Under the pieces are notes generated by a model, which ran no database searches, was not told the DNA's origin, and saw only the letters and a program-made list of their open reading frames with translations. DNA of 64,000 bases from Natrinema longum. Its GTDB lineage: Archaea; Halobacteriota; Halobacteria; Halobacteriales; Natrialbaceae. Location of the stretch: contig NZ_CP071463.1 of assembly GCF_017352095.1 (NCBI RefSeq), positions 2,232,001-2,296,000 of the forward strand. The letters run 5' to 3'. The position numbers and the translations under genes are program-made. This document shows, piece by piece, positions 1-64,000 of this stretch (position 1 is its first letter; each line of letters begins with the position of its first letter).

Positions 1-131
1 AGTTGATCGTCGAGAAACTGGCAGACGAAGCGCGAGACGCGGACCTCGCAGCCAACGGCGGCGTGCCGGACGACGACGGGGGCGATCCGGAACCCGTCTT
101 CTACGATCGACTCCTCGAGAAGTTCGAGTAA
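1..131 (+). CDS. C-terminal fragment of an unidentified protein (5' end outside window)
   Basis: An open frame enters from the left edge and ends at a TAA at 129-131. The visible 42 residues are acidic, have haloarchaeal codon choice, and end in YDRLLEKFE. No catalytic motif falls in this piece, so I cannot name the family. The final 19 bases (114-132) recur at 836-854, where they again read ...LEKFE-stop. Confidence 0.6.
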   Translation, partial: LIVEKLADEARDADLAANGGVPDDDGGDPEPVFYDRLLEKFE

Positions 132-271
132 CGCCCTGCGACGGAGCGACGAAAGACGCGCTGGTGTCGAGGTCGGTTTGACGCCACCGACGTAGTGGTC
201 CGAAACGGTGGTCTGTGCAAAAACGCGGCCACCGTGCTTTTTCCTCGGTTGTCCACACTGGGAAACGGCCG

Positions 272-694
272 TCAGTCCCCTCGCTGTGCAACGCCCATGA
301 CCGTTCGTGATACCCTGCCCCCGGCGAGTGCACAGAGCGCCGCCAGTAACGCACTGGCTGTGATCGCGAAGAGAGACCACAGCACTCCCACCACGACCGC
401 GAGAGCCAGAATGTCAAGCGATGCTGAAAGCTCTGATGCGACGAGATCCCCAGAGGACCAGACTACCGGTAAGCCACCGACGGCCCCAGTCCGAAGGCCG
501 GCACGTTTCACAGAGCCAGAGTGCGTTCCATAATATAGCCCAGACGCGAACCCGGCTACGACAACCGGACTCAAGTTGATTATCGCCGGGTCTGCTGTCA
601 GAATCAACGTGAACGGTATCGAGGCAATGCCGAGGAGTACATCCACCCTCATGTAGCGGTTTTGGAACGAGGGGGTATTACTGGTGCCATTCAT
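272..694 (-). CDS. Four-helix membrane protein, DUF5518-like
   Basis: A 140-residue protein with about four hydrophobic segments (near residues 18-34, 41-56, 68-85 and 93-130). The GLRTGAVGGLPVVW stretch and glycine-rich small helices resemble the haloarchaeal DUF5518 membrane family. That family has no known biochemical role. An internal Met (residue 15, base 652) starts right before the first helix and is an equally good start. The opposite-strand reading is arginine/serine-rich and not convincing. It stands alone, with no operon partner. Confidence 0.65.
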   Translation of the reverse strand: MNGTSNTPSFQNRYMRVDVLLGIASIPFTLILTADPAIINLSPVVVAGFASGLYYGTHSGSVKRAGLRTGAVGGLPVVWSSGDLVASELSASLDILALAVVVGVLWSLFAITASALLAALCALAGGRVSRTVMGVAQRGD

Positions 695-835
695 AGTTCT
701 GCTGAGTAATTATATCGTTCTATTGGCATGTACTTTTGTCAGTTCCATCGATGTCGCCCTCCGACTCGTCGTCGACGGCGAAGGCTCGACGGGCGCGCGT
801 ACGAACAGGGTCGAAGCCGTCGTCGAGAAGGCGCG

Positions 836-854
836 CTCGAGAAGTTCGAGTAAC
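836..854 (+). repeat. 19-base copy of the 3' end of the gene ending at 131
   Basis: Bases 836-854 match 114-132 exactly (CTCGAGAAGTTCGAGTAAC) and translate in the same relative frame to LEKFE-stop. Sequence upstream of the copy diverges at once. It may be the worn end of a duplicated gene, or chance in a CTCGAG-rich genome. Confidence 0.4.
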
Positions 855-913
855 CTTCGCGTCCCGGTGCTACGTGACTTCCCGACGGTCCCACCGATCG
901 GTCGTCGTCGCTG

Positions 914-1234
914 TCATTCGTGCCAGTCCAGAATCCGCTGTTTCCCCCACTGTTCGTCCTCGTCGCTCGACTGCCCGGTGACCTCAGTGAGCGAGTCGGC
1001 ATCCTGGTCCTCGAGGAACGCGGCGAGTTCGTCGACGTACGCCGCGACGGCCTCGAGCGTCTCCGCGTCTTGCAGCGCGAACGCCTCTTTGGTCGTATCG
1101 GGCATCCCGTCGGGTGCCACGTACGTTTCTTTCCGGGCGTAGTCGCCGATTCCTCGCAGGGTCTCCGGCGGGAGGTCGTCGAACTGCTCGCTCAAGAAGT
1201 CGGGAATCACGTCCGGTGGGGTCGGTGATGTCAT
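914..1234 (-). CDS. Small acidic conserved haloarchaeal protein
   Basis: A 106-residue soluble, very acidic protein. The N-terminal part carries PDFLSEQFDDLPPETLRGIGDYAR, a helical motif I associate with short haloarchaeal proteins of unknown function. The middle (residues 50-75) is predicted helical, and the end is an Asp/Glu/Gln-rich tail. The start lies beside an AT-rich stretch (1236-1265) shared divergently with the Orc1/Cdc6 gene. No function can be assigned. Confidence 0.6.
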   Translation of the reverse strand: MTSPTPPDVIPDFLSEQFDDLPPETLRGIGDYARKETYVAPDGMPDTTKEAFALQDAETLEAVAAYVDELAAFLEDQDADSLTEVTGQSSDEDEQWGKQRILDWHE

Positions 1235-1365
1235 CGGTATTCCCTAAATTAATATAATGTATATTGAGTCTTGTGGGCGTGTCGTATTGTAACCTATACC
1301 ATGATCGTCCGAGCGCAGAACGGGCCACCGAACCATTAAGACGCTGCGGAAGCAGGGTGAAAGTG

Positions 1366-2496
1366 ATGGGAGACGACCCCGAGGAGGGGATGTTGTCGTG
1401 GGACGAATCCGTGTTCCGCAACGAGCACGTCTTCGAAATCGACTACGTCCCCGAGACGTTCAAGCACCGCGAGGGCCAGACCCAGAGCCTGACCTACGCC
1501 TTGCGTCCGGCGGTGCGGGGGTCGCGACCGCTGAACGTCGTGGTTCGGGGACCGCCGGGCACCGGAAAGACGACGGCGATCCAGAAGCTCTTCGACGAGG
1601 TGGGGGCCCAGACGAGCGACGTTCGGACGATCCGGGTCAACTGTCAGGTCAACGCCACCCGGTACTCGGTGTTCTCGCGGCTCTTCGAGGGGACGTTCGA
1701 CTACGAACCGCCCTCGTCAGGGATCTCGTTCAAGAAACTGTTCGGCCAGATCGCCGAGAAACTCGTCGAGGAGGACAGGGTCCTCGTCGTCGCGCTCGAC
1801 GACATCAACTACCTCTTCTACGAGAACGAAGCGTCGGATACGCTCTACTCGCTGTTGCGCGCCCACGAGGAGTATCCCGGCGCGAAGATCGGCGTTATCG
1901 TGGTCTCCTCGGACCCCGCACTAGACGTGATCGACGAACTCGACTCGCGGGTCCAGAGCGTCTTCAGACCGGAGGACGTCTACTTCCCGGTCTACGACCA
2001 GCCCGAGATCGTCGACATCCTCGAGGAACGCATCACGCGCGGCTTCCACGAGGGCGTCATCGGCCGGGACACCCTCGAGTACGTCGCCGAACTCACCGCC
2101 GAGAGCGGCGATCTGCGGGTCGGCATCGACCTGTTGCGCCGCGCGGGACTCAACGCCGAGATGCGAGCCAGTCGTACCGTCGAGCGCCGGGACGTCGAGG
2201 ACGCCTACGAGAAGTCCAAGTACATCAACCTCTCGCGAAGCCTCTCCGGATTGACCGACACCGAACGGACACTGCTCGAGGTGATCGCCGAGTACGACGG
2301 CGAACAGGCAGGCGACGTCTACGAAGCGTTCCACGACCGGACCGAACTTGGCTATACACGCTACTCCGAGATCGTCAACAAACTCGATCAACTCGGGCTC
2401 ATCGACGCCGACTACGCGGACGTCGACGGCCGGGGGCGCTCGCGGTCGCTCTCCTTGTCCTACGAGAAAGAGGCGGTGTTGGACCGACTCGAGTGA
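1366..2496 (+). CDS. orc: Orc1/Cdc6-family replication initiator
   Basis: AAA+ ATPase of the archaeal Orc1/Cdc6 family, which binds origin repeats and recruits the MCM helicase. Walker A is GPPGTGKTT (residues 62-70) and Walker B is VVALDDIN (about 141-148). The FRNEHVFEIDYVPE N-terminal motif and the C-terminal winged helix (about 290-376, with YTRYSEIVNKLDQLGLI) are typical. Length is 376 residues with the ATG at 1366. The frame is open upstream to 1264, but that part is not conserved-looking. Haloarchaea carry many orc paralogs, and I see no clear origin-recognition repeats beside this one. Confidence 0.9.
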   Translation: MGDDPEEGMLSWDESVFRNEHVFEIDYVPETFKHREGQTQSLTYALRPAVRGSRPLNVVVRGPPGTGKTTAIQKLFDEVGAQTSDVRTIRVNCQVNATRYSVFSRLFEGTFDYEPPSSGISFKKLFGQIAEKLVEEDRVLVVALDDINYLFYENEASDTLYSLLRAHEEYPGAKIGVIVVSSDPALDVIDELDSRVQSVFRPEDVYFPVYDQPEIVDILEERITRGFHEGVIGRDTLEYVAELTAESGDLRVGIDLLRRAGLNAEMRASRTVERRDVEDAYEKSKYINLSRSLSGLTDTERTLLEVIAEYDGEQAGDVYEAFHDRTELGYTRYSEIVNKLDQLGLIDADYADVDGRGRSRSLSLSYEKEAVLDRLE

Positions 2497-2531
2497 TCCC
2501 CGGCCGAAGCCGATTCCGTGGCGAATCCCCT

Positions 2532-4544
2532 TCAGACGCCCCAGACGACGGTGATCCCGACTGTCGTCACGATCGCGAGCAGCAGCTGTAGCGGTCCGCC
2601 GACTTTCAGGAAGTCGGTGAATTTGTACCCGCCGGGGCCGTAGACCATCAGGTTCGTCTGGTACCCCACCGGCGTCATAAACGAGGTCGCGGAGGCGAAC
2701 ATCACCGCGAGGAGGAAGGAAAACCGTGTTGCGCCCAGGCTCCCCGCAGCGTCGACCGCGATAGGGATCATCAGGACCACCGTCGCGACCGGCGTGATGA
2801 CGTTCGCGAGCAGTCCGGTCACGATGGTAAACAGCAACAGGACCGCGACAAGCGGGAGGAACTCGGCAGTGGCGACCAGCCCACCGGCGATGACCTGCGA
2901 GCCGCCGGTCGCCTCGAGGGCGACGCCGAGGGGAATCACGCCGGCCAGCAGGAACACGATGTTCCAGGAGACGGCATCGTAGGCCTCGCTCGTCGACAGA
3001 CAGCCGGTCACGATCATGAGGAAGACCCCGGCGAACGCCGCGATGACGATAGAGACGAGACCGAGCGCGGCGGTCCCGACCACGCCGGCCATGATGGCGA
3101 GCGCGACCGGCGTCTTCGGCGACAGCGGCGCGATTTCCTCGACCCGCTCCTCGAGCAGTCGGTCGGAGGCGTCGTCGACGACGACGAGATCGCCGGTCTC
3201 GGTCACATGCTGGATCGTCTCGGGGACCGTCTGGACCAGCAGGAGGTCGCCGGCCTCGAGCGTCCGCTCCTCGAGGTTGGTTCGGAGCAGTTCGCCGTCG
3301 CGACGGATCGCGAGCACGGTCAGCTGGTAGAACTCCCGGAGATGCGTCTCCGAGAGCGTCTTCCCGACGAACGGCGACTCGAGCGGGACGATCGTCTTTG
3401 CGAGTTGCTCCTCGCCCCCGGACTCGTCGAACGTCTCCTCGGTGACCGATTCGCGATGGAGTTGCCGCAGGGTCTGGCGCTCGACGAACCGATTGACCGC
3501 CTGCAGGGTGCCGTGTACCGTGAGTACGTCGCCCTCCCGGATCCGCCGGCCCGACTCGAGCACTGCGGTCGGGTCGCCCGCCCGGACACGCTGCTGGCTC
3601 TTTGCTTTCACGTCGCTTCGTGATCCGACGGCTCTCTCGGGGTTGGTCTGCGTCTCACGCTCCGCCCCGTCGACGCCGGCCTCCGAATCGTCGTCGCCAT
3701 CGTACTCGAGTACGCGCTCGTTCGCGGCAGGTCTGTCTTCGTGGCTGCCGTCCCGACGGTGCTGGAGCACGCGCACGTCCGCGCCGATCTGCTCCTCGAA
3801 TTCCTCGACCGTGAGTCCGATCGGCGTCGAATCGGCGTCGACGCGGACCTGCGTGAGGTGGTCCTCGAGATCGAACTCCTCGACGAGATCCGCGTCGGCC
3901 GGGATCCGCGCGGGCGTCAGCCACCGGCCGACGGTCATGAGGTAGGCGAGGCCGACGACCAGAATCACGAGCCCGAGGGCCGAGAACTCGAACATGCTGA
4001 TCGGCCCCCGATCGAGCAGGGTGGCGGCGAACTCGCTCGCTAGCAGGTTCGTCGAGGTCCCGACGAGCGTCAGTGTGCCGCCGAGGATCGCCGCGTACGA
4101 GAGCGGCAAGAGCAGTTTCGACGGCGAGATTCCGGTCTCGTCGGAGAGATCGGAGATCATCGGAATGAAGATCGCGACGACCGGCGTGTTGTTGATAAAG
4201 CCCGCGATCGGCCCCGTCGTGGCGATCGTCGCCGCCAGCGCTCGGGTTTCGTCGCCGTCCGTGAACGCAGCGAGCGAGAGGCCGAGTCGCTGGACAACAC
4301 CCGTTTGCTGGATCCCCGCGCTGAGCATGTACATCGCGACGATCGTCACCGTCGCGGTGTTGGCAAAGCCCGAAATCGCCGCCCGGTGGCCCACGCCGGT
4401 CAGCGGCTCGAGTGCCGCCAGCGAGACGATGATCCCGATCGCCGTCACGTCGTTGGGGATGAGTTCGGAAACGAACAGGACGAGGGCGACGGCGATGAGA
4501 CCGAACACCACCAGCACGCCCCCCGATAGCGCCGCGCCGATCAT
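2532..4544 (-). CDS. SLC13/DASS-family permease with two RCK_C (TrkA-C) domains
   Basis: A 670-residue transporter. An N-terminal membrane half (residues 1-210) and a C-terminal membrane half (about 465-670) flank a soluble middle. The DASS substrate motifs are visible as GTSTNLL in the first half and PVGYQTN in the second. Two TrkA-C-like modules lie in the middle (about 230-345 and 375-455). An acidic linker of about 60 residues interrupts the first module. Members move dicarboxylates, sulfate or other anions with sodium; the substrate here is not readable. The gene is convergent with orc, 35 bases away. Confidence 0.88.
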   Translation of the reverse strand: MIGAALSGGVLVVFGLIAVALVLFVSELIPNDVTAIGIIVSLAALEPLTGVGHRAAISGFANTATVTIVAMYMLSAGIQQTGVVQRLGLSLAAFTDGDETRALAATIATTGPIAGFINNTPVVAIFIPMISDLSDETGISPSKLLLPLSYAAILGGTLTLVGTSTNLLASEFAATLLDRGPISMFEFSALGLVILVVGLAYLMTVGRWLTPARIPADADLVEEFDLEDHLTQVRVDADSTPIGLTVEEFEEQIGADVRVLQHRRDGSHEDRPAANERVLEYDGDDDSEAGVDGAERETQTNPERAVGSRSDVKAKSQQRVRAGDPTAVLESGRRIREGDVLTVHGTLQAVNRFVERQTLRQLHRESVTEETFDESGGEEQLAKTIVPLESPFVGKTLSETHLREFYQLTVLAIRRDGELLRTNLEERTLEAGDLLLVQTVPETIQHVTETGDLVVVDDASDRLLEERVEEIAPLSPKTPVALAIMAGVVGTAALGLVSIVIAAFAGVFLMIVTGCLSTSEAYDAVSWNIVFLLAGVIPLGVALEATGGSQVIAGGLVATAEFLPLVAVLLLFTIVTGLLANVITPVATVVLMIPIAVDAAGSLGATRFSFLLAVMFASATSFMTPVGYQTNLMVYGPGGYKFTDFLKVGGPLQLLLAIVTTVGITVVWGV

Positions 4545-4607
4545 CGTGTGCCGTCCGGTAGCCCGTCACCAGTCATACCCTCGTGTCTGTGAGCTATTGC
4601 TAAATCT

Positions 4608-4868
4608 ATGTTTCGAGAACGAGTCGCCGAGAGCGAACGCGGGCCGGTCGTCGATCGGTTCGAGCGGGACGGCTTCGACGAGTTGCTCGCGGAGGCGGCC
4701 GCCGATGCCGACGGCGTGGGGCGGTTGCCAGGCGGGCACTGTGCCGTGAGCGTCGGCGTTACGCTTGCTCGACGGTTTCGCGATAGTCTTCGACCGTTTC
4801 GATCGCCGATTCGACCTTGTCCGCGGTGGTGCCGTCCGCCCGTTCGCGGACCTGTCGGAGCGTATTGA
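4608..4868 (+). pseudogene. Short coding remnant of a possible truncated gene
   Basis: The first 45 or so codons (FRERVAESERGPVVDRFE onward, to about base 4750) have haloarchaeal codon bias and an acidic helical composition. After that the frame turns arginine/proline-rich because it runs antisense through the next gene. It looks like an N-terminal stub whose remainder was lost. I do not recognise the family. It could instead be a small intact gene with a wrongly assigned end. Confidence 0.25.
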
Positions 4869-5028
4869 GTCGCGCGTCGAGGATGGCGTGATCCGGTGCA
4901 GTATCGCCCATCACGTAGTCGGCGAACGCGTCCGTCGTTTCGCGAATATCCCCGCGAACGTCGTCGCTGTCGGCCGACTCCGCCGCCTTCTCGAGGTCGT
5001 CGCGGGCCTGCTGAAGGTGCTCCGTCAT
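4759..5028 (-). CDS. Small helical haloarchaeal protein (DUF7553-like)
   Basis: An 89-residue acidic, all-helical protein that begins MTEHLQQARDDLEKAAE. It has two heptad-like helical stretches and ends in EDYRETVEQA. It resembles short haloarchaeal proteins annotated as DUF7553; the family name is my recollection and not certain. The ATG at 5028 is preferred because the upstream extension is basic and unlike haloarchaeal protein. Function unknown. Confidence 0.6.
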   Translation of the reverse strand: MTEHLQQARDDLEKAAESADSDDVRGDIRETTDAFADYVMGDTAPDHAILDARLNTLRQVRERADGTTADKVESAIETVEDYRETVEQA

Positions 5029-5281
5029 GGGCGATACCTCGCCGACCCGATGCATAACGATTGGGCGAGCAATGGCCACGTCCGGTCGGTCCTGCGACGA
5101 CGGGGAGCGGGGATCCGATCGGCGGCTGTAGGGTCCCTCAAACCGCCGCCGCGTCGCGATATGCGCGTCCTTCCGGCGACAGGGAACGCATACACGACCG
5201 CCGCGGATCGGAAACGGAAGCACTACTCGTGAGACGAACTATCGGCTTTTTTCGACCGTGGTCCTCCGACTCGGGTGCATC

Positions 5282-6064
5282 ATGCCAGTAACACGACGAA
5301 CTGCCCTGAAGACGATGGGGATCGCAGGTGGACTGACTGCAGCGAGTGGCACCGTTCTGGCCGCCGGTGAATACGAACACGACGAGCGGCCGACCAACGA
5401 CGAGAAATCGACCGACGACACGGATCCGGCGGCCGTTCCGGGTGCGGCCATCCGGGTCGCGCACTTCTCTCCGGACGCACCGAACGTCGACGTCTACGTC
5501 GACGACGATCGCGTGCTCGCGGACGTCGCCTACGGTGACGTCTCGCCGCACCTCGAGATCGAGCCGGGAACGTACACGGTGACGATTACGGCCGCCGGCG
5601 ATCCGGAGACGGTCGCGTTCGAGGGCGACGTCACGTTCGGAGCCGCGTTCTACACCGTCGCCGCGATCGGCGAGCTCGGTGCCGAGACGTTCCAGCCGGC
5701 AGTGCTCGTGGACGCCGGGTCGGCACTCGTCCGCCTCGTTCACGCCACACCCGACGCACCCGCCGTCGACGTGTACGCCGACGGCGAGCCGGTCTTCGAA
5801 GACGTTTCGTTCACCGATTCGACGGATTACGTCGCAGTCCCCGCCGGCGCACGCACCGTCTCGGTCCGACCGGCCGGCGGTGATTCGGCGTCCGCCGTCG
5901 CGTCCTTCGACGTGACGCTCGAGCAGGGGACGGCCTACACGGCCTACGCGATCGGGTACCTCGAGCCGCCGGCGGACGCGACCGATCGAGCGTTCACCGT
6001 CGAGACGACGGTCGACGGGCCGATGGCCGACGCCGCCGGGGCCGACGACGGCAATCACGACTAG
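5282..6064 (+). CDS. Tat-exported DUF4397 domain protein
   Basis: A 260-residue secreted protein. A twin-arginine signal (RRTALK, residues 5-10, then a small hydrophobic segment ending near VLAAG) marks export in the folded state. An acidic linker leads to two DUF4397 repeats. They start at IRVAHFSPDAPNVDVYV (about residue 57) and LVRLVHATPDAPAVDVYAD (about 150). DUF4397 is a beta-sandwich fold found on microbial cell surfaces, with no known catalytic role. The C-terminus is a short Asp/Gly tail without a membrane anchor. ATG 5282 is chosen because the Tat signal starts directly after it. Confidence 0.85.
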   Translation: MPVTRRTALKTMGIAGGLTAASGTVLAAGEYEHDERPTNDEKSTDDTDPAAVPGAAIRVAHFSPDAPNVDVYVDDDRVLADVAYGDVSPHLEIEPGTYTVTITAAGDPETVAFEGDVTFGAAFYTVAAIGELGAETFQPAVLVDAGSALVRLVHATPDAPAVDVYADGEPVFEDVSFTDSTDYVAVPAGARTVSVRPAGGDSASAVASFDVTLEQGTAYTAYAIGYLEPPADATDRAFTVETTVDGPMADAAGADDGNHD

Positions 6065-6355
6065 TACCGTCCACCCGTCGACTGCAGGGTCGGCGGGGAT
6101 CAGACCGCCGGATTCGACGCGGCAGTGAGGCTGGACCACCACTAGCGGAGTCGGTACAGCCGGTTTCGCACTGTTTTCCGACGAGCGGTATCGAGGCGTC
6201 CGGAGGGCACCCCCCGCCAGGCGGCGGGTCGCGTGCCGTGTACGCGTTCCATCACAGCGTGGGGCCCGTCCAACCGATCGCGACGACGCACTCCCTCGAG
6301 GAGCGCCGATAGGATATGCGAGCGGGTCAAGTGGCTCGAACCCCTGACTCCGATA

Positions 6356-8410
6356 ATGAGTGACGCGCAAGGCCCCCTCGAGCCGGACCGTCCGGACGTC
6401 GACCGGCCGTTCGCAGTCGATGCCCCCTTCGAGCCCGCGGGCGACCAGCCGGAAGCGATCGACCAGTTGGTCGACGGGTTCCGATCGGGGATGGACAAAC
6501 AGACCCTGCTGGGCGTGACCGGATCGGGCAAGACCAACACCGTCTCGTGGGTCGTCGAGGAGATCCAGAAACCGACGCTGGTGATCGCCCACAACAAGAC
6601 GCTGGCGGCCCAGCTCTACGAGGAGTTCCGCAATCTCTTCCCGGAGAACGCAGTCGAGTACTTCGTCTCCTACTACGACTACTACCAGCCCGAGGCCTAC
6701 GTCGAGCAAAGCGACACCTACATCGACAAGGACGCCTCGGTCAACGACGAGATCGATCGCTTACGCCACTCCGCCACGCGGTCGCTGCTGACCCGCGAGG
6801 ACGTCATCGTCGTCGCCTCGGTCTCCGCCATCTACGGCCTCGGGGATCCGCGCAACTACATCGACATGTCGCTGCGCCTCGAGGTCGGCGAGGAGATCGG
6901 CCGCGACGAGTTGCTCGCGCAACTGGTCGACCTGAACTACGAGCGCAACGACGTCGATTTCACGCAGGGTACCTTCCGGGTGCGGGGCGACACGATCGAG
7001 ATCTACCCGATGTACGGCCGCTACGCCGTCCGCGTCGAACTCTGGGGCGACGAGATCGACCGCATGGTCAAGGTCGACCCCCTCGAGGGGAAAACGCAGG
7101 GCGACCAGCAGGCGGTGCTCGTCCACCCTGCAGAGCACTACTCGATCCCGGAAAACACGCTCGAGGAGGCGATGGACGAGATCCGGGACGATCTGGACTC
7201 CCGAATCTCGTACTTCGAGCGCCAGGGCGACATGATCGCCGCCCAGCGCATCGAGGAGCGGACGACGTTCGACCTCGAGATGATGCAGGAGACGGGCTAC
7301 TGCTCGGGGATCGAGAACTACTCGGTCTACCTCGCGGACCGCGAATCGGGCGAGGCCCCCTACACGCTGCTCGACTACTTCCCCGACGACTTCCTGACGG
7401 TGGTCGACGAGTCCCACGTCACGTTGCCCCAGATCCGGGGCCAGTACGCCGGCGACAAGTCCCGCAAGGACTCGCTCGTCGAGAACGGGTTCCGGCTGCC
7501 GACGGCCTACGACAACCGGCCGCTGACGTTCGAGGAGTTCGAGGAAAAGACGGACCAGACCCTCTACGTGAGCGCGACGCCTGGTGATTACGAGCGCGAG
7601 GAGAGCGATCGGATCGTCGAGCAGATCGTTCGACCCACCCACCTCGTCGACCCGGCGATCGAGGTATCCGACGCCACGGGTCAGGTCGACGACCTCATGG
7701 ACCGCATCGACGACCGCATCGAGCGCGAAGAGCGCACCCTCGTCACCACGCTCACGAAACGCATGGCCGAGGACCTGACCGAGTATCTCGAGGAAGCCGG
7801 CGTCGACGTCGCCTACATGCACGACGAGACCGACACCTTAGAGCGCCACGAGATCATTCGCTCGCTCCGATTGGGCGAGATCGACGTCCTCGTCGGGATC
7901 AACCTCCTGCGGGAGGGGCTGGACATCCCCGAGGTCTCGCTGGTCGCGATCCTCGACGCCGATCAGGAGGGCTTCCTCCGCTCGGAGACGACGCTGGTCC
8001 AGACGATGGGCCGGGCCGCCCGGAACGTCAACGGCGAGGTCGTCCTCTACGCCGACGAGCCTTCGAACGCCATGGAGTCCGCGATCGAGGAAACGAAGCG
8101 CCGCCGTCGGATTCAACAGACGTTCAACGAGGAACACGGCCTCGAGCCCACCACGATCGAGAAGGAGATCGGCGAGACGAACCTGCCGGGCAGCAAGACC
8201 GACACCAGCGAGGTCTCGGGCCGGGACCTCGAGGGCGAGGACGACGCCGCCCGCTACATCGACGAACTCGAAGCCCAGATGCAAGAGGCCGCGAGCAATC
8301 TCGAGTTCGAGCTGGCCGCCGACATCCGCGATCGGATTCGCGAGGTTCGCCAGGAGTTCGAACTCGAGGGCAGCGACGAGGGAATCGCGCCGCCGACCGA
8401 GGAGTTCTGA
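6356..8410 (+). CDS. uvrB: Excinuclease ABC subunit UvrB
   Basis: UvrB, the damage-verifying helicase-like subunit of bacterial-type nucleotide excision repair, which haloarchaea possess. Length 684 residues. Walker A GVTGSGKT is at 53-60. The beta-hairpin region [11 protein letters not shown] follows at about 103-113. The DESHVTLPQ box and helicase motif [24 protein letters not shown] are present. The C-terminal UVR coiled coil ([24 protein letters not shown]) contacts UvrA or UvrC. The frame is open upstream, but ATG 6356 begins the acidic, family-like sequence. uvrA and uvrC are not in this window. Confidence 0.97.
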
Positions 8411-8482
8411 TCGGCGCGTACCCCACACGGAGCGAGCGCTATCGGAGTAACAGCTAACCCTCGTCCGGCATATCCGTAGACG

Positions 8483-9253
8483 ATGGAGGTTGCCCTGCTA
8501 ACAGTCGGCGACGAACTGCTATCCGGCGACACGGTCAACACGAACGCGAACTGGGTCGCAACGCAACTGACCGACCGCGGCGTCACGGTTACGCGCATCG
8601 TCTCCGTCCCGGACGACCACGACGTCATCGTCGACCACGTCAGGCGGTACAGCGAGGCGTTCGACGGCGTCATCGTCACTGGCGGGATCGGTGGGACGCC
8701 CGACGACGTGACCATGGAGGCGGTCGCAGCCGCCTTCGACCGCGAACTGCGCGTGCCGGACGTGACCCGATCGGCCGTCGAACGTCACCTGGACGCCCTC
8801 GAGGAACGACTCCCGGACCGAGAGCTCTCGGTCGACGTCGCAGCCGAGGCCGCGATCCCGGAGCGAAGCCGACCGCTGTTGAACGACGCGGGTCTCGCAC
8901 CGGGCTGTGTTCTCGAGAACGTCTACGTCCTGCCGGGGATTCCGGACGAACTGAAGTCCATGTTCGCGACGGTCGCCGACGAGTTTACGGGCGACCGACG
9001 CTCGACGTTCCTCTACACGATCGAACCGGAGGCGAACATCGTCTGGGCGCTCGAGGACGTGATGGACCGCTTCGAGGTCACGGTCGGCTGTTATCCCGAC
9101 CGGGAGGCCGAACACAACCGGCTGAAGATCACCGCGACGGACGACGCGCAGTTGGACGGAGCGCGCGACTGGCTGGTAGACACGATCAACGCGAGCGAAA
9201 CGCCCGTCTCGCGTGACTGGGGTGGCGACGACTCCGAGACGGAGACGAGTTGA
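8483..9253 (+). CDS. Molybdopterin-binding (MoaB/Mog, CinA N-terminal) domain protein
   Basis: A 256-residue protein of the competence/damage-inducible protein A family, lacking the C-terminal amidase domain of full CinA. It opens VALLTVGDELLSGDTVNTN, the classic MoCF-domain motif. VIVTGGIGGTPDDVTMEA provides the phosphate-binding loop. LPGIPDELKSMF marks the CinA subgroup. Related full-length proteins act in NMN or ADP-ribose metabolism, but the substrate of the archaeal stand-alone form is not established. It lies 72 bases after uvrB on the same strand. Confidence 0.88.
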   Translation: MEVALLTVGDELLSGDTVNTNANWVATQLTDRGVTVTRIVSVPDDHDVIVDHVRRYSEAFDGVIVTGGIGGTPDDVTMEAVAAAFDRELRVPDVTRSAVERHLDALEERLPDRELSVDVAAEAAIPERSRPLLNDAGLAPGCVLENVYVLPGIPDELKSMFATVADEFTGDRRSTFLYTIEPEANIVWALEDVMDRFEVTVGCYPDREAEHNRLKITATDDAQLDGARDWLVDTINASETPVSRDWGGDDSETETS

Positions 9254-9369
9254 CCGTCCACTCATCCAGTAACGACTCGGTCTCGGGAGCGCCCGACGTG
9301 AGCGGTCCGAACCGACTCGAGTAGCCCTCCCTCGCCCTCCTCGATTCGTCGTCCACAGCCGTTCGCAGG

Positions 9370-9624
9370 TCACGGCACGAACGCGACACCGAACAGCGAC
9401 AGCGCGAGGACGAGCAACGATCCCGGGACGCCACCGATCGCGACGATCACCAGCACGATCGGCGTCACGGCCACCGGCAGTCCGAAGCCGAACTGTGCGA
9501 TAGCCAATACGACCAGCCCGACCACCGCGTTGACGATGAGGGGCCGAATCACCTGCAGGAGCCATCCCACGACGAGAACACCCACGAGAACGGCGACTAA
9601 CAGCAGGATCTCGAGGGTCGTCAT
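9370..9624 (-). CDS. BofA-like small membrane protein
   Basis: An 84-residue membrane protein with about three hydrophobic helices. The RPLIVNAVVGLVVL motif and the C-terminal GGVPGSLLVLALSLFGVAFVP match the pro-sigmaK processing inhibitor BofA family. In Bacillus BofA restrains an intramembrane protease. Archaea have no sigma-K, so the haloarchaeal role is unknown. ATG 9624 was chosen because the upstream extension is basic and overlaps the tRNA-Pro gene on the other strand. Confidence 0.82.
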   Translation of the reverse strand: MTTLEILLLVAVLVGVLVVGWLLQVIRPLIVNAVVGLVVLAIAQFGFGLPVAVTPIVLVIVAIGGVPGSLLVLALSLFGVAFVP

Positions 9625-9676
9625 ACTCGAGGCTACCACGTTGGTGGGCAAAACCGTTCGGATCGTAACGAAACCC

Positions 9677-9682
9677 TTTATG
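9677..9682 (+). promoter_or_regulatory. TATA-like box of tRNA-Pro
   Basis: TTTATG lies 26-31 bases before the first base of the tRNA, the usual archaeal TATA spacing for a tRNA transcribed from its own 5' end. Confidence 0.5.
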
Positions 9683-9707
9683 ACGTGCGGACGGAAGGGG
9701 TGTGTAC

Positions 9708-9780
9708 GGGATCGTGGGTTAGCTTGGTATACTTCGGGCCTTGGGTGCCCGTGACCCCGGTTCAAATCCGGGCGATCCCA
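9708..9780 (+). tRNA. tRNA-Pro (UGG)
   Basis: A 73-base cloverleaf. The acceptor stem GGGATCG pairs with CGATCCC, followed by discriminator A. The anticodon stem CGGGC/GCCCG encloses loop CTTGGGT, giving anticodon TGG (proline). The T arm is CCCGG-TTCAAAT-CCGGG. No CCA is encoded and there is no intron. A hairpin follows at 9792-9820. Confidence 0.95.
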
Positions 9781-9791
9781 TACGGTATAAA

Positions 9792-9820
9792 AGTAAAGCG
9801 GGCGCTTTTGCCGCTTTACT
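9792..9820 (+). terminator. Hairpin downstream of tRNA-Pro
   Basis: A perfect 10-base inverted repeat (AGTAAAGCGG/CCGCTTTACT) with a 9-base loop containing TTTT starts 12 bases after the tRNA. It is probably a terminator or processing element. Confidence 0.45.
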
Positions 9821-9944
9821 TCAGACGTTCTCAGACCGGTTAGCGGCCGCTTTCTGGCGGTAGTCGCGTGAGGGAGCTATTCTGGTGAGTCGACTGTCCG
9901 AACTCGAAAGTCGGATTCTTGCCCTATACATCAAACGACCGACA

Positions 9945-10145
9945 TCAATGGGGGATCCGACAGTATCGTGAGAGAGTCACAGCGTCCACCGCTTTGGCAC
10001 TGGTGAAAACGGGAGTCGAGGATCGGGCATGTCGGTGCCGGAACACGATCGGCCGGCGTGCGCCATGGCAGGGAACGCACAGGTATGGGTCACAATAGCC
10101 ACAGTGGGTGTTCGTGGATCGTCGTTTTGTGTTAATGTGTGTCAT
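9945..10145 (-). CDS. Doubtful small protein with a paired CxxC motif
   Basis: A 66-residue frame carrying HCGYCDPYLCVPCHG, that is two CxxC pairs four residues apart, as in small zinc-binding proteins that are common in haloarchaea. GGAGGTG abuts its ATG, and a TATTATT-like box lies about 40 bases upstream. Against it: it is basic and arginine/serine-rich rather than acidic, the spacing to the ribosome-binding-like sequence is too short, and codon use is atypical. Confidence 0.22.
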   Translation of the reverse strand: MTHINTKRRSTNTHCGYCDPYLCVPCHGARRPIVFRHRHARSSTPVFTSAKAVDAVTLSRYCRIPH

Positions 10146-10401
10146 CACCTCCACACCACTCACCACACGCTGTCCAATAATAAAGCTTTTCGATAGGGCA
10201 ATAGCTATACAACGACCAATATTAGGGGTCGTATGTGGTATCAAATGGATCAAAATACAATATTTTAATTTCTTTATCTGCCATGACAATGATTTGTGTT
10301 CGAATCGTATTCGAGGGGCAGCGTAACGGGATCGGTCGGCATAGATCGATCGCCTGCCTGCAAGCCAAACGGTTTCACAAGTCGGTCGATTGCCGACCCA
10401 C

Positions 10402-11040
10402 ATGGCTGCGCTCGTCTCGAGGTTCCAGCGATTGCTCATCAATGGAGTCGTGATCACGATTCCACTGGTCGCGACGCTACTCGTCGTCCTCGTCGTGTTC
10501 GATTTCATCCTCGGCGTGCTCTCGCCGATCGTTTCCGGTGTGACGTACGCCTGGCCCGACGAACCGCCGGTGGCAGTGATCCAGTTCGCGACGCTGCTGT
10601 CCGTGATCGGCTTTTTTCTGGTAGTCGGTCTCGTTGCGGAGTACACTCCCGGAACGTATCTCTCGGAGCGGGTCCACGCGACGATGGAGACGATTCCCGG
10701 CGTCAGTACCGTCTACGAGAGCGTTCGACGGGCGAGCAGGCTTCTCGCCGACGACGAAACGGATCAGTTTCAGGAGGTCAAGCTGGTCGAATTTCCCCAC
10801 GAGGGAGCGTACATGCTCGGCTTTCTCACCGCGGAGACGCCGGCCGTGGTCGAAGACAGTGCGGGCGAAGCCGGGATGGTGACGATCATGGTACCGCTCG
10901 CCCCGAACCCGGCGACGAACGGGTACGTCATGCACATGCCAGCCGAGAACGTCCACGAAGTCGATCTCACTGTCGAGGAGGCGTTCCGATCGATCGCGAC
11001 GCTCGGGGTCGCTGCCGATAGTCTCGGCGGCGACGGGTGA
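10402..11040 (+). CDS. DUF502 family membrane protein
   Basis: A 212-residue protein with two N-terminal membrane helices (about residues 11-35 and 57-80) and a conserved soluble part. The motifs IPGVSTVYESVRRASRLL, VKLVEFPHEGAYMLGFLT and VPLAPNPATNGYVMHMPAENV are diagnostic of DUF502 (COG2928). The family is widespread but uncharacterised. ATG 10402 is preferred over an in-frame TTG four codons earlier. MCM begins 62 bases downstream with its own promoter. Confidence 0.85.
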   Translation: MAALVSRFQRLLINGVVITIPLVATLLVVLVVFDFILGVLSPIVSGVTYAWPDEPPVAVIQFATLLSVIGFFLVVGLVAEYTPGTYLSERVHATMETIPGVSTVYESVRRASRLLADDETDQFQEVKLVEFPHEGAYMLGFLTAETPAVVEDSAGEAGMVTIMVPLAPNPATNGYVMHMPAENVHEVDLTVEEAFRSIATLGVAADSLGGDG

Positions 11041-11070
11041 CCGGATCAGTTCCACCCCGGTATACGACCA

Positions 11071-11098
11071 TTTATACCGGATGGCAGCCCTAGGAGGG
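11071..11098 (+). promoter_or_regulatory. mcm promoter and possible ribosome-binding sequence
   Basis: TTTATACC at 11071-11078 lies about 27 bases before the mcm ATG, which fits a leaderless or nearly leaderless transcript. GGAGGG at 11093-11098, five bases before the ATG at 11103, would also serve as a Shine-Dalgarno site if transcription starts further upstream. Confidence 0.5.
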
Positions 11099-11102
11099 TG
11101 CA

Positions 11103-14100
11103 ATGGCGCAAGCGGGAAATTCCGAACTCGTCGACGCTTTCGAGCAGTTCTTCCGCAACTACTACGACAACGAGATCAAGCAGCTTGCCCAGCGCTATCC
11201 GAACGAACAGCGGTCGATCCACGTCGACTGGCAGGACCTCTACCGATTCGATCCCGATCTCGCGGACGACTTCATCGCACAGCCCGAGCAACTCCAGCGC
11301 TACGCCGAAGAGGCGCTCCGACTGTACGACCTCCCGATCGACGTGAGCCTCGGGCAGGCCCACGTTCGGATCCGAAACCTCCCCGAAACCGAGTCCCCCG
11401 AGATCCGGGAGATCCGCGCTCGAGACATGAACTCCCTCGTCCAGGTTCACGGCATCGTCCGCAAGGCGACGGACGTCCGCCCGAAGATCGAGGAAGCGGC
11501 CTTCGAGTGCCAGCTCTGTGGGACCCTCTCCCGGGTCCCCCAGTCCAGTGGCGACTTTCAGGAGCCCCACGAGTGTCAGGGCTGTGAACGACAGGGCCCC
11601 TTCCGCGTCAACTTCGATCAATCCGAGTTCGTCGATTCCCAGAAGATCCGCGTCCAGGAGAGCCCCGAGGGACTCCGCGGCGGCGAAACGCCACAGGCAC
11701 TCGACATCAACATCGAAGACGACATCACCGGCGAAGTCACGCCCGGCGATCACGTCTCCGCGACCGGCGTCCTTCGACTCGAGCAACAGGGCGACCAGCA
11801 AGAGAAGTCGCCGGTCTTCGACTTCTACATGGAGGGGATGGCCGTCGAGATCGACGAAGAGCAGTTCGAGGACATGGACATCACCGAGGAAGACAAGAAG
11901 GCGATCTACGATATCTCCAATCAGGACGACGTCTACGAGAAGATGGTCGCCTCCATCGCACCCTCGATCTACGGCTACGATCAGGAGAAGCTCTCGATGA
12001 TCCTGCAGCTGTTCTCGGGGGTGACGAAACAACTGCCCGACGGCTCGCGGATTCGCGGGGATCTGCATATGCTTCTCATCGGTGATCCGGGTACCGGGAA
12101 GAGCCAGATGCTCGCATACATCGAGAACATCGCGCCGCGGGCCGTCTACACCTCCGGGAAAGGGTCGTCCTCGGCCGGTCTCACGGCTGCGGCCGTTCGC
12201 GACGACTTCGGGGACGGACAGCAGTGGACGCTCGAGGCCGGCGCGCTCGTCCTCGCAGATCGGGGGATCGCCGCCATCGACGAACTCGACAAGATGCGGT
12301 GTGTGACAGGTGATACACTTGTCTACACTGGTAACGGCATCAAACCGATCCGTGAACTCGCGCACGAATCGGTTACTGACGGCTCGATCGAATCACTCGA
12401 GAACGGCCGGACGATCCGAGATGTCGATACAGAGGTCTGGACGATGACTGCGGACGGGGCCGTAACCAAACGCGACGTCCGTGCGATCCACGAATACGAC
12501 GCACCGGATGAACTCCGTGAAATCGAACTGGAGAGCGGGGAACGGCTAGCGACGACAGCCGACCACCCGTTCTTCGTTCTGGAGGATGGAAAGCGAAAAG
12601 AACGCCACGCCCAGCACCTCAGCGAGGGCGATTGGGTATACGTTCCTCGAACGGTTCCGGCGGCAGTCACAGACGGTGGCGTGAGCGTGTTGCCGGCTTC
12701 CGAGAGCGATGCAGATATCGAGCATCTCACCGCCGCCCACGGTGCAATTTTGGGATATATCGCCGGTGATGGAAACGTCATCTACAATCGAGACGATGGA
12801 AGCTACGGCTTCCGCTTTACGAACAAAGAAGCAGAGCTTCTGAACGACTTCGAAAAGGCCTGTACGAAAGCGTTCGATACACAACCCGTCCGCCACCCGA
12901 GTGAACAACGCGACGACGGTGTCGAAACGGTCCGCATCCACGGAAAACAGTACGTCGACGAACTTCTCGACGCGGGTGCAAACCTCGAGACGTACGACGG
13001 GAAACGACTTCCGGAGGCAGTTACCCAGGCGTCCAGAGAAACGAAAGCCGCGTTCGCCTGCGCCCTCGCAGATTCGGAGGGGACGGTCGACGAACGCGCC
13101 GTCAAGATCCATTCATCGAGCTACGAGCTACTGCTCGGGACGAAAATGCTCCTGCTCGAGTTCGGTATCTCGAGTCAGATCCAAACACGAACGTACGAAG
13201 ACCAGCGTGATCTGTTCGTCCTCGCAATCACGTCCCACCGATCGTTGGAGGCCTTCGATCGTCATATCGGATTTACGCTCGAGCGAAAGCAGCGCGCGCT
13301 GAAACGAGCAAGCGAACGAACGACCGGAACTCGAACGATTTTGGACGTACTTCCGGAGTGTGGAGAGCTGTTCGAACAGGCACGCGGTGCACTTCGTCTC
13401 TACCAATCCGAGTGCGGCCTCGACAACGATTCGACTTACTGCAACTTCGAGAACGAGGATGCGAACGCATCGCTGCGGCTCTCGGAGAGAATTCTCGAGG
13501 CGTTCGAAGACAGAAAAGCGACTGCAGGCGATCACTACGACGAACTCGCGTCCAAGACGTCCTGGGCGCGGCTAGAGGTACTCCGTGAGCGATACCACGT
13601 GTCACAGCAGGAGCTAACGGCAGAGCTATCGTTCTCTCAGTCGCATCTCTCGACCCACTGGGGGAGCGATACTGAACTCCGAGAACGAGTTCGACGACGG
13701 CTACGGGAGCTGCTCGCCACGCCGGCGTCGGTCGATCTCGAACCGCTCCGAAACCTCATCAAAGCCGACGTGAAGTGGCGCCGCGTAGCGAACGTTCGAT
13801 CGATAGCATCGCGAGATCACACCGACACTAGAGTACAGGTGCTCGAACAGCGACTCGCCGACGAAATCGGAGCGACGACCGTCGACTCGGTTCAGGAACG
13901 GGCACGGTCGTTGACCGAGACGGACGAAGTAGCCGAAACGTGGGACGGACTGCGGAAACAGCTGGCGGAATACGGAATTTCGTTCCGGCGAGTCGCAGCG
14001 GAGATGGACGTCGACGGGTCCACGGTTTCACGATGGTTCACCGGGACCGTCGATATCGGAAACTTCGATACCGTCCGCTCCGTCTGTGGCGAGTTGCTCG

Positions 14101-15131
14101 AGATAAAACGGAAGCGAATCGCAGAACTGCTCGGAAAAATCGAGCGGCGGGCGGAGCCGCGGGTATACGATCTCACCGTCGAAGGCACGCACAATTTCAT
14201 CGCGAACGGAATGGTCGTCCACAACTCCGAGGACCGGTCCGCCATGCACGAGGCCCTCGAGCAACAGAAGATTTCGGTCTCGAAGGCGGGGATCAACGCC
14301 ACGCTCAAGTCCCGCTGTTCGCTGCTGGGCGCGGCAAACCCCAAGTACGGTCGCTTCGACCAGTACGAGCCGATCAGCGAGCAGATCGACCTCGAGCCGG
14401 CGCTGATCTCGCGGTTCGATCTGATCTTTACGGTGACGGACACGCCCGACGAGGAGAAAGACCGCAACCTCGCGGAACACATCATCACGACCAACTACGC
14501 CGGCGAGTTGACGACCCAGCGCGAGGAGATGTCGAGCCTCGAGGTCAGTACCGACGAGATCGACGAGATGACCGAGCAGGTCGACCCGGAGATCGACGCG
14601 GAGCTCCTGCGCAAGTACATCGCCTACGCCAAACAGAACTGCCACCCGCGAATGACCGAGGCGGCCCGCAACGCGATCCGGGATTTCTACGTCGATCTGC
14701 GTTCGAAGGGGACCGACGAGGACGCAGCGGTCCCCGTCACGGCCCGCAAGCTCGAGGCGCTGGTTCGGCTCTCGGAGGCGAGCGCCCGCGTTCGGCTGTC
14801 GGATACGGTCGAGCAAGACGACGCCGAGCGCGTCATCGAGATCGTACGTTCGTGTCTCCAGGACGTCGGGGTCGATCCCGAGACCGGCGAGTTCGACGCG
14901 GACATCGTCGAGGCCGGGACCTCGAAGTCCCAGCGCGATCGGATCAAGAACCTGAAGGGGCTGATCAGCGATATCGAGGAGGAGTACGACGACGGCGCGC
15001 CGGTCGATATCGTCCTCGAGCGAGCCGAGGAAGTCGGGATGGACCACTCCAAGGCCGAACACGAGATCGACAAACTCAAACAGAAAGGCGAGGTCTACGA
15101 GCCGAGTACGGACACGCTTCGGACGACGTAG
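11103..15131 (+). CDS. mcm: Minichromosome maintenance helicase MCM, with intein
   Basis: The replicative helicase precursor is 1342 residues; removing a 642-residue intein leaves a 700-residue MCM, the normal haloarchaeal length. The N-terminal domain has a C2C2 zinc site (CQLCG...CQGCE, about residues 137-160). Walker A GDPGTGKS is at 327-334. Walker B IDELDKM is at about 393-399. After the intein come SEDRSAMHEALEQQ, the sensor region GAANPKYGRFD and arginine-finger motif SRFDLIF. The C-terminus (SDIEEEYDDGAPVDIVLERAEEVG) is the winged helix. Splicing is needed for function because the intein splits the ATPase site. Confidence 0.97.
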   Translation: MAQAGNSELVDAFEQFFRNYYDNEIKQLAQRYPNEQRSIHVDWQDLYRFDPDLADDFIAQPEQLQRYAEEALRLYDLPIDVSLGQAHVRIRNLPETESPEIREIRARDMNSLVQVHGIVRKATDVRPKIEEAAFECQLCGTLSRVPQSSGDFQEPHECQGCERQGPFRVNFDQSEFVDSQKIRVQESPEGLRGGETPQALDINIEDDITGEVTPGDHVSATGVLRLEQQGDQQEKSPVFDFYMEGMAVEIDEEQFEDMDITEEDKKAIYDISNQDDVYEKMVASIAPSIYGYDQEKLSMILQLFSGVTKQLPDGSRIRGDLHMLLIGDPGTGKSQMLAYIENIAPRAVYTSGKGSSSAGLTAAAVRDDFGDGQQWTLEAGALVLADRGIAAIDELDKMRCVTGDTLVYTGNGIKPIRELAHESVTDGSIESLENGRTIRDVDTEVWTMTADGAVTKRDVRAIHEYDAPDELREIELESGERLATTADHPFFVLEDGKRKERHAQHLSEGDWVYVPRTVPAAVTDGGVSVLPASESDADIEHLTAAHGAILGYIAGDGNVIYNRDDGSYGFRFTNKEAELLNDFEKACTKAFDTQPVRHPSEQRDDGVETVRIHGKQYVDELLDAGANLETYDGKRLPEAVTQASRETKAAFACALADSEGTVDERAVKIHSSSYELLLGTKMLLLEFGISSQIQTRTYEDQRDLFVLAITSHRSLEAFDRHIGFTLERKQRALKRASERTTGTRTILDVLPECGELFEQARGALRLYQSECGLDNDSTYCNFENEDANASLRLSERILEAFEDRKATAGDHYDELASKTSWARLEVLRERYHVSQQELTAELSFSQSHLSTHWGSDTELRERVRRRLRELLATPASVDLEPLRNLIKADVKWRRVANVRSIASRDHTDTRVQVLEQRLADEIGATTVDSVQERARSLTETDEVAETWDGLRKQLAEYGISFRRVAAEMDVDGSTVSRWFTGTVDIGNFDTVRSVCGELLEIKRKRIAELLGKIERRAEPRVYDLTVEGTHNFIANGMVVHNSEDRSAMHEALEQQKISVSKAGINATLKSRCSLLGAANPKYGRFDQYEPISEQIDLEPALISRFDLIFTVTDTPDEEKDRNLAEHIITTNYAGELTTQREEMSSLEVSTDEIDEMTEQVDPEIDAELLRKYIAYAKQNCHPRMTEAARNAIRDFYVDLRSKGTDEDAAVPVTARKLEALVRLSEASARVRLSDTVEQDDAERVIEIVRSCLQDVGVDPETGEFDADIVEAGTSKSQRDRIKNLKGLISDIEEEYDDGAPVDIVLERAEEVGMDHSKAEHEIDKLKQKGEVYEPSTDTLRTT
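12300..14225 (+). mobile_element. Intein with LAGLIDADG homing endonuclease in MCM
   Basis: The intein starts at Cys400 of the precursor (CVTGDTLVYTGNG) and ends in VVHN before extein Ser. Block B is TTADH, with His at intein residue 89. Two LAGLIDADG motifs are visible: LGYIAGDGN (151-159) and FACALADSEG (252-261). This identifies a splicing and homing element of 642 residues. The part after the endonuclease (about 300-600) is unusually long. It contains two helix-turn-helix-like stretches: HVSQQELTAELSFSQSHLS at about 434-452, and ISFRRVAAEMDVDGSTVSRW at about 560-580. Codon choice is less extreme than in the exteins, consistent with transfer. The insertion lies just after Walker B, a conserved host site. 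Confidence 0.95.
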
Positions 15132-15245
15132 CTGCCATGCACCTATCGCGGGCCGCGCGATCGGGCCGTCGTTTTGCTCGAGATCGACGAAGCCATAGCT
15201 GAGATGGCTGTCGATGGCAGTGCCGAAGCGCAAGGGGGGCGGTCG

Positions 15246-16103
15246 TCAGGATCGCTGCAAGACCAAGCACGCACCGAGAAGGGCAACGAGGCTAGCCGTC
15301 ACACCGAATCCGGGGACGGTATCCTCGCCGCTGTCGTTCTCGTCGCCGGAATCGGTATCAGTTTCGTTTTCAGCAGTCGTTTCGTCGTCGGTATCGACGC
15401 TACTCTCGACAGTTTCGTTGTCCGGCGTTTCGTTGGTCGCTGAGGTATCGAGGGTGAAGTTTCGCGTCGTGGTCTCGTTTACCTCGATCGTTACTGTCCC
15501 ATTGGTACGGCGGTCTTTGTCGTGTGCTATCGCAGTCACGTCGTACTCGCCGGGCTCGAGGTCGATCTCGAACTCGCCGTCGTCGTTCGCAGTGGCGGTG
15601 AACGTTCCGATTGAACGAACTCTACTGTTCGGTATCGGATCACCGTCTTCGTCGGTGATCGTGCCGGTGAGCGTTCCTGTCGGCGTTTCGTTGATCGCCG
15701 AGGTGTTCAACGTGAAGTTCTGCCTCGTCGTCTCGTTTGCCTCGATCGTTACTGTCTGATCGGTGTAGCGATTTGGACTGCTCATCGTGACAATGACGGT
15801 GTACTCTCCAGGCTCGAGGTCGACCTCGAACTCGCCGTCGTCATCCGTGTTCGTGAGAGACGCGCCGGATAAGTGGAGTGTGGCGTCCGGTATCGGGTCT
15901 CCGTCTTCGTCAGCGACTGTCCCGGTGAGCGTTCCGTTAGTCGTTTCGTTCGTCTCCTGACTCGCAATGGACTCGGTGCCGGGGTCGTCTTGGAGGCGAT
16001 GGAAGTCGCTCTCTGCGGCGGTAACACCACTGAGTCCACCGATGGAGACGAGTACGAGCACCGTGATGGAGAGGGCGGCAAGTCGGTTTCTATCCATGTC
16101 CAC
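15246..16103 (-). CDS. PGF-CTERM surface protein with two carboxypeptidase-regulatory-like repeats
   Basis: A 285-residue exported protein. An N-terminal signal sequence (hydrophobic to about residue 29) is followed by two similar beta domains of the CarboxypepD_reg type. They begin GTLTGTVADEDGDPIPDA (about 57) and GTLTGTITDEDGDPIPNS (about 141). Many N-x-T sequons suggest N-glycosylation. An acidic Thr/Glu/Asp stalk leads to the PGF-CTERM signal VPGFGVTASLVALLGACLVLQ, which archaeosortase A normally replaces with a lipid anchor. The role is probably structural or adhesive at the cell surface. A second Met two codons in is an equally possible start. Confidence 0.88.
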   Translation of the reverse strand: MDMDRNRLAALSITVLVLVSIGGLSGVTAAESDFHRLQDDPGTESIASQETNETTNGTLTGTVADEDGDPIPDATLHLSGASLTNTDDDGEFEVDLEPGEYTVIVTMSSPNRYTDQTVTIEANETTRQNFTLNTSAINETPTGTLTGTITDEDGDPIPNSRVRSIGTFTATANDDGEFEIDLEPGEYDVTAIAHDKDRRTNGTVTIEVNETTTRNFTLDTSATNETPDNETVESSVDTDDETTAENETDTDSGDENDSGEDTVPGFGVTASLVALLGACLVLQRS

Positions 16104-16120
16104 AGCATCAATACGACTAT

Positions 16121-16137
16121 TATATAATTTAAATTTT
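16121..16137 (-). promoter_or_regulatory. Promoter of the PGF-CTERM gene
   Basis: ATTATATAATTTAAA lies about 20-34 bases before the ATG at 16103, a strong TATA-like element placed for leaderless transcription. The flanking 16104-16378 gap is AT-rich and holds an imperfect dyad ATAGTA...TACTAT near 16240-16270. No gene is seen in it. Confidence 0.45.
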
Positions 16138-16378
16138 ATAATTTAAAGAAATGGTTCGAATCCGATTACGGACAGATCAGACCCAGTCCGCTGCTTGGCC
16201 GTCTACGATCACATATGCAAATACCGACAAGTCGATTAATAGTACGGAGGTCCCCGTAGACGATACTATACGAACTTATGACTGTTATGTAGTCTAATCG
16301 AAAGACTCGGAGTGCCTCTGAGCGGACTATTAATGATCCCCAACTACGCCCGACTGAGACCGTTCTCGGGACCGCATC

Positions 16379-17278
16379 TCAGAGTTTCCGCAGTGCGGTG
16401 ACGGTCGATCGAATCGTCACTGGCGCGACGTCGGCGACCTCGGCCGCCGCGGCCTGCGTCAGTGACGGCCACTCCTCACGTTCGCCCGCGGCTTTGTAGA
16501 GACAGCCGGCAGCGACGCCGCTGGGATTGCGGCCGCCGATCAGCCCGGCCTCGAGCAAGGCGGTGACGTGTTCGCGGGCGCGACGCTCGACGGCCGATCC
16601 GACCTCGAGTTTCGAGGCGTACCGGGGCAGGTACTGCGTGGGGTCGATCGGCCCCGTCGGGAGACCGAGTTCCCGGTTCAACGCGTCGTAGGCGACCGAA
16701 AGCTCGTCGCCGTCGGCTCGTGCGACGTCGGCGATCTCGTCGGTCGTCCGGGGGACCGAACGGGTTCGACAGGTCGCATAGATCGCGGCAGCAGCAAACC
16801 CCTCGAGTGACCGTCCCTGAAGCAGGTCTTCGGATTGAGCGGACTCGAAGAGGGCACAGGCTTGCTCTCTGGTCGAGTCCGGCAGCGAGAGCAAAGCAGT
16901 GATCCGTCTGATTTCGGCGAATCCGTACACCTGATTCCGCTCGGCCTTCGAGGAGATACGCGCGCGATTGTGTTCCCGGCGTAAGCGGGCGATCTGTCGG
17001 CGTTTGCGGCCGGTCAGTCGGGAACTATATCCCGACTCCGAACCGGAGCCGTAGCCGATCTCCGTCGAGAGTCCCCGGTCGTGTCTCGATCGAGTCAGCG
17101 GTGCGCCGGTCCGTCGCCGATCGGTGTCGTCGTCCTCGAACGACCGCCATTCTGGGCCGTGATCGATCCGATCTTCGGCGGAGATCAGTCCGCATTCCTC
17201 ACAGATGATTTCAGAACCGTTCCGCCGTAATCTGCCGTTGCACTCCGGGCAGATTGCACATGAATCGGTATCTGCCAT
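16379..17278 (-). CDS. tfb: Transcription initiation factor IIB (TFB)
   Basis: A 299-residue TFB, which bridges TBP-bound promoter DNA and RNA polymerase. The N-terminal zinc ribbon has Cys10, 13, 26 and 29 (CPEC...CEEC). The B-finger/linker segment reads GPEWRSFEDDD. Two cyclin-fold repeats follow (about 110-200 and 205-299), with GRSLEGFAAAAIYATCR and RNPSGVAAGCLYKAAG. Haloarchaea have several TFBs with different promoter preferences; this one has a divergent linker. It is transcribed alone. Confidence 0.93.
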   Translation of the reverse strand: MADTDSCAICPECNGRLRRNGSEIICEECGLISAEDRIDHGPEWRSFEDDDTDRRRTGAPLTRSRHDRGLSTEIGYGSGSESGYSSRLTGRKRRQIARLRREHNRARISSKAERNQVYGFAEIRRITALLSLPDSTREQACALFESAQSEDLLQGRSLEGFAAAAIYATCRTRSVPRTTDEIADVARADGDELSVAYDALNRELGLPTGPIDPTQYLPRYASKLEVGSAVERRAREHVTALLEAGLIGGRNPSGVAAGCLYKAAGEREEWPSLTQAAAAEVADVAPVTIRSTVTALRKL

Positions 17279-17370
17279 TGGTTATTCCTTACGTTCAGTT
17301 GTCTACCCCTGGTATTTAAATTGTTGGGGATATGAACCAAGGGCCGAAAACGGGAGACGAAATGGGCCGG

Positions 17371-17721
17371 CTACCGGTCGAGTAACCGCGCCAGCAGGGA
17401 CCGCGATCGAGAGTCGGACGACGCAAGCGACGGATCGTTCGAGTCGTCCCGATCGGACAGCACGCGTTCGTACTGATCGACGACGGCCTGTCGACGGGTT
17501 CTGCTCGCCGCTAACGCGTCCTCGAGGGCGGCGATCCGCGTTCGGAGTCGGGTTCGTTCGATGCGGTACGAAAGCGGCGGTTCCCGCAGTTCCGAACCGG
17601 TAGGTCGGTGGGGCGGCTGTCGGCTCCGGATACTCGAGCCAGCAGTCGGATTCTGTGGAGTGATGCGAGTCGGCTCGTCACTGACGACGGAAGAATCGGG
17701 ACCTCGTTGTTCGGCGGACAT
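17371..17721 (-). CDS. Hypothetical protein with C-terminal coiled coil
   Basis: A 116-residue protein. The first half is Ser/Pro/Arg-rich and probably disordered. Residues about 55-95 (RIERTRLRTRIAALEDALAASRTRRQAVVDQYERVL) form a clear coiled coil, and the tail is Ser/Asp-rich. The ATG at 17721 is favoured over one 26 codons upstream because codon bias begins there. No family recognised. Confidence 0.5.
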   Translation of the reverse strand: MSAEQRGPDSSVVSDEPTRITPQNPTAGSSIRSRQPPHRPTGSELREPPLSYRIERTRLRTRIAALEDALAASRTRRQAVVDQYERVLSDRDDSNDPSLASSDSRSRSLLARLLDR

Positions 17722-17811
17722 GGCTCGTTTCGGAGTTCTCCACGGACCGGCAAAAAGCTCAGTCAGTCGGGTGTCAGACGCGTCTGACGCGGGTCGCACG
17801 TTCGACCGACG

Positions 17812-19071
17812 TCACTCCGAGAGGTGCTCGAGCACGCCCTGCGTGTCGGCCGGCACGGGTTCGGGTTCGCTGCCGGCGGCGGCCGCGGCGTCGGGGTCCT
17901 TGAGCAGGTGGCCGGTGGTGAGACAGGCGACGCGTTCGTCGTCGTCGACGATGCCCTCAGCGCGGAGTTTTCGGAGGCCGGCGACGGAGGCGGCGGACGC
18001 GGGTTCGACCCCGATGCCCTCGCCGGCGATGTCGCGCTGGGCCTCGGTGATCTCCTCGTCGGAGACTGCGACGGCGGTCCCACCCGTCTCGCGGATACCG
18101 GGCAGGGCTTTCGGCGCGTTGACCGGGTTCCCGATCCGGATCGCGGTCGCACGGGTCTCGACGTCCTCCCAGCGGCGGATCTCGTCGGCTCCGTTCTCGA
18201 TCGCTTCGACCATCGGTGCGGCCCCGTCCGCCTGGACGCCGGTCAGCTTCGGGACGTCGTCCTCGTCGAGTGCGCCCGCCTGGACGAGTTCGCGGAAGGC
18301 CTTGTACAGCGCCGACGTGTTACCCGCGTTTCCGACGGGGAGGACGATCCGATCCGGCGGAGCGTCGTAGTCCGCGAGGAACCCCTCGAGGATCTCGAGA
18401 CCGATCGTCTTCTGACCCTCGAGCCGGAACGGGTTCAGCGAGTTCAGCAGGTAGGCCTCGCCTTGGCCCGCGAGTTCCTGGACGATGTCGAGACAGGCGT
18501 CGAAGTTGCCGTCGACTTCGAGGATGCGCGCACCGTGGAGGCTCGCCTGGGCGATCTTGCCGGCGGCGACCTTCCCTGCGGGAAGAAGCACGAGCGTCTG
18601 CATGCCGCCACGAGAGCCGTAGGCTGCGAGCGCGGCACTGGTGTTGCCCGTGGATGCACACGCGAGTCGGCCGACGCCGAGTTCTTTCGCGACTCTCACG
18701 CCGACGGTCATCCCGCGGTCCTTGAACGAGCCGGTCGGATTCATCCCCTCGTGTTTGATCCGCAGGGCTTCGATGCCGATGTCGTCTTCGAGTCGAGGGA
18801 CCTCGTACAGCGGCGTCGCCCCTTCCTGGATCGACACGCCGGCCTCGAACGGCAAGGCGTCGGCGTAGCGCCAGACGCCCTGTCCCTCGAAATCGTCGAA
18901 GGTCGGGAGGTCGGCGTAGCGGACCTCGAGCAGTCCGTCACAGTCGTCGCAGGTGTATCGGACGTCGTCGAAGGGAGCGAACGTCTCGCCACACTCGATG
19001 CACTCGAGCCAGACGCCGTCGTCGGCGTCGGCGGGTTGTTCCGGCTGGTCGGCCGAGAGACTGAGACTCAT
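17812..19071 (-). CDS. thrC: Threonine synthase
   Basis: A PLP enzyme that converts O-phosphohomoserine to threonine. Length 419 residues from ATG 19071. The N-terminal zinc ribbon has Cys24, 27, 41 and 44, as in archaeal ThrC. The PLP lysine is Lys117 in NPTGSFKDRGM. ASTGNTSAALAAY and the glycine-rich VGNAGNTSALY bind the cofactor phosphate. The C-terminal EGIGVEPASAASVAGLRKL is the conserved end of the fold. No other threonine genes are nearby. Confidence 0.95.
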   Translation of the reverse strand: MSLSLSADQPEQPADADDGVWLECIECGETFAPFDDVRYTCDDCDGLLEVRYADLPTFDDFEGQGVWRYADALPFEAGVSIQEGATPLYEVPRLEDDIGIEALRIKHEGMNPTGSFKDRGMTVGVRVAKELGVGRLACASTGNTSAALAAYGSRGGMQTLVLLPAGKVAAGKIAQASLHGARILEVDGNFDACLDIVQELAGQGEAYLLNSLNPFRLEGQKTIGLEILEGFLADYDAPPDRIVLPVGNAGNTSALYKAFRELVQAGALDEDDVPKLTGVQADGAAPMVEAIENGADEIRRWEDVETRATAIRIGNPVNAPKALPGIRETGGTAVAVSDEEITEAQRDIAGEGIGVEPASAASVAGLRKLRAEGIVDDDERVACLTTGHLLKDPDAAAAAGSEPEPVPADTQGVLEHLSE

Positions 19072-19128
19072 TGTCCGTCGGGAAGGCCGCAAAGGGGAAA
19101 AAGTGAGTGGATTCGGCGGTGGGACGTC

Positions 19129-19512
19129 TCAGTCGTCCCCGCCGTCGAACTCGTCGATCACGTCGTGAACCGTCGCCGTCCACGCGTCCAGTGCCTCGTG
19201 GAGCATCTCCTTTGCCTCCGGTAACGCGATGGCGGTGTACTGATAGACGTAGCCACCACCGTCGAGCAACCGTCGGTTTCGACGAACGAGGCCCCGGTCG
19301 TGGAGCGTCGACAGCGAACGGTTGACTGTACTTCGGTCGCGCTCGAGGGTACTCGCTAGCTCCTCGATCGTACTGCCGGGCTGGTCACACAATACGAGAT
19401 AGGTGCGGGTCTCGTGCCCTTCGATACCGAACACGCAGCTCAGTACCTCCTCGAACGCCGGATTCGATTGCTCCATCAGCTCCCCGAGGCGGTGCTGGGG
19501 GGTCTCGGCCAT
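19129..19512 (-). CDS. HTH transcriptional regulator (TrmB-like winged helix)
   Basis: A 127-residue DNA-binding protein. The winged helix lies at about 38-90. The sequence TIEELASTLERDRSTVNRSLSTLHDRGLVRR gives the helix-turn-helix and the start of the wing, and YQYTAIALPEAKEMLHEAL is a dimerisation-type helix. This is the haloarchaeal short TrmB/MarR-like class. No ligand domain is present. The target is unknown. Confidence 0.8.
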   Translation of the reverse strand: MAETPQHRLGELMEQSNPAFEEVLSCVFGIEGHETRTYLVLCDQPGSTIEELASTLERDRSTVNRSLSTLHDRGLVRRNRRLLDGGGYVYQYTAIALPEAKEMLHEALDAWTATVHDVIDEFDGGDD

Positions 19513-19578
19513 ACCCGTTCGTACGGACGTGAGCGTAAAAATACCCGCCGCAGTCGATCGGGACGATGTGCACGATCG

Positions 19579-19827
19579 TCACGTGTCTTCGGCTCCCGCG
19601 CCGTACCCCATCTTCCGGATACACCGTCGCATGTCCCCTTCGCTCTCGTGGCGGTGGAGCCGCGTCGGCGTATCACAGTAGTATACCGAGCCGTCGTACC
19701 GCAGTGTCACTTCGGACTCCGTCTGCCCGGTCGTCGTCGTAATCACGACCCGTCGGCCGTCTTGAATCGCGGACATGATTGCTTCTAGCTCGAGTTCCCC
19801 GGCCGAAGCACGGAGCGGATTCGACAT
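19579..19827 (-). CDS. Small conserved haloarchaeal protein
   Basis: An 82-residue soluble protein beginning MSNPLRASAGELELEAIMSAI. The middle holds a beta-rich part (RRVVITTTTGQTESEVTLRYDG). It ends in a histidine-containing segment SVYYCDTPTRLHRHESEGDMRRCIRKMGY. I recognise it as a recurrent haloarchaeal small family without a known role. The Cys and His residues could bind a metal, but that is only a guess. The ATG at 19827 fits the family start better than one 17 codons upstream. Confidence 0.6.
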   Translation of the reverse strand: MSNPLRASAGELELEAIMSAIQDGRRVVITTTTGQTESEVTLRYDGSVYYCDTPTRLHRHESEGDMRRCIRKMGYGAGAEDT

Positions 19828-20007
19828 CGGGTCGAATTGGGCGGGCTGGTTCAAAGAACCTTCGCGTCTCCCCTGCACCCACGGCGTCCTCGCCCCGTCG
19901 AACAGTCGGGTGCCGGCCGACCGAACCGATCCGTCCGGAAAACCGACTGTGTACGGCTATCGCCAGACCGCGATACCACTACACTGATGTATGGCGTGCG
20001 GTACCAT

Positions 20008-20475
20008 ATGGCATCAGAAACGATGACCCGGCGATCGGAACGAACTGCAACCACACTCGCGCCCTGGCAGGCGGGGACCGTTGGCGGTATCGTCGGCGCG
20101 ATCGTGTTCGGTGCGATGATGACGATGCAGACGCCCGGCGTGATCGAGGCCGCGATCCCGGCGCTGTACGGACTCGACGGCGGTACCGTGGGGATGGTCA
20201 TTCACGTCTCTCACGGGGCCGTTCTCGGCGTGGTCTTCGCGGCGTTGCTCGTCGCGGCAGGCAGAGCCGATCTCGGCTTCGTTCCGACCATCGGCGTCGG
20301 ACTCGCCTACGGGATCGGTATCTGGGCGGTCTTGGCCGTCCTCGTCATGCCAGTCTGGCTCTCCGCGGTCGGGTTCGGAATGGCACCCGGCGTTCCGAAC
20401 ATCGCCATCGAAAGCCTCCTCGGCCACGCGGCGTACGGACTCGTCCTTGGCACAGTGTACGCAGCCCTCGAGTGA
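20008..20475 (+). CDS. Four-helix membrane protein
   Basis: A 155-residue protein with four hydrophobic segments. Motifs include GGIVGAIVFGAMMTM, VIHVSHGAVLGVVFAALL and LLGHAAYGLVLGTVYAAL. Related haloarchaeal proteins are often mislabelled 'histidine kinase', but no kinase domain is present. It resembles small DUF6789-type membrane proteins. Two in-frame Mets (19987 and 20008) compete; the second is chosen because the hydrophilic leader MASETMTRRSE looks natural. Confidence 0.65.
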   Translation: MASETMTRRSERTATTLAPWQAGTVGGIVGAIVFGAMMTMQTPGVIEAAIPALYGLDGGTVGMVIHVSHGAVLGVVFAALLVAAGRADLGFVPTIGVGLAYGIGIWAVLAVLVMPVWLSAVGFGMAPGVPNIAIESLLGHAAYGLVLGTVYAALE

Positions 20476-20537
20476 GTCCGGTCTTCGAACCGCAACCCGG
20501 ACGATCGTATCCGTGATCGGTAGCCGATACTCCGTCC

Positions 20538-20615
20538 CTATAGTAGCAGCATCGCGAACAGGGCCGCTGGCCCCGACAACAGCAGGATCGTCGCGAGTAG
20601 CAGTCGGAATGACAT
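20538..20615 (-). CDS. Candidate 25-residue single-helix membrane peptide
   Basis: ATG at 20615 and TAG at 20538 frame a peptide of 25 residues. It starts MSFRLLLATILLLSG and consists almost wholly of one membrane helix. The sequence upstream on the minus strand (20640-20660) contains TATTATATC, a TATA-like element about 30 bases away. Small single-helix proteins are plausible in haloarchaea. At this length chance cannot be excluded. Confidence 0.33.
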   Translation of the reverse strand: MSFRLLLATILLLSGPAALFAMLLL

Positions 20616-21007
20616 GGTTCGATCGACGATCCGATCGAGTGAGATATAATACTCGAATACTGTTCAATTTTCTATACAGTCATTACCACGTCTAAACACC
20701 GTCTTGATCGACGAAACAACCGATTTCCTCGCCGCGTCGGCGGGAATTCGAGCGGGACGGCACCCTGGCTCCCGGTTGGCCGGTGTTCGAACCAGCTACT
20801 CGAGCAGCCAACTCAACAGCGCTTTCTGGGCGTGTAGCCGGTTCTACAGCCACCTTTTTTCTTCGGGTCCTCCCTCGCTCCGCTCGCTCACGGCGACGCC
20901 GTTCGCTTCTCGCGGTTCTCGCTTCGCTCCGAACCGCGCATCGGTCGAACCGCTCGAAAAAATCTGGACCAAAAAGCCGAACGCTCACGATGTTCGCGTT
21001 CGGTTGC
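20616..21007. other. Intergenic region downstream of argF
   Basis: It holds the promoter-like AT stretch of the small peptide (20640-20695), the duplicated argF tail (20797-20843), and a CG-rich run typical of haloarchaeal intergenic DNA (20870-20960, CTCGCTCCGCTCGCTCACGG). No complete gene is seen. Confidence 0.6.
20797..20843 (-). repeat. Second copy of the argF 3' end (last 15 codons plus stop)
   Basis: These 47 bases match the true argF end (21009-21055) at 45 positions. On the minus strand they read NRLHAQKALLSWLLE-stop, the same peptide as ArgF. The codon differences are synonymous, and the stop is TAG instead of TAA. It is a gene-end duplication or the displaced original 3' end of argF. 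Confidence 0.75.
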
Positions 21008-21922
21008 TTACTCGAGGAGCCAACTCAACAGCGCTTTCTGGGCGTGCAGCCGGTTTTCCGCCTGATCGAACACGATCGACCGATCGCTCTCGATGATCTC
21101 GTCGGTGATTTCCTCGCCGCGATGCGCCGGAAGGCAGTGCATAACCGACGCCTCGGGGGCGTGCTCGAGCAGGTCCGAACCGACCTGGAACCCCTCGAAG
21201 TCGTTCATTCGGACGTCGCGTTCGTCCTCCTGTCCCATGCTGATCCAGACGTCCGTGTAGATGACGTCGGCGTCGGTGACTGCCTCGACGGGATCGGTTG
21301 TGACCGTCGGATCGCCACCGAGTTCGCGGGCGCGATCGAGGACGTCGTCGTCGATCTCGTAGCCCGCCGGCGTCGCGACCGTCAGATCGATGTCGGTCAG
21401 CGCAGCGCCGAGCGCGAACGACTGGGCGACGTTGTTGCCGTCACCGATCCAGACCGCGGAGACGTCCTCGAACCCGCCCTCGTGTTCGCGGATCGTCAGC
21501 AGGTCCGCGAGCGTCTGGCAGGGATGGGCGTCGTCGGTGAGTCCGTTGACGATCGGCACGGAGGAGTACTCCGCGAGCACCTCGATGTTCTCGTGTTTGA
21601 ACACGCGGGCCATCACCGCGTCGACGTACCGCGAGAGCGTCCGCGAGGTGTCTTTCAGCGGCTCTCCCCGCCCGAGCTGGATGTCGTCTTCCCCCAGGAA
21701 GACCGCGTGGCCGCCCAGTTGGGTCATCCCCGTCTCGAAGGAGACGCGGGTTCGCGTGCTCGGCTTCTGGAAGATCATTCCCAGCGTCTGCCCGTCGAGA
21801 TCGGCGTGGTCCGCACCCGTTCGCTGGGCGCGTTTGTACGCCTCGGCTCGCTCGAGGATCGTCAGCAGTTCGTCGCGCGAAACGTCGTCGATGTCGAGGA
21901 AGTGTGTCGGCTCGGTCGTCAT
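21008..21922 (-). CDS. argF: Ornithine carbamoyltransferase
   Basis: It makes citrulline from ornithine and carbamoyl phosphate. Length 304 residues, the normal size. The carbamoyl phosphate site STRTR is at 55-59. HPCQ (about 132) and the ornithine loop HCLPAHRGEE (about 264) are intact. It is the last gene of the arg/lys run, 52 bases after lysK. Its final 15 codons exist twice (see the repeat at 20797-20843). Confidence 0.96.
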   Translation of the reverse strand: MTTEPTHFLDIDDVSRDELLTILERAEAYKRAQRTGADHADLDGQTLGMIFQKPSTRTRVSFETGMTQLGGHAVFLGEDDIQLGRGEPLKDTSRTLSRYVDAVMARVFKHENIEVLAEYSSVPIVNGLTDDAHPCQTLADLLTIREHEGGFEDVSAVWIGDGNNVAQSFALGAALTDIDLTVATPAGYEIDDDVLDRARELGGDPTVTTDPVEAVTDADVIYTDVWISMGQEDERDVRMNDFEGFQVGSDLLEHAPEASVMHCLPAHRGEEITDEIIESDRSIVFDQAENRLHAQKALLSWLLE

Positions 21923-21974
21923 TACTGATCACCGCGTGTTCGTGTTGCTGGCAGCGGGCGCGTTGCCGTCGCCG

Positions 21975-23087
21975 TCATTCGTCGTCCCCTCCGCGCAGCG
22001 TCGTCGCGACCCGCTCGAGCACCGCGACCGACTGATCGAACTCCGGCAGCGAGAGCCGTTCGTCGGGTGCGTGATCGAGCGCCGAGTTGCCGGGACCGTA
22101 GGTAACCATCGGACAGTCCCAGGCGTCGGCATAGAGGTTCATGTCGCTGGTTCCGGTCTTGCGGAGGAGACGCGGGTCGCCGCCCTCCGCTCGGATGGCC
22201 GCCCGGAACGCGCGGGCGACTTCGGTACGGGGGCTCTCCATCACCGGCGGGATCGGCTCGTCCCAGGAGACGGTCCCGATCTCGAGTTCCGCTTCGGCCG
22301 TCTCGCGGACCGTCTCGACGTCCAGCGACGGGGGGACCCGCAACTGGGCCTCGAGGGTGGCCTCGACGGAGAGGCCGTCGTCGCTGATCCCGCCGTCGAT
22401 GGCGACGGGTTTGGCGGTTACGCGCTCGAAGACCGGCGTGTACTCGTCCTGTTCGAACGCGTCCTCGACGCTCCTCCACCAGTTCGTCGCGTGCTGGATG
22501 GCGTTTGGCTCGGGTCGAGAGGTATGGCCCGATTCGCTGGTCGCGACGTAGGTCCCGTCGAGGAACCCACGGTAGCCCAGCGTGATGCCCGTCGCACCGC
22601 TTGGCTCGCCGTTGACGACGGCATCGGGTTCGGCCTCACGTTCCGCGACGAGATGGCGGGCCCCCAGCGAACTCGTCTCTTCTTTGACGACGCCGACGAA
22701 GGAGACGCCGGTCCGGACGGCCGCGACGGCCATCGCGGTCAGGGGACCGGTCGCGTCGACGCTGCCTCTCCCCCAGAGGATCTCCTCGCCTTCGTGGGCG
22801 ACCTCGGCGTCCTCGTCCGCGGCGTCCGCAGTCTCGACGCGGACCGGGATCTCACCGGGGACGGTGTCGACGTGCGAGGTCAGGAGGACGGCGTCGTCGG
22901 CCGGCGCGCGAACGTTGCCGACGTCGTCGATCCAGGCCTCGCGGCCGTAGGCATCGAAGAACTCGACGAGCCGCCGTGCTGCCCCATCCTCCTCGCCGGA
23001 GGGAGAGGGCGTCGAAACGAGATCGATCAGGAGGTCGCGGGCCGCCTCGAGCGAGACGTCGGCGGTGTCCTCCATGGTCGCGCTCAT
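21975..23087 (-). CDS. lysK: LysW-ornithine/lysine hydrolase (M20 family)
   Basis: It releases ornithine (or lysine) from the LysW carrier. A 370-residue zinc peptidase of the M20 family. Metal ligands are seen in LTSHVDTVPGE (His72, Asp74) and WGRGSVDATGPL. The catalytic Glu pair is in KEETSSLGA. The C-terminal part has the conserved KTGTSDMNLYADAW and YGPGNSALDHAPDE motifs of LysK. The start overlaps the argD stop by four bases, so they are translationally coupled. Confidence 0.93.
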   Translation of the reverse strand: MSATMEDTADVSLEAARDLLIDLVSTPSPSGEEDGAARRLVEFFDAYGREAWIDDVGNVRAPADDAVLLTSHVDTVPGEIPVRVETADAADEDAEVAHEGEEILWGRGSVDATGPLTAMAVAAVRTGVSFVGVVKEETSSLGARHLVAEREAEPDAVVNGEPSGATGITLGYRGFLDGTYVATSESGHTSRPEPNAIQHATNWWRSVEDAFEQDEYTPVFERVTAKPVAIDGGISDDGLSVEATLEAQLRVPPSLDVETVRETAEAELEIGTVSWDEPIPPVMESPRTEVARAFRAAIRAEGGDPRLLRKTGTSDMNLYADAWDCPMVTYGPGNSALDHAPDERLSLPEFDQSVAVLERVATTLRGGDDE

Positions 23088-24238
23088 GATTCGGAGTCGG
23101 CTGCAGGTGCGATGACCGCCGTCAGTGCGTCCACGAGCTGGTCCGCTTCGTCCTCACCGATCACGAGCGGGGGCAGCAGGCGCAGTACGGTCCGGCCGGC
23201 GGGAAGCGCCAGGATCTGGTGGTTCATCGCCAGATCGCGGGCGACGCGGTTCGCGCCGCGTTTCAACTCGATGCCGACGAGGAGGCCCTCGCCGCGGACC
23301 TCACGGACCGCCTCGCCCAGCGCCGCCTCGAGTTCGGTGACGAGATAGTCGCCGATCTCGGCGGCGTGGGTGGGCCAGTCCTCTTCGACCAGCGTCGAGA
23401 CGGTCGCGTGGACCGCAGCGGCGACGACGGGGCCGCCGCTGAACGTGGCGTTGTGCGAGGCCGCGCCGTCGGCGATCCAGTCTTGCACCGCGAGCGCGCC
23501 GACGGGCAGGCCGTTGCCCAGCCCCTTCGCCGTCGTGAGTACGTCGGGCGTGACGCCCGCGTTCTGACAGGCCCACATCTCGCCGGTGCGGCCCATGCCG
23601 GTCTGGACCTCGTCCAGGACGAGCGCCGCGCCGGCCTCGTCGGTGACCTCGCGGGCGGTCTCCAGATACCCCACGGGCGGGACGTTGATCCCGCCTTCAC
23701 CCTGAATCGGCTCGAGGATGACCGCGGCCGTCTCGTCGTCGACGGCAGCCGCGAGTTCCTCGTCGTCGCCGTAGGGGACGAACTCCATGTCGCCGGCCAG
23801 GGGCTCGTAGGGCTCTTTGTACTTGTCCTTCCAGGTCGCGGCGAGCGATCCCATCGTCCGCCCGTGGAACGATCGGGTCGCGGCGACGATCTTCGACTCG
23901 CCGGTCGCCGACCGGGCGAACTTCAGTGCGGCCTCGTTGGCCTCGGTCCCGGAGTTACAGAACCAGGCCCCCTCGAGTCCGTCGGGCGCGGCCGCGACGA
24001 GCGCGGCGTAGGCGTCCTCGCGCGCCTGAACGGGATACGAGGAGTCGACGAAGGTCAGCTCGCCGACCTGCTCTTGAACCGCGTCGACGACCGCGGGGTG
24101 ACAGTGGCCCAGCGGCGTGCAGGCGTAGCTCGCACCGGCATCCAAGTACTCCGTGCCGTCGGCGGTGTAGAGGTACGGGCCCTCGCCTTTCTCGAGACCG
24201 ATCGGCTTGCTACCGGAGACGAAATCCAGGTCGCTCAT
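23084..24238 (-). CDS. argD: LysW-semialdehyde aminotransferase (acetylornithine-type)
   Basis: A class III PLP aminotransferase (LysJ/ArgD) that aminates the LysW-bound semialdehyde. Length 384 residues. GTEANEAALKFAR is the PLP phosphate region, VLDEVQTGMGRTG the cofactor-ring Asp, and TTAKGLGNG contains the Schiff-base lysine. The family ending LRLLPPLVIGEDEADQLVDAL is present. It overlaps both neighbours by four bases. Confidence 0.94.
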   Translation of the reverse strand: MSDLDFVSGSKPIGLEKGEGPYLYTADGTEYLDAGASYACTPLGHCHPAVVDAVQEQVGELTFVDSSYPVQAREDAYAALVAAAPDGLEGAWFCNSGTEANEAALKFARSATGESKIVAATRSFHGRTMGSLAATWKDKYKEPYEPLAGDMEFVPYGDDEELAAAVDDETAAVILEPIQGEGGINVPPVGYLETAREVTDEAGAALVLDEVQTGMGRTGEMWACQNAGVTPDVLTTAKGLGNGLPVGALAVQDWIADGAASHNATFSGGPVVAAAVHATVSTLVEEDWPTHAAEIGDYLVTELEAALGEAVREVRGEGLLVGIELKRGANRVARDLAMNHQILALPAGRTVLRLLPPLVIGEDEADQLVDALTAVIAPAADSES

Positions 24239-25101
24239 CGTGTGGCCTCCGTTTCCACGTCAGTTGCGTCCGCGAGCACGCCGGGCTCGAGGGTCGTCCC
24301 CTCGCCCGCTAACGCGGCTGTGATCGGCTCGTCGGCGTTTGCGGTCGCGACGATCACCGACGCCGCGCCGCCCTCGAGGGCCTCCTCGGCGGCCATGACC
24401 TTCTTCGTCATGAACCCCTCGGCGGCGTCTTTCACGGCGTCGAACTCGGTGGGCGTCGACGCCGACTCGATCTTGGTGGACTCGTCGTCGGGATCCTCGT
24501 AGATACCCGACACGTCCGTGAGGACGACCAGATCGGCCTCGAGCGCGCCCGCGACTGCGGCGGCGGCGCGGTCGGCGTCGGCGTTGACCGCGGTGTAGCC
24601 GCCTTCCTTCTCCCGTCCGAGCACCGGGACGGAGACGACGGGCGTGTAGCCCCCCGCCAGCATCGTCTCGAGCAGGTCGGCGTTGACCGACTCGATCGTG
24701 CCCGAGTGGTCGCCGCGCTTGATCTTCTTCTTGCCGTCCTCTTCGACGCGGACGGCGGACTTGCGCTTGCCTTCCAGCAGTTTCCCGTCCGTGCCCGAGA
24801 GGCCGACGGCGTCGACGCCCTCGTTGTGCAGGCTCTCGACCAGATCGGTGTTGAGCTTGCCAGGCATCACCATCTTGAACACGTCCATCGTATCCTCGTC
24901 GGTAAAGCGCCCGACGACGCCGCCGGGCGTCTCGACGTAGGTGGGTTCCTCGCCCAGCTCTTCGAGGGTTTCGTCGACGGCCGTCGAGCCGCCGTGGGTG
25001 AGAACCACGTCTTCGCCGTCCTCGACGAGTGCGGCCACGTCCGCGAGTGCGCCTTCGGGATCGACGGCGCGTGCGCCGCCGATCTTGACCACTACAGTCA
25101 T
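24235..25101 (-). CDS. argB: LysW-glutamate/aminoadipate kinase
   Basis: An amino-acid kinase (LysZ/ArgB) that phosphorylates the side chain of carrier-bound glutamate or 2-aminoadipate. Length 288 residues. VVVKIGGARAVDPEGAL is the N-terminal phosphate loop and LTHGGSTAVDETLEELG binds substrate. VNADADRAAAAVAGALEADLVVLTDVSGIY is the ATP-side core. There is no separate N-acetylglutamate synthase in this cluster, which fits the LysW route. Four-base overlaps on both sides. Confidence 0.93.
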   Translation of the reverse strand: MTVVVKIGGARAVDPEGALADVAALVEDGEDVVLTHGGSTAVDETLEELGEEPTYVETPGGVVGRFTDEDTMDVFKMVMPGKLNTDLVESLHNEGVDAVGLSGTDGKLLEGKRKSAVRVEEDGKKKIKRGDHSGTIESVNADLLETMLAGGYTPVVSVPVLGREKEGGYTAVNADADRAAAAVAGALEADLVVLTDVSGIYEDPDDESTKIESASTPTEFDAVKDAAEGFMTKKVMAAEEALEGGAASVIVATANADEPITAALAGEGTTLEPGVLADATDVETEATR

Positions 25102-26174
25102 GGTGCCCCCACGGGGTGCAGTCCCGTAAACTCGAGTCCGGCCGTCTCCTCGAAGCCCAGCGCGACGTTGGCGGCGTGGACCGCCTGTCCCGCGGAGCCT
25201 TTCATCATGTTGTCGATCGCCGAGAAGACGACGATGCGCTTGTTCGAGGGGTCGAGTTCGAAGCCGACCTCGGCGAGGTTCGTTCCGGCGACCGCCTTGG
25301 GCTCCGGATACCGATACACGCCGGAGCCGCCGGCGGCCATGCGGACGAACGGTTCGTCCTCGTAGCAGCCCCGATAGGCCTTCCAGAGGTCGCCCTTCGA
25401 GACGGGGCCCGAGGGGAAGACGTGATTCGTCGCGCTGGCACCGCGGATCATGTCTACGGCGTGGCAGGTGAAGGAAACCGAGGTGTCGAGGAACTGCTCG
25501 ATCTCGGCCTCGTGGCGGTGGCCCGTCGGCGCGTAGGGGCGGACGACGCCCGAGCGCTCGGGGTGGCTCGAGGCCTCGCCGCCGCCGGCACCCCCTTCGG
25601 AGGAGCCGACCTTCACGTCGACGACGATCTGCTCGCCGCCCTCCAAGATCCCGTGTTCGAACAGCGGGTAGAGCCCGAGGATCGTCGCGGTGGCGTTACA
25701 GCCGCCGCCGGCGATGAGTTCGGCACCCTCGAGGTTGTCGCGATTGATCTCGGGAAGGGCGTATTCGGCCTTCTCGAGGTACTCGGGAGCCTCGTGGCCG
25801 TCGTACCACTCGTCGTACTGGGCCTCGTTCTCGAGGCGGAAGTCCGCCGAGAGGTCGACCACGGTATCCGCGACTTCGAAGAACTCGTCGATCTGACCCA
25901 TCGAAACGCCGTGTGGCGTCGCCGCGAACAGGACGTCGACGGACGCGAGGTCCTCGGGTTCGGTAAAGCGCAGGTCCGTCCCCCGCAACGGCGGGTGGAC
26001 GGAGCCGACGCTCTTGCCGGCCTTCGAACGGCTCGTGACCTCCGCGATATCGAAGTTCGGATGGCCGGCGAGCAGTCGCAGGAGCTCGCCACCGGTAAAG
26101 CCGGAGCCGCCGATGACGCTCGCGGTGACCGTCTCGGCGCTCTCGGCCGACCCGGGTTCGGCGTCGACTGCCAT
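25098..26174 (-). CDS. argC: LysW-glutamyl/aminoadipyl phosphate reductase
   Basis: An NADPH-dependent reductase (LysY/ArgC) that turns the acyl phosphate into a semialdehyde. Length 358 residues from ATG 26174. The dinucleotide fold starts VIGGSGFTGGELLRLL and the catalytic Cys sits in AGGGCNATATIL. KVGSSEGGAGGGEASSHPER and the HRHEAEIEQFL segment are typical. The start overlaps the lysX stop by one base. The frame is open further upstream only inside lysX. Confidence 0.94.
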   Translation of the reverse strand: MAVDAEPGSAESAETVTASVIGGSGFTGGELLRLLAGHPNFDIAEVTSRSKAGKSVGSVHPPLRGTDLRFTEPEDLASVDVLFAATPHGVSMGQIDEFFEVADTVVDLSADFRLENEAQYDEWYDGHEAPEYLEKAEYALPEINRDNLEGAELIAGGGCNATATILGLYPLFEHGILEGGEQIVVDVKVGSSEGGAGGGEASSHPERSGVVRPYAPTGHRHEAEIEQFLDTSVSFTCHAVDMIRGASATNHVFPSGPVSKGDLWKAYRGCYEDEPFVRMAAGGSGVYRYPEPKAVAGTNLAEVGFELDPSNKRIVVFSAIDNMMKGSAGQAVHAANVALGFEETAGLEFTGLHPVGAP

Positions 26175-27058
26175 CAGGCGCTCACCTCGAGTTCCGGATC
26201 CGCCGCCTGCGCTTTCGTCTCGAGCCAGTCGACGACGGTCCCCGCGACGTCGGTCTCGACTGCGCCGTCGAGTGCTTTGAACTCCACCGTGTGGTTGACC
26301 TCGTGGACCGTGTACGAATCGCCGGTTTCCATGAGGTCCACACCGAGGAGCCCGCCGCCGACGGCGTCGCTCGCCTTCCGAACCAGCGTTCTCGCCTCGT
26401 CGTCGATCTCGAAGACGTCCGTCTCCGCTCCCTTGGCGGCGTTGGTGATCCAGTGATCGGACGACCGGACCATCCCCGCGATGGGTTCGCCGTCGATCGC
26501 GAGCACGCGAACGTCGCGGCCGGGTTTCTCGACGAACTCCTGGACGTAGAAGACCTTGTGCTCGTAGTGGCCCAGCGTCGCCTTGTGCTCCAAGATGGCC
26601 TCTGCGGCCGACTCGGAGTCGATCTTGGCCATCAGGCGACCCCACGAGCCGACGACGGGTTTGAGGACGCAGGGATAGCCAAACTCCTCGATGGCCTCCA
26701 TGGCCGTCTCCTTCGTGAAGGCGACCTTCGTGGCGGGCGTGGGAACGCCGGCCTTCTCGAGCGCGAGACTGTTCTTTACCTTATCGGCGCAGATGTCCGC
26801 GGTCTCGTGGCTGTTGACGACGGGGATCCCGTACGATTCGAAGAACTGCGTGGCATACAGGCTCCGGCTCGTCGCGAGACAGCGGTCGACGACGATGTCG
26901 AGGCCGTCGAACGCCGCGGGTGCGTCCGAGATGTCGAAGGTTTGCTTGCGAACGTCGATCTTCGTGACCTCGTGATCGCGCTCGCGAAGCTCGCTCAGCA
27001 GGAGCTTCTCGTCTTTGCGGATCCGTGAATAGAGTACGCCGACGTTCACGCGAGCCAC
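26174..27058 (-). CDS. lysX: LysW ligase, ATP-grasp (ArgX/LysX)
   Basis: It joins glutamate or 2-aminoadipate to the C-terminal glutamate of LysW. A 294-residue RimK-like ATP-grasp enzyme. Key parts are CVLKPVVGSWGRLMAKI (ATP lysine and loop), VFYVQEFVEKPGRDVRVLAIDG (metal/ATP), and EVNHTVEFKALD near the C-terminus, the substrate-discriminating loop. From sequence alone I cannot decide between glutamate and aminoadipate specificity; haloarchaea may use one enzyme for both. It lies 82 bases after lysW. Confidence 0.93.
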   Translation of the reverse strand: MARVNVGVLYSRIRKDEKLLLSELRERDHEVTKIDVRKQTFDISDAPAAFDGLDIVVDRCLATSRSLYATQFFESYGIPVVNSHETADICADKVKNSLALEKAGVPTPATKVAFTKETAMEAIEEFGYPCVLKPVVGSWGRLMAKIDSESAAEAILEHKATLGHYEHKVFYVQEFVEKPGRDVRVLAIDGEPIAGMVRSSDHWITNAAKGAETDVFEIDDEARTLVRKASDAVGGGLLGVDLMETGDSYTVHEVNHTVEFKALDGAVETDVAGTVVDWLETKAQAADPELEVSA

Positions 27059-27140
27059 CTCCTGGCTGTGACGAGCGGCGCGCTACGAGTCCCTCGAGTC
27101 GTGGACGCAACGCGGGCCTGTGTCGTGCCCGTCTGCAAGG

Positions 27141-27305
27141 TCACTCACCCCAGTCCTCTTCGAGCTCGGGCGCTCGTTCGAGGACTGGCGGCTCGGTGTC
27201 GACGACTTCAAGCTCTGCTCCACAGGTCGTACAGTCAACGATCTCTCCCGCTTCCAGATCGTCGTGCAGGGACAGTTCGGCCCCACACTCGACGCATTCG
27301 GTCAT
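27141..27305 (-). CDS. lysW: Amino-group carrier protein LysW
   Basis: A 54-residue acidic carrier whose C-terminal glutamate is conjugated to the substrate amino group. Four cysteines in two CxxC pairs (CVECG and CTTCG) bind zinc. It ends in the signature EDWGE. It is first in the lysW-X-argC-argB-argD-lysK-argF run. The TATA-like sequence sits about 27 bases before the ATG, so the message is probably leaderless. Confidence 0.95.
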   Translation of the reverse strand: MTECVECGAELSLHDDLEAGEIVDCTTCGAELEVVDTEPPVLERAPELEEDWGE

Positions 27306-27330
27306 TGTACTCGCACGTGGGAGCCCGGCT

Positions 27331-27340
27331 CCCTTAAAGC
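27331..27340 (-). promoter_or_regulatory. lysW operon promoter
   Basis: On the minus strand GCTTTAAGGG is a TATA-like box 27-35 bases before the lysW ATG. It marks a separate promoter for the seven-gene run and separates it from argGH. The rest of 27306-27533 has no gene. Confidence 0.5.
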
Positions 27341-27533
27341 CTTCGAACTTAACAGCAAAATTATACTAACTGCACGCCACTCTAACGGTCCGTGGAGGCT
27401 ACGTTACCGCAGGTCTACTTTGACATATCATGAAGTCGGTAATTAATCCCCTCGCGGGGATCGTCGCCGAAGCGGCCGTTCGACGGCCCACGACAGCGGT
27501 GGCCGCCCGATCCCCCGTGCTCGAGTCTCCCAC

Positions 27534-29093
27534 TCAGACATACCCGTTCACCTCCGACCGGAGCGCCTCGCGAGCCGACTCGAGCGGGCCGCTCAGCTCC
27601 TCGAGCGCGTCCGCGTCGGTCGCGAGTGCCTCGCGGGCCGACTCGAGTTGGGTCTCGACCGCCTCGGGGGCTGGCCCGCCCTGGGAGTTCCGGCTCGCAA
27701 CGCTCTGGACCGGGTCGAGCGCGTCTTCGACGGCTGCGCGATCGACGACGGCCTCGAGCGACTCGCCGAGGACGTCCTGTGCCGCGGCCTCGAGGGCGTC
27801 GTAGTCCGCACCGGTCGCTCGCGGTTCGTCACCGCTCGCGTTCTCCGCGGAACTGCGTTCCGCGCTATTCTCGGCGGCGATCGCGACCAGTTCGTGTGCG
27901 GTCCGGAACGGCAGCCCGTTGGCTGCCAGCAGGTCCGCGACGCCGGTCGCCGTCGAGAACCCCTCGCCGGCTTCCGCGGCCAGCGTCTCCTCGTTCCAGT
28001 CGGCCGTCGCCACCGCGCCCGCCGCGACCTCGCTCGCTTCAGTCACGGCGTCGACGGTCTCCCAGGCGTGGGTCGTCGCCCGCTGCAGATCGCGGTTGTA
28101 CGCGCGTGGCAGTCCCTTCAGTGTCGTCGTCAGCCCCTGGACGCCGCCGGCCGCGTCGCCCGCGACCGCACGGACGAGTTCCAGCGTATCCGGGTTCTTC
28201 TTCTGGGGCATGATCGACGACGTCGAGGAGTAGTCGTCCGCCAGATCGACGAAGCCGCGGTTCGCGAAGACGATCACGTCCTCGGCCAGTCCCGACAGCG
28301 TCGTCGCGTGTGTCGACAGCGCCTGCGTCGTCTCGAGCAGGAAGTCCCGACTCGAGGCGGCGTCCATCGAGTTCTCCACGACACCGTCGAAGCCCAACAG
28401 CTCGGCCGTACGCTCGCGGTCGATATCGAACGTCGTTCCCGCGAACGCGGCCCCGCCCAGCGGCGACTCGTTGATCCGGTCGTAGGCCGCGAGCAGTCGT
28501 TCGGTGTCGCGGCGGACGGCCCCCTCGTAGGCCAGCGCCCAGTGAGCCACGGTGGTCGGCTGGGCGGGCTGGAGGTGAGTATAGCCGGGCATGATCGTCT
28601 CCGTCTGTTCCTCGGCGACGGCCACCAGCGACTCGCGAAGCGCGAGCGTCGTCTCGATGGCCTCGAGGACGTCCTCGCGCAGGCGATAGCGGATACAGGC
28701 CGCGACCTCGTCGTTGCGCGAGCGCGCGGTGTGCATCTTGCCGCCGTCCGCGCCGATGCGGTCGATGACGGCCGTCTCGATGGCCTCGTGGACGTCCTCG
28801 CCGTCCGGCAACGAGCCGTGGCCGTCGACCTCGATCGCGTCCAGCGCCGTGAGGATCTCACCGGCCACGTCGTCGTCGACGATGTCCTGCTCGGCGAGCA
28901 TGACCGTGTGTGCGCGGTCGACCTCGAGATCCGCCACGAAAATCCGTTCGTCCGCCGCGAGCGAGGAGAGGAAACTCCGGGCGGGGCCGCCGCTGAAACG
29001 GTCTCGGCGGACGACGCCGTCGGACCTCTGATCCGACGCGGATTCCGATCCGGCGGACCGCTCGCCGCCATCCTGAGTGCTCTCCTCGGTCAT
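27534..29093 (-). CDS. argH: Argininosuccinate lyase
   Basis: The last arginine step, splitting argininosuccinate to arginine and fumarate. Length 519 residues from ATG 29093. The fumarase-superfamily signature is SSIMPQKKNPD. GGKMHTARSRNDEVA and PGYTHLQPAQPTTVAHW contribute catalytic residues. A disordered acidic N-terminal tail and an insertion near residues 420-440 explain the extra length over the usual 460 or so. It starts two bases after the argG stop codon. Confidence 0.95.
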   Translation of the reverse strand: MTEESTQDGGERSAGSESASDQRSDGVVRRDRFSGGPARSFLSSLAADERIFVADLEVDRAHTVMLAEQDIVDDDVAGEILTALDAIEVDGHGSLPDGEDVHEAIETAVIDRIGADGGKMHTARSRNDEVAACIRYRLREDVLEAIETTLALRESLVAVAEEQTETIMPGYTHLQPAQPTTVAHWALAYEGAVRRDTERLLAAYDRINESPLGGAAFAGTTFDIDRERTAELLGFDGVVENSMDAASSRDFLLETTQALSTHATTLSGLAEDVIVFANRGFVDLADDYSSTSSIMPQKKNPDTLELVRAVAGDAAGGVQGLTTTLKGLPRAYNRDLQRATTHAWETVDAVTEASEVAAGAVATADWNEETLAAEAGEGFSTATGVADLLAANGLPFRTAHELVAIAAENSAERSSAENASGDEPRATGADYDALEAAAQDVLGESLEAVVDRAAVEDALDPVQSVASRNSQGGPAPEAVETQLESAREALATDADALEELSGPLESAREALRSEVNGYV

Positions 29094-29095
29094 GA

Positions 29096-30295
29096 TTACT
29101 CGTCGTCTTCCGCGGTGTTCGCAGCGATCGCCTCGTTCGCGAGGCGGCGCTGGAAGCCGTGGTACTTCGCGACGCCGGTCGCGTCCTCCTGTTTGATCTC
29201 CCCGACGGTCTCGGTGTCGAAGGAGGCGTGTTCCGCGGAGTAGGCCGCGAACTTGCTGTCGCGAGCGACCGGACGCGCCTGCCCGCCCTCGAAGCGGATC
29301 GTGACCGTGCCGGTCACGCGCTTCTGGGTCTCGTCGATGAAGCCCTCGAGCGCGCTCACGAGCGGCGCGTCGATCAGGCCCTCGTAGGCCTTCTGGGACC
29401 ACTGCTGGTCGATCTGGTTCTTGAACTGACGCTCCTCCTGGGTGAGGACGAGCCCCTCGAGGGCCTCGTGGGCGTTGAGCAGCGTCGTCGCGCCGGGGTG
29501 TTCGTAGTTCTCGCGGACCTTCAGTCCGAGCATGCGGTCTTCCATCATGTCGGTGCGGCCGACGCCGTAGCTCCCGGCGAGGTCGTTGAGGTGTTCGATG
29601 AGTGCGACCGGCTCGTACTCCTCGCCGTCGACGGCGACGGGGTAGCCGTTCTCGAAGGAGATTTCGATCTCCTCGGTCTCGTCGGTGGGATCCTCGGTCC
29701 ACGCGTAGATATCCGTCGGCGGGACGTAGTTGGGGTCCTCGAGGTCGTCGCCCTCGACCGAGCGGCTCCAGATGTTGGTGTCGATCGACCAGTCGCCGCC
29801 GCTGCCGCCCTCGACGGGCAGATCTCGCTCGGCGGCGTACTCCTGTTCCCACTCGCGGGTGAGACCGAGTTCGCGCACGGGGGCGATGACTTCCAGATCC
29901 GAGCTTCGCCAGACGGCCTCGAAACGGAGCTGGTCGTTGCCCTTGCCCGTACAGCCGTGGGCGATACCTGTACAGTCCTGTTCCTCGGCGACCTTCAGGA
30001 TCGCTTCCGCGATCACGGGACGGGCGAGCGCCGTTCCCAGCGGGTAGCCCTGATAGGTCGCGTTCGCGCGAACGCTCTCGAGACAGAGTTGCGCGAATTC
30101 CGCTCGCGCGTCGACGACGTAGTGTTCGAGGCCGAGCGCCTCGGCGGTTTCCTCGGCTTCGTCGAACTCTTCGGCCGGCTGGCCGACGTCGACGGTAACG
30201 CCGATCACGTCGTCGTATCCGTATTCCTCCTCGAGCAGCGGGACACAGACGGTCGTGTCCAGGCCCCCCGAAAACGCAAGTGCCACGCGGGTCAT
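29096..30295 (-). CDS. argG: Argininosuccinate synthase
   Basis: It condenses citrulline and aspartate using ATP. Length 399 residues. The N-terminal PP-loop reads ALAFSGGLDTTVC. GCTGKGNDQLRFE and SYGVGRTDMMEDRMLGLK are conserved substrate motifs. It is the first gene of the argG-argH pair, with a TATA-like CTTAAG about 30 bases upstream. Confidence 0.97.
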   Translation of the reverse strand: MTRVALAFSGGLDTTVCVPLLEEEYGYDDVIGVTVDVGQPAEEFDEAEETAEALGLEHYVVDARAEFAQLCLESVRANATYQGYPLGTALARPVIAEAILKVAEEQDCTGIAHGCTGKGNDQLRFEAVWRSSDLEVIAPVRELGLTREWEQEYAAERDLPVEGGSGGDWSIDTNIWSRSVEGDDLEDPNYVPPTDIYAWTEDPTDETEEIEISFENGYPVAVDGEEYEPVALIEHLNDLAGSYGVGRTDMMEDRMLGLKVRENYEHPGATTLLNAHEALEGLVLTQEERQFKNQIDQQWSQKAYEGLIDAPLVSALEGFIDETQKRVTGTVTIRFEGGQARPVARDSKFAAYSAEHASFDTETVGEIKQEDATGVAKYHGFQRRLANEAIAANTAEDDE

Positions 30296-30669
30296 ATGGT
30301 ACTCGAGTGAAATCCCAGGAGAGACTTAAGCTCATTGGTTTAGATTACGTAATTTGTGGATAGAGGCGCTGCTACCCGAAAATAATGCGATTTCGGAAAC
30401 GTTGGAACGAACCGGGGTCAGGGGAGGAGGTAGAGTACGGGCTCAAAGGCCCGGTCGGAATCGCCGCGGTCGCCGCCGAGCAACGGCCCCGCCGGTATCG
30501 GCCACAGCGAATGCGGTACCGACGGAGTCGCTCATTGCTGAAACGGTGCGGATCCACGGTATTAAAAGCTGCTACATCGTTCTGTCGGGGCCGTCAGCAC
30601 GGCACACTGTCGATCTCGATCGGAACCGATCGAGAGCCGCCCCGGCGACGAACCGGCTCGCGTTCGCCG
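30296..30669. other. argG upstream region
   Basis: About 370 bases without a convincing gene. It contains the likely argG TATA element (30324-30331) and a perfect 10-base palindrome ATTACGTAAT at 30344-30353, about 50 bases before the argG start. The palindrome could be an operator. The rest shows no gene. Confidence 0.5.
30344..30353. promoter_or_regulatory. Palindrome upstream of argG, possible operator
   Basis: ATTACGTAAT is self-complementary and lies just upstream of the TATA-like box. Its position suits an activator or repressor site. A 10-base palindrome in AT-rich DNA may also be chance. Confidence 0.3.
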
Positions 30670-31785
30670 CTACTCCTCGTCGGGCAACGCCAGGACGTTC
30701 TCCCGCCCGATCCGGAACACTTCGATCTCGTCGTTTTCACGCAGTTCACCGACGACCTGACTGGTCTTGGCCTCGGTCCACTCGAGTTCCGAGACGACTG
30801 CCTGTTGTTTGATCCGGCCGCCGTGTTCCTCGAGCAGACGCAGCACCCGCTCCTCGTTGCTCAGTAGTTCCGGGGGTGGACCGCCGGGCGAATCCGACTG
30901 GGTGGCAGTTGCGCCGTCGGTCCGTTGTGGGGGTCCGGAGCCGTCGTCGCTTGCGGTGTCTGTACGATTGCGGCCGACCAGCCAGCCGACCGTGCCGACG
31001 GTCGCGAGCAGCGCAAGCGCCAGCACGACGATCGTCCACGGCATCGCCGGACCCTGGTCGGTCGGCTCCGACTCCGAAGTCGTGTTTCCGCTCTCGACTA
31101 AGGTGATCCGTGGCTGATTCTCGGTAAACGACGTCGACTCACCCCGCCAGATGGCCGAGCCGTCGAGTGGCTCGCTCGGCGGTGGGTCGATCTGCCGTTC
31201 GCCCCCGTTCTGATAGACGGTATACCCCTCCGGCCAGTGGAACTGTAACTCCGTCCCGTCGTCGAGCGTCAGCCCGGCGAGCGCGGCTCCCGCCTCTATC
31301 TGTTTCCACACGACGAGCGCGAAGTTAGACCACTGGAACGTGACGACTGCGTGGCCGACCTCCCGTGGCGCGGAATTCGTTTCCGTGCTGATCGAGACGT
31401 TCGAGAGATTCATCTCCCGATCCGTCCGATTTTCGCCCTCGGCGAGGGTTTCGTTCCACTTCGCCCGCTCGGCAGCAGTGTACGTCTCCGGATTCGATTC
31501 GATGTCCTCCCGGAGCCGCTCCCACTCCGCCGGGGAACTGTTTCCGTCGTCGAGATGGAACTGATAATCGACGACCACGTTCGCAGTGCCGTTCTCGGCG
31601 ATGAAGACGTCGATGTGAATTCGATCGGCGTCCTCGAGTTCCAGCGATCGGTCCCCCTCCTCCTGGAAGGCTGCCGACTGAGTACCGGCGTCCGCCCCGG
31701 CCACGCCGGGTGCCGTGACGAACGCGACCGAACAGCCCACCACTACGAGCACGCAAACCAGTGCTCGCAGCCCCCATACGTCCAT
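30670..31785 (-). CDS. Exported, membrane-anchored winged-helix protein (DUF7345/DUF7343-like)
   Basis: A 371-residue protein with an unusual layout. A signal peptide (MDVWGLRALVCVLVVVGC...) leads to an extracellular beta-type domain (about 35-245) with N-x-S/T sequons. One membrane helix follows (MPWTIVVLALALLATVGTVGWLVG, about 257-280). A cytoplasmic linker and a C-terminal winged helix (about 310-370, ERVLRLLEEHGGRIKQQAVVSELEWTEAKTSQVV) complete it. The layout implies a one-component sensor that sees the outside and binds DNA inside. I recall such haloarchaeal proteins as DUF7345-DUF7343. ATG 31785 starts at the signal peptide. Confidence 0.78.
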   Translation of the reverse strand: MDVWGLRALVCVLVVVGCSVAFVTAPGVAGADAGTQSAAFQEEGDRSLELEDADRIHIDVFIAENGTANVVVDYQFHLDDGNSSPAEWERLREDIESNPETYTAAERAKWNETLAEGENRTDREMNLSNVSISTETNSAPREVGHAVVTFQWSNFALVVWKQIEAGAALAGLTLDDGTELQFHWPEGYTVYQNGGERQIDPPPSEPLDGSAIWRGESTSFTENQPRITLVESGNTTSESEPTDQGPAMPWTIVVLALALLATVGTVGWLVGRNRTDTASDDGSGPPQRTDGATATQSDSPGGPPPELLSNEERVLRLLEEHGGRIKQQAVVSELEWTEAKTSQVVGELRENDEIEVFRIGRENVLALPDEE

Positions 31786-31870
31786 TACTATGACATGCCG
31801 GGGCCGTCTAAATAGGTCTTTCCGACGACGAGACGGTGTGTTTTTCACACAGTCACGCTCCCGTGAACGT

Positions 31871-32065
31871 ATGATCGACACGCGCGCCACACTCGAGGTC
31901 GAAACGCTGCTGAAGATCGTCCTCGGATTGGTCGCCGTTCTGATCGTCCTCGAAATCCTCGAGGCCGTGATCGGTAGTATCGCTGTCTTGCTCGGTCCGT
32001 TCTTCGTTCTCGTCCAGCTCGCGATCGCCGTGCTGATCGTCCTCTGGTTGCTCGATCGCCTCTAA
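31871..32065 (+). CDS. Small two-helix membrane protein
   Basis: A 64-residue protein. A short acidic N-terminus (MIDTRATLEVETLLK) is followed by two hydrophobic helices separated by GSIAVLLGP, and it ends LLDRL. It resembles a recurrent haloarchaeal small family (DUF7554-like by memory). It is divergent from the winged-helix gene, with 85 bases between the starts. Function unknown. Confidence 0.68.
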   Translation: MIDTRATLEVETLLKIVLGLVAVLIVLEILEAVIGSIAVLLGPFFVLVQLAIAVLIVLWLLDRL

Positions 32066-32138
32066 TCCGTCCATCGAACGGCCGCCGTCCGTCCGAGACC
32101 ACCAGACTGATACCCACACCGACGGTATATCGGCGGAA

Positions 32139-32639
32139 GTGTACAGCGTCAACGTTCCGGTCCCCGGTCGCGTTCGCCAGCTCGCGAACCGGCTCCACCC
32201 CGACCTGATCGGGTTCGAGACCGTCCGCGAGGACCACTCGTGTCTGCTCAAGCGACTCGGGGACGTCGACCACGTCTCACAACTGCAACACCGCACCCAC
32301 CGCGCGCTCGAGGGCGTTTCCGCCGTCGACGCCGAGATCACGGGAATCGACTACTTCGACGACCCCCCGCTTGGCTCCACGCCGGTCGTCTATCTCGCCG
32401 TCGAGAGTCCCGGACTCGAGGCGATCCACGCCGACCTCACCGAATCCTTCGAGACCGTCGCGGGACTCGAGGGTGACGATTACGTCCCCCACGTCACGCT
32501 GGCTCGGGGCGGCGATTTCGAGGCCGCAACACGGCTGGCCGAGCGCGAGATCGAACCGATCCGGTGGACGGTGAGCGAACTCGAGTTCTGGGATGGCACG
32601 GACAAGTTGCCGGTGAGTCGGGTCTCGCTGTCGGCCTGA
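32139..32639 (+). CDS. 2'-5' RNA ligase/LigT-like cyclic phosphodiesterase family protein
   Basis: A 166-residue 2H phosphoesterase-like protein with a GTG start. The second catalytic motif is clear (PHVTLARGG). The first is less canonical (QLQHRTHRAL), so activity is uncertain. The VNVPVPGRVRQLANRL opening is shared by haloarchaeal members. Family members hydrolyse cyclic phosphodiesters in RNA or nucleotides. Confidence 0.72.
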   Translation: MYSVNVPVPGRVRQLANRLHPDLIGFETVREDHSCLLKRLGDVDHVSQLQHRTHRALEGVSAVDAEITGIDYFDDPPLGSTPVVYLAVESPGLEAIHADLTESFETVAGLEGDDYVPHVTLARGGDFEAATRLAEREIEPIRWTVSELEFWDGTDKLPVSRVSLSA

Positions 32640-32671
32640 CGAGCCATCGATATCGGGACGTGCGCCCACCG

Positions 32672-32995
32672 TCACCGCGAGTACGTCTCGAGGCGACGAA
32701 GTCGTCCGTCGCCGATGTCGAAGAAATCGGCGAATTCGAACAGCACCGTTTCGTCCTCGATCACTCGGCCGCGAACCGCGACGCGACCGTCCCCGGCGAT
32801 TACCGACTCGAGTTCGTGGCTCGTCGCCGGGTTCGGCCGCTCGTCGCGCATGAACGCGACGAACGCCTCGCGGTCCGCGAACGTCCGATCGGGGCGATGC
32901 TGGACGAACTCGGGCTTGAGGAGCTCCTCGAGTGCGTCGTAGTCGTGGTCGTCGAGCGCGTCGTAGTATCGCCGGACGAGGGCGACGGCGTCCAT
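32672..32995 (-). CDS. SnoaL-like/NTF2-fold protein
   Basis: A 107-residue single-domain protein. MDAVALVRRYYDALDDHDYDALEELLKPEFVQHRPDRTF is the typical opening of SnoaL-like proteins, and the end VLFEFADFFDIGDGRLRRLETY closes the cone-shaped beta sheet. Such proteins may be isomerases, hydrolases or ligand binders; the activity is not readable. ATG 32995 is chosen because upstream sequence is basic and overlaps intergenic DNA. Confidence 0.8.
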   Translation of the reverse strand: MDAVALVRRYYDALDDHDYDALEELLKPEFVQHRPDRTFADREAFVAFMRDERPNPATSHELESVIAGDGRVAVRGRVIEDETVLFEFADFFDIGDGRLRRLETYSR

Positions 32996-33074
32996 GCTCG
33001 ACGTTTCGTCCCGACCCTCAAAAGGATGTGACTCTCCTGACTGGCCGGGCTGGTGTCGCGGCTCTGGCCCCGCG

Positions 33075-33974
33075 TTACTGTTCCGGCACGTCCCGGCCGT
33101 CGGTGAGGTCGTCCGGAGCGGGCAGGTCCTCGCCGTCGGTGGCTCTCGCGTGGGCGCGATCTGCGTCCGCGCGGGGTTCTTCGGCCGCGGTCTCGTCGCC
33201 CCGCGCGTAGTGGTCGGCCGCCATCGCGTACCACTTCGCCGCGTTCCGTCGGTCCGTTGCACGCTCGTTCGCGCGTTCCGCCGCTCGGGCTACCGCGTCG
33301 TCGTCGGCGTATCGTCTGGCGGCGTCGAAGGCCTCGAGGGCAGCGGTAAGCGGTTCGACTGCGGCGTCGAACGCGTCGGCGGCGGTCACCCAGTCCTCGC
33401 CGGCGAACGCGTCCCGGGCCCGTTCGTACTCCTCGCTACCCTCGCGGTAGTGGGTGGTTGCGACTCGGTAGCGCTCGACGGCTGCATCGTCGTCCGAGAT
33501 CCCCTCGATCGCCGCGCGGATCGCCTCGAGGTCCGGCTGCCGTAACGGGTCCTCGTTCGACCAGACGTAGTGGACCGTTCGTTGCTCGTCGAGGACGAAC
33601 ACCGTTCGCCTGGCGAGCTGTCGATGCCCGCCGAACAGTTCGTCCTCGAGGACGCCGTAGGACGCCGCGATCGAGCCGTCGCCGTCCGAAACGAGCGGAA
33701 AGCCGAGGTCGTGTCGGTCCGCGAACTCCCGGTGAGTGAACGCGGTATCCGTCGAGACGCCGACGATGGAGACGTCGTTTTGCAACCCGACCAGGTCGAA
33801 GTCGCGAAGCGAACAGAGTTCCTCGGTACAACTCGGGCTGAAATCGGCCGGATAAAAGAGGAGCACGGTGACCCCGCTGCCCCCGATCAGTTCCTCGAAC
33901 GTGACCTGACGAACCTCGCCGTCGATCGCTGCGGGCCCGTCGAACGTCGGTGCAGTCGCTCCCGTCTCGAGCAT
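33075..33974 (-). CDS. Peroxiredoxin (BCP-like) with long helical C-terminal extension
   Basis: A 299-residue protein. Residues 1-155 are an AhpC/TSA-type peroxiredoxin. [17 protein letters not shown] holds the peroxidatic Cys49 and a second Cys54 placed like the resolving Cys of BCP. Residues about 160-299 are alanine-rich helices ([38 protein letters not shown]...), followed by an acidic tail. The extension looks TPR-like or coiled and is absent from ordinary BCP (about 150 residues). It reduces peroxides; the extension may bind a partner. Confidence 0.85.
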
Positions 33975-34145
33975 ACTAGCGGCTCCCGCGCGATACCCGT
34001 ATGCATGTCGATCCATTGGGATGCACATCCGTCCGCGCTCCCAGGAGGGGGTCTCGTTGGAGCCGCCCTCTCGGACTGGCTCTCGCGACGGGCGTGGAAT
34101 CGCGTTCCACGTTCCTTTTCTTCCGCCTCCGCGTACCGATACGCC

Positions 34146-34649
34146 GTGGAGTGTCACGTCTACTACGAGGGCGACGACGACCCCGAGAAGTGTACCGCGC
34201 GTCGCCTCGAGAAGTTCGACAAAGCCATCCTCCATCGGTCGATGGGACAGGTACCCTACGGGGTCGTGTTGAACCCCCACGCCGAGCAGGCGCTCTCGCC
34301 GGCCGATCTCGCCGAGGGACTCGGAACGCTGGTCGCCCTCGATTGCTCGTGGGAGTCCGCCGAAGCGGCGTCGTTCGAGATGCGTGGCGTCCATCGGGCA
34401 CTTCCCTTCCTCGTCGCCGCCAACCCGATCAATTACGGCCGTCCGTTCCGGCTGACCACCGTCGAAGCGCTCGCCGCCGCGGCCTGTCTCTTCGACGAGT
34501 GGGAACTGGCGGCGGACCTGCTCGAGCCGTTCCGCTGGGGCGAGACGTTCCTGACGCTCAACGAGGAGCCACTGACCCGGTACAGCGAGTGTGCTGACTC
34601 GAGCGAGGTCGTCGCGGTCCAAGACGACTACTTGGCCGACGAGGAGTGA
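34146..34649 (+). CDS. tsr3: Tsr3, rRNA aminocarboxypropyltransferase
   Basis: A 167-residue protein of the Tsr3/DUF367 family, which adds the aminocarboxypropyl group of SAM to a hypermodified uridine in small-subunit rRNA. Motifs: [42 protein letters not shown] and [17 protein letters not shown] start is used; the frame upstream is low in coding character. The next gene, eL40, also serves the ribosome. Confidence 0.9.
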
Positions 34650-34720
34650 CCGAGTCGGCCGTCCGCCGTGGTGGTCGGCCGAATCACAGCGACTAAATGC
34701 CCCACGAGCAAAGGGCGGGT

Positions 34721-34870
34721 ATGGCCAGTTTCGACGCCGCTGAGAAACGGATGCTCGAGAAGATGATCTGCATGCGCTGTAACGCTCGCAACTCCAAGCG
34801 AGCGACCCGCTGTCGCAAGTGCGGGTACACGAAGCTCCGTCCCAAAGCCAAAGAGCCCCGCGCCGCATAA
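34721..34870 (+). CDS. rpl40e: 50S ribosomal protein L40e (eL40)
   Basis: A 49-residue basic zinc protein: [20 protein letters not shown] gives the C4 zinc ribbon, then [15 protein letters not shown]. This is the normal length for archaeal eL40. Coding starts at the ATG at 34721, 71 bases after tsr3. Confidence 0.95.
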
Positions 34871-35040
34871 TCGACGCCGCGGATCGATCAGTTTTCTTCC
34901 GTTCGTCGCCTCGTAGTGACGAGGTCGGACTCGCCGTTTGGATCCGGACCGCAGGAGTCATCCGTGAGTCGAACGCGAGCGATCGCCGTGCCGATCGACG
35001 GCGAAACTCCGGGGCGGCGACGGGAGCCTTTCGAAAGGGC

Positions 35041-35047
35041 TTTAATG
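35041..35047 (+). promoter_or_regulatory. TATA-like box of tRNA-Arg
   Basis: TTTAATG lies 24-30 bases before the tRNA 5' end. Confidence 0.45.
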
Positions 35048-35070
35048 TTCACCGGGGTATGAAGAGATGA

Positions 35071-35143
35071 GTCCTGATAGGGTAGTGGACTATCCTCTTG
35101 GCTTGCGGAGCCAGGGACCGGAGTTCAAATCTCCGTCAGGACG
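35071..35143 (+). tRNA. tRNA-Arg (GCG)
   Basis: A 73-base cloverleaf. GTCCTGA pairs with TCAGGAC, followed by discriminator G. The anticodon stem TTGGC/GCCAG holds loop TTGCGGA, so the anticodon is GCG (arginine). The T arm is CGGAG-TTCAAAT-CTCCG. No intron and no encoded CCA. Copies of its 3' end follow at 35262 and 35371. Confidence 0.92.
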
Positions 35144-35144
35144 C

Positions 35145-35195
35145 TTTTCCAAACACTACGACGACGAGCGAAGCGAGTCGTCCGTGTTTGGAAAA
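35145..35195 (+). terminator. Long inverted repeat directly after tRNA-Arg
   Basis: TTTTCCAAACAC at 35145-35156 pairs perfectly with GTGTTTGGAAAA at 35184-35195. The interior can also pair (ACGAC...GTCGT). It may terminate or process the tRNA transcript, or be one end of an inserted unit. Confidence 0.5.
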
Positions 35196-35261
35196 CGGAC
35201 CCGGTGATTTGAGCAGGGAAGTCGCAGTGGCCGAGCGAAGCGAGGCCGACCGTCTTCCCGC

Positions 35262-35282
35262 GTTCAAATCTCCGTCAGGACG
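35262..35282 (+). repeat. Second copy of the tRNA-Arg 3' end (att-like)
   Basis: These 21 bases (GTTCAAATCTCCG then TCAGGACG) are identical to 35123-35143, the T loop through the discriminator of tRNA-Arg. Direct repetition of a tRNA 3' end is what tyrosine-recombinase integration leaves behind. Only 118 bases separate the copies and no integrase gene is present. Confidence 0.75.
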
Positions 35283-35370
35283 CTCACTCCTTCCGAGTGC
35301 TTCACGTCGTTCAGCACTCGCTGCGTCGTTCGGTCCTGACATGCCCGCCGCTCACTTCGTTCGCGGCGGA

Positions 35371-35388
35371 CTCCGTCAGGACGCTTTT
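35371..35388 (+). repeat. Third, shorter copy of the tRNA-Arg 3' end
   Basis: CTCCGTCAGGACGCTTTT (18 bases) equals 35131-35148, including the T-run after the tRNA. Its TCAGGAC can pair with a GTCCTGAC at 35333-35340 and so rebuild an acceptor-like stem. Confidence 0.7.
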
Positions 35389-35546
35389 GATTTATAGCAG
35401 TCATGAAACATCCAGTACAGATCGACGCCAAATTAGAACGTCACGCTCGCGTCATCTTCGCCTATCTGCTGTCGTAACTCGAGAAGACTACCTGTCCGCT
35501 CGGCGACCAGGAGCGACGATGGCGTCGCCACTCGAGGACGAAAAAT

Positions 35547-36000
35547 GGGTGAGAGGAGTAAGCCCCCTTCTGTTCGACCCGGCATTCGGCTGAGCGTCCG
35601 CGCCGTCCGCGGCGAGACCGCGGGGCGTTCGGGCTACCACGGCGCGGACTTGCACCGGTGAGGGTTCGCCGTTCCATCGATCCTCGGCCGTCTCTGTGTG
35701 GTCGATCACGCCACGCGTGACCCATGGGTTCGAACCATGATCGGTCGACGACACTCCCTCTGCGGGTTGACTCCCCTTCCTCTCGGTCGGGTTCGCACGC
35801 ATCATCGGTCGGGCCGAGACGTGTCGTTTCTGTTCCAGAGCCAGCGGTCTCCCGCTCCGGACTTGTGTCCGGTCACCTGCCCGAACGGGTGGGGGGACTT
35901 TCCTCGCGGGCGCGGGGCACCCCGGAGGGGTGGCCCGCGTTGAGTGGTCGCGCCGTCGCCGGCGTGACCATCGCGGCGGCCAGGCTCTCTCTCCCACTCG
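35547..36000 (-). ncRNA. rnpB: RNase P RNA
   Basis: The catalytic RNA of RNase P, which trims tRNA 5' leaders. On the minus strand the conserved block GAGGAAAGTCCCCCC sits near the 5' side (about 35895-35910), and ACAGAAGGGGGCTTACT lies near the 3' end (about 35555-35573). The ends pair as P1 (GTGGGAG at 35991-35997 with CTCTCAC at 35549-35555). A T-run (CCATTTTT) follows the 3' end. A TATTC-like box near 36022-36028 is placed about 27 bases upstream. Exact ends are estimates within about 10 bases. Confidence 0.9.
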
Positions 36001-36100
36001 ATATAGGCTCGTGGGGCGAATAAGTCCCTCGGTCGGGGGCTCGAAACCGCCCTGTGACGAATGGAAGCGTTTTAGGACGACTATCCCCTTGTCCACCTGT

Positions 36101-36700
36101 ATGTCCCAGCGACAGGGCGTCGACCTCTCCTACGAAGACGGTGCTCGCGCGGTCGAACTCGCGCGCGAGTCCGTCGAAGCGTACGTACAACACGGGCAAC
36201 GAGAACAACCGGGCAGCATGCGCGAAGCCTTCTACGAGCGGACCGGCGCGTTCGTCCGCCTCGAGTCGACCCGCGGCCGGGGGAGCCTGCGGGGCTGTGC
36301 GGGGGGCTATCGCTCGGGCGACCAACTCGGCCACGTCATCGTCGACGCGGCGATCGAGGCCGCAAGCGAGGACTCCTGTGGCTCCGAGGTCAGCCCCTCT
36401 GAGCTGCCGAACCTGACGGTGTCGGTCTGTACCGTCAAGAACGTCCTGCTGACCGACGATCCGCTCGCCGACCTCGAACTCGGTACCCACGGCGTCGCCA
36501 TCGACGGCGGTGAGGGCGGCTGGCTCTACCCGACGGTGCCGGTCGAGAACGACTGGAGCGCCCGCGAGTACCTCGATCGGACGTGCCGAAAAGCGAAACT
36601 CGCACCGGGAGCCTGGCAGAACGACGATGTCGTCGTCACCCTGTTCGAAGGACAGGTCTTCCGCGAGCGGGAGGCCGACGGAAGCATCGAAGAACTGTAA
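36101..36700 (+). CDS. AMMECR1 family protein
   Basis: A 199-residue protein of the TIGR00296/AMMECR1 family. The diagnostic motif is seen as GRGSLRGCAGGY (usual form LRGCIG), then GEGGWLYPTVPVENDWSAREYLDRTCRKAKLAPGAW. The archaeal family structure is known, but its biochemical role is not. It may relate to radical-SAM (AmmeMemoRadiSam) partners, which are not in this window. ATG 36101 starts the conserved sequence. Confidence 0.92.
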   Translation: MSQRQGVDLSYEDGARAVELARESVEAYVQHGQREQPGSMREAFYERTGAFVRLESTRGRGSLRGCAGGYRSGDQLGHVIVDAAIEAASEDSCGSEVSPSELPNLTVSVCTVKNVLLTDDPLADLELGTHGVAIDGGEGGWLYPTVPVENDWSAREYLDRTCRKAKLAPGAWQNDDVVVTLFEGQVFREREADGSIEEL

Positions 36701-36777
36701 CCACGCTCACTGTTCTGGCGACCTCGGTAGCCGTCTGCCGCGTCTCGAGTCGCGTCCGATCCGCGGGCTCGTCTCCC

Positions 36778-37032
36778 TCACTCGTCCGTTCCCAGGGACC
36801 GGTCGCTCGCCTCGAGTTTGACCTCGAGCAGGTCGTTTAGTGCCGCGAACAGGTAGTGAACCCCGAACCAGAGCGCAATCAGGTAGACGGCCAGTACCAG
36901 CGGCACCGAGAGAACCGACGGCCACGGCAATAGCATCCACGTACAGAACCTTGCGACTGCGACGATGACCACGAGTTGACCGGCTAATCGGGTTGCGATG
37001 TCGGCGTGAGGTTCGGTGCTCTCGGGAGCCAT
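36778..37032 (-). CDS. Small membrane protein
   Basis: An 84-residue protein with two hydrophobic helices (about residues 15-36 and 40-65), short charged ends and a GTDE tail. No family recognised. Codon use is haloarchaeal, and the ATG at 37032 gives a reasonable hydrophilic leader. Confidence 0.55.
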   Translation of the reverse strand: MAPESTEPHADIATRLAGQLVVIVAVARFCTWMLLPWPSVLSVPLVLAVYLIALWFGVHYLFAALNDLLEVKLEASDRSLGTDE

Positions 37033-37211
37033 CGATCGGTGAATCGGTTGTTCGGTAGAAAAGTATAGCTATCTGACGAACGCGCCGGGCGATACGCGTC
37101 CCGACAGTCTCGCGTCCGACTGTCCCGAAGCGGGGCCACAGCTGGCCGGATATCCGCAGTGGGGCGGACCAGGTCGAAGGGCTTTCGACCCGTCACGACG
37201 AACCTCGGCCA

Positions 37212-37700
37212 ATGAGCGACCCAGCAGACGGGAGTGCGGGCCTGCCCCAGCTTCGGACCATCGCGGACTACCAGTTCGGCGCGGGTGCGGGCGTGGCGCT
37301 GTTCCCGCCCGACGAACCGCTGACGGTCAAACGAACGACCTCGGGACGACCACAACAGGTCCACGCGGATGCGGGCCGGATCGTCTCCTTTGGCACTGAC
37401 GGCCGGTTCACGCTCGGCCTCGAGGGCGGTCGCCGGCTCGCGGCCGCGCTCTCTCACCCTGCCTATCGCGTCGTCGTCGACGACGAGAGCGAACCCTTCG
37501 TCCGCGAGGAAAAGAACGTCTTCGCGAAGTTCGTCCTCGAAGTCGGCGACGAGATTCGACCGGGCGACGAGGTACTGGTCGTCCACGAGCGCGGCGAGTT
37601 GCTCGCCGTCGGGACGGCACAGCTCGACGCCGGCGCGATTCGGGACTTCGAGACGGGGATGGCAGTGAACGTCCGCGAGGGCGCGCCCGCGGGAACGTAG
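37212..37700 (+). CDS. PUA domain protein
   Basis: A 162-residue protein. The C-terminal half (about 75-155) reads HPAYRVVVDDESEPFVREEKNVFAKFVLEVGDEIRPGDEVLVVHERGELLAVGTAQLDA, a PUA RNA-binding domain like that at the end of archaeosine tRNA-guanine transglycosylase. The N-terminal part (LRTIADYQFGAGAG) is shared with archaeal PUA proteins of that group. It probably binds tRNA or rRNA; no catalytic domain is present. Confidence 0.85.
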   Translation: MSDPADGSAGLPQLRTIADYQFGAGAGVALFPPDEPLTVKRTTSGRPQQVHADAGRIVSFGTDGRFTLGLEGGRRLAAALSHPAYRVVVDDESEPFVREEKNVFAKFVLEVGDEIRPGDEVLVVHERGELLAVGTAQLDAGAIRDFETGMAVNVREGAPAGT

Positions 37701-37806
37701 ACACCCGTCGAGCCGTGTCCCTAGAGTACTCCCTCACCCGTCGCTCGCGAGCGGAACCGGACACCGATCGATTGGTTCCACTCGCGAGAGCAGGCTTGAC
37801 GACCCA

Positions 37807-38427
37807 CTAGAGTCGACACGCTCGCCCGATCTCCCGTTCGTATCGGGCTTTGATCTCCTCGAACAGTGACTCGCCGACCCCAGTCCGGATCCGCGGGCTA
37901 GCCGTGGCGAAGAACTCGTCGAGGTTCTCGTACTCGGAGAACGCGTCGTTTCGCTCGGTTTCATCGTAGCGATCCTCGCGTTCGTATGCGAGTGCCTGCA
38001 GGCAGTTGTCGATCAGATCCATGTCCTTGACGAACCGTGCAGTCGGCGTTTCGCGCGCCTCGTACTCCTCCCAGAGCGAGAGGAAGTCGCCGTCGGAATC
38101 GTCGAACGGCTCGAGCAGGTCGGTGATCGCCGCCCGCTCGCGAGCCGTCTTTTCCTCGCCGGACACCCGCTGCGTGCCGTCTTCGGCCCGCGTCGCGACG
38201 TCTCCCGTCCGCGCTTCCCCGAGATCGTGGACGAGCGCCATCGAGATCGCCCGTTCGCGGTCGACATCGTCGCCCCCTCGGTCGGCGTACAGCAGGCACA
38301 ACGTCGCCATCCCCCAGGTATGGGCCGCGACCGATTCCGGTGACTCGATCCCGCGGAGGACCCATCCCGTTCGCCGCTCGTCTTTCAGTTCGACCGCCTC
38401 GAGCAACGCGTCGAATTCCTCGGCCAT
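37807..38427 (-). CDS. HD domain phosphohydrolase (YfbR/HDDC2-like)
   Basis: A 206-residue metal-dependent phosphohydrolase. RRTGWVLRGIESPESVAAHTWGMA holds the first metal His. ALVHDLGEARTGD is the HD pair, and DMDLIDNCLQAL the last Asp. This arrangement matches the 5'-deoxynucleotidase/HDDC2 group that dephosphorylates nucleoside monophosphates. It stands alone. Confidence 0.88.
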   Translation of the reverse strand: MAEEFDALLEAVELKDERRTGWVLRGIESPESVAAHTWGMATLCLLYADRGGDDVDRERAISMALVHDLGEARTGDVATRAEDGTQRVSGEEKTARERAAITDLLEPFDDSDGDFLSLWEEYEARETPTARFVKDMDLIDNCLQALAYEREDRYDETERNDAFSEYENLDEFFATASPRIRTGVGESLFEEIKARYEREIGRACRL

Positions 38428-38525
38428 TGTACCGCGTCACGTGTCGGTGCAAATTGAAAACGTCGATCGACGGTTCGGGAGTTTGAATTGCCTTTTTGCG
38501 TGTCGGGAACGTCTCCCAAACACGA

Positions 38526-39371
38526 ATGCTACAGAAACCGGATTTGAGCGGCCAGACCGCGTTCATCACGGGGACGACGCGCGGAATCGGGAAGCAACTC
38601 GCACTGGCACTCGCCGAACAGGGCTGTAACATCGTCTCGACAGGCAAGACCGTCGACGACTCGGACTCGGACCTCGAGGGAACGATTCACAAGACGGCCG
38701 AGGAGTGTGCGGCGAAAGACGTCGAGACGCACGCGCTCCAGTTGAACGTTCGCAACGAGGACGACGTCGACGCGGCCATCGAGGAAGCGATCGACGAGAT
38801 GGGCGAGATCAACATCGTCATCAACAACGCCTCTGCCATCCAGATGGGCGACGTCGAGGACATTCCGGCCAACCGGTACGACCTCTTGAACGAGGTCAAC
38901 GTGCGCGGCACCTATCTGATCTCGCGGGGTTTCATCGACCACCTGAAGGACGTCGAGGAAGACGCCTGGATCCTGACGAACGCGCCGCCGGTCGAGATCG
39001 ACCGCGCGCCGGGGAAGGCGGCCTATTCGTGGTCGAAGATGGGAATGTCGTTTATCACGCTGTCGCTGGCCCAGGAACTGGCGAGCGACGACATCGGCTG
39101 TAACTCCTTCTGGCCGGTGACTGCTATCGATACGCGCGCGACTCGCTACTTCGAGATGGGGACCGAGGACGACTGGCGCACCCCGGAGATCGTCTCGGAT
39201 ACCGTCCTCGAGATGCTGACACGCGACCCGGCCGAGTTCACCGGCAACCACATCTACGACGAGGAGTTCCTCCGCGAGGCCGGCGTCGAGGACTTTTCGG
39301 GGTACAACCTCACCGAGGGAGATCCGGCACCGATGTCCGCACAGATCTTCGATCCGGAGTACTCGCGGTGA
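38526..39371 (+). CDS. Short-chain dehydrogenase (HSDL2-like)
   Basis: A 281-residue SDR oxidoreductase. The cofactor motif TGTTRGIG (about 15-22), NNAS, and the catalytic pair in YSWSK are present. The fragment TGKTVDDSDSDLEGTIHKTAEEC is typical of the HSDL2-type subgroup, which lacks a sterol carrier domain here. It probably reduces a carbonyl with NADP(H); the substrate is unknown. ATG 38526 begins the conserved N-terminus. Confidence 0.9.
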   Translation: MLQKPDLSGQTAFITGTTRGIGKQLALALAEQGCNIVSTGKTVDDSDSDLEGTIHKTAEECAAKDVETHALQLNVRNEDDVDAAIEEAIDEMGEINIVINNASAIQMGDVEDIPANRYDLLNEVNVRGTYLISRGFIDHLKDVEEDAWILTNAPPVEIDRAPGKAAYSWSKMGMSFITLSLAQELASDDIGCNSFWPVTAIDTRATRYFEMGTEDDWRTPEIVSDTVLEMLTRDPAEFTGNHIYDEEFLREAGVEDFSGYNLTEGDPAPMSAQIFDPEYSR

Positions 39372-39519
39372 CGAGTCGCGTCCGAGCCCGGTGAAGGATC
39401 GCCGTTCTCGAGTCTTTGCCGCCGGCGATCCCCGAGCGCCGAACCCCTCTCGTAGCAGTCGGCTCGTCGCTCCTCGAGGAACGACAAAGTAAAAGGTCGC
39501 CCGTGGCGACGTGTCGAGT

Positions 39520-39906
39520 ATGTTTGGAGGAGGCGGCGGCGGACTCAATCCGCGCAAGATGGAACAGATGATGGAGCAGATGGGTATCGACGTCGAGGAT
39601 ATCGACGCCGAGGAGGTCATCATCCGTACCGACGAGTACGACCTCGTCTTCGACGACGCCGAGGTCACCAAGATGGATGCCCGCGGGCAGGAGACCTACC
39701 AGGTCATCGGCTCGCCCGAGGAGGTCGAAGCCGGCTCGGCCGGTGGCAGTGCCGGTGACGAGTCCGGTTCCGATGCCGGCTCGTCGATCCCCGACGAGGA
39801 CGTCGAACTCGTCGCTACGCGCGCCGGCGTGAGCGAGGACGAGGCCCGCGAGGCCCTCGAAGCGAACGACGGCGATCTCGCCGCGGCAGTCGGCTCCCTC
39901 GAGTGA
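39520..39906 (+). CDS. nac: Nascent polypeptide-associated complex protein
   Basis: A ribosome-associated chaperone that contacts nascent chains. Length 128 residues. The glycine-rich N-terminus [21 protein letters not shown] precedes the NAC domain (about 20-70). A Gly/Ser linker leads to the C-terminal UBA domain ([34 protein letters not shown]). It overlaps trmI by four bases, a coupled pair that is typical in haloarchaea. Confidence 0.95.
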
Positions 39907-40709
39907 CTCGGGTGAGCGACCACGAGCGCGCGGACGACGACGCCGACGCCGGGACCGAGAGCGACGCCGACCGGGACCGCGTTCCGGTCTTGCTCGTCCG
40001 CGGCGACCGCGAGTACCTCGTCGAACCCGGCGACGAGATGGGGACCGACCTCGGCGTGCTCGAGGTCCCCGAGGACGTCCACTCGGGCGATACCCTCGAG
40101 ACGCATCTGGGCGACGAGTTTCAGGTCCGTCGACTGCGCGGCCCGGACCTCTTTCATCACTTCGAGCGGACTGGCGCGCCGATGGTCCCCCGTGACATCG
40201 GACTGGTACTGGGCGAAACGGGAATCGCCGGCGGCGACCGCGTGCTCGACGCCGGGACCGGAACCGGCGTGCTCGCGGCCCTGATGGCGCGTGCCGGTGC
40301 CGAGGTCGTGACCTACGAGCAAGACCCGGAATTCGCCGACGTCGCCCGCGAGAACATGGCGCTTGGCGGCGTCGAGGACGCCGTCGACGTTCGAACCGGT
40401 GACGTCCTCGAGGACGTCGACGCCCTCGAGCCGTCGTCCTTCGACGTCCTGACCCTCGATACGGCCGACGCACCCGCGATGGTCGAACACGCGCCCGACC
40501 TCCTGGTCGACGGCGGGTTCGTCGCGGTCTACAGTCCGTTCATCGAGTCGACTCGCGAGGTCGCCGAGACCGCCCGCGAGGTCGGCCTCGCGAACATCAC
40601 GACCCGCGAGACGATTCAACGCGAGATGCAGTTCGACGAACGGGGCTCGCGGCCCTCGACCGCGCCCGTCGGTCACACCGGGTATCTGACGATCGCGCGG
40701 AACGAATAG
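39903..40709 (+). CDS. trmI: tRNA (adenine-N1)-methyltransferase TrmI
   Basis: A 268-residue SAM methyltransferase for m1A (positions 57/58) in tRNA. The N-terminal beta domain carries an acidic extension. [46 protein letters not shown] (SAM site) and [11 protein letters not shown] are family motifs. A GTG start overlaps the nac stop; a second GTG three codons later is possible. Confidence 0.92.
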
Positions 40710-40721
40710 AGCCACATAAAT

Positions 40722-40916
40722 TCACATATCTTTTTGTTCGCGAATTCTCTGTATCCCCTTTGGAACTAGTTCGTGCATCAATATAGATATAGCAATTCCA
40801 GAAACTACGATCCAATATATCGATAGGTTTACTAGATTACTATCTACGTAGACGAGAATAAGCGCAATAATCGGTGCCCCTAATAAAGACTTTATCATAT
40901 CCATTGTTAATTCCAT
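40722..40916 (-). CDS. Small two-helix membrane protein, possible immunity-type partner
   Basis: A 64-residue protein of AT-rich codon use. Hydrophobic helices lie at about 8-24 (LLGAPIIALILVYV) and 30-48 (LSIYWIVVSGIAISILM), with a basic C-terminus (PKGIQRIREQKDM). It lies 83 bases downstream of the frameshifted Tat-exported protein on the same strand. A membrane protein after a secreted precursor is the usual layout of bacteriocin immunity, but no homology supports that here. Confidence 0.5.
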   Translation of the reverse strand: MELTMDMIKSLLGAPIIALILVYVDSNLVNLSIYWIVVSGIAISILMHELVPKGIQRIREQKDM

Positions 40917-40999
40917 TTTCCAAATGTGACTCAGTTATTTTTGATTCTGTGCCCTATACGCATATAATATCCGGTTATTTAACGGCTGGAGTATTTATA

Positions 41000-41850
41000 T
41001 TAGAAGTCAGGGCAATAGCTATGCTCGGGTAGGGCAAAGAATGTCGTCAGACCGGCTGCATCTCGAGAAGGTTTCCAAGAGGTCATCCCACCTTTAAATG
41101 TCCACATTTTTTGATCCCGAACATGGGGGAGGCTTTGATCCCATTCTAAACTACCCATCGAGACAACGTTACCGGCGGCAGCACTAATCACTGCTCCAAG
41201 TGCATCAGCAACAGAATCTCGCTTCAGGATCTTAGCAAATGCCTTAGGGACTTTTTTAGCCATTGATTTTATAACCTGCCCAACAAGTACTGCCTTTGAT
41301 ACTGTAGCAGCATGTTTATTCAGTTCAACACACGCCACATGGTAGCTATGCTTAAGACAATCAAATGTGCAGGAATCGAGATACACCCGCTTATCCCCAA
41401 CCCTTTCTATCACGTTAGGGGTGTCTGATGCTTGTATGGCTACATCATTCGTAATTAGGTCAGCTTCTTGGTCTTGAGCATTGGGATCATAAACCAATCC
41501 TCGTTCATCATCATTATCATTTGACTGGTTTTTCTGTAGGCCTTTTTTCCCCTTCTCTTCGGGATATCATTCGAACGTCTTTTTCCGTGAGGTTTTTTTA
41601 TAACCCCGTCCAGAATTTCGTTCGAATATTCTTTCACGTATACTTTTCTCGTGTCTTTTTCAATTATGTTCAGCTTCCTTTCATCATTCTGCTCAAATTG
41701 ATAATACCACTTATTTTTATCTTGACCAAGATATTCCATACCCTGGTATTCATGGTTCTGATCCTCGCTCAACCGTGCAGCACTACTGGAAGGGATAATC
41801 CCCATACTTGTTAGAGCAATCCCGCTCGTCAGCACCTTTCTTCTCCTCAT
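41000..41850 (-). pseudogene. Frameshifted Tat-exported protein, halocin-like precursor layout
   Basis: Two overlapping frames, 41455-41850 and 41000-41497, read as one protein of about 283 residues if one frame change is allowed near 41541-41552 (TTTTTTCCCC on the plus strand). The first frame starts MRRRKVLTSGIALTSMG, a Tat signal with a cut near SSSAA. The charged middle reads YYQFEQNDERKLN. The second frame continues upstream as KKGLQKNQSNDNDDERG. It then carries LDSCTFDCLKHSYHVAC and an amphipathic run VLVGQVIKSMAKKVPKAFAKIL, followed by ALGAVISAAAGNVV, ending in CPDF. Either the gene is broken or the frameshift is a homopolymer sequencing error. Function unknown. Confidence 0.6.
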
Positions 41851-41877
41851 ATAATTATATTCAATTAACACATACAT

Positions 41878-42133
41878 ATATTTTTTTATTTAAGATAATT
41901 AGAATTTTTAAACTTAAATAATATTAATGTATAGAAACAAAGTAATCATTACTGTTATCTCTAATATATCAATTTTATCTTATATTATTTTAATATTTAA
42001 ATTATATCTATTGTATTCTGGTACCCAAAGAAGAGTGCGCTATCAATCGAGAAGCAACGCTACTAACGAAAACGACACTGCAAAACTGGCAAGAGAGGAC
42101 GAGGACTTTTATTCAAAAAATTTGCCGAGGGAC
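41878..42133. other. AT-rich upstream region of the Tat protein gene
   Basis: Very AT-rich DNA (long T and A runs near 41878-42000). CATATAT near 41872-41880 is about 27 bases before the ATG at 41850 and may be its TATA box. No convincing gene is seen. Confidence 0.5.
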
Positions 42134-42168
42134 ATCGCGAGCGAGGCGCTCAGTGCCTCGCTCGCGAT
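42134..42168 (-). terminator. Perfect 14-base-pair hairpin after the TFS gene
   Basis: ATCGCGAGCGAGGC and GCCTCGCTCGCGAT flank a 7-base loop. It lies about 20 bases past the TFS stop on the minus strand and is flanked by A/T runs, so a terminator is likely. It also marks the right border of the AT-rich island. Confidence 0.6.
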
Positions 42169-42189
42169 AGACCGCAGCGCAAAATTTCG

Positions 42190-42498
42190 TTAGTTGTCGT
42201 CCTCGCGCCACTTGTGCTCGCACTCGGTGCAGATGAAAAAGCGCGTCTCGGACTCGTCGGCCGACCGGATCTGTTGCATGTACCAGTGGGCGCGGCCGTT
42301 GCCACACTCGGGACAGATCGCGTCGGTTTCGGGCAGCGAGGTCTCGCCGGAGGACTCGATGACCTCGCTGGCCTCCTGATCGTCGGTGACGATATACTGG
42401 TCCGCGTCGCCTTTCGGTTTCGTAAACCCACAGCTACCACACTCCCAGAGGCCGTCCTCGGCTTTCATCATCGAACCGCATTCGTCGCAAAATTCCAT
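42190..42498 (-). CDS. tfs: Transcription elongation factor TFS
   Basis: The archaeal TFIIS-like RNA cleavage factor (RPA12/RpoM type) that rescues backtracked RNA polymerase. Length 102 residues. The N-terminal zinc ribbon is CDECG...CGSCG. The C-terminal ribbon is CPECG...CTECE. The catalytic acidic loop SADESETRFF between the last Cys pairs is intact. It is transcribed alone. Confidence 0.95.
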   Translation of the reverse strand: MEFCDECGSMMKAEDGLWECGSCGFTKPKGDADQYIVTDDQEASEVIESSGETSLPETDAICPECGNGRAHWYMQQIRSADESETRFFICTECEHKWREDDN

Positions 42499-42578
42499 CG
42501 TTGTCCGGGCTACGGGGGTCGAGTGACTTAAGAGACCTGTTTAGGCTCGCCGACCGGCCGCGGGGTCGCCCCCGCGAG

Positions 42579-42833
42579 CTAGCCCTCTCCCTCCGACTGG
42601 TAGGGCTCGCCGACGGCCTCCCGCGGAAGGACGTTGTGGAGTTCCGCCCGGAGGTCGTCCATCGATTCGAAGCGGTCGCGCTCGCTTTTTTCGACGAGCG
42701 CCCCCAGATTCCGCTCGCCGTCGGCGAGCAAGAGCGTGACGTCCTCGAGTTCGGTGGCGGCGTCGTCCTGCGAGATCGGGTACTCGAGGTCCGCGAAGAC
42801 AGCGTCGATTCGACTGAGTTTGACGTCGGACAT
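42579..42833 (-). CDS. DUF5789 family protein
   Basis: An 84-residue small haloarchaeal protein. VKLSRIDAVFADLEYPISQDDAATELEDVTLLLADGERNLG and the ending LPREAVGEPYQSEGEG are characteristic of DUF5789. The function is unknown. The ATG is at 42833. Confidence 0.88.
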   Translation of the reverse strand: MSDVKLSRIDAVFADLEYPISQDDAATELEDVTLLLADGERNLGALVEKSERDRFESMDDLRAELHNVLPREAVGEPYQSEGEG

Positions 42834-42948
42834 GGGTAGGTTGACGCGCCGGAGTGGCTTGTAGTGTCGCCCTGCTGGAACGGAGCATCCGCTCACGTGA
42901 CATTTCGATTCGAAACTATAATCGGGCGAGATAACACAGGTATTGTCC

Positions 42949-44238
42949 ATGCGGAGACTCGTGGAGCGGCTCGTCGCGCCGTTTGCCGTGGATCGACGGG
43001 TGCTCGCGCTGGCGGGTGCCCGGATGGCCGACGGGATCGGGAACTCGTTTCTGATCATCGTCATTCCGCTGTACGTGACCAGCGGCGTCGTCGGCGGGAC
43101 GGCGTTCGGTCTCGGGGAGTCGATGATCATCGGGCTTGTTCTCTCGCTGTTTGGCTTCCTCAACAGCAGTTTTCAGCCCGCTACCGGCCGCCTGTCGGAT
43201 CGCATCGGGCGGCGAAAGCCGTTCATTCTGGTCGGCCTCGCCGGGCTCGCGATGACGAACGTGGCCTACGTTTTCGCGGAGACGTACGTCTCGCTGCTGG
43301 TCATCCGCGGGTTACAGGGCGTCAGCGTCGCCTTCATCATCCCGTCGTCGGTGGCCCTGGTCAACGAACTCGCGACGACGGGCGATCGCGGCGGGAACAT
43401 GGGGGTCTACAACACCTTTCGGCTGGTCGGTTTCGGTGCCGGCCCGGCGGTCGCCGGTGCCGTCGTCAGTCGCGGCCCGTACGCGCTTCCCGGCGGGGCG
43501 GTGATCGACGGCTTCGACGCAGCCTTTTATATCGCGACGATCACGGCCACGATCAGCTACGTCATGGTGACGGTCCTCGTCTCCGACCCCGAATCGACGG
43601 CCGCCAACGCCGGCGCGGACCTCTCGATCCCGATCCTCGACCGGTCGGGCACGAACCTGCTCGATCCCGTCTTCACGCTCGGCGTCGCGTCGCTGTTCAT
43701 GGCGACCGCGATCGCGCTGTTCGCGACGATCCAGCCCCAGGTCAACGCCCGCCTCGAGCAGGGATCGACCTGGTTCGGGCTGCAGTTCGCGGCGTTCATC
43801 ATCGCGCAGGTCGCCCTCCAGACGCCGATCGGGCGGGCCTGCGATCGGTACGGCCGACGGCCGTTCATCGTCGTCGGAATGCTGTTGCTGGTGCCGACGA
43901 CGCTCGTACAGGGATTTCTCTTCTCGTCCGTTTTGATGTTCCTCGCCCGGCTGTTCCAGGGCATCGCCGCCGCGATGGTCTTTGCCCCGTCGCTGGCGTT
44001 GGTGGGCGACCTCGCCGGTCCGGGCGAGTCCGGGTCGAAGCTGTCGGTGCTGACGATGGCGTTTGGCTACGGGATCGCCCTCGGGCCGCTTTCCTCGGGC
44101 GCGCTGGTCGGGTACGGCTTCGAAGTTCCATTCGTCTTCGGGACGTCACTCGCAGTGCTCGGGGTGGTTCTCGTGTATACGCAGGTCGAAGAGACGCTCG
44201 AGACGACGGCCTCCGTTCCGGTCGTGGGAAGCGATTGA
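42949..44238 (+). CDS. MFS transporter
   Basis: A 429-residue major facilitator with 12 hydrophobic segments. The loop-2 signature is GRLSDRIGRRKP (about 79-90) and the second-half copy is GRACDRYGRRP. FNSSFQPATGRLSDR-type context places it among drug/sugar efflux-like members, but the substrate is not readable. ATG 42949 is preferred over a TTG two codons earlier. It precedes the epoxide hydrolase gene on the same strand. Confidence 0.9.
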   Translation: MRRLVERLVAPFAVDRRVLALAGARMADGIGNSFLIIVIPLYVTSGVVGGTAFGLGESMIIGLVLSLFGFLNSSFQPATGRLSDRIGRRKPFILVGLAGLAMTNVAYVFAETYVSLLVIRGLQGVSVAFIIPSSVALVNELATTGDRGGNMGVYNTFRLVGFGAGPAVAGAVVSRGPYALPGGAVIDGFDAAFYIATITATISYVMVTVLVSDPESTAANAGADLSIPILDRSGTNLLDPVFTLGVASLFMATAIALFATIQPQVNARLEQGSTWFGLQFAAFIIAQVALQTPIGRACDRYGRRPFIVVGMLLLVPTTLVQGFLFSSVLMFLARLFQGIAAAMVFAPSLALVGDLAGPGESGSKLSVLTMAFGYGIALGPLSSGALVGYGFEVPFVFGTSLAVLGVVLVYTQVEETLETTASVPVVGSD

Positions 44239-44340
44239 GGGGGCGCGTCGCCATACTACTTTGAGGACGGCCCGAGTTGGGGAGTGTATGTGGTCGATCA
44301 CCACTGTACAGACCAATACTCTCGGAGTCGGGGGATCGCC

Positions 44341-45507
44341 ATGACGACACCCCCCGACGACGACTCGATCCGCCCGTTCGAGGTGTCGGTCGATCGAGAC
44401 GAGATCGACGACCTCCGGCGGCGGCTGGAACGGACGCGCTGGCCCGACCAACTCCCCGACTCGGGGTGGGAATACGGGACCGAACGCGAGTCGCTCCGGG
44501 AACTCTGCGAGTACTGGCACGAGGAGTTCGACTGGGCGGCGTTCGAGGATCGGTGCAACGAATTCGAGCAGTACGAGACGACGATCGACGGCCAGCGGGT
44601 CCACTTCTATCACGTTCGCTCGCCCGAGCCGGACGCGACGCCGCTCGTCCTGAGCCACGGCTGGCCGGGTTCGGTCGCGGAGTTCCTCGACGTGCTCGGG
44701 CCGCTCGCGGATCCGGCGGCCCACGGCGGCAACCGGGCGGACGCGTTCCACGTCGTCGCGCCGTCGCTCCCGGGATTTGGCTTTTCCGGCCCCACCAGCG
44801 AGCAGGGGTACGACGTCCCGCGGGTAGCGGACACCGTCGCCGAACTGATGGATCGGCTCGGCTACGACCGATACGTCGCACAGGGTGGCGACTGGGGTGG
44901 GCTGGTCACCGCCTTGCTGGGTGCGAACTATCCCGACCGCGTCGAGGCGATTCACACGAACATGCTCTTCGTGAATCCGTCGTCGCTCGAGGCAGAGGAC
45001 CCGACGGAACTCCTTGACGAGCAAGGGTGGGCCGACTACGAGGCGACCGCGGAGTTCCGCGACGGAGAGACCGCGTATCACGAGATTCAGGCGACCAAAC
45101 CACAGAGTCTTGCGTACGGACTCACCGACTCGCCGGCCGGACTCGCTGGCTGGATCGTCGAGAAGTTCCGGACCTGGAGCGACTGCGACGGCGACCTCGA
45201 CGCTCACTTCGATCGCGACCGGCTGCTCGACAACCTCAGCGTCTACTGGCTCACGGGGACGATCAACTCCTCGATGCGGATCTACTACGAGACGGACGTG
45301 GGAGCGGCGACGCCGGACGCCGTCGACGTGCCGACTGGCCACGCCCGCTATCCGGCGGAAGTGTACAAGACGCCCCGCGCCTGGGCGGAGGCGGTCTACG
45401 ATATCCGTCACTGGTGCGAGATGCCCGAGGGTGGCCACTTCGCGGCGATGGAAGTTCCCGATCTCTTCGTCGACGACCTGCGGTCGTTTCTCGGCGAGTT
45501 CGACTGA
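44341..45507 (+). CDS. Epoxide hydrolase (EHN-type alpha/beta hydrolase)
   Basis: A 388-residue hydrolase. The N-terminal lid domain (PFEVSVDRDEIDDLRRRLERTRWPDQ...GWEYGTERESLRELCEYW) is the epoxide hydrolase N-terminal domain. HGWPGS supplies the oxyanion hole, GGDWGG the nucleophilic Asp, and MPEGGHFAAMEVPDLF the catalytic His. It opens epoxides to diols; the natural substrate is unknown. It begins 102 bases after the MFS gene. Confidence 0.93.
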   Translation: MTTPPDDDSIRPFEVSVDRDEIDDLRRRLERTRWPDQLPDSGWEYGTERESLRELCEYWHEEFDWAAFEDRCNEFEQYETTIDGQRVHFYHVRSPEPDATPLVLSHGWPGSVAEFLDVLGPLADPAAHGGNRADAFHVVAPSLPGFGFSGPTSEQGYDVPRVADTVAELMDRLGYDRYVAQGGDWGGLVTALLGANYPDRVEAIHTNMLFVNPSSLEAEDPTELLDEQGWADYEATAEFRDGETAYHEIQATKPQSLAYGLTDSPAGLAGWIVEKFRTWSDCDGDLDAHFDRDRLLDNLSVYWLTGTINSSMRIYYETDVGAATPDAVDVPTGHARYPAEVYKTPRAWAEAVYDIRHWCEMPEGGHFAAMEVPDLFVDDLRSFLGEFD

Positions 45508-45582
45508 GAGAGGCGAGGCGAGCGCCCTCGAGCCCGCGCCGGGACGCAACGCAAAAGTAGCGGATCCGCATACGGTTCGACG

Positions 45583-46086
45583 ATGACGCTCTCGGAGGAG
45601 GCCCAGGACCGGTTGGCGGACGTGGTGGAGCTACAGCCGACGAAGAATTCCGAACTCCAGGAGCGCTGGGGAATGGACAGCGGCAGCGAGGTCCACCAGT
45701 ACTTAGAGAACGAACTCGGCGACTACTACTTCCGGGACGACAACAGCCTGATCCGCGCGACCGCGGAGGCGGCCGATCTGGTCGACGTCGAACCGGGCAT
45801 CGAGAGCGATCCCGAGTCCGACGGCGTCCCCTCCAAGATCCGCGTGCCCGAACTACAGGCCCGGATCGTCGCGGTACTGGCGGGTCCCGAGGAGCGATCC
45901 GAGAGCGTCGTCTCGGTGCTCCACAAGCTCCGAGACGAGTACGACGTCGATCCCGAGGCCGAGGCCGTCCGTTCGGGCCTCCAGAGCCTGCGCCGGAAGG
46001 GCGTCGTCGAGGTCGAGTACCGCACCGTCCCCACGTTTCGGCTGGTGGTCGAGCGCGACGACCTCGAGGTCGCCGTCTCCGATTGA
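45583..46086 (+). CDS. DUF5797 family winged-helix protein
   Basis: A 167-residue acidic protein with two winged-helix-like parts. The first reads ADVVELQPTKNSELQERWGMDSGSEVHQYLENELGDYYFRDD. The second is about 85-160 and ends RRKGVVEVEYRTVPTFRLV. It matches the haloarchaeal DUF5797 family, which probably binds DNA. Convergent with the DUF5787 gene, 18 bases apart. Confidence 0.85.
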   Translation: MTLSEEAQDRLADVVELQPTKNSELQERWGMDSGSEVHQYLENELGDYYFRDDNSLIRATAEAADLVDVEPGIESDPESDGVPSKIRVPELQARIVAVLAGPEERSESVVSVLHKLRDEYDVDPEAEAVRSGLQSLRRKGVVEVEYRTVPTFRLVVERDDLEVAVSD

Positions 46087-46104
46087 CGCCTCGGTCGGGA
46101 CGCG

Positions 46105-47184
46105 TTATACCCCCGGTCGCCGTCGCCGCCGGCGTTCCGCGAGGAGTTGCTGGACCCGTTTTCCGGGCCCGCCCTCGATCGGCCAGCCGCGGGTACGCCA
46201 GACCGGCGGCTCGGGTTCGAACTCGTCACAGGTGCCGGAACACTCGGCGGCCGTCTGGGAGCAGCCCTTGGCGGCGCAGTGGGGGCGCGCCTGCACACCG
46301 TCTCGAGCGCACAACTCGAAGTATCGGCAGTCGGGACGCATCGTGTCGACGAACGACCGCCAGCCGCGTTCGTAGGCCCGTTCGGCGATCGCGAGCCGTT
46401 TCGCGGCTTTCCAATCGGGATCGACGTACTCGAACCGGGCGGCAGAGTCGTCCCGCTCCCCGCCGTCGGGACGGTCGAGGATTCGACTCCCCGGCTCGTC
46501 GATCGCGAGCGATCGGGGGTGCCACTCGACCTCGGCGGTCAGGTCGTCGGGCTCGAGTGTGAGGATCCCTGCCTCGACCGGCAGGTCCTCGAAGAGCGCG
46601 GGTTCGACGCGCTCGTCCGTTTGTCGGGTTGCAACCCAGACTTCGTCGGCCAGCCCGACGGCGACGTCGTACTCGAGTTGCGAGCCGAGCGCGCGGGCGG
46701 CGCTGGCGTCCAAGTCCGGCTTGTTCTCGATGGCGACGACCCGCTCGAGCCAGTCGGGATAGGTCCACTCCCGCCGGATCTCGATCCGATTGCCCCGCTT
46801 TCTGGTCTCGAGGATCCCCCGGTCGTCGGCGCGGTGGATCGCCTCGCGGACGTATCGCCAGGGGTAGCCTGGCTGTGGCAGGGCATCGCGGTAGTAGGTC
46901 CACTCCCCGGGAGCGTTGCCGACGACGTGGCGGAGATCGCTGTCGAGTCGTTCGAGGCCGAAGTTCGCTCGCTGGCGGAGGCCGTCGCGGTTGCATTCGA
47001 GGACGATCGTGTCCCAGCGACGGCGTTTCGTCCCGAGTTGGCGAGCGACGATGACCACGGTGTCGTCGCCGACGGAGTCGTTCCCGGGCGGCCACTCGAG
47101 TTCGGCCCACCGGCAGGTCCGCAACTCGAACGCGAATTCGCTCTCGGGGTCTCGAGTCACTGTTCTTCGTAGGGTCAGGGCCAC
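46105..47184 (-). CDS. DUF5787 family protein
   Basis: A 359-residue protein from a GTG start. EFAFELRTCRWAEL, VVIVARQLGTKRRRWDTIVLECN, YPDWLERVVAIENKPDLDASAARALGSQLEYDVAVGLADEVWVAT and a Cys cluster (CRYFELCARDG...CAAKGCSQTAAECSGTC) are recognisable. The ENKPDL...ADEVWVAT segment suggests a restriction-endonuclease-like fold, and the Cys cluster a metal site. Function unknown. GTG 47184 was chosen because upstream sequence loses coding character. Confidence 0.78.
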   Translation of the reverse strand: MALTLRRTVTRDPESEFAFELRTCRWAELEWPPGNDSVGDDTVVIVARQLGTKRRRWDTIVLECNRDGLRQRANFGLERLDSDLRHVVGNAPGEWTYYRDALPQPGYPWRYVREAIHRADDRGILETRKRGNRIEIRREWTYPDWLERVVAIENKPDLDASAARALGSQLEYDVAVGLADEVWVATRQTDERVEPALFEDLPVEAGILTLEPDDLTAEVEWHPRSLAIDEPGSRILDRPDGGERDDSAARFEYVDPDWKAAKRLAIAERAYERGWRSFVDTMRPDCRYFELCARDGVQARPHCAAKGCSQTAAECSGTCDEFEPEPPVWRTRGWPIEGGPGKRVQQLLAERRRRRRPGV

Positions 47185-47471
47185 TATGTGTGCTCCGGTG
47201 CGTTCGTCCGTTTCCGACCCGGCCACGGCGGAACGCAGAATCGGGCTAGAACGACAGTGACCGATTTCGGTGGTTTTCGCTCCGATTTCAGACAGATGTC
47301 GGCGCTGTGGCTGACTGCGAGTCTCGGTCGCGCTGACCGCCGCGGGGGCCTTGCCGAACACGCGGAAGATCGCAACGTTCGCGTCGAATCCGACGAACGA
47401 CAGGAGTACTCCGCCGACGGCGGGGACCAGCGGGACCGAATTGACGATCGTTGATCGCTCCGATGGCGTGC

Positions 47472-47906
47472 CTACTCTTCGTCCTCCTCACGTTCGTCGA
47501 GGAACTCGTGGGCTTCCTCGAGGATCTCTCTGGGGCCGTCCTGCGTGACGGTGTTGATCGCCTGTTCGTAATCGCGCCACTGGAGGTCGCGATGTTCGTT
47601 TGACAGTTCCGCGCTCGCCTCGAAGGACTTCGCGACGAAGAGGTGAACGGTTTTGTGGATTGTTTTCCCGTTCGCTTCGAAGACGTAGTCGTAGTCCCTG
47701 CGAAAGCCATCGAGGAGCCGGAACTGTTCGATACCTGCCTCTTCCGTTACTTCGCGGATCGCCGTCTGCTGTAGTTCTTCATCTCCTTCGACACCGCCCT
47801 TGGGAAACTCCCAGTCACCTGGGCGGCTCTTGAGTAGAAGATACTCGCGCCGGCCCCGCGTATCGCGGAAGAGGATCGCGCCTGCGCTCGTAGCTTCGAC
47901 TGCCAT
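47472..47906 (-). CDS. Nudix hydrolase, Ap4A hydrolase-like
   Basis: A 144-residue Nudix enzyme with a full Nudix box, GGVEGDEELQQTAIREVTEEAGI. AGAILFRDTRGRREYLLLKSRPGDWEFPKG and the tyrosine-rich stretch after the box match asymmetric bis(5'-nucleosyl)-tetraphosphatases, which hydrolyse Ap4A to ATP and AMP. The exact substrate is inferred. The 287 bases downstream (47185-47471) hold no convincing gene. Confidence 0.88.
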   Translation of the reverse strand: MAVEATSAGAILFRDTRGRREYLLLKSRPGDWEFPKGGVEGDEELQQTAIREVTEEAGIEQFRLLDGFRRDYDYVFEANGKTIHKTVHLFVAKSFEASAELSNEHRDLQWRDYEQAINTVTQDGPREILEEAHEFLDEREEDEE

Positions 47907-48092
47907 TACGTGGGCTAACAGGTGCGACGTTAAGAGAATATCGGACTGTTCGTCCAGCGTATACTGATTCCTGGCCGGATCCCCGCCGGTCACCGGGCGA
48001 TCGAGCGCCGTCGATGACCGACTGTGGACGCGATCGTCCCGTCTCAGCAGGTTTTTACGCTCCCACCGTGGACGTATGCGACAACACCAGCT

Positions 48093-48428
48093 ATGACCTT
48101 CGTCACCCGTCTCACCCTCCAAAGCGGCGATCGAGCCGCGCTCGATGGCATCGTCGAGGACATCAAAACCAACGCGGAACGAAAGGGGGCAGCGCTGAAA
48201 GGTCCCCACTCCCACCCACCGGAGACGTTCTCGGTTCCACAGCGCTGTCGGCTCCATGCCGACGACGACCGACAGTTTTCCTCGTGGGAGTACACCGTCT
48301 TCACCCGCGAACTCGAGATCCACGGCCACGACAGCCTCGCACGCAACATCGCCGCACAGAGTTTCCCCGACTCGGTCCACATCGAGGCCGAAGTCGAACA
48401 GATCCACGGCGCGGGTCGCGGGAACTGA
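48093..48428 (+). CDS. uS10/mL48 family ribosomal-type protein
   Basis: A 111-residue S10-fold protein. KTNAERKGAALKGPHSHPPETFSVPQ and YTVFTRELEIHGHDSLARNI are the S10 signature regions. It is not the canonical S10 next to EF-1A, but the haloarchaeal paralog. ATG 48093 starts the fold. It may bind RNA; its role is not established. Confidence 0.85.
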   Translation: MTFVTRLTLQSGDRAALDGIVEDIKTNAERKGAALKGPHSHPPETFSVPQRCRLHADDDRQFSSWEYTVFTRELEIHGHDSLARNIAAQSFPDSVHIEAEVEQIHGAGRGN

Positions 48429-48511
48429 ACTGCCGGAGACGGCCCCGCAAGCCGATCGTCTCGAGGAGAGACGGCGACAGGGCTTTTTATCGTTCCCGTC
48501 GAGGACAGGAT

Positions 48512-49792
48512 ATGACCGCAGACGACCTCGTTTCGCTGCGCCGAGACCTTCACCGGAAACCCGAACCCGCCTGGCGGGAGTTCTATACCACCGCACGGAT
48601 CGTCGCGGAACTCGAGTCCCGACTCGGCGACGACCTCGCCGCCCTCCACGTCGGTCCCGACGCCATCGCGGGTGACCAGCGGATGGCCGTCCCCGACGAC
48701 GCGGAACTCACCCACTGGTACGAACGGGCCCGGGAGACGGGCGTCGACGAGGCCGTCCTCGAGCGACTCGAAGGAGGGTACACGGGTGCGGTCGCCGTCC
48801 TCGAGCGCGGCGAGGGACCGACCGTCGGCCTCCGGGTCGACATCGACGCCCTGCCGCGGCCGGAGTCGGACGACCCCGCCCACTGGCCCGTCGCCGAGGG
48901 TTTTCGGTCCGAACACGAGGGTGCGATGCACGCCTGTGGCCACGACGCCCACGCGACCATCGGGATCGGCGTCCTCGAGGCCGTCGCGGACAGTGACTTC
49001 CGGGGCACGCTGAAGGTGTTCTTCCAACCCGCCGAGGAGGTCGTCGGCGGCGGCAAGTCGATGGCGGAAAGCGAGCACATCCGGGATATCGACGCCCTGC
49101 TCGCGGTCCACATCGGCCTCGATCACCCGACCGGTGAGGTCGTGGCCGGCATCGACGGCTTTCTGGCAGTCTCTCATCTCGAGGCCGAGTTCACGGGCGA
49201 GTCGGCCCACGCCGGCGGCCACCCCGAACAGGGACGAAACGCGGTGCAGGCGATGGCGACGGCCGTCCAGAACCTCTATGCCATCCCTCGGCACAACGAC
49301 GGCACGACGCGGGTCAACGCGGGCGTCGTCGAGGGCGGGAGCGCCGCCAACGTCATCCCCGACGAGGCCAGAATCGTCGCCGAAGTCCGTGGCGAGACGA
49401 CCGAACTGATGGAGTACATGAAGCGACGGACCCGACGGGTCCTCCGGAGCGCCGCCGAGATGCACGACTGCGAGGTCGAGATCGAGACCGGGGCCGAGGC
49501 TCCCAGCGCAACCAGCGACGCGGAACTCGTCTCGATCGTGGCCGACGTGGCAGGCGACACCGCAGGGATCGAGCGGGTGCTCGAGCGCGACGAACTCGGC
49601 GGGAGCGAGGACGCGACGTTCCTGATGAAAGAAGTACAGGAAAACGGCGGGACGGCCTGCTACGTCGGGGTCGGGACCGACCACCCCGGCGGCCACCACA
49701 CCGCGACGTTCGACGTTGACGAGGCCAGCATCGGCCACGGGATCGACGTACTCGCGGGAGCAATCGAGCGAATTAGCCGTCGACACACCTGA
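48512..49792 (+). CDS. M20 family amidohydrolase (AbgB/hippurate hydrolase-like)
   Basis: A 426-residue metal-dependent amidohydrolase. LRRDLHRKPEPAWREFYT opens the family. MHACGHDAHATIGIGVLEAV and FQPAEEVVGGGKSM carry the metal and catalytic residues, and AHAGGHPEQGRNAVQAM lies in the dimerisation lid. An insertion near residues 40-90 is characteristic of the p-aminobenzoyl-glutamate hydrolase subgroup. It cleaves N-acyl or aromatic amide bonds; the substrate is unknown. It begins 83 bases after the uS10-like gene. Confidence 0.92.
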   Translation: MTADDLVSLRRDLHRKPEPAWREFYTTARIVAELESRLGDDLAALHVGPDAIAGDQRMAVPDDAELTHWYERARETGVDEAVLERLEGGYTGAVAVLERGEGPTVGLRVDIDALPRPESDDPAHWPVAEGFRSEHEGAMHACGHDAHATIGIGVLEAVADSDFRGTLKVFFQPAEEVVGGGKSMAESEHIRDIDALLAVHIGLDHPTGEVVAGIDGFLAVSHLEAEFTGESAHAGGHPEQGRNAVQAMATAVQNLYAIPRHNDGTTRVNAGVVEGGSAANVIPDEARIVAEVRGETTELMEYMKRRTRRVLRSAAEMHDCEVEIETGAEAPSATSDAELVSIVADVAGDTAGIERVLERDELGGSEDATFLMKEVQENGGTACYVGVGTDHPGGHHTATFDVDEASIGHGIDVLAGAIERISRRHT

Positions 49793-50090
49793 TCGAGACG
49801 TTCTCGACCGATCTCGAGCGGGAGTGGCCGGGAGCGGGCTCCGAGCAACGCGAGGAGTCCGCGACTCTACGGAAGAGCAAACTCTTCCGAACATCGCGGA
49901 AACGAAGGTTCCGCTCAACGGGGAAGGGCAGGCCGTTGCCCAGTAACCGACCGCGAGTGAGCGAAGCGAACGAGCGGGCCGACGACTGACCCGTAATGAA
50001 CGAAGTGAATGGAGGGGAAGGAGGAGTGCTTTTGATCGAAATTTTACCGAGAGCGCGGCTTCGCCGCGTTCGCAGAGTAAAACTTCGTCT

Positions 50091-51491
50091 CTAGTACTTG
50101 GGCTCGGCTCCGGTCGTCTCGTAGACCGTCTCCATCAACTCGTCGCGCCGAGCCTGCCAGCCCGCCAGCCCCTCGGGACTGGTCGGGTAGTTCTCGTAGT
50201 GGGCGAGCAGTTCGTCGGCCCGGCGCTTGGTCTGGTAGAGGTTCCAGATGGTCCCCCAGTGACCGCGGCTCTTGACCAGCGCCTCGAGTTTGAGTTTGAG
50301 CCCGATGTCGGTACTGCCCGAGTACAGCGCCTCGGCGAGCTTGTCGCCGGGCATGGCGGCGAGCAAGCTCATCAGGTCGTCGACGTCGACGGCCGTCGAG
50401 AGGATGTTGTAGACGTCCAGGGCGGCGTAGCGCGCGCCGAAGTGGTCCATCACCTTCTGGTTGTACTCCCAGAGGACGTCTTCGCTGTAGTCGCCGGTCT
50501 CGAGCGCTTCGATGGCCCGCTCGGCGGCGTACTTGCCGCCGTATGCGGCCCCGGCGATGCCGCCGCCGGTGGTGGGGTTGACGTGGCCCGCGGCGTCGCC
50601 GATGGCCATGTAGCCCGGATGAACGGCCGAGTCGTAGGGTCGCCGCGTCGGGAGCGCCGCGCCGAGTTTGTCCTCGACTTCCGCGCCGTCGAACTCGGGG
50701 CGGTTCTCGAGGTCGCGTTTGAGATCGTCGACGAGCTGCATCGGTTCCTCGGTCATCTGGAAGCCCAGGCCGGCGTTGATCTCGGTGTCGGTCCGCGGGA
50801 AGTACCAGAGGTAGCCCGCGGCGCGCTCGGTCGGCTTGAAGACGAGCGCGTCGTCCCACTCGACGGGTTCCTCGACGTGGACGATTTCCCGGTAGGCCGA
50901 ACAGAAGTGGCTGTAGTTGACGTTCGTGTCGAACGTCGAGTCCGAAAAGTCGACGTTGTCCTGCAGGACGGACAGCGAGCCCGCGGCGTCGATGACGATG
51001 TCGGCCTCGTAGGTGAGGGGGTCGCCCGTGCGGATCGCCTCGACGCCCGTAACGCGGCCGTCGTCGGCCTGGACGACGTTTTTGACGACCGTATCGTAAT
51101 GAAAGTCGACGCCGACGTCCTCGGCACCGTCGATGATCCGTCGGCCGTACTCCCAGCGATCGATGACGGCGAGCTCGCCGGGGACCGGGATCTCGAGGAC
51201 GGTATCCTCCTGTGGGATCTCGAAACGGCCGTGGTCGACGCCGGTGTTCGTAAAGGCCGGCTCGAGTTTCGACTTCGGGATCGCCTCGGGGAAGGCGTCG
51301 GCACCCTTCAGGGCGTCACCGCAGGCGATGTGGCCCGCCTCCTCCTCGTCCTTTCGCTCGAGGACGACGACGTCGTACCCCTCCCGGGCGATGGTCGCTG
51401 CGGCGTAGCACCCTGACGTTCCGGCACCGACGACGACGGCGTCCGGCGACCGCGTCGTCGCGCCGGCGGCCGACTGCTCCTGCGTACTCAT
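50091..51491 (-). CDS. Digeranylgeranylglycerophospholipid reductase (GGR)
   Basis: An FAD-dependent reductase that saturates the isoprenoid chains of archaeal membrane lipids. Length 466 residues. The FAD site VVVGAGTSGCYAAATIAREGYDVVVLER is near the start. GDAAGHVNPTTGGGIAGAAYGG is the second flavin motif typical of GGR, and YLWYFPRTDTEINAGLG lies in the substrate part. The C-terminal helices (TKRRADELLAHYENYPTSP) are shared with haloarchaeal orthologs. Upstream on the minus strand is a 90-base gap to the hydrolase gene. Confidence 0.94.
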   Translation of the reverse strand: MSTQEQSAAGATTRSPDAVVVGAGTSGCYAAATIAREGYDVVVLERKDEEEAGHIACGDALKGADAFPEAIPKSKLEPAFTNTGVDHGRFEIPQEDTVLEIPVPGELAVIDRWEYGRRIIDGAEDVGVDFHYDTVVKNVVQADDGRVTGVEAIRTGDPLTYEADIVIDAAGSLSVLQDNVDFSDSTFDTNVNYSHFCSAYREIVHVEEPVEWDDALVFKPTERAAGYLWYFPRTDTEINAGLGFQMTEEPMQLVDDLKRDLENRPEFDGAEVEDKLGAALPTRRPYDSAVHPGYMAIGDAAGHVNPTTGGGIAGAAYGGKYAAERAIEALETGDYSEDVLWEYNQKVMDHFGARYAALDVYNILSTAVDVDDLMSLLAAMPGDKLAEALYSGSTDIGLKLKLEALVKSRGHWGTIWNLYQTKRRADELLAHYENYPTSPEGLAGWQARRDELMETVYETTGAEPKY

Positions 51492-51581
51492 ACCAACACT
51501 CTGGACACCGCGGTAAGAAAACGTTTTATGGTCGATCCGGTCGCGAGACGGGTCGAATCCCGACTCGGGACCCGGCGGTTC

Positions 51582-53333
51582 CTAGAACGCGTAGTGGGTC
51601 GCTTGCGAGGCGACGATCAGCCACGTGATCAGGAGGGCGTTGACGAACGCGCCGGTCCAGATCCGGCCGGTGCGGTGGAAGAAGTACGTCGACACCACCG
51701 CGATGACCGGCAGCAGGGCGAGGAACTGGAAGGCGATGATCGTCTGGAGCGCCGTGATCGGGATCGCGAGCGCGCCGGTGGCGAACAGCGTGCCGTACTG
51801 GATCACGAGCAGGAGCGCGAACCCACCGGTGAGGATCACCGCGTTCGTCGCCATCGCCCGCGGGAGCGACCGCGTCGTCTCCGGCGTTCGGAGCCGGCCG
51901 TGCAACAGGACCCCGAGCGCGACGAAGAAGGCGAGGAATGCCGGGAGATAGGTCACGAAGATCCGGGCGTGGACGGCCGACATGAGCTTCAGCCCGAGGA
52001 CCCAGGCCCGGAAGTCGGTCATGAACAGCGTGTCGACGATCCACAGCAGGACGTAGAGGCCGCCGACCGCGCCGACCGCGACCGCGAGCGATGTCGCGAT
52101 CGTCCGCGCACCGTCGCCGATATCGAGCCCGTATCGCTCGTCGAAGAGCGACCGACCGGCATCGCGGTGCCACAGCCCGAACAGACCGGCGATGACGACG
52201 ACGTTCGCGAGCGCCCAGAGGACGATGCCGTTCGTCTCGCCCTGGGGCGTGACCGGAGTCACCGGCACCGATCCGCTGCCGATCAGCATCGTCGGGTAGT
52301 AGAGAACGACCGGGATCACGGCCGCGAGCAGGGCCGCGACGTACCAGCCGCGGTCGCGCTCGGTGACCGCGTCGGGCACCGTCCGCGTCGCGTCGGCGAA
52401 CGGCTCCCGGCCGGTCAGCACGGAGCCGGCGGGAACCAGGAAGAGGAACCCGCCGAGCAGGGCGATCGCAGTTCCGATCTCCTTCCAGTACCAGACGTGA
52501 TCGCCCGGCTCTTCGTCGGCTCCCTCGAGTGTCTGTTGCGTCCAGCCGACGGTGTCGGAGACGGCGCTCGGCGTGTGGTGTGCGCCGGGGTGTGTCGTCT
52601 GCGGCGTGTACAGCGCCCTCGCCGTGCCGTCATCGATCGAGCCGTAGACCTCCCCCTCGTCGATCCCGTCTTCGGTGCCGAAGACGGACTGCAGTTTCTC
52701 GCTCTCGGGCGTCGCCGGCCCGGTCGCCGACCCCCACATCAGCCAGTGGAACTCGTCGTAGTCAGCGAAGACCACGCCGAGGTTCCGCGGGAACGTCTCG
52801 TTGCCCTCCGGCGCACCGGCCGAGCCCGTCGACGAGCCCACGAGCACGATCGATTCGTAGCTGTTCGGATGTTCCGCGGCGGCCGAGACAGCCGCCCAGC
52901 CCCCCATCGAGTGACCCTCGAGCCCGACGTTGTTCTCGTCGACGAGTTCGTGATCGGCGAGGTACTCGAGTGCCGGCGGGCCGCCCCAGCCGTTTGCAAA
53001 CGCCGGCGGATCCGAGTAGCCGTGGCCGGGTTGGTCGATCGCGAGGACGACGTGACCCCGTCGTGCGTACTCGATCGCGAAACTCGATTGGGTTTCCTTG
53101 GAGTTGATGTAGCCGTGGATCGCGAGGACGCCGGGTGCGGGGTCGTCCGAACTGACCCCGTCGGGAACGTAGAGGTAGCCGTCGATCGTCCCGCCGCCGT
53201 CCGTCTCTATTTCGACCTGTCGAACGTCGATCTCTCCCCCTGCCGTCTGCCCCCAGTGGGCGAGTGCACTCCCGCTGAAGACGAGCAGCAGCGAGAGCAC
53301 GAGCAATCCTACCTGTTTGCGTCTCGATGGCAT
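51582..53333 (-). CDS. Alpha/beta hydrolase fused to a multi-helix membrane domain
   Basis: A 583-residue fusion. A signal anchor (QVGLLVLSLLLVFSGSALA) is followed by an extracellular alpha/beta hydrolase (about 45-310). It has the nucleophile elbow EGHSMGGWAAVSAA, the oxyanion HGYIN, and a likely late His near 249-253. The C-terminal half (about 325-583) holds seven or eight hydrophobic helices, with WYVAALLAAVIPVVLYYP as an example. The combination is a known haloarchaeal architecture. It may be an esterase or peptidase acting outside the membrane; the substrate is unknown. ATG 53333 gives the signal peptide. Confidence 0.85.
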   Translation of the reverse strand: MPSRRKQVGLLVLSLLLVFSGSALAHWGQTAGGEIDVRQVEIETDGGGTIDGYLYVPDGVSSDDPAPGVLAIHGYINSKETQSSFAIEYARRGHVVLAIDQPGHGYSDPPAFANGWGGPPALEYLADHELVDENNVGLEGHSMGGWAAVSAAAEHPNSYESIVLVGSSTGSAGAPEGNETFPRNLGVVFADYDEFHWLMWGSATGPATPESEKLQSVFGTEDGIDEGEVYGSIDDGTARALYTPQTTHPGAHHTPSAVSDTVGWTQQTLEGADEEPGDHVWYWKEIGTAIALLGGFLFLVPAGSVLTGREPFADATRTVPDAVTERDRGWYVAALLAAVIPVVLYYPTMLIGSGSVPVTPVTPQGETNGIVLWALANVVVIAGLFGLWHRDAGRSLFDERYGLDIGDGARTIATSLAVAVGAVGGLYVLLWIVDTLFMTDFRAWVLGLKLMSAVHARIFVTYLPAFLAFFVALGVLLHGRLRTPETTRSLPRAMATNAVILTGGFALLLVIQYGTLFATGALAIPITALQTIIAFQFLALLPVIAVVSTYFFHRTGRIWTGAFVNALLITWLIVASQATHYAF

Positions 53334-53513
53334 CGCTACGACCCTCTCCACTCCTTGAAAATAAAAACTACGATGATTAATAACAATATTTACCGACCAA
53401 TCGGGAGCGTGAGTAACAGCGGAAACGGCCAGCCGCCGCAGTCAGTGCGCTGTTTCGATCGGCGTAGCCGTCACAAATAAAGAGTTTTAGTGAGGTCGGT
53501 CGTACGCCTCCGT

Positions 53514-53846
53514 ATGACAGAGTACACCATCGAGTTCGTCGGGACGGGTGAGACGATCACCTGCTCCGACAAAGAGACGATCCTGAGCCGGTGTCTCGAG
53601 GCGGGCATCGCACAGGAGTACTCCTGCCGGGTCGGGATGTGTCTGGCGTGTACCGCGGAAATTCTCGAGGGCGAGGTTACCCAGCCCGCCGCTCGCGGAC
53701 TGACGGACGAAGAGGCCGAGAACTACGCGTTGACCTGCATGGCGCGACCGCAGTCGGATCTGAAACTCGAGCGCGGGAAGTACCCACCGAGCATCGAGGG
53801 CGATCTCGCCGGCGGCGCGACCGACGGCGCGGTCGCAGACGACTGA
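53514..53846 (+). CDS. 2Fe-2S ferredoxin
   Basis: A 110-residue plant-type ferredoxin. The cluster ligands are in CRVGMCLAC and, about 28 residues later, ALTCMARPQSD. An acidic Asp/Gly tail is typical of halophiles. It carries electrons for oxidoreductases. ATG 53514 starts MTEYTIEFVGTGE. Confidence 0.93.
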   Translation: MTEYTIEFVGTGETITCSDKETILSRCLEAGIAQEYSCRVGMCLACTAEILEGEVTQPAARGLTDEEAENYALTCMARPQSDLKLERGKYPPSIEGDLAGGATDGAVADD

Positions 53847-53935
53847 GACGGTCTCCTGACCCGATTTACTGGTGGTCCGCCAAGACCGTTCGCGGAGACA
53901 CCATCACTGACTGACAGCGGATCGTCCGAGCGCCG

Positions 53936-55159
53936 TCAGTCGGCGACTGCACAGTTGTTCGGCCCGAGTTCGAGTTCGAACGCCGTCTCCTCGTCGACGG
54001 TCTCGAGTCCGAGATTCGTCGCCACGATACGCTCGTAGTTCGATGGCCGCGGTGGCAGGTCCTCCGTCGCGTGGTCGACGAACTCGGCGTCGTCCATCGA
54101 GAGCGCAGCGAGCCGGTTTCGGAGGTGCTCGAGTCGGCTCGTATACGTTCCATCCGCCCGCGGTTCGGCGGCATCACTGTAGTGACCCGGGGCGATCGTC
54201 GTCTCGTCGGGATACTCGAGGACACGATCCTGAAGGCTCTCGTACAACTGTCGCGCGGCGTCGGCTGCCCCCTCGTCGCCGCGCTCCAGATCCGGCCGGC
54301 CGACGCCCTCGAGGAACAGCGTGTCGCCGGTGAACAGGGTATCCGAGTCGCCGCCCGCCAGACGAATGGAGACCGATTCGGTCGTGTGGCCCGGCGTCGC
54401 CAGCACGGTCAGCGTCGCCTCGCCGACGCGCAGTTCGTCCCCGTCCTGCTGAGCTTGCGAAGCAGGGCTCGCGGAACTTCGTTCTGCCGCGCCCTCGACG
54501 GTCGCGGCGTCGAACGCGAGGCCGCGTTCCGTCGCGCCCGCGGGGACGACCGCCGTCGCGTCGGTTCGGTCCGCGAGCGTTCGGACGCCGCTGACGTGGT
54601 CGGCGTGGACGTGCGTGTCGATGGCGTATTTCAGTTCCGCGGCGTCCTCGGCGTACCGGTCGGCGAACGCTCGAAGGGGATCGATCACCGCTGCCTCGCC
54701 GCCGCTGTAGATCACGTAGGCGAGACACCCGCTCGAGGGACGATCGTACTGCAGGACCGTCGCGGGGGCGTCGACCTCGAGTTCGCGAGCCGTATAGTGG
54801 TCCGCCCAGGCGTCCATCCCGCCGGCGAGGTTTCGAGCGTCGATGCCCGCGTCCCGCAGGAGGTCGACCGCGTGGCCGCTCGCTTCGCCGTGGCCACAGA
54901 CCGCGAGGATCGGCTCGGTCAGGTCGGCCACGAGGTCGGTCACGCCACCGGTCGCCTCCGCCTGGATGAACTTCATATGTGGAATCTGGACGGCCTCGAT
55001 CCCCTCGCCCTCGAGGTGCCAGCGCTCGAACTCGTCGCGGTCGCGGACGTCGAGGACGGTCATCGGATCGCCGGATCGCAGCCGGTCGGCCAGTGTCTCG
55101 GGAGCCATCGAGGCGGGATCGTCGGCCGCTCGGTCGCCGGCATCGCTCCGGTCGCTCAT
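53936..55159 (-). CDS. Rhodanese-metallo-beta-lactamase fusion (persulfide dioxygenase-like)
   Basis: A 407-residue fusion. The N-terminal rhodanese domain (about 20-130) has VLDVRDRDEFERWHLEG and a catalytic Cys loop AVCGHGEASG. The C-terminal metallo-beta-lactamase domain (about 140-400) has THVHADHVSG, ATPGHTTESVSI and LFTGDTLFLEGVGRPDL. Such fusions act on persulfides or thiosulfate in sulfide detoxification. A short Ser/Gln-rich insert sits in the MBL domain. ATG 55159. Confidence 0.9.
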   Translation of the reverse strand: MSDRSDAGDRAADDPASMAPETLADRLRSGDPMTVLDVRDRDEFERWHLEGEGIEAVQIPHMKFIQAEATGGVTDLVADLTEPILAVCGHGEASGHAVDLLRDAGIDARNLAGGMDAWADHYTARELEVDAPATVLQYDRPSSGCLAYVIYSGGEAAVIDPLRAFADRYAEDAAELKYAIDTHVHADHVSGVRTLADRTDATAVVPAGATERGLAFDAATVEGAAERSSASPASQAQQDGDELRVGEATLTVLATPGHTTESVSIRLAGGDSDTLFTGDTLFLEGVGRPDLERGDEGAADAARQLYESLQDRVLEYPDETTIAPGHYSDAAEPRADGTYTSRLEHLRNRLAALSMDDAEFVDHATEDLPPRPSNYERIVATNLGLETVDEETAFELELGPNNCAVAD

Positions 55160-55247
55160 GGCGATCGGTACGCGTTCGTGCCGGTTAAAGCCGCGGCTGG
55201 CTCGAACGGCCACCAACGTTCAACACGCCTCGCGGTGTCGTCCCGGT

Positions 55248-55880
55248 ATGGACGCTGCCCAATTTCAGGAGACGGTCGAGGAATCGAACGCCGTCGAACT
55301 CGAGCGACTCGGTTCGTCGAAGCTTCTCGTCGCGCTCACCGACGCGACCCTCACCGAGGAGACGGTCCTCCGGACCGCTGCGGGGAGCGAACGGGCTGCG
55401 ATGGAGACCCTCGAGACGTGGATCGACGACGAGGACCACGACGACGCACGCGAGTTCTTCGTGGCGTCTCGCGACCAGGAACGCGAACACTACGACCGGA
55501 TCACGGCCATGCTCGAGGACGGCGAAGTCGACGCTGGCAGCGTCGATCCGATGCACGAACGGCTTCGATCGCTCGAGACACCGACGGCTCGCCTCGGCGG
55601 GCTCGTCGGTCGGGCGCTGGTCAGTGATCGAACGCACCTCCAGCTCGTGGGGTTCTTCGTCAACGAGGGCGACGAGCAACGGGCCGACTGCTTCCGGGAG
55701 TTACGGACCGAAACGGCCACACAGGGCGACCGGGCGGCCGAGTTGCTCGCGGACGTCTGTGCGGGCAACGAGGACTGGGATCGTGCACGGACGGTCGCCG
55801 AGGACGTGATCGACGTCGCGTACGACGCGTACGCGGACTCGCTGGACGAACTCGGGCTCGATCCGAAGCCGATCTGTTGA
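55248..55880 (+). CDS. Rubrerythrin-like (ferritin-like) protein
   Basis: A 210-residue helical protein. VEESNAVELERLGSSKLLVALTDATL and AAGSERAAMETLETWIDDED...AREFFVASRDQEREHYDRI recall the rubrerythrin diiron helices, although only some of the carboxylate and His ligands are in place. It lacks the rubredoxin domain. LGLDPKPIC is the usual end of the haloarchaeal group. It starts 88 bases divergently from the rhodanese-MBL gene. Confidence 0.78.
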   Translation: MDAAQFQETVEESNAVELERLGSSKLLVALTDATLTEETVLRTAAGSERAAMETLETWIDDEDHDDAREFFVASRDQEREHYDRITAMLEDGEVDAGSVDPMHERLRSLETPTARLGGLVGRALVSDRTHLQLVGFFVNEGDEQRADCFRELRTETATQGDRAAELLADVCAGNEDWDRARTVAEDVIDVAYDAYADSLDELGLDPKPIC

Positions 55881-56016
55881 GCGGCGTGGCTCGGCTCGGA
55901 TCGTCGGCCCCGAACCGGAGCCGGGGCCACGGAACGGTCTCGACCGGAGAGAGAACGAATCGGGTGCGACCGCAAACTGGACTCGAATCGCCGACGCGTG
56001 GCTGCTGCGATCGGTG

Positions 56017-57189
56017 TTACTCGACGAAATCGATGTCCTCGCCCTCCGCGGGCGCTTCGGGCTGGACGGGCTCTTCCCCGTCGGGCCGGCCGTAGATCTG
56101 GGGGGACTCGACGCCGGTGACGACGATCATCGTCCGCATGCTGCCCTCGAGGCTCTCGTCGATGGAGGTCCCCCAGATGATGCGGGCGTCGGGGTCGATC
56201 CGGTCGTAGATCTCCTCGACGACGCCTTCGGCCTCCTCGATGGCCATGTCGTTGCCACCGGTGACGTTGACGAGCGCGGAGCTCGCACCCGAAATATCGA
56301 CGTCGAGCAGTGGGGAGCGTAGCGCGGTCTTGACCGAATCCTCGGCTTTGGCTTCGGAGTCGGATTCGCCGAGACCGATCATGGCGACGCCGCCCCGTTC
56401 CATGACGGTGCGGACGTCGGCGAAGTCCAGGTTGACGAGGCCGGGTTTCGTGATGAGTTCGGTGATGCCCTTGACGCTGCGCATCAGTACTTCGTCGCTG
56501 ACCTTGAACGCCTGCCGAACGGGCAGTTTGCCCACCGAGTCGAGCAGTCGGTCGTTGGGGACGACGATCACGGTGTCGGAGACGTCGCGCAGGCGCTCGA
56601 GGCCGGCTTCGGCGTTGGTCCGGCGGACCTCACCCTCGGCGGTAAAGGGCGTCGTGACGATCGAAATCGTGAGCGCGCCGGCCTCGCGGGCGGCCTTGGC
56701 GACGACCGGTGCGGAGCCGGTCCCGGTGCCGCCGCCCAGGCCCGCCGTGACGAAGACCATATCGGAGCCGTCGATGGCGTCGTAGATGTCCTGCTGGCTC
56801 TCGAGGGCAGCCTCTTCGCCGACCTGCGGGAGCGAGCCGGCACCGCGACCGCCGGTTTTCTCCTCGCCCATCAGGATCTTGGTGTCGGCGTCGATCTCGA
56901 CCAGGTGTTGCACGTCGGTGTTGGCGGCGACGAGTTTCGCGCCGTGGATGCCTTCCTCGTGCATGCGGTTGACCGTGTTCCCGCCGGCACCGCCACAGCC
57001 GACGACCGTGATGTCGGTCTGGAGGTCCTGTAGGACGTCTTCCAGCTCGTCGTCGGTCATCGTCCCTGTCTGCCGACCGTCCGATACGTCACCGTCGGGG
57101 GAGTTCCCGTCGTCCGACGCGGCGTCGTCGGGGATCGTTCCCTCCCCGTCTTCGGCCTCGTCGATTGCGTCGTCGATTATGGAGTCCAT
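56017..57189 (-). CDS. ftsZ1: Cell division protein FtsZ1
   Basis: A tubulin-like GTPase that forms the division ring. Length 390 residues. An acidic N-terminal tail (1-57) precedes the core. The GTP loops are [15 protein letters not shown] and [13 protein letters not shown] (tubulin signature). The T7 loop is [11 protein letters not shown]. The C-terminus ends EGEDIDFVE, as in haloarchaeal FtsZ1. Haloarchaea use FtsZ1 and FtsZ2 together; FtsZ2 is not here. Confidence 0.95.
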
Positions 57190-57232
57190 TCTTGCTCCTG
57201 TCTAAACAATGGAGCATAATTACCTTTCCCCT

Positions 57233-57249
57233 ACACGTCAGCCACGTGT
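57233..57249. promoter_or_regulatory. Inverted repeat upstream of ftsZ1
   Basis: ACACGT, five bases, then ACGTGT: a 6-base perfect dyad 44-60 bases before the ftsZ1 start. An AT-rich run follows at 57256-57290, with no gene. It is a candidate operator of the cell-cycle type, unproven. Confidence 0.4.
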
Positions 57250-57347
57250 CTGACATATTATTATGATATTACTTATATGTGTGTCTACAATTCGAATCTG
57301 GCGGACTGAAGCGAGTAAGATGGGATTATTGTCGATTTACGAACCGA

Positions 57348-58697
57348 TCAGATCGGAAATCGACGCGTCCGCTCGGTCCGAACCATCTCAGGGCTGATAG
57401 TTTCGCCGTCGACGACGACCGATTCGCCCTCGGCGAGCGTCCCGAACTTCGGTCCGGCCGGCACGCCGGCTTTCCGTGCCAGATCCGGGTCGAAAGCCGT
57501 CTCTTCGGCGACGACGGCGTCGTCCTCGACCGTCACCGTGTCGTACTTCGACTCGAGGACGGCGGCCAGCCCCTCGACGATCTTCGCACGCGGCTCACTC
57601 CCGGTATCGGAGTCGGCCCCGACGTCGGCGTCGGGAGCTGCGACCCGCAAGCCGACTCTACTCCCACCGTTGTCGGTCGCGAAGGCCACGGTGTTCGCTT
57701 CGACGATCGTCCGGACGCGGTCGGGGTCGAGCCCCTGTGCGGTACCCAGGAGGTCGGCCGGCAGTTCCACGACGCTAAACGACGCCGTGAGCCGATCGCC
57801 GAATCGGATCCCGTCGTCGACGGCACCGAGATCGGACTCGACCGCGTCGACGACCTCGAGGGGGCGGTCGTCGACCTCGCGCAGCCACGTCTCGCTTTTG
57901 ATCCGGCAATCGATGGTCGCGAGCGTCTCCTCGAGAACCGGCCACTCGCCGTCGAGCAGCGCGATCTCGGCGTCGCTGGCGTCGAACGCACGCTCGAGAA
58001 CGTCCCGGTGAGCCGTGGGATGGTCCATCGCCTCGAGCGCCCAGTCGGGTGCGACGTGGCCGACCGCCCACGAGGTGTTGCGAACGATGCGCTCGAATCG
58101 CGGGGCGTAGTGGTTGCCTCCGAAGCCGACGACCTGTCGGGGGCGGTGTGGGTCGACGTCGCGAAGCTCGAGGATGGCGCGAGCGACGGCGTCGGCAGCG
58201 GCACGGTCGTCCCACTGCTCGTCGCCGCTACCGAGTTCGGCGAAGAGGGAGGGACAGCCGACGACAGAGGGGCCGTGGTGGGTTCCTTCCATCCCCACGT
58301 CGTACTCGTCGGGCGCGTACTCGCCGAAGGCCGCGAGCAGGCGGGCCAGCGCGTTGGGGGCAGCTTCGGCCAGCGAATCGGGCTCGCCGCCGAACTCGGC
58401 CGGGCCGAAGTTGCCCGTGAAATGACCCGTCAGTAACGGTCCGGTGTCGCCGGAGTGTCGCGACGCGAAGACCAGCAGATCGGGATCGCAGTCGAAGGCG
58501 TCGGCGGGGCGTTCGAGTTCGATGTGGAGGTCGTCGAAGGAGCGCAGTTCGGCACCATCGGTCCGATAGTAGGTGCCGCCGCCGTCGGCTGTCGGGCGGT
58601 CGTCGTCGGTCCGTCGGTCCCAGTCGGTCCGCTCGCGGAGCCTGTCACAGATGTGCTCGGAGGCGCGGTCGGCGCGGCTCTCGACGATGGCGATCAC
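57348..58697 (-). CDS. dtdA: D-aminoacyl-tRNA deacylase DtdA
   Basis: It removes D-amino acids wrongly loaded on tRNA; the archaeal/plant type. Length 449 residues with a GTG start. LLVFASRHSGDTGPLLTGHFTGNFGPAEFGG, VGMEGTHHGPSV, VGFGGNHYAPRF and ENTVAF-like C-terminal parts are the DtdA signature. An internal insert (about 320-380) is rich in acidic residues, as expected in halophiles. Confidence 0.93.
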   Translation of the reverse strand: MIAIVESRADRASEHICDRLRERTDWDRRTDDDRPTADGGGTYYRTDGAELRSFDDLHIELERPADAFDCDPDLLVFASRHSGDTGPLLTGHFTGNFGPAEFGGEPDSLAEAAPNALARLLAAFGEYAPDEYDVGMEGTHHGPSVVGCPSLFAELGSGDEQWDDRAAADAVARAILELRDVDPHRPRQVVGFGGNHYAPRFERIVRNTSWAVGHVAPDWALEAMDHPTAHRDVLERAFDASDAEIALLDGEWPVLEETLATIDCRIKSETWLREVDDRPLEVVDAVESDLGAVDDGIRFGDRLTASFSVVELPADLLGTAQGLDPDRVRTIVEANTVAFATDNGGSRVGLRVAAPDADVGADSDTGSEPRAKIVEGLAAVLESKYDTVTVEDDAVVAEETAFDPDLARKAGVPAGPKFGTLAEGESVVVDGETISPEMVRTERTRRFPI

Positions 58698-58961
58698 GAG
58701 CGGGCGTCGGTGGCGGTGAGACGAATACCCTGCGCTTTCGATCTAGGTCGGACCCGCGGCAGTCTCCGGATCGACTGCTTTCGTGGGATCGAGGTCGGAC
58801 GTCTCGTCGACGCCGCCGTCACCGATTCTCGAAAGCAGCCGAAACGGAGCGTTCCCACTGGTAAATACTCGTTGCGAGAGCGTCCCATAGCTTTTCCATT
58901 GTGGGGAGATAACATATCTCGTAGTAACCTGACGACCGCGACGAGCGATCATCGGTCGAAC

Positions 58962-61001
58962 GTGACGGCGTCGTCCACCGAGACGGAACGCGGCGCAACG
59001 GGAACCGACCAGTTCATGGACCATCACCTCGCTGTCGACGAGTTCAGCGCACTCGTTAGCGATCACGCCGTCGCGCTGTTCGATTCGACAGGGAACGTCA
59101 CCTCGTGGAACGAGGGGGCAAAGCGACTCGTGGGATACGACGAGGAACGGATCCTCGGATCGCACTACCGGACGTTCTTCCCGGCGGACGCGCGGGAAGC
59201 CGAACGCCCGGAGCGGTTGCTCGAGCGGGCGCGATCGGACGGTGCCGTAGAGAACGAGGGAGTGCGGGTCGGGAGCGGCGGACGCCAGCTCTGGGTCCGC
59301 GAGGTACTCGCCGCGCTCGGCGACGACGGCGAGCTCGGAGCAAACGCGGGCGACGCCGAACCGGCGGGATACATCTGGTACGTCTCCGACCGTACCGACG
59401 AACACGAGCGCGAGCGGGCACTCCGCGAGGAGAAAGCCGTCGCCGAGACAGTCGTCGAGGTGCAACCGGACATCCTCTATGCGTTCGATGCGGCGGGGAA
59501 TCTGATCGAGTGGAACGAGCAGTTCGAACGGGTGGTCGGCTACCGGCCGGACGAACTCGCCGGCATGCATCCCCTTCGGTTCATCGCACCGACCGACCGA
59601 GACCACATCGGCGACGCGATCGAACGAATCCTCGAGGAGGGCGAGCGCGTGACCGCCGAGGGACGGATCCTCACGAAGGACGGCGCTCGGATCCCACACG
59701 AGTTCAACAGCGCTCGGATCACCGACGACGACGGGACCGTGCTGGGATTTACCGGAGTCGGTCGCAACATCAGCGAGCGGAAGACCCGCGAACGGGAACT
59801 CGAGCGGCTCGAGCGGCTCAACGCGATCGTCCGGCGGATCGACGAGACGATGGTCGCGGCGGAGTCCCGGGACCGAATCGAGACCGCGGTCGTCGAGGAG
59901 TTCGCGGCCGCCGACGGGTACTGCTTCGCGGGTATCGGGCGGGAACGATCTGTCCTGACGAGCGATGGCCACTCGTGGCGGCCCGCGGTCTGGGCGGGAA
60001 TCGACTCGACGTCGGTCGGAGACGTCCTCGCGTCGTTCATCGACCCGCCAACCGACACGGCCGGCGCGTCGCCGTTCGAAACGCGGCGCGTCCAGCGGTA
60101 CCAACATCTCCAGGAGAGTGCCATCGACGAATGGCAAGCCGACGCTCGCGAGCGCGGCTACGGTTCCGTCGCGGTCGTTCCGATCGTCGCAACCGATCGG
60201 GTCTTCGGTGTGCTCGTGATCGCCGCCGACGACCCGTCGGCGTTCGCCGATCGAGAGTGTGAGGTGTTACAGGAGTTCGGGGTTACCATCGGCCACGCGA
60301 TCAACGCGACGGCGATCCGACGGCTCCTCTATACGGACTCGGTCATCGAACTCGAGTTCGAGTCCACCGATCGTGGGGACGCCTGTATCGCCCTCTCAGC
60401 CGAGACTGCCACGACTATCGCGGTCGACCACGTGTTGCCCCTGGACGACGTGTTCGTCTACTACCTTACCGTACCCGACAGCGATCCCGGTGCGGTTCGC
60501 GACGCTGCGGCCGATTTACCCGCGATCACGGAACTGCGTTGCATCGACGTCAGCGAGGACGAAAGCTACTGGGAAGTCGTCGTCCGCGGGTCGACGATCA
60601 GCGAACTGCTCGTGGGATACGGTGCGCGGCTGCAGTCGAAAGTCGTTCGCGACGGCGTCGCATCGCTGACGGTTCAGGTGAGTCCCGACGTAGACCTCCG
60701 GGAGTTCGTCGACGCGATCACGTCGGCTTACCCCAACACCAGACTCGTCTCGAAACGGACCGTCGATCGGCCGGTCGAGACACGCGGCGACTTCCGGCAG
60801 ACCGTCGAATCGAACCTCACCGAAAAACAACGTCTGGCCCTCGAGGCAGCCTACCACGGCGGCTACTTCGAGTGGCCGACGCGAAACAGCGACGCCAGCG
60901 AAATCGCCGACCGGCTCGGCATCGCTCGCCAGACGTTCCACCAGCATCTCCGCGTCGCGCAGGCAAAACTGCTCTCGGCGTATTTCGGCGCGAGCGACTG
61001 A
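58962..61001 (+). CDS. PAS-PAS-GAF-Bat-type transcriptional regulator
   Basis: A 679-residue regulator of the bacterio-opsin activator family. PAS domains lie at about 20-140 (DHAVALFDSTGNVTSWNEGAKRLVGYDEE) and 150-270 (DILYAFDAAGNLIEWNEQFERVVGYRPDEL). A GAF domain is at about 285-425, then the Bat sensory part (430-590). The C-terminal HTH_10 (about 610-665) includes NLTEKQRLALEAAYHGGYFEWPT and SEIADRLGIARQTFHQHLR. It probably senses redox, light or a small molecule. A GTG at 58962 is placed about 45 bases after an ATAACATATC element; an ATG at 59016 is a second option. Confidence 0.88.
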   Translation: MTASSTETERGATGTDQFMDHHLAVDEFSALVSDHAVALFDSTGNVTSWNEGAKRLVGYDEERILGSHYRTFFPADAREAERPERLLERARSDGAVENEGVRVGSGGRQLWVREVLAALGDDGELGANAGDAEPAGYIWYVSDRTDEHERERALREEKAVAETVVEVQPDILYAFDAAGNLIEWNEQFERVVGYRPDELAGMHPLRFIAPTDRDHIGDAIERILEEGERVTAEGRILTKDGARIPHEFNSARITDDDGTVLGFTGVGRNISERKTRERELERLERLNAIVRRIDETMVAAESRDRIETAVVEEFAAADGYCFAGIGRERSVLTSDGHSWRPAVWAGIDSTSVGDVLASFIDPPTDTAGASPFETRRVQRYQHLQESAIDEWQADARERGYGSVAVVPIVATDRVFGVLVIAADDPSAFADRECEVLQEFGVTIGHAINATAIRRLLYTDSVIELEFESTDRGDACIALSAETATTIAVDHVLPLDDVFVYYLTVPDSDPGAVRDAAADLPAITELRCIDVSEDESYWEVVVRGSTISELLVGYGARLQSKVVRDGVASLTVQVSPDVDLREFVDAITSAYPNTRLVSKRTVDRPVETRGDFRQTVESNLTEKQRLALEAAYHGGYFEWPTRNSDASEIADRLGIARQTFHQHLRVAQAKLLSAYFGASD

Positions 61002-61067
61002 CGACGATCGACGATACCAGAGCATGCTGGTACACCCCTTTCCCCCGCTCGTCGTCTTGCTCCACCA

Positions 61068-62384
61068 ATGAGTCAGGCCCTCGACACTGCGCCGACAACG
61101 ACTGCGTTGACGGCCCTCGCGAAGCCACGGCGGCGATACCTGCTCGCCACGCTACTCGGGCGCGAGGACACGTCCACACCCGACGCGACGTCGGAGTCGA
61201 TGTCGGTCGCCACGCTCGCAACCGAGGTTGCGGCCACGGAACGCGACTGTCCGATCGTCACCGACGACCAGCGCGAGCGAACCCTGACCACGCTGGTTCA
61301 CACCCACATTCCACGGTTGATCGACCACGGTATCCTGACTCGACGTGGAGACGGGGAGACGACCGCGGTCGCGCTCGCCGATCACCCGCTTCTCGAGACC
61401 GAGTGGGTACGGGCGCTTCTCGCGGATCCGACCGGCGAGGAGTTCCCCGCCCCCGAGGCGACGCTGAACCGAACGCTCGAGGCCCTGCGTCGCCCGCGTT
61501 ACCGAACCGTCTGTACCGTCCTCGCGAGGCAGCGCGGGACCGTTTCCGTCGCCGATCTCGCGGCACTGGTCGTGGCACAGGAGGACGGTGACGGGACGCG
61601 GCTGGTCGACGTCACCGAGGCGGCGTGTACGGCTGCCGCAACGATGCTCGTCCACGAGGCGCTGCCCGCGCTTTCGGACGCAGGGCTCGTCGCGTACGAC
61701 GACGCCGAGAGACGCGTCGGACTCGCGACCGACGCACCACAGTGGGGGGCCGACTGGCTGCTCACGGGGCCGCTCGCGGACGCTGCCGACCCCATCCGAA
61801 CGGTTCGAGACCGCACCGGCGGTCCTGCCAGCGCGGGGCCAGCGACGACGGACCCGGCCACGGAGGGGAGTACCGGAAGCGAAGACGCGTGCGTCAACAG
61901 CTGTCGGACGATCAGGGGCCGAGAATCCGTCGTCACGGCGGGACTCCAGATCGCCGACAACGCCGACGAGGAACTGTTCGTGACGGTTCCCGATCCCGAC
62001 CTGATTCAACAGACGTGTCTCGAGCACTGGCGGAAGGCCACCGAGCGCGGGGTCGACGTGTACGTCGGCTCCCATTCCCCGCGGGTTCGCGATACCATCC
62101 GATCTGCGGTTCCAGAGGCGACCGTGTGTGAGCCACGACTCGACTGGCTCAACTTTCCGATCGAACGGGGGAACCACGGCCGTATCGTCTTCGCGGACCG
62201 AACGACGGCGATGATCGTGACGGTGGACGACGCTCGTTCGGAGACGGAGCCGCGAATCGGTGCGATCACCGGTCACGGACGGCGCAACGCGCTGGTCTCG
62301 CTCGTGTGCGAACACATGTGTCCGCGGCTGGATCGGCTCACGACCGAGGGTGACGCCAAAGACGGGACGCCGCTCTCGATCTGA
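61068..62384 (+). CDS. Haloarchaeal HTH regulator (DUF7344-like, two winged helices)
   Basis: A 438-residue protein. It opens with a winged-helix part (about 12-110, ALAKPRRRYLLATLLGRE ... HTHIPRLIDHGILTRRGD). A second similar part follows (about 135-225, LRRPRYRTVCTVLARQRGTVSVADLAALVV ... HEALPALSDAGLVAYDD). This tandem is typical of DUF7344-type haloarchaeal proteins. The C-terminal third (about 285-430) has a TrmB/phospholipase-D-like sensor region (ADNADEELFVTVPDPDLIQ ... ERGNHGRIVFADRTTAMIV). It probably binds DNA and a ligand. It begins 66 bases after the Bat-type regulator. Confidence 0.78.
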   Translation: MSQALDTAPTTTALTALAKPRRRYLLATLLGREDTSTPDATSESMSVATLATEVAATERDCPIVTDDQRERTLTTLVHTHIPRLIDHGILTRRGDGETTAVALADHPLLETEWVRALLADPTGEEFPAPEATLNRTLEALRRPRYRTVCTVLARQRGTVSVADLAALVVAQEDGDGTRLVDVTEAACTAAATMLVHEALPALSDAGLVAYDDAERRVGLATDAPQWGADWLLTGPLADAADPIRTVRDRTGGPASAGPATTDPATEGSTGSEDACVNSCRTIRGRESVVTAGLQIADNADEELFVTVPDPDLIQQTCLEHWRKATERGVDVYVGSHSPRVRDTIRSAVPEATVCEPRLDWLNFPIERGNHGRIVFADRTTAMIVTVDDARSETEPRIGAITGHGRRNALVSLVCEHMCPRLDRLTTEGDAKDGTPLSI

Positions 62385-62417
62385 TTCGGCGGCGACGAAC
62401 CGGTCGATGGGGTTCGA

Positions 62418-63362
62418 TCAGGGAACCAGGAGGAAGAGAAATCCCGCGTAGCCGACGACGAGGATCGCACCGTCGATCCGCGTCAGCCGCCGGCCGTATC
62501 CCATCATCCCGACCAGCAGGAGGGTAAAGGCGACCATGATGGGGAGTTCGAACCGGAGCGTGGCCGGCTGGATCTCGATCGGCGTGATCAGTGCCACGAT
62601 CCCCAGGACGGCGACGATGTTGTAGATGTTCGAGCCGACGACGTTTCCGACGGCGAACTCCGCCTGCCCGCGGATCGCACCCACGACCGAGGCCGCCAGT
62701 TCCGGCAGCGACGTGCCGAGTGCGAGGACTGTCAGGCCGATCACGAGATCCGAGACGCCCAGTGCCGACAGCAGTCCCGTCCCACCGTCGACGAGCCACC
62801 GAGAGCCGACGACGAGAACGATCAACCCACCGACGACGAGCGCAACGTCTCGAACCGAGACGCCCGCTCCCGCGTCGTGATCCTCGGCGACCGACGGCGG
62901 GTCCGCGCTGGCGTAGTACAGCAAGAACGCAGTGAATCCGGCAAGCACCAGCAGGAAGACCACGCCCTCGAGGCGGCCGATCCGCCCGTTCGCACCCAGG
63001 ACGACCAGCAGGACGGCCGCGAGTGTCATCACGGGGACGTGTCGCCGGAGCACTCGCTCCGCGATCGGCAGGGGCTTGATCAACGCGGCGGTTCCGAGTA
63101 CCAGGCCGATGTTCGCGATGTTCGAGCCGACGATCGTCCCGAGCCCGATATCGCTCGAGACGTTCAGCGCACCGATCGTCGAGACGAACAGTTCCGGCGC
63201 TGTCGTCGCGAACGCGATTACTGTCACGCCGACGGTCGTCGCCCGGAGCCCGATTCCGAGCGCCAACCGCCCCGCACCGGCGACCAGTAACTCCGCACCG
63301 GCATACAGCGCGACGATCCCACCCGCCACCAGGAGGAGATCGAGCGGGGTTCCCGAGAGCAT
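62418..63362 (-). CDS. Calcium/sodium antiporter (CaCA family)
   Basis: A 314-residue membrane antiporter with ten helices in two homologous halves. The alpha repeats read TTAPELFVSTIGALNVSSDIGLGTIVGSNIANIGLVLG and LALGTSLPELAASVVGAIRGQAEFAVGNVVGSNIYNIVAVLG. Both carry the ion-binding Glu and Asn residues. It exchanges Na+ (or H+) for Ca2+. Convergent with the regulator gene. Confidence 0.94.
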   Translation of the reverse strand: MLSGTPLDLLLVAGGIVALYAGAELLVAGAGRLALGIGLRATTVGVTVIAFATTAPELFVSTIGALNVSSDIGLGTIVGSNIANIGLVLGTAALIKPLPIAERVLRRHVPVMTLAAVLLVVLGANGRIGRLEGVVFLLVLAGFTAFLLYYASADPPSVAEDHDAGAGVSVRDVALVVGGLIVLVVGSRWLVDGGTGLLSALGVSDLVIGLTVLALGTSLPELAASVVGAIRGQAEFAVGNVVGSNIYNIVAVLGIVALITPIEIQPATLRFELPIMVAFTLLLVGMMGYGRRLTRIDGAILVVGYAGFLFLLVP

Positions 63363-63527
63363 GGCGGCGGCTACTCAGGAGAGCCCTAAAAGCGACGCGA
63401 AACGGACGCTGTCGGCAGGCGCGTCGGGTCGGCCCGGCACCCAGCGGCACACGACGCCGGTATGGCGGTGTCCGTCGCCGAAGCCAGACCCATTATAGGC
63501 TCCCCCGACCGAATGGCAGCAAGACAA

Positions 63528-64000
63528 ATGGCTATGGACGTCTACGGACTGCTCGGCAATCCGGTCGGCCACTCGCTGTCGCCACCGATGCACGAGGCCG
63601 CCTACGACGACTGCGGCCTCGAGGCCCGCTACGTGACCTTCGAACCCGACGAAGGCGATATCGAAGACGCGATCCACGGCGCTGACGCGCTCGGTATCGC
63701 GGGATTGAACGTGACGATTCCGTTCAAGCAGGCGGCCCTCGAGATCGTCGCCCCCGAGGATCTGGCGACCAGAATCGGCGCTGTCAACACGATCGACTTC
63801 TCGGGGTCGGGGCCGCCGACGGGCTACAACACCGACGCCGTCGGCGCGTTGCGTGCGTTACGCGATCACGACGTCGGGATCGATGGCGCGCGAGCCGTCG
63901 TCGTCGGTGCCGGCGGTGCCGGCCGGGCGATCGCCTTCGGCCTCGCGGATGCCGGCGCGAGGGTCGCGATCGCCAACCGAACCGAGGCGAGGGCACACGC
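63528..64000 (+). CDS. aroE: Shikimate dehydrogenase, N-terminal part (runs off the window)
   Basis: It reduces 3-dehydroshikimate to shikimate in the aromatic amino acid pathway. About 157 residues are visible. [24 protein letters not shown] is the substrate loop, [10 protein letters not shown] carries the catalytic Lys, and IGAVNTIDF and [13 protein letters not shown] follow. The NADP site [32 protein letters not shown] comes near the right edge. Two Mets (63528 and 63534) are both possible starts. Confidence 0.94.

Follow-up and report, generated by a model that had tools for sequence, protein, structure and literature searches.

A family of Tat-exported precursors with small membrane partners in Halobacteria and its candidate role in halocin-like antagonism

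The window, the whole stretch of 64,000 nucleotides of Natrinema longum DNA that was analysed, includes an AT-rich island in which a gene with an apparent export signal, split between two reading frames, is followed by a gene for a small membrane protein. A sequence-only reading had proposed that the two are an undescribed halocin-like or toxin/immunity pair that arrived by transfer, and the question raised is whether they are such a pair and, if so, whether the pair is still intact. Nearly all haloarchaea are said to make halocins, yet very few halocin genes are known. The genes described here probably represent a new halocin-like family, of which this genome would carry a broken toxin gene and an intact candidate immunity gene.

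The locus in Natrinema longum and related genomes

The precursor gene lies in two minus-strand frames that predict a protein of 283 aa when joined across an A6 run (Table 1). The predicted product has a twin-arginine start, MRRRKVLTSGIAL...SSSAA, followed by a charged middle and by CTFDC (residues 161-165); Cys also occurs at 174 and 280, and there are SMAKKVPKAFAKIL and A/G-rich stretches. The open reading frame (ORF) of the 64-aa partner, which includes two hydrophobic stretches, is found 83 nt past the precursor stop, and the two genes together have a GC content of 0.413 (41%), compared with ~0.65 in the surrounding DNA. In all of these respects (a Tat-signal protein in two frames with CTFDC and an A/G-rich stretch, and a two-helix membrane protein 83 bases on, within an AT-rich island) the locus is as it had been described.

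Table 1. Features of the precursor locus and its borders, in positions of the window
Feature	Position	Strand	Basis or remark
SAM-dependent (tRNA) methyltransferase-like flanking gene	39903..40709	+	one border of the site
64-aa two-helix membrane protein, intact	40722..40916	-	ORF, homologs, selection
3′ part of the precursor gene (frame 2, -1 frame, ending at stop 41000): conserved C-terminal domain	41000..41560	-	translation, homologs, profile
5′ part of the precursor gene (frame 1, ATG 41850 to stop 41455): Tat signal, propeptide, charged middle	41455..41850	-	frame open to stop 41455
A6 run (GGA AAA AAG in frame 1), at which the frames are joined by a -1 shift; either a lesion or a slippery site	41543..41548	-	
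A7 run, in the upstream copy of a short repeated motif	41592..41598	-	reading of translations
Zinc-ribbon (TFS/RpoM-like) flanking gene	42190..42498	-	other border of the site

The 21 Natrinema genomes that were examined first all have the methyltransferase-like and zinc-ribbon genes on either side of this site, and the content of the site differs between genomes. In G393, an intact ortholog pair (247 aa and 71 aa) is located between the same two genes, and its precursor is 46% identical to that of N. longum over 284 columns; the same gene pair with its first gene unbroken is hence present in another haloarchaeon. The pair is also at this site in G397, where the C-terminus of the precursor is degraded and lacks the conserved His and Cys, and G090 retains a 46-aa precursor remnant beside an intact partner. 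Homologs of the partner occur at the site with no precursor in four further genomes (G321, G027, G163 and G302), and an orphan partner is found at another place, next to a transposase, in G095. The genome that is conspecific in GTDB (G202) has neither gene, only a 452-bp GC-rich interval. The partners found at the site are 43-55% identical to the N. longum partner, compared with 88-92% for the adjacent methyltransferase, and thus diverge far faster than the flanking gene.

As three Natrinema species carry the pair at the same locus, it is a long-standing, patchily kept resident of the site. The locus is old within the genus and patchy, and the putative toxin gene has been broken repeatedly. 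The suggestion that the pair arrived by transfer is therefore only partly borne out: absence from the conspecific genome is in its favour, and the shared location in three species speaks against it.

In G163 and G302 (L039 and L041), a second small two-helix membrane ORF of ~70 aa, MA(D/N)D..ENWT.RDRISLVTKVL..., is present between the methyltransferase and zinc-ribbon genes, upstream of the orphan partner. The G163 and G302 copies share 86% identity and, as there is no precursor beside them, the site may collect immunity-like genes.

Exported precursors and their membrane partners across Halobacteria

Profile A1, made from four precursors including the N. longum copy, was searched against 391 Halobacteria genomes (E <= 0.01). 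Matches were obtained in 19 genomes, and 17 were accepted after each locus had been read, giving 19 copies in nine genera and four families. The 5′ part of the N. longum gene matches the profile at E 8.7e-36 (its own copy being one of the four rows), and the N. longum sequence alone detects L004-L006. Between A1 and the remote subfamily A6 the match extends over the full length (hhalign probability 99, E 6.4e-18) and, on sequence grounds, the precursors are one family. The export signal claimed for the N. longum copy extends to intact homologs, an RR motif being present in nearly all members that have a complete N-terminus. Alignment A2 of 16 members has an invariant C161 and C-terminal H277, a near-invariant H168, a shared Gly/Ala-rich hydrophobic core and an E/D-x-D motif; in the 3′ part of the N. 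longum gene these appear as C..C..H, the G/A-rich hydrophobic core, E/D-x-D and a C-terminal H..C. Nearly all loci are in AT-rich islands.

A profile search of contigs with the best-conserved subfamily found only Natrinema mahii and Halorhabdus salina, the N. mahii protein being identical to the one matched in G106, another genome of this genus. No relative of the queries tried was found in plasmid or viral collections. Precursor and partner have no credible family in Pfam, NCBIfam, PHROGs, PADLOC or PDB sequence searches, and no description of the precursor family was found in the open-access papers searched. AlphaFold2 models from two shallow alignments both have a pLDDT of about 38 and are uninformative on the fold.

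Matches in G076 and G100 (L066, L067) were dropped as chance proteins sharing only the Tat/lipobox start, and L007 was discarded as an ORF within an unrelated gene. At L053 (G033, oriented 619-1770) and L006 (G113, 686-1400), the 5′ end of the precursor is cut by transposase-like sequence; in L053 the C-terminus of the precursor forms a fusion with a transposase frame and the downstream partner is intact.

A partner was defined as an ORF of at least 60 aa on the same strand, with a strong hydrophobic helix and a start no more than 250 nt downstream. Such a gene is present at 16 of the 19 precursor loci, compared with 0.06 expected from block shuffles of the same downstream DNA, and the layout first seen in N. 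longum is therefore a repeated one. Within the window, 1 of 35 genes has a small hydrophobic downstream neighbour of this kind, and loci of the HalH4 family differ from the present ones in having no small membrane gene downstream (0/6). The three loci that have no partner by this definition count against the reading of the family as an antagonism system; none is visible at L055 and L062, and the candidate at L070 is only weakly hydrophobic. Precursor and partner both have homologs and, between N. longum and G397, dN/dS is about 0.2 in the partner and on either side of the break in the precursor. The pair is therefore not a product of chance, and both genes are under purifying selection in this comparison. 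Exported precursors with small membrane partners form a real, widespread and previously unnamed family.

The partners are 64-150 aa with 2-4 helices. In BLASTP comparisons the precursors form one connected network, and the partners match only where their precursors are closely related, detectable similarity being limited to the pairs N. longum-G393, G302-G033 and G144-G318. This pattern, with kin only within precursor subfamilies, may be inferred to be the look of cognate immunity proteins. Further traits of bacteriocin/immunity systems are an exported precursor directly before a small membrane protein and kept with it as a pair, and a partner gene that persists without the toxin gene, both of which are seen here; for bacteriocin immunity genes, protection is usually kept after the weapon is lost. 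A bacteriocin/immunity pair would be expected to show the combination found here: an exported precursor that is conserved, a cognate membrane partner that changes fast, and partners that occur as orphans. The best reading of the family is one of probable antagonism, with the 64-aa protein as a probable immunity protein.

A peptide-signal receptor or sensor could give the same co-variation of precursor and partner. The pair may then be a secreted pheromone-like signal with a membrane sensor or export helper, as an exported precursor with a cognate, co-varying membrane protein would fit a peptide signal and its specific partner, but this is rather improbable. The partners are very short, with few helices, those scanned have no Pfam or NCBIfam signalling domain and, at about 110 aa, the conserved domain is larger than would be usual for a pheromone. 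Partners kept without a precursor would also have no self-made signal to sense, although they could serve for eavesdropping. It is similarly doubtful that the precursor has an unrelated role at the cell surface (surface layer or adhesion), either secreted or inserted in the membrane, with the small protein as its anchor or assembly factor. The Gly/Ala-rich hydrophobic C-terminal region does resemble membrane-anchoring or glycine-zipper segments, and one member has sub-threshold glycine-zipper matches, but the patchy distribution (17 of 391 genomes), fast divergence and AT-rich islands are unlike a housekeeping surface function, and the genes are missing from the conspecific genome and have orphan partners.

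The frame break in the precursor gene

The charged middle of the precursor contains a short internal repeat, KKPHGKRRSND and KKGLQKNQSND, the copies of which start with the A7 and A6 runs. The break in N. longum is in the second copy, and that in G397 is in the equivalent of the first. The G397 precursor also has a -1 frameshift at an A6 run, at a position different from that in N. longum, and there is no frame break in G393. The dN/dS values of about 0.2 indicate that the break is recent relative to the divergence of the two genomes, or that the gene is still translated. The most favoured explanation for the break in N. longum is a lesion, followed by an assembly error and then by programmed frameshifting.

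A sequencing or assembly error in the homopolymer would make the pair intact in this copy and, as it concerns this copy only, is compatible with antagonism as the function of the family. It would account for one lesion, located in an A run, within an otherwise constrained gene of 283 codons. It is nevertheless unlikely, given that the genome is a single contig with 99.83% completeness and that a second species has an independent break.

Programmed -1 ribosomal frameshifting at A_AAA_AAG (A_AAA_AAC in G397) would give a short N-terminal product as well as the full-length precursor, which again is compatible with the antagonism reading. In its favour, the frames of the two broken orthologs are each joined by the same -1 shift at an A6 run that is in slippery phase, the 3′ part is under purifying selection (dN/dS 0.22 between N. 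longum and G397) and the N. longum copy has no other stop. However, the same phase arises automatically when a longer A run loses a base, the two break sites differ in position, and G397 has lost the conserved C-terminal His and Cys as well. G393 and other intact copies (e.g. L004 and L005) are uninterrupted and need no shift, and programmed frameshifting is very unlikely. With the precursor frameshifted by a lesion at the A6 run, this strain probably produces no toxin and would retain the immunity protein.

Relation to halocins and a proposed role

Halocin C8 is made from one precursor that gives rise to both the toxin and an immunity peptide, the propeptide HalI providing immunity (PMC11509114). 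The present precursors are like it in being Tat-exported, haloarchaeal, of similar length (ProC8 is 283 aa) and found in Natrinema (PMC11509114), and in having a hydrophobic Cys-bearing C-terminal part behind a variable proregion. They differ in that the C-terminal part has 1-5 Cys and not the Cys-rich C8 pattern, and the candidate immunity function, if any, is in a separate membrane protein and not in a propeptide as in HalI. TIGR04449 (halocin_C8_dom) matches neither the proteins of the window (E up to 10) nor nine other family members (E up to 1), whereas the HalC8-like controls L072 and L073 match at 5e-12 and 9e-13, and in hhalign comparisons with HalC8-like precursors the Tat signal alone aligns. 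Homology to halocin C8, to which the earlier reading had drawn a parallel, is thus not supported.

Halocin H4 (HalH4, HFX_5264) is also a Tat-exported haloarchaeal antimicrobial with relatives mostly in AT-rich DNA. A HalH4 query found homologs at 54% identity. Alignment A2 and the HalH4-family alignment A4 are matched by hhalign in columns 3-37 only, which are the Tat signal, with no homology of the mature proteins. As a Tat signal is common to very many unrelated haloarchaeal proteins, it is not specific to the halocin C8 family and, as HalC8-like and HalH4-like precursors align solely over this signal, the present family is not a member of either. In line with the earlier statement that homology to a known halocin could not be shown, none to a proven halocin was found past the Tat signal, which counts against the antagonism reading. 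For the proposal of an undescribed halocin-like or toxin/immunity pair, the pairing, export signal, AT-rich islands and orphan partners are favourable, and the lack of halocin C8 homology is not.

Two loci are of note for features of halocin C8. L071 (G308, 1477-2466) encodes a predicted Tat precursor of 329 aa, the final 70 residues of which include ten Cys. This recalls halocin C8, but TIGR04449 gives no match to it at E up to 1; G308 also carries the family member L065. At L073 (Halobacterium salinarum pHSAL1, 1889-3010), a hydrophobic ORF of 68 aa lies 24 nt downstream of a halocin C8-like precursor, an arrangement that contrasts with the immunity of halocin C8 being ascribed to its own propeptide.

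In the SdpC/SdpI system of Bacillus subtilis, a secreted precursor yields a hydrophobic disulfide-bearing peptide that damages membranes, and a membrane immunity protein is encoded nearby. SdpC is exported by Sec, whereas the present precursors have Tat signals, and the comparison is one of how the systems would work; no SdpC-family model was among the NCBIfam matches of the scanned proteins. HmHapP (HFX_0892), compared here by description only, is similarly a secreted haloarchaeal precursor with antagonistic activity after extracellular proteolysis. It differs in that activity is in a 45-aa N-terminal two-helix part, and the portion of its published account drawn on here describes no immunity partner (PMC12893001).

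From the sequences, the first gene would encode a Tat-exported precursor composed of a signal, a variable propeptide and, at the C-terminus, a conserved domain of about 110 aa that includes the Cys/His cluster and Gly/Ala-rich hydrophobic core. Maturation outside the cell by an extracellular protease would leave the domain, or a piece released from it, as the active form; no processing site was found in the precursor. The domain or piece would most likely insert into the membranes of related haloarchaea, and the 2-4 helix product of the second gene would block the cognate toxin in the membrane of the producer. Of this scheme, the export signal, the conservation and the pairing are seen in the sequences, and toxicity, processing, membrane target and immunity are predicted. 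A wider possibility, which we consider quite improbable, is a large, undescribed class of archaeal antagonism proteins that are exported by Tat and matched by hypervariable cognate immunity proteins in the membrane. In some of its lineages toxin production would be switched by frameshifting at an A run (ribosomal or through a change in run length), and orphan immunity genes would accumulate at a fixed chromosomal site.

If the antagonism reading is correct, a family found in about 4% of the sampled Halobacteria genomes would provide many testable halocin candidates, and archaeal immunity proteins would, unlike that of halocin C8, be separate from the precursor. The family would also offer a molecular way into the question of which organisms inhibit which others in salt lakes.
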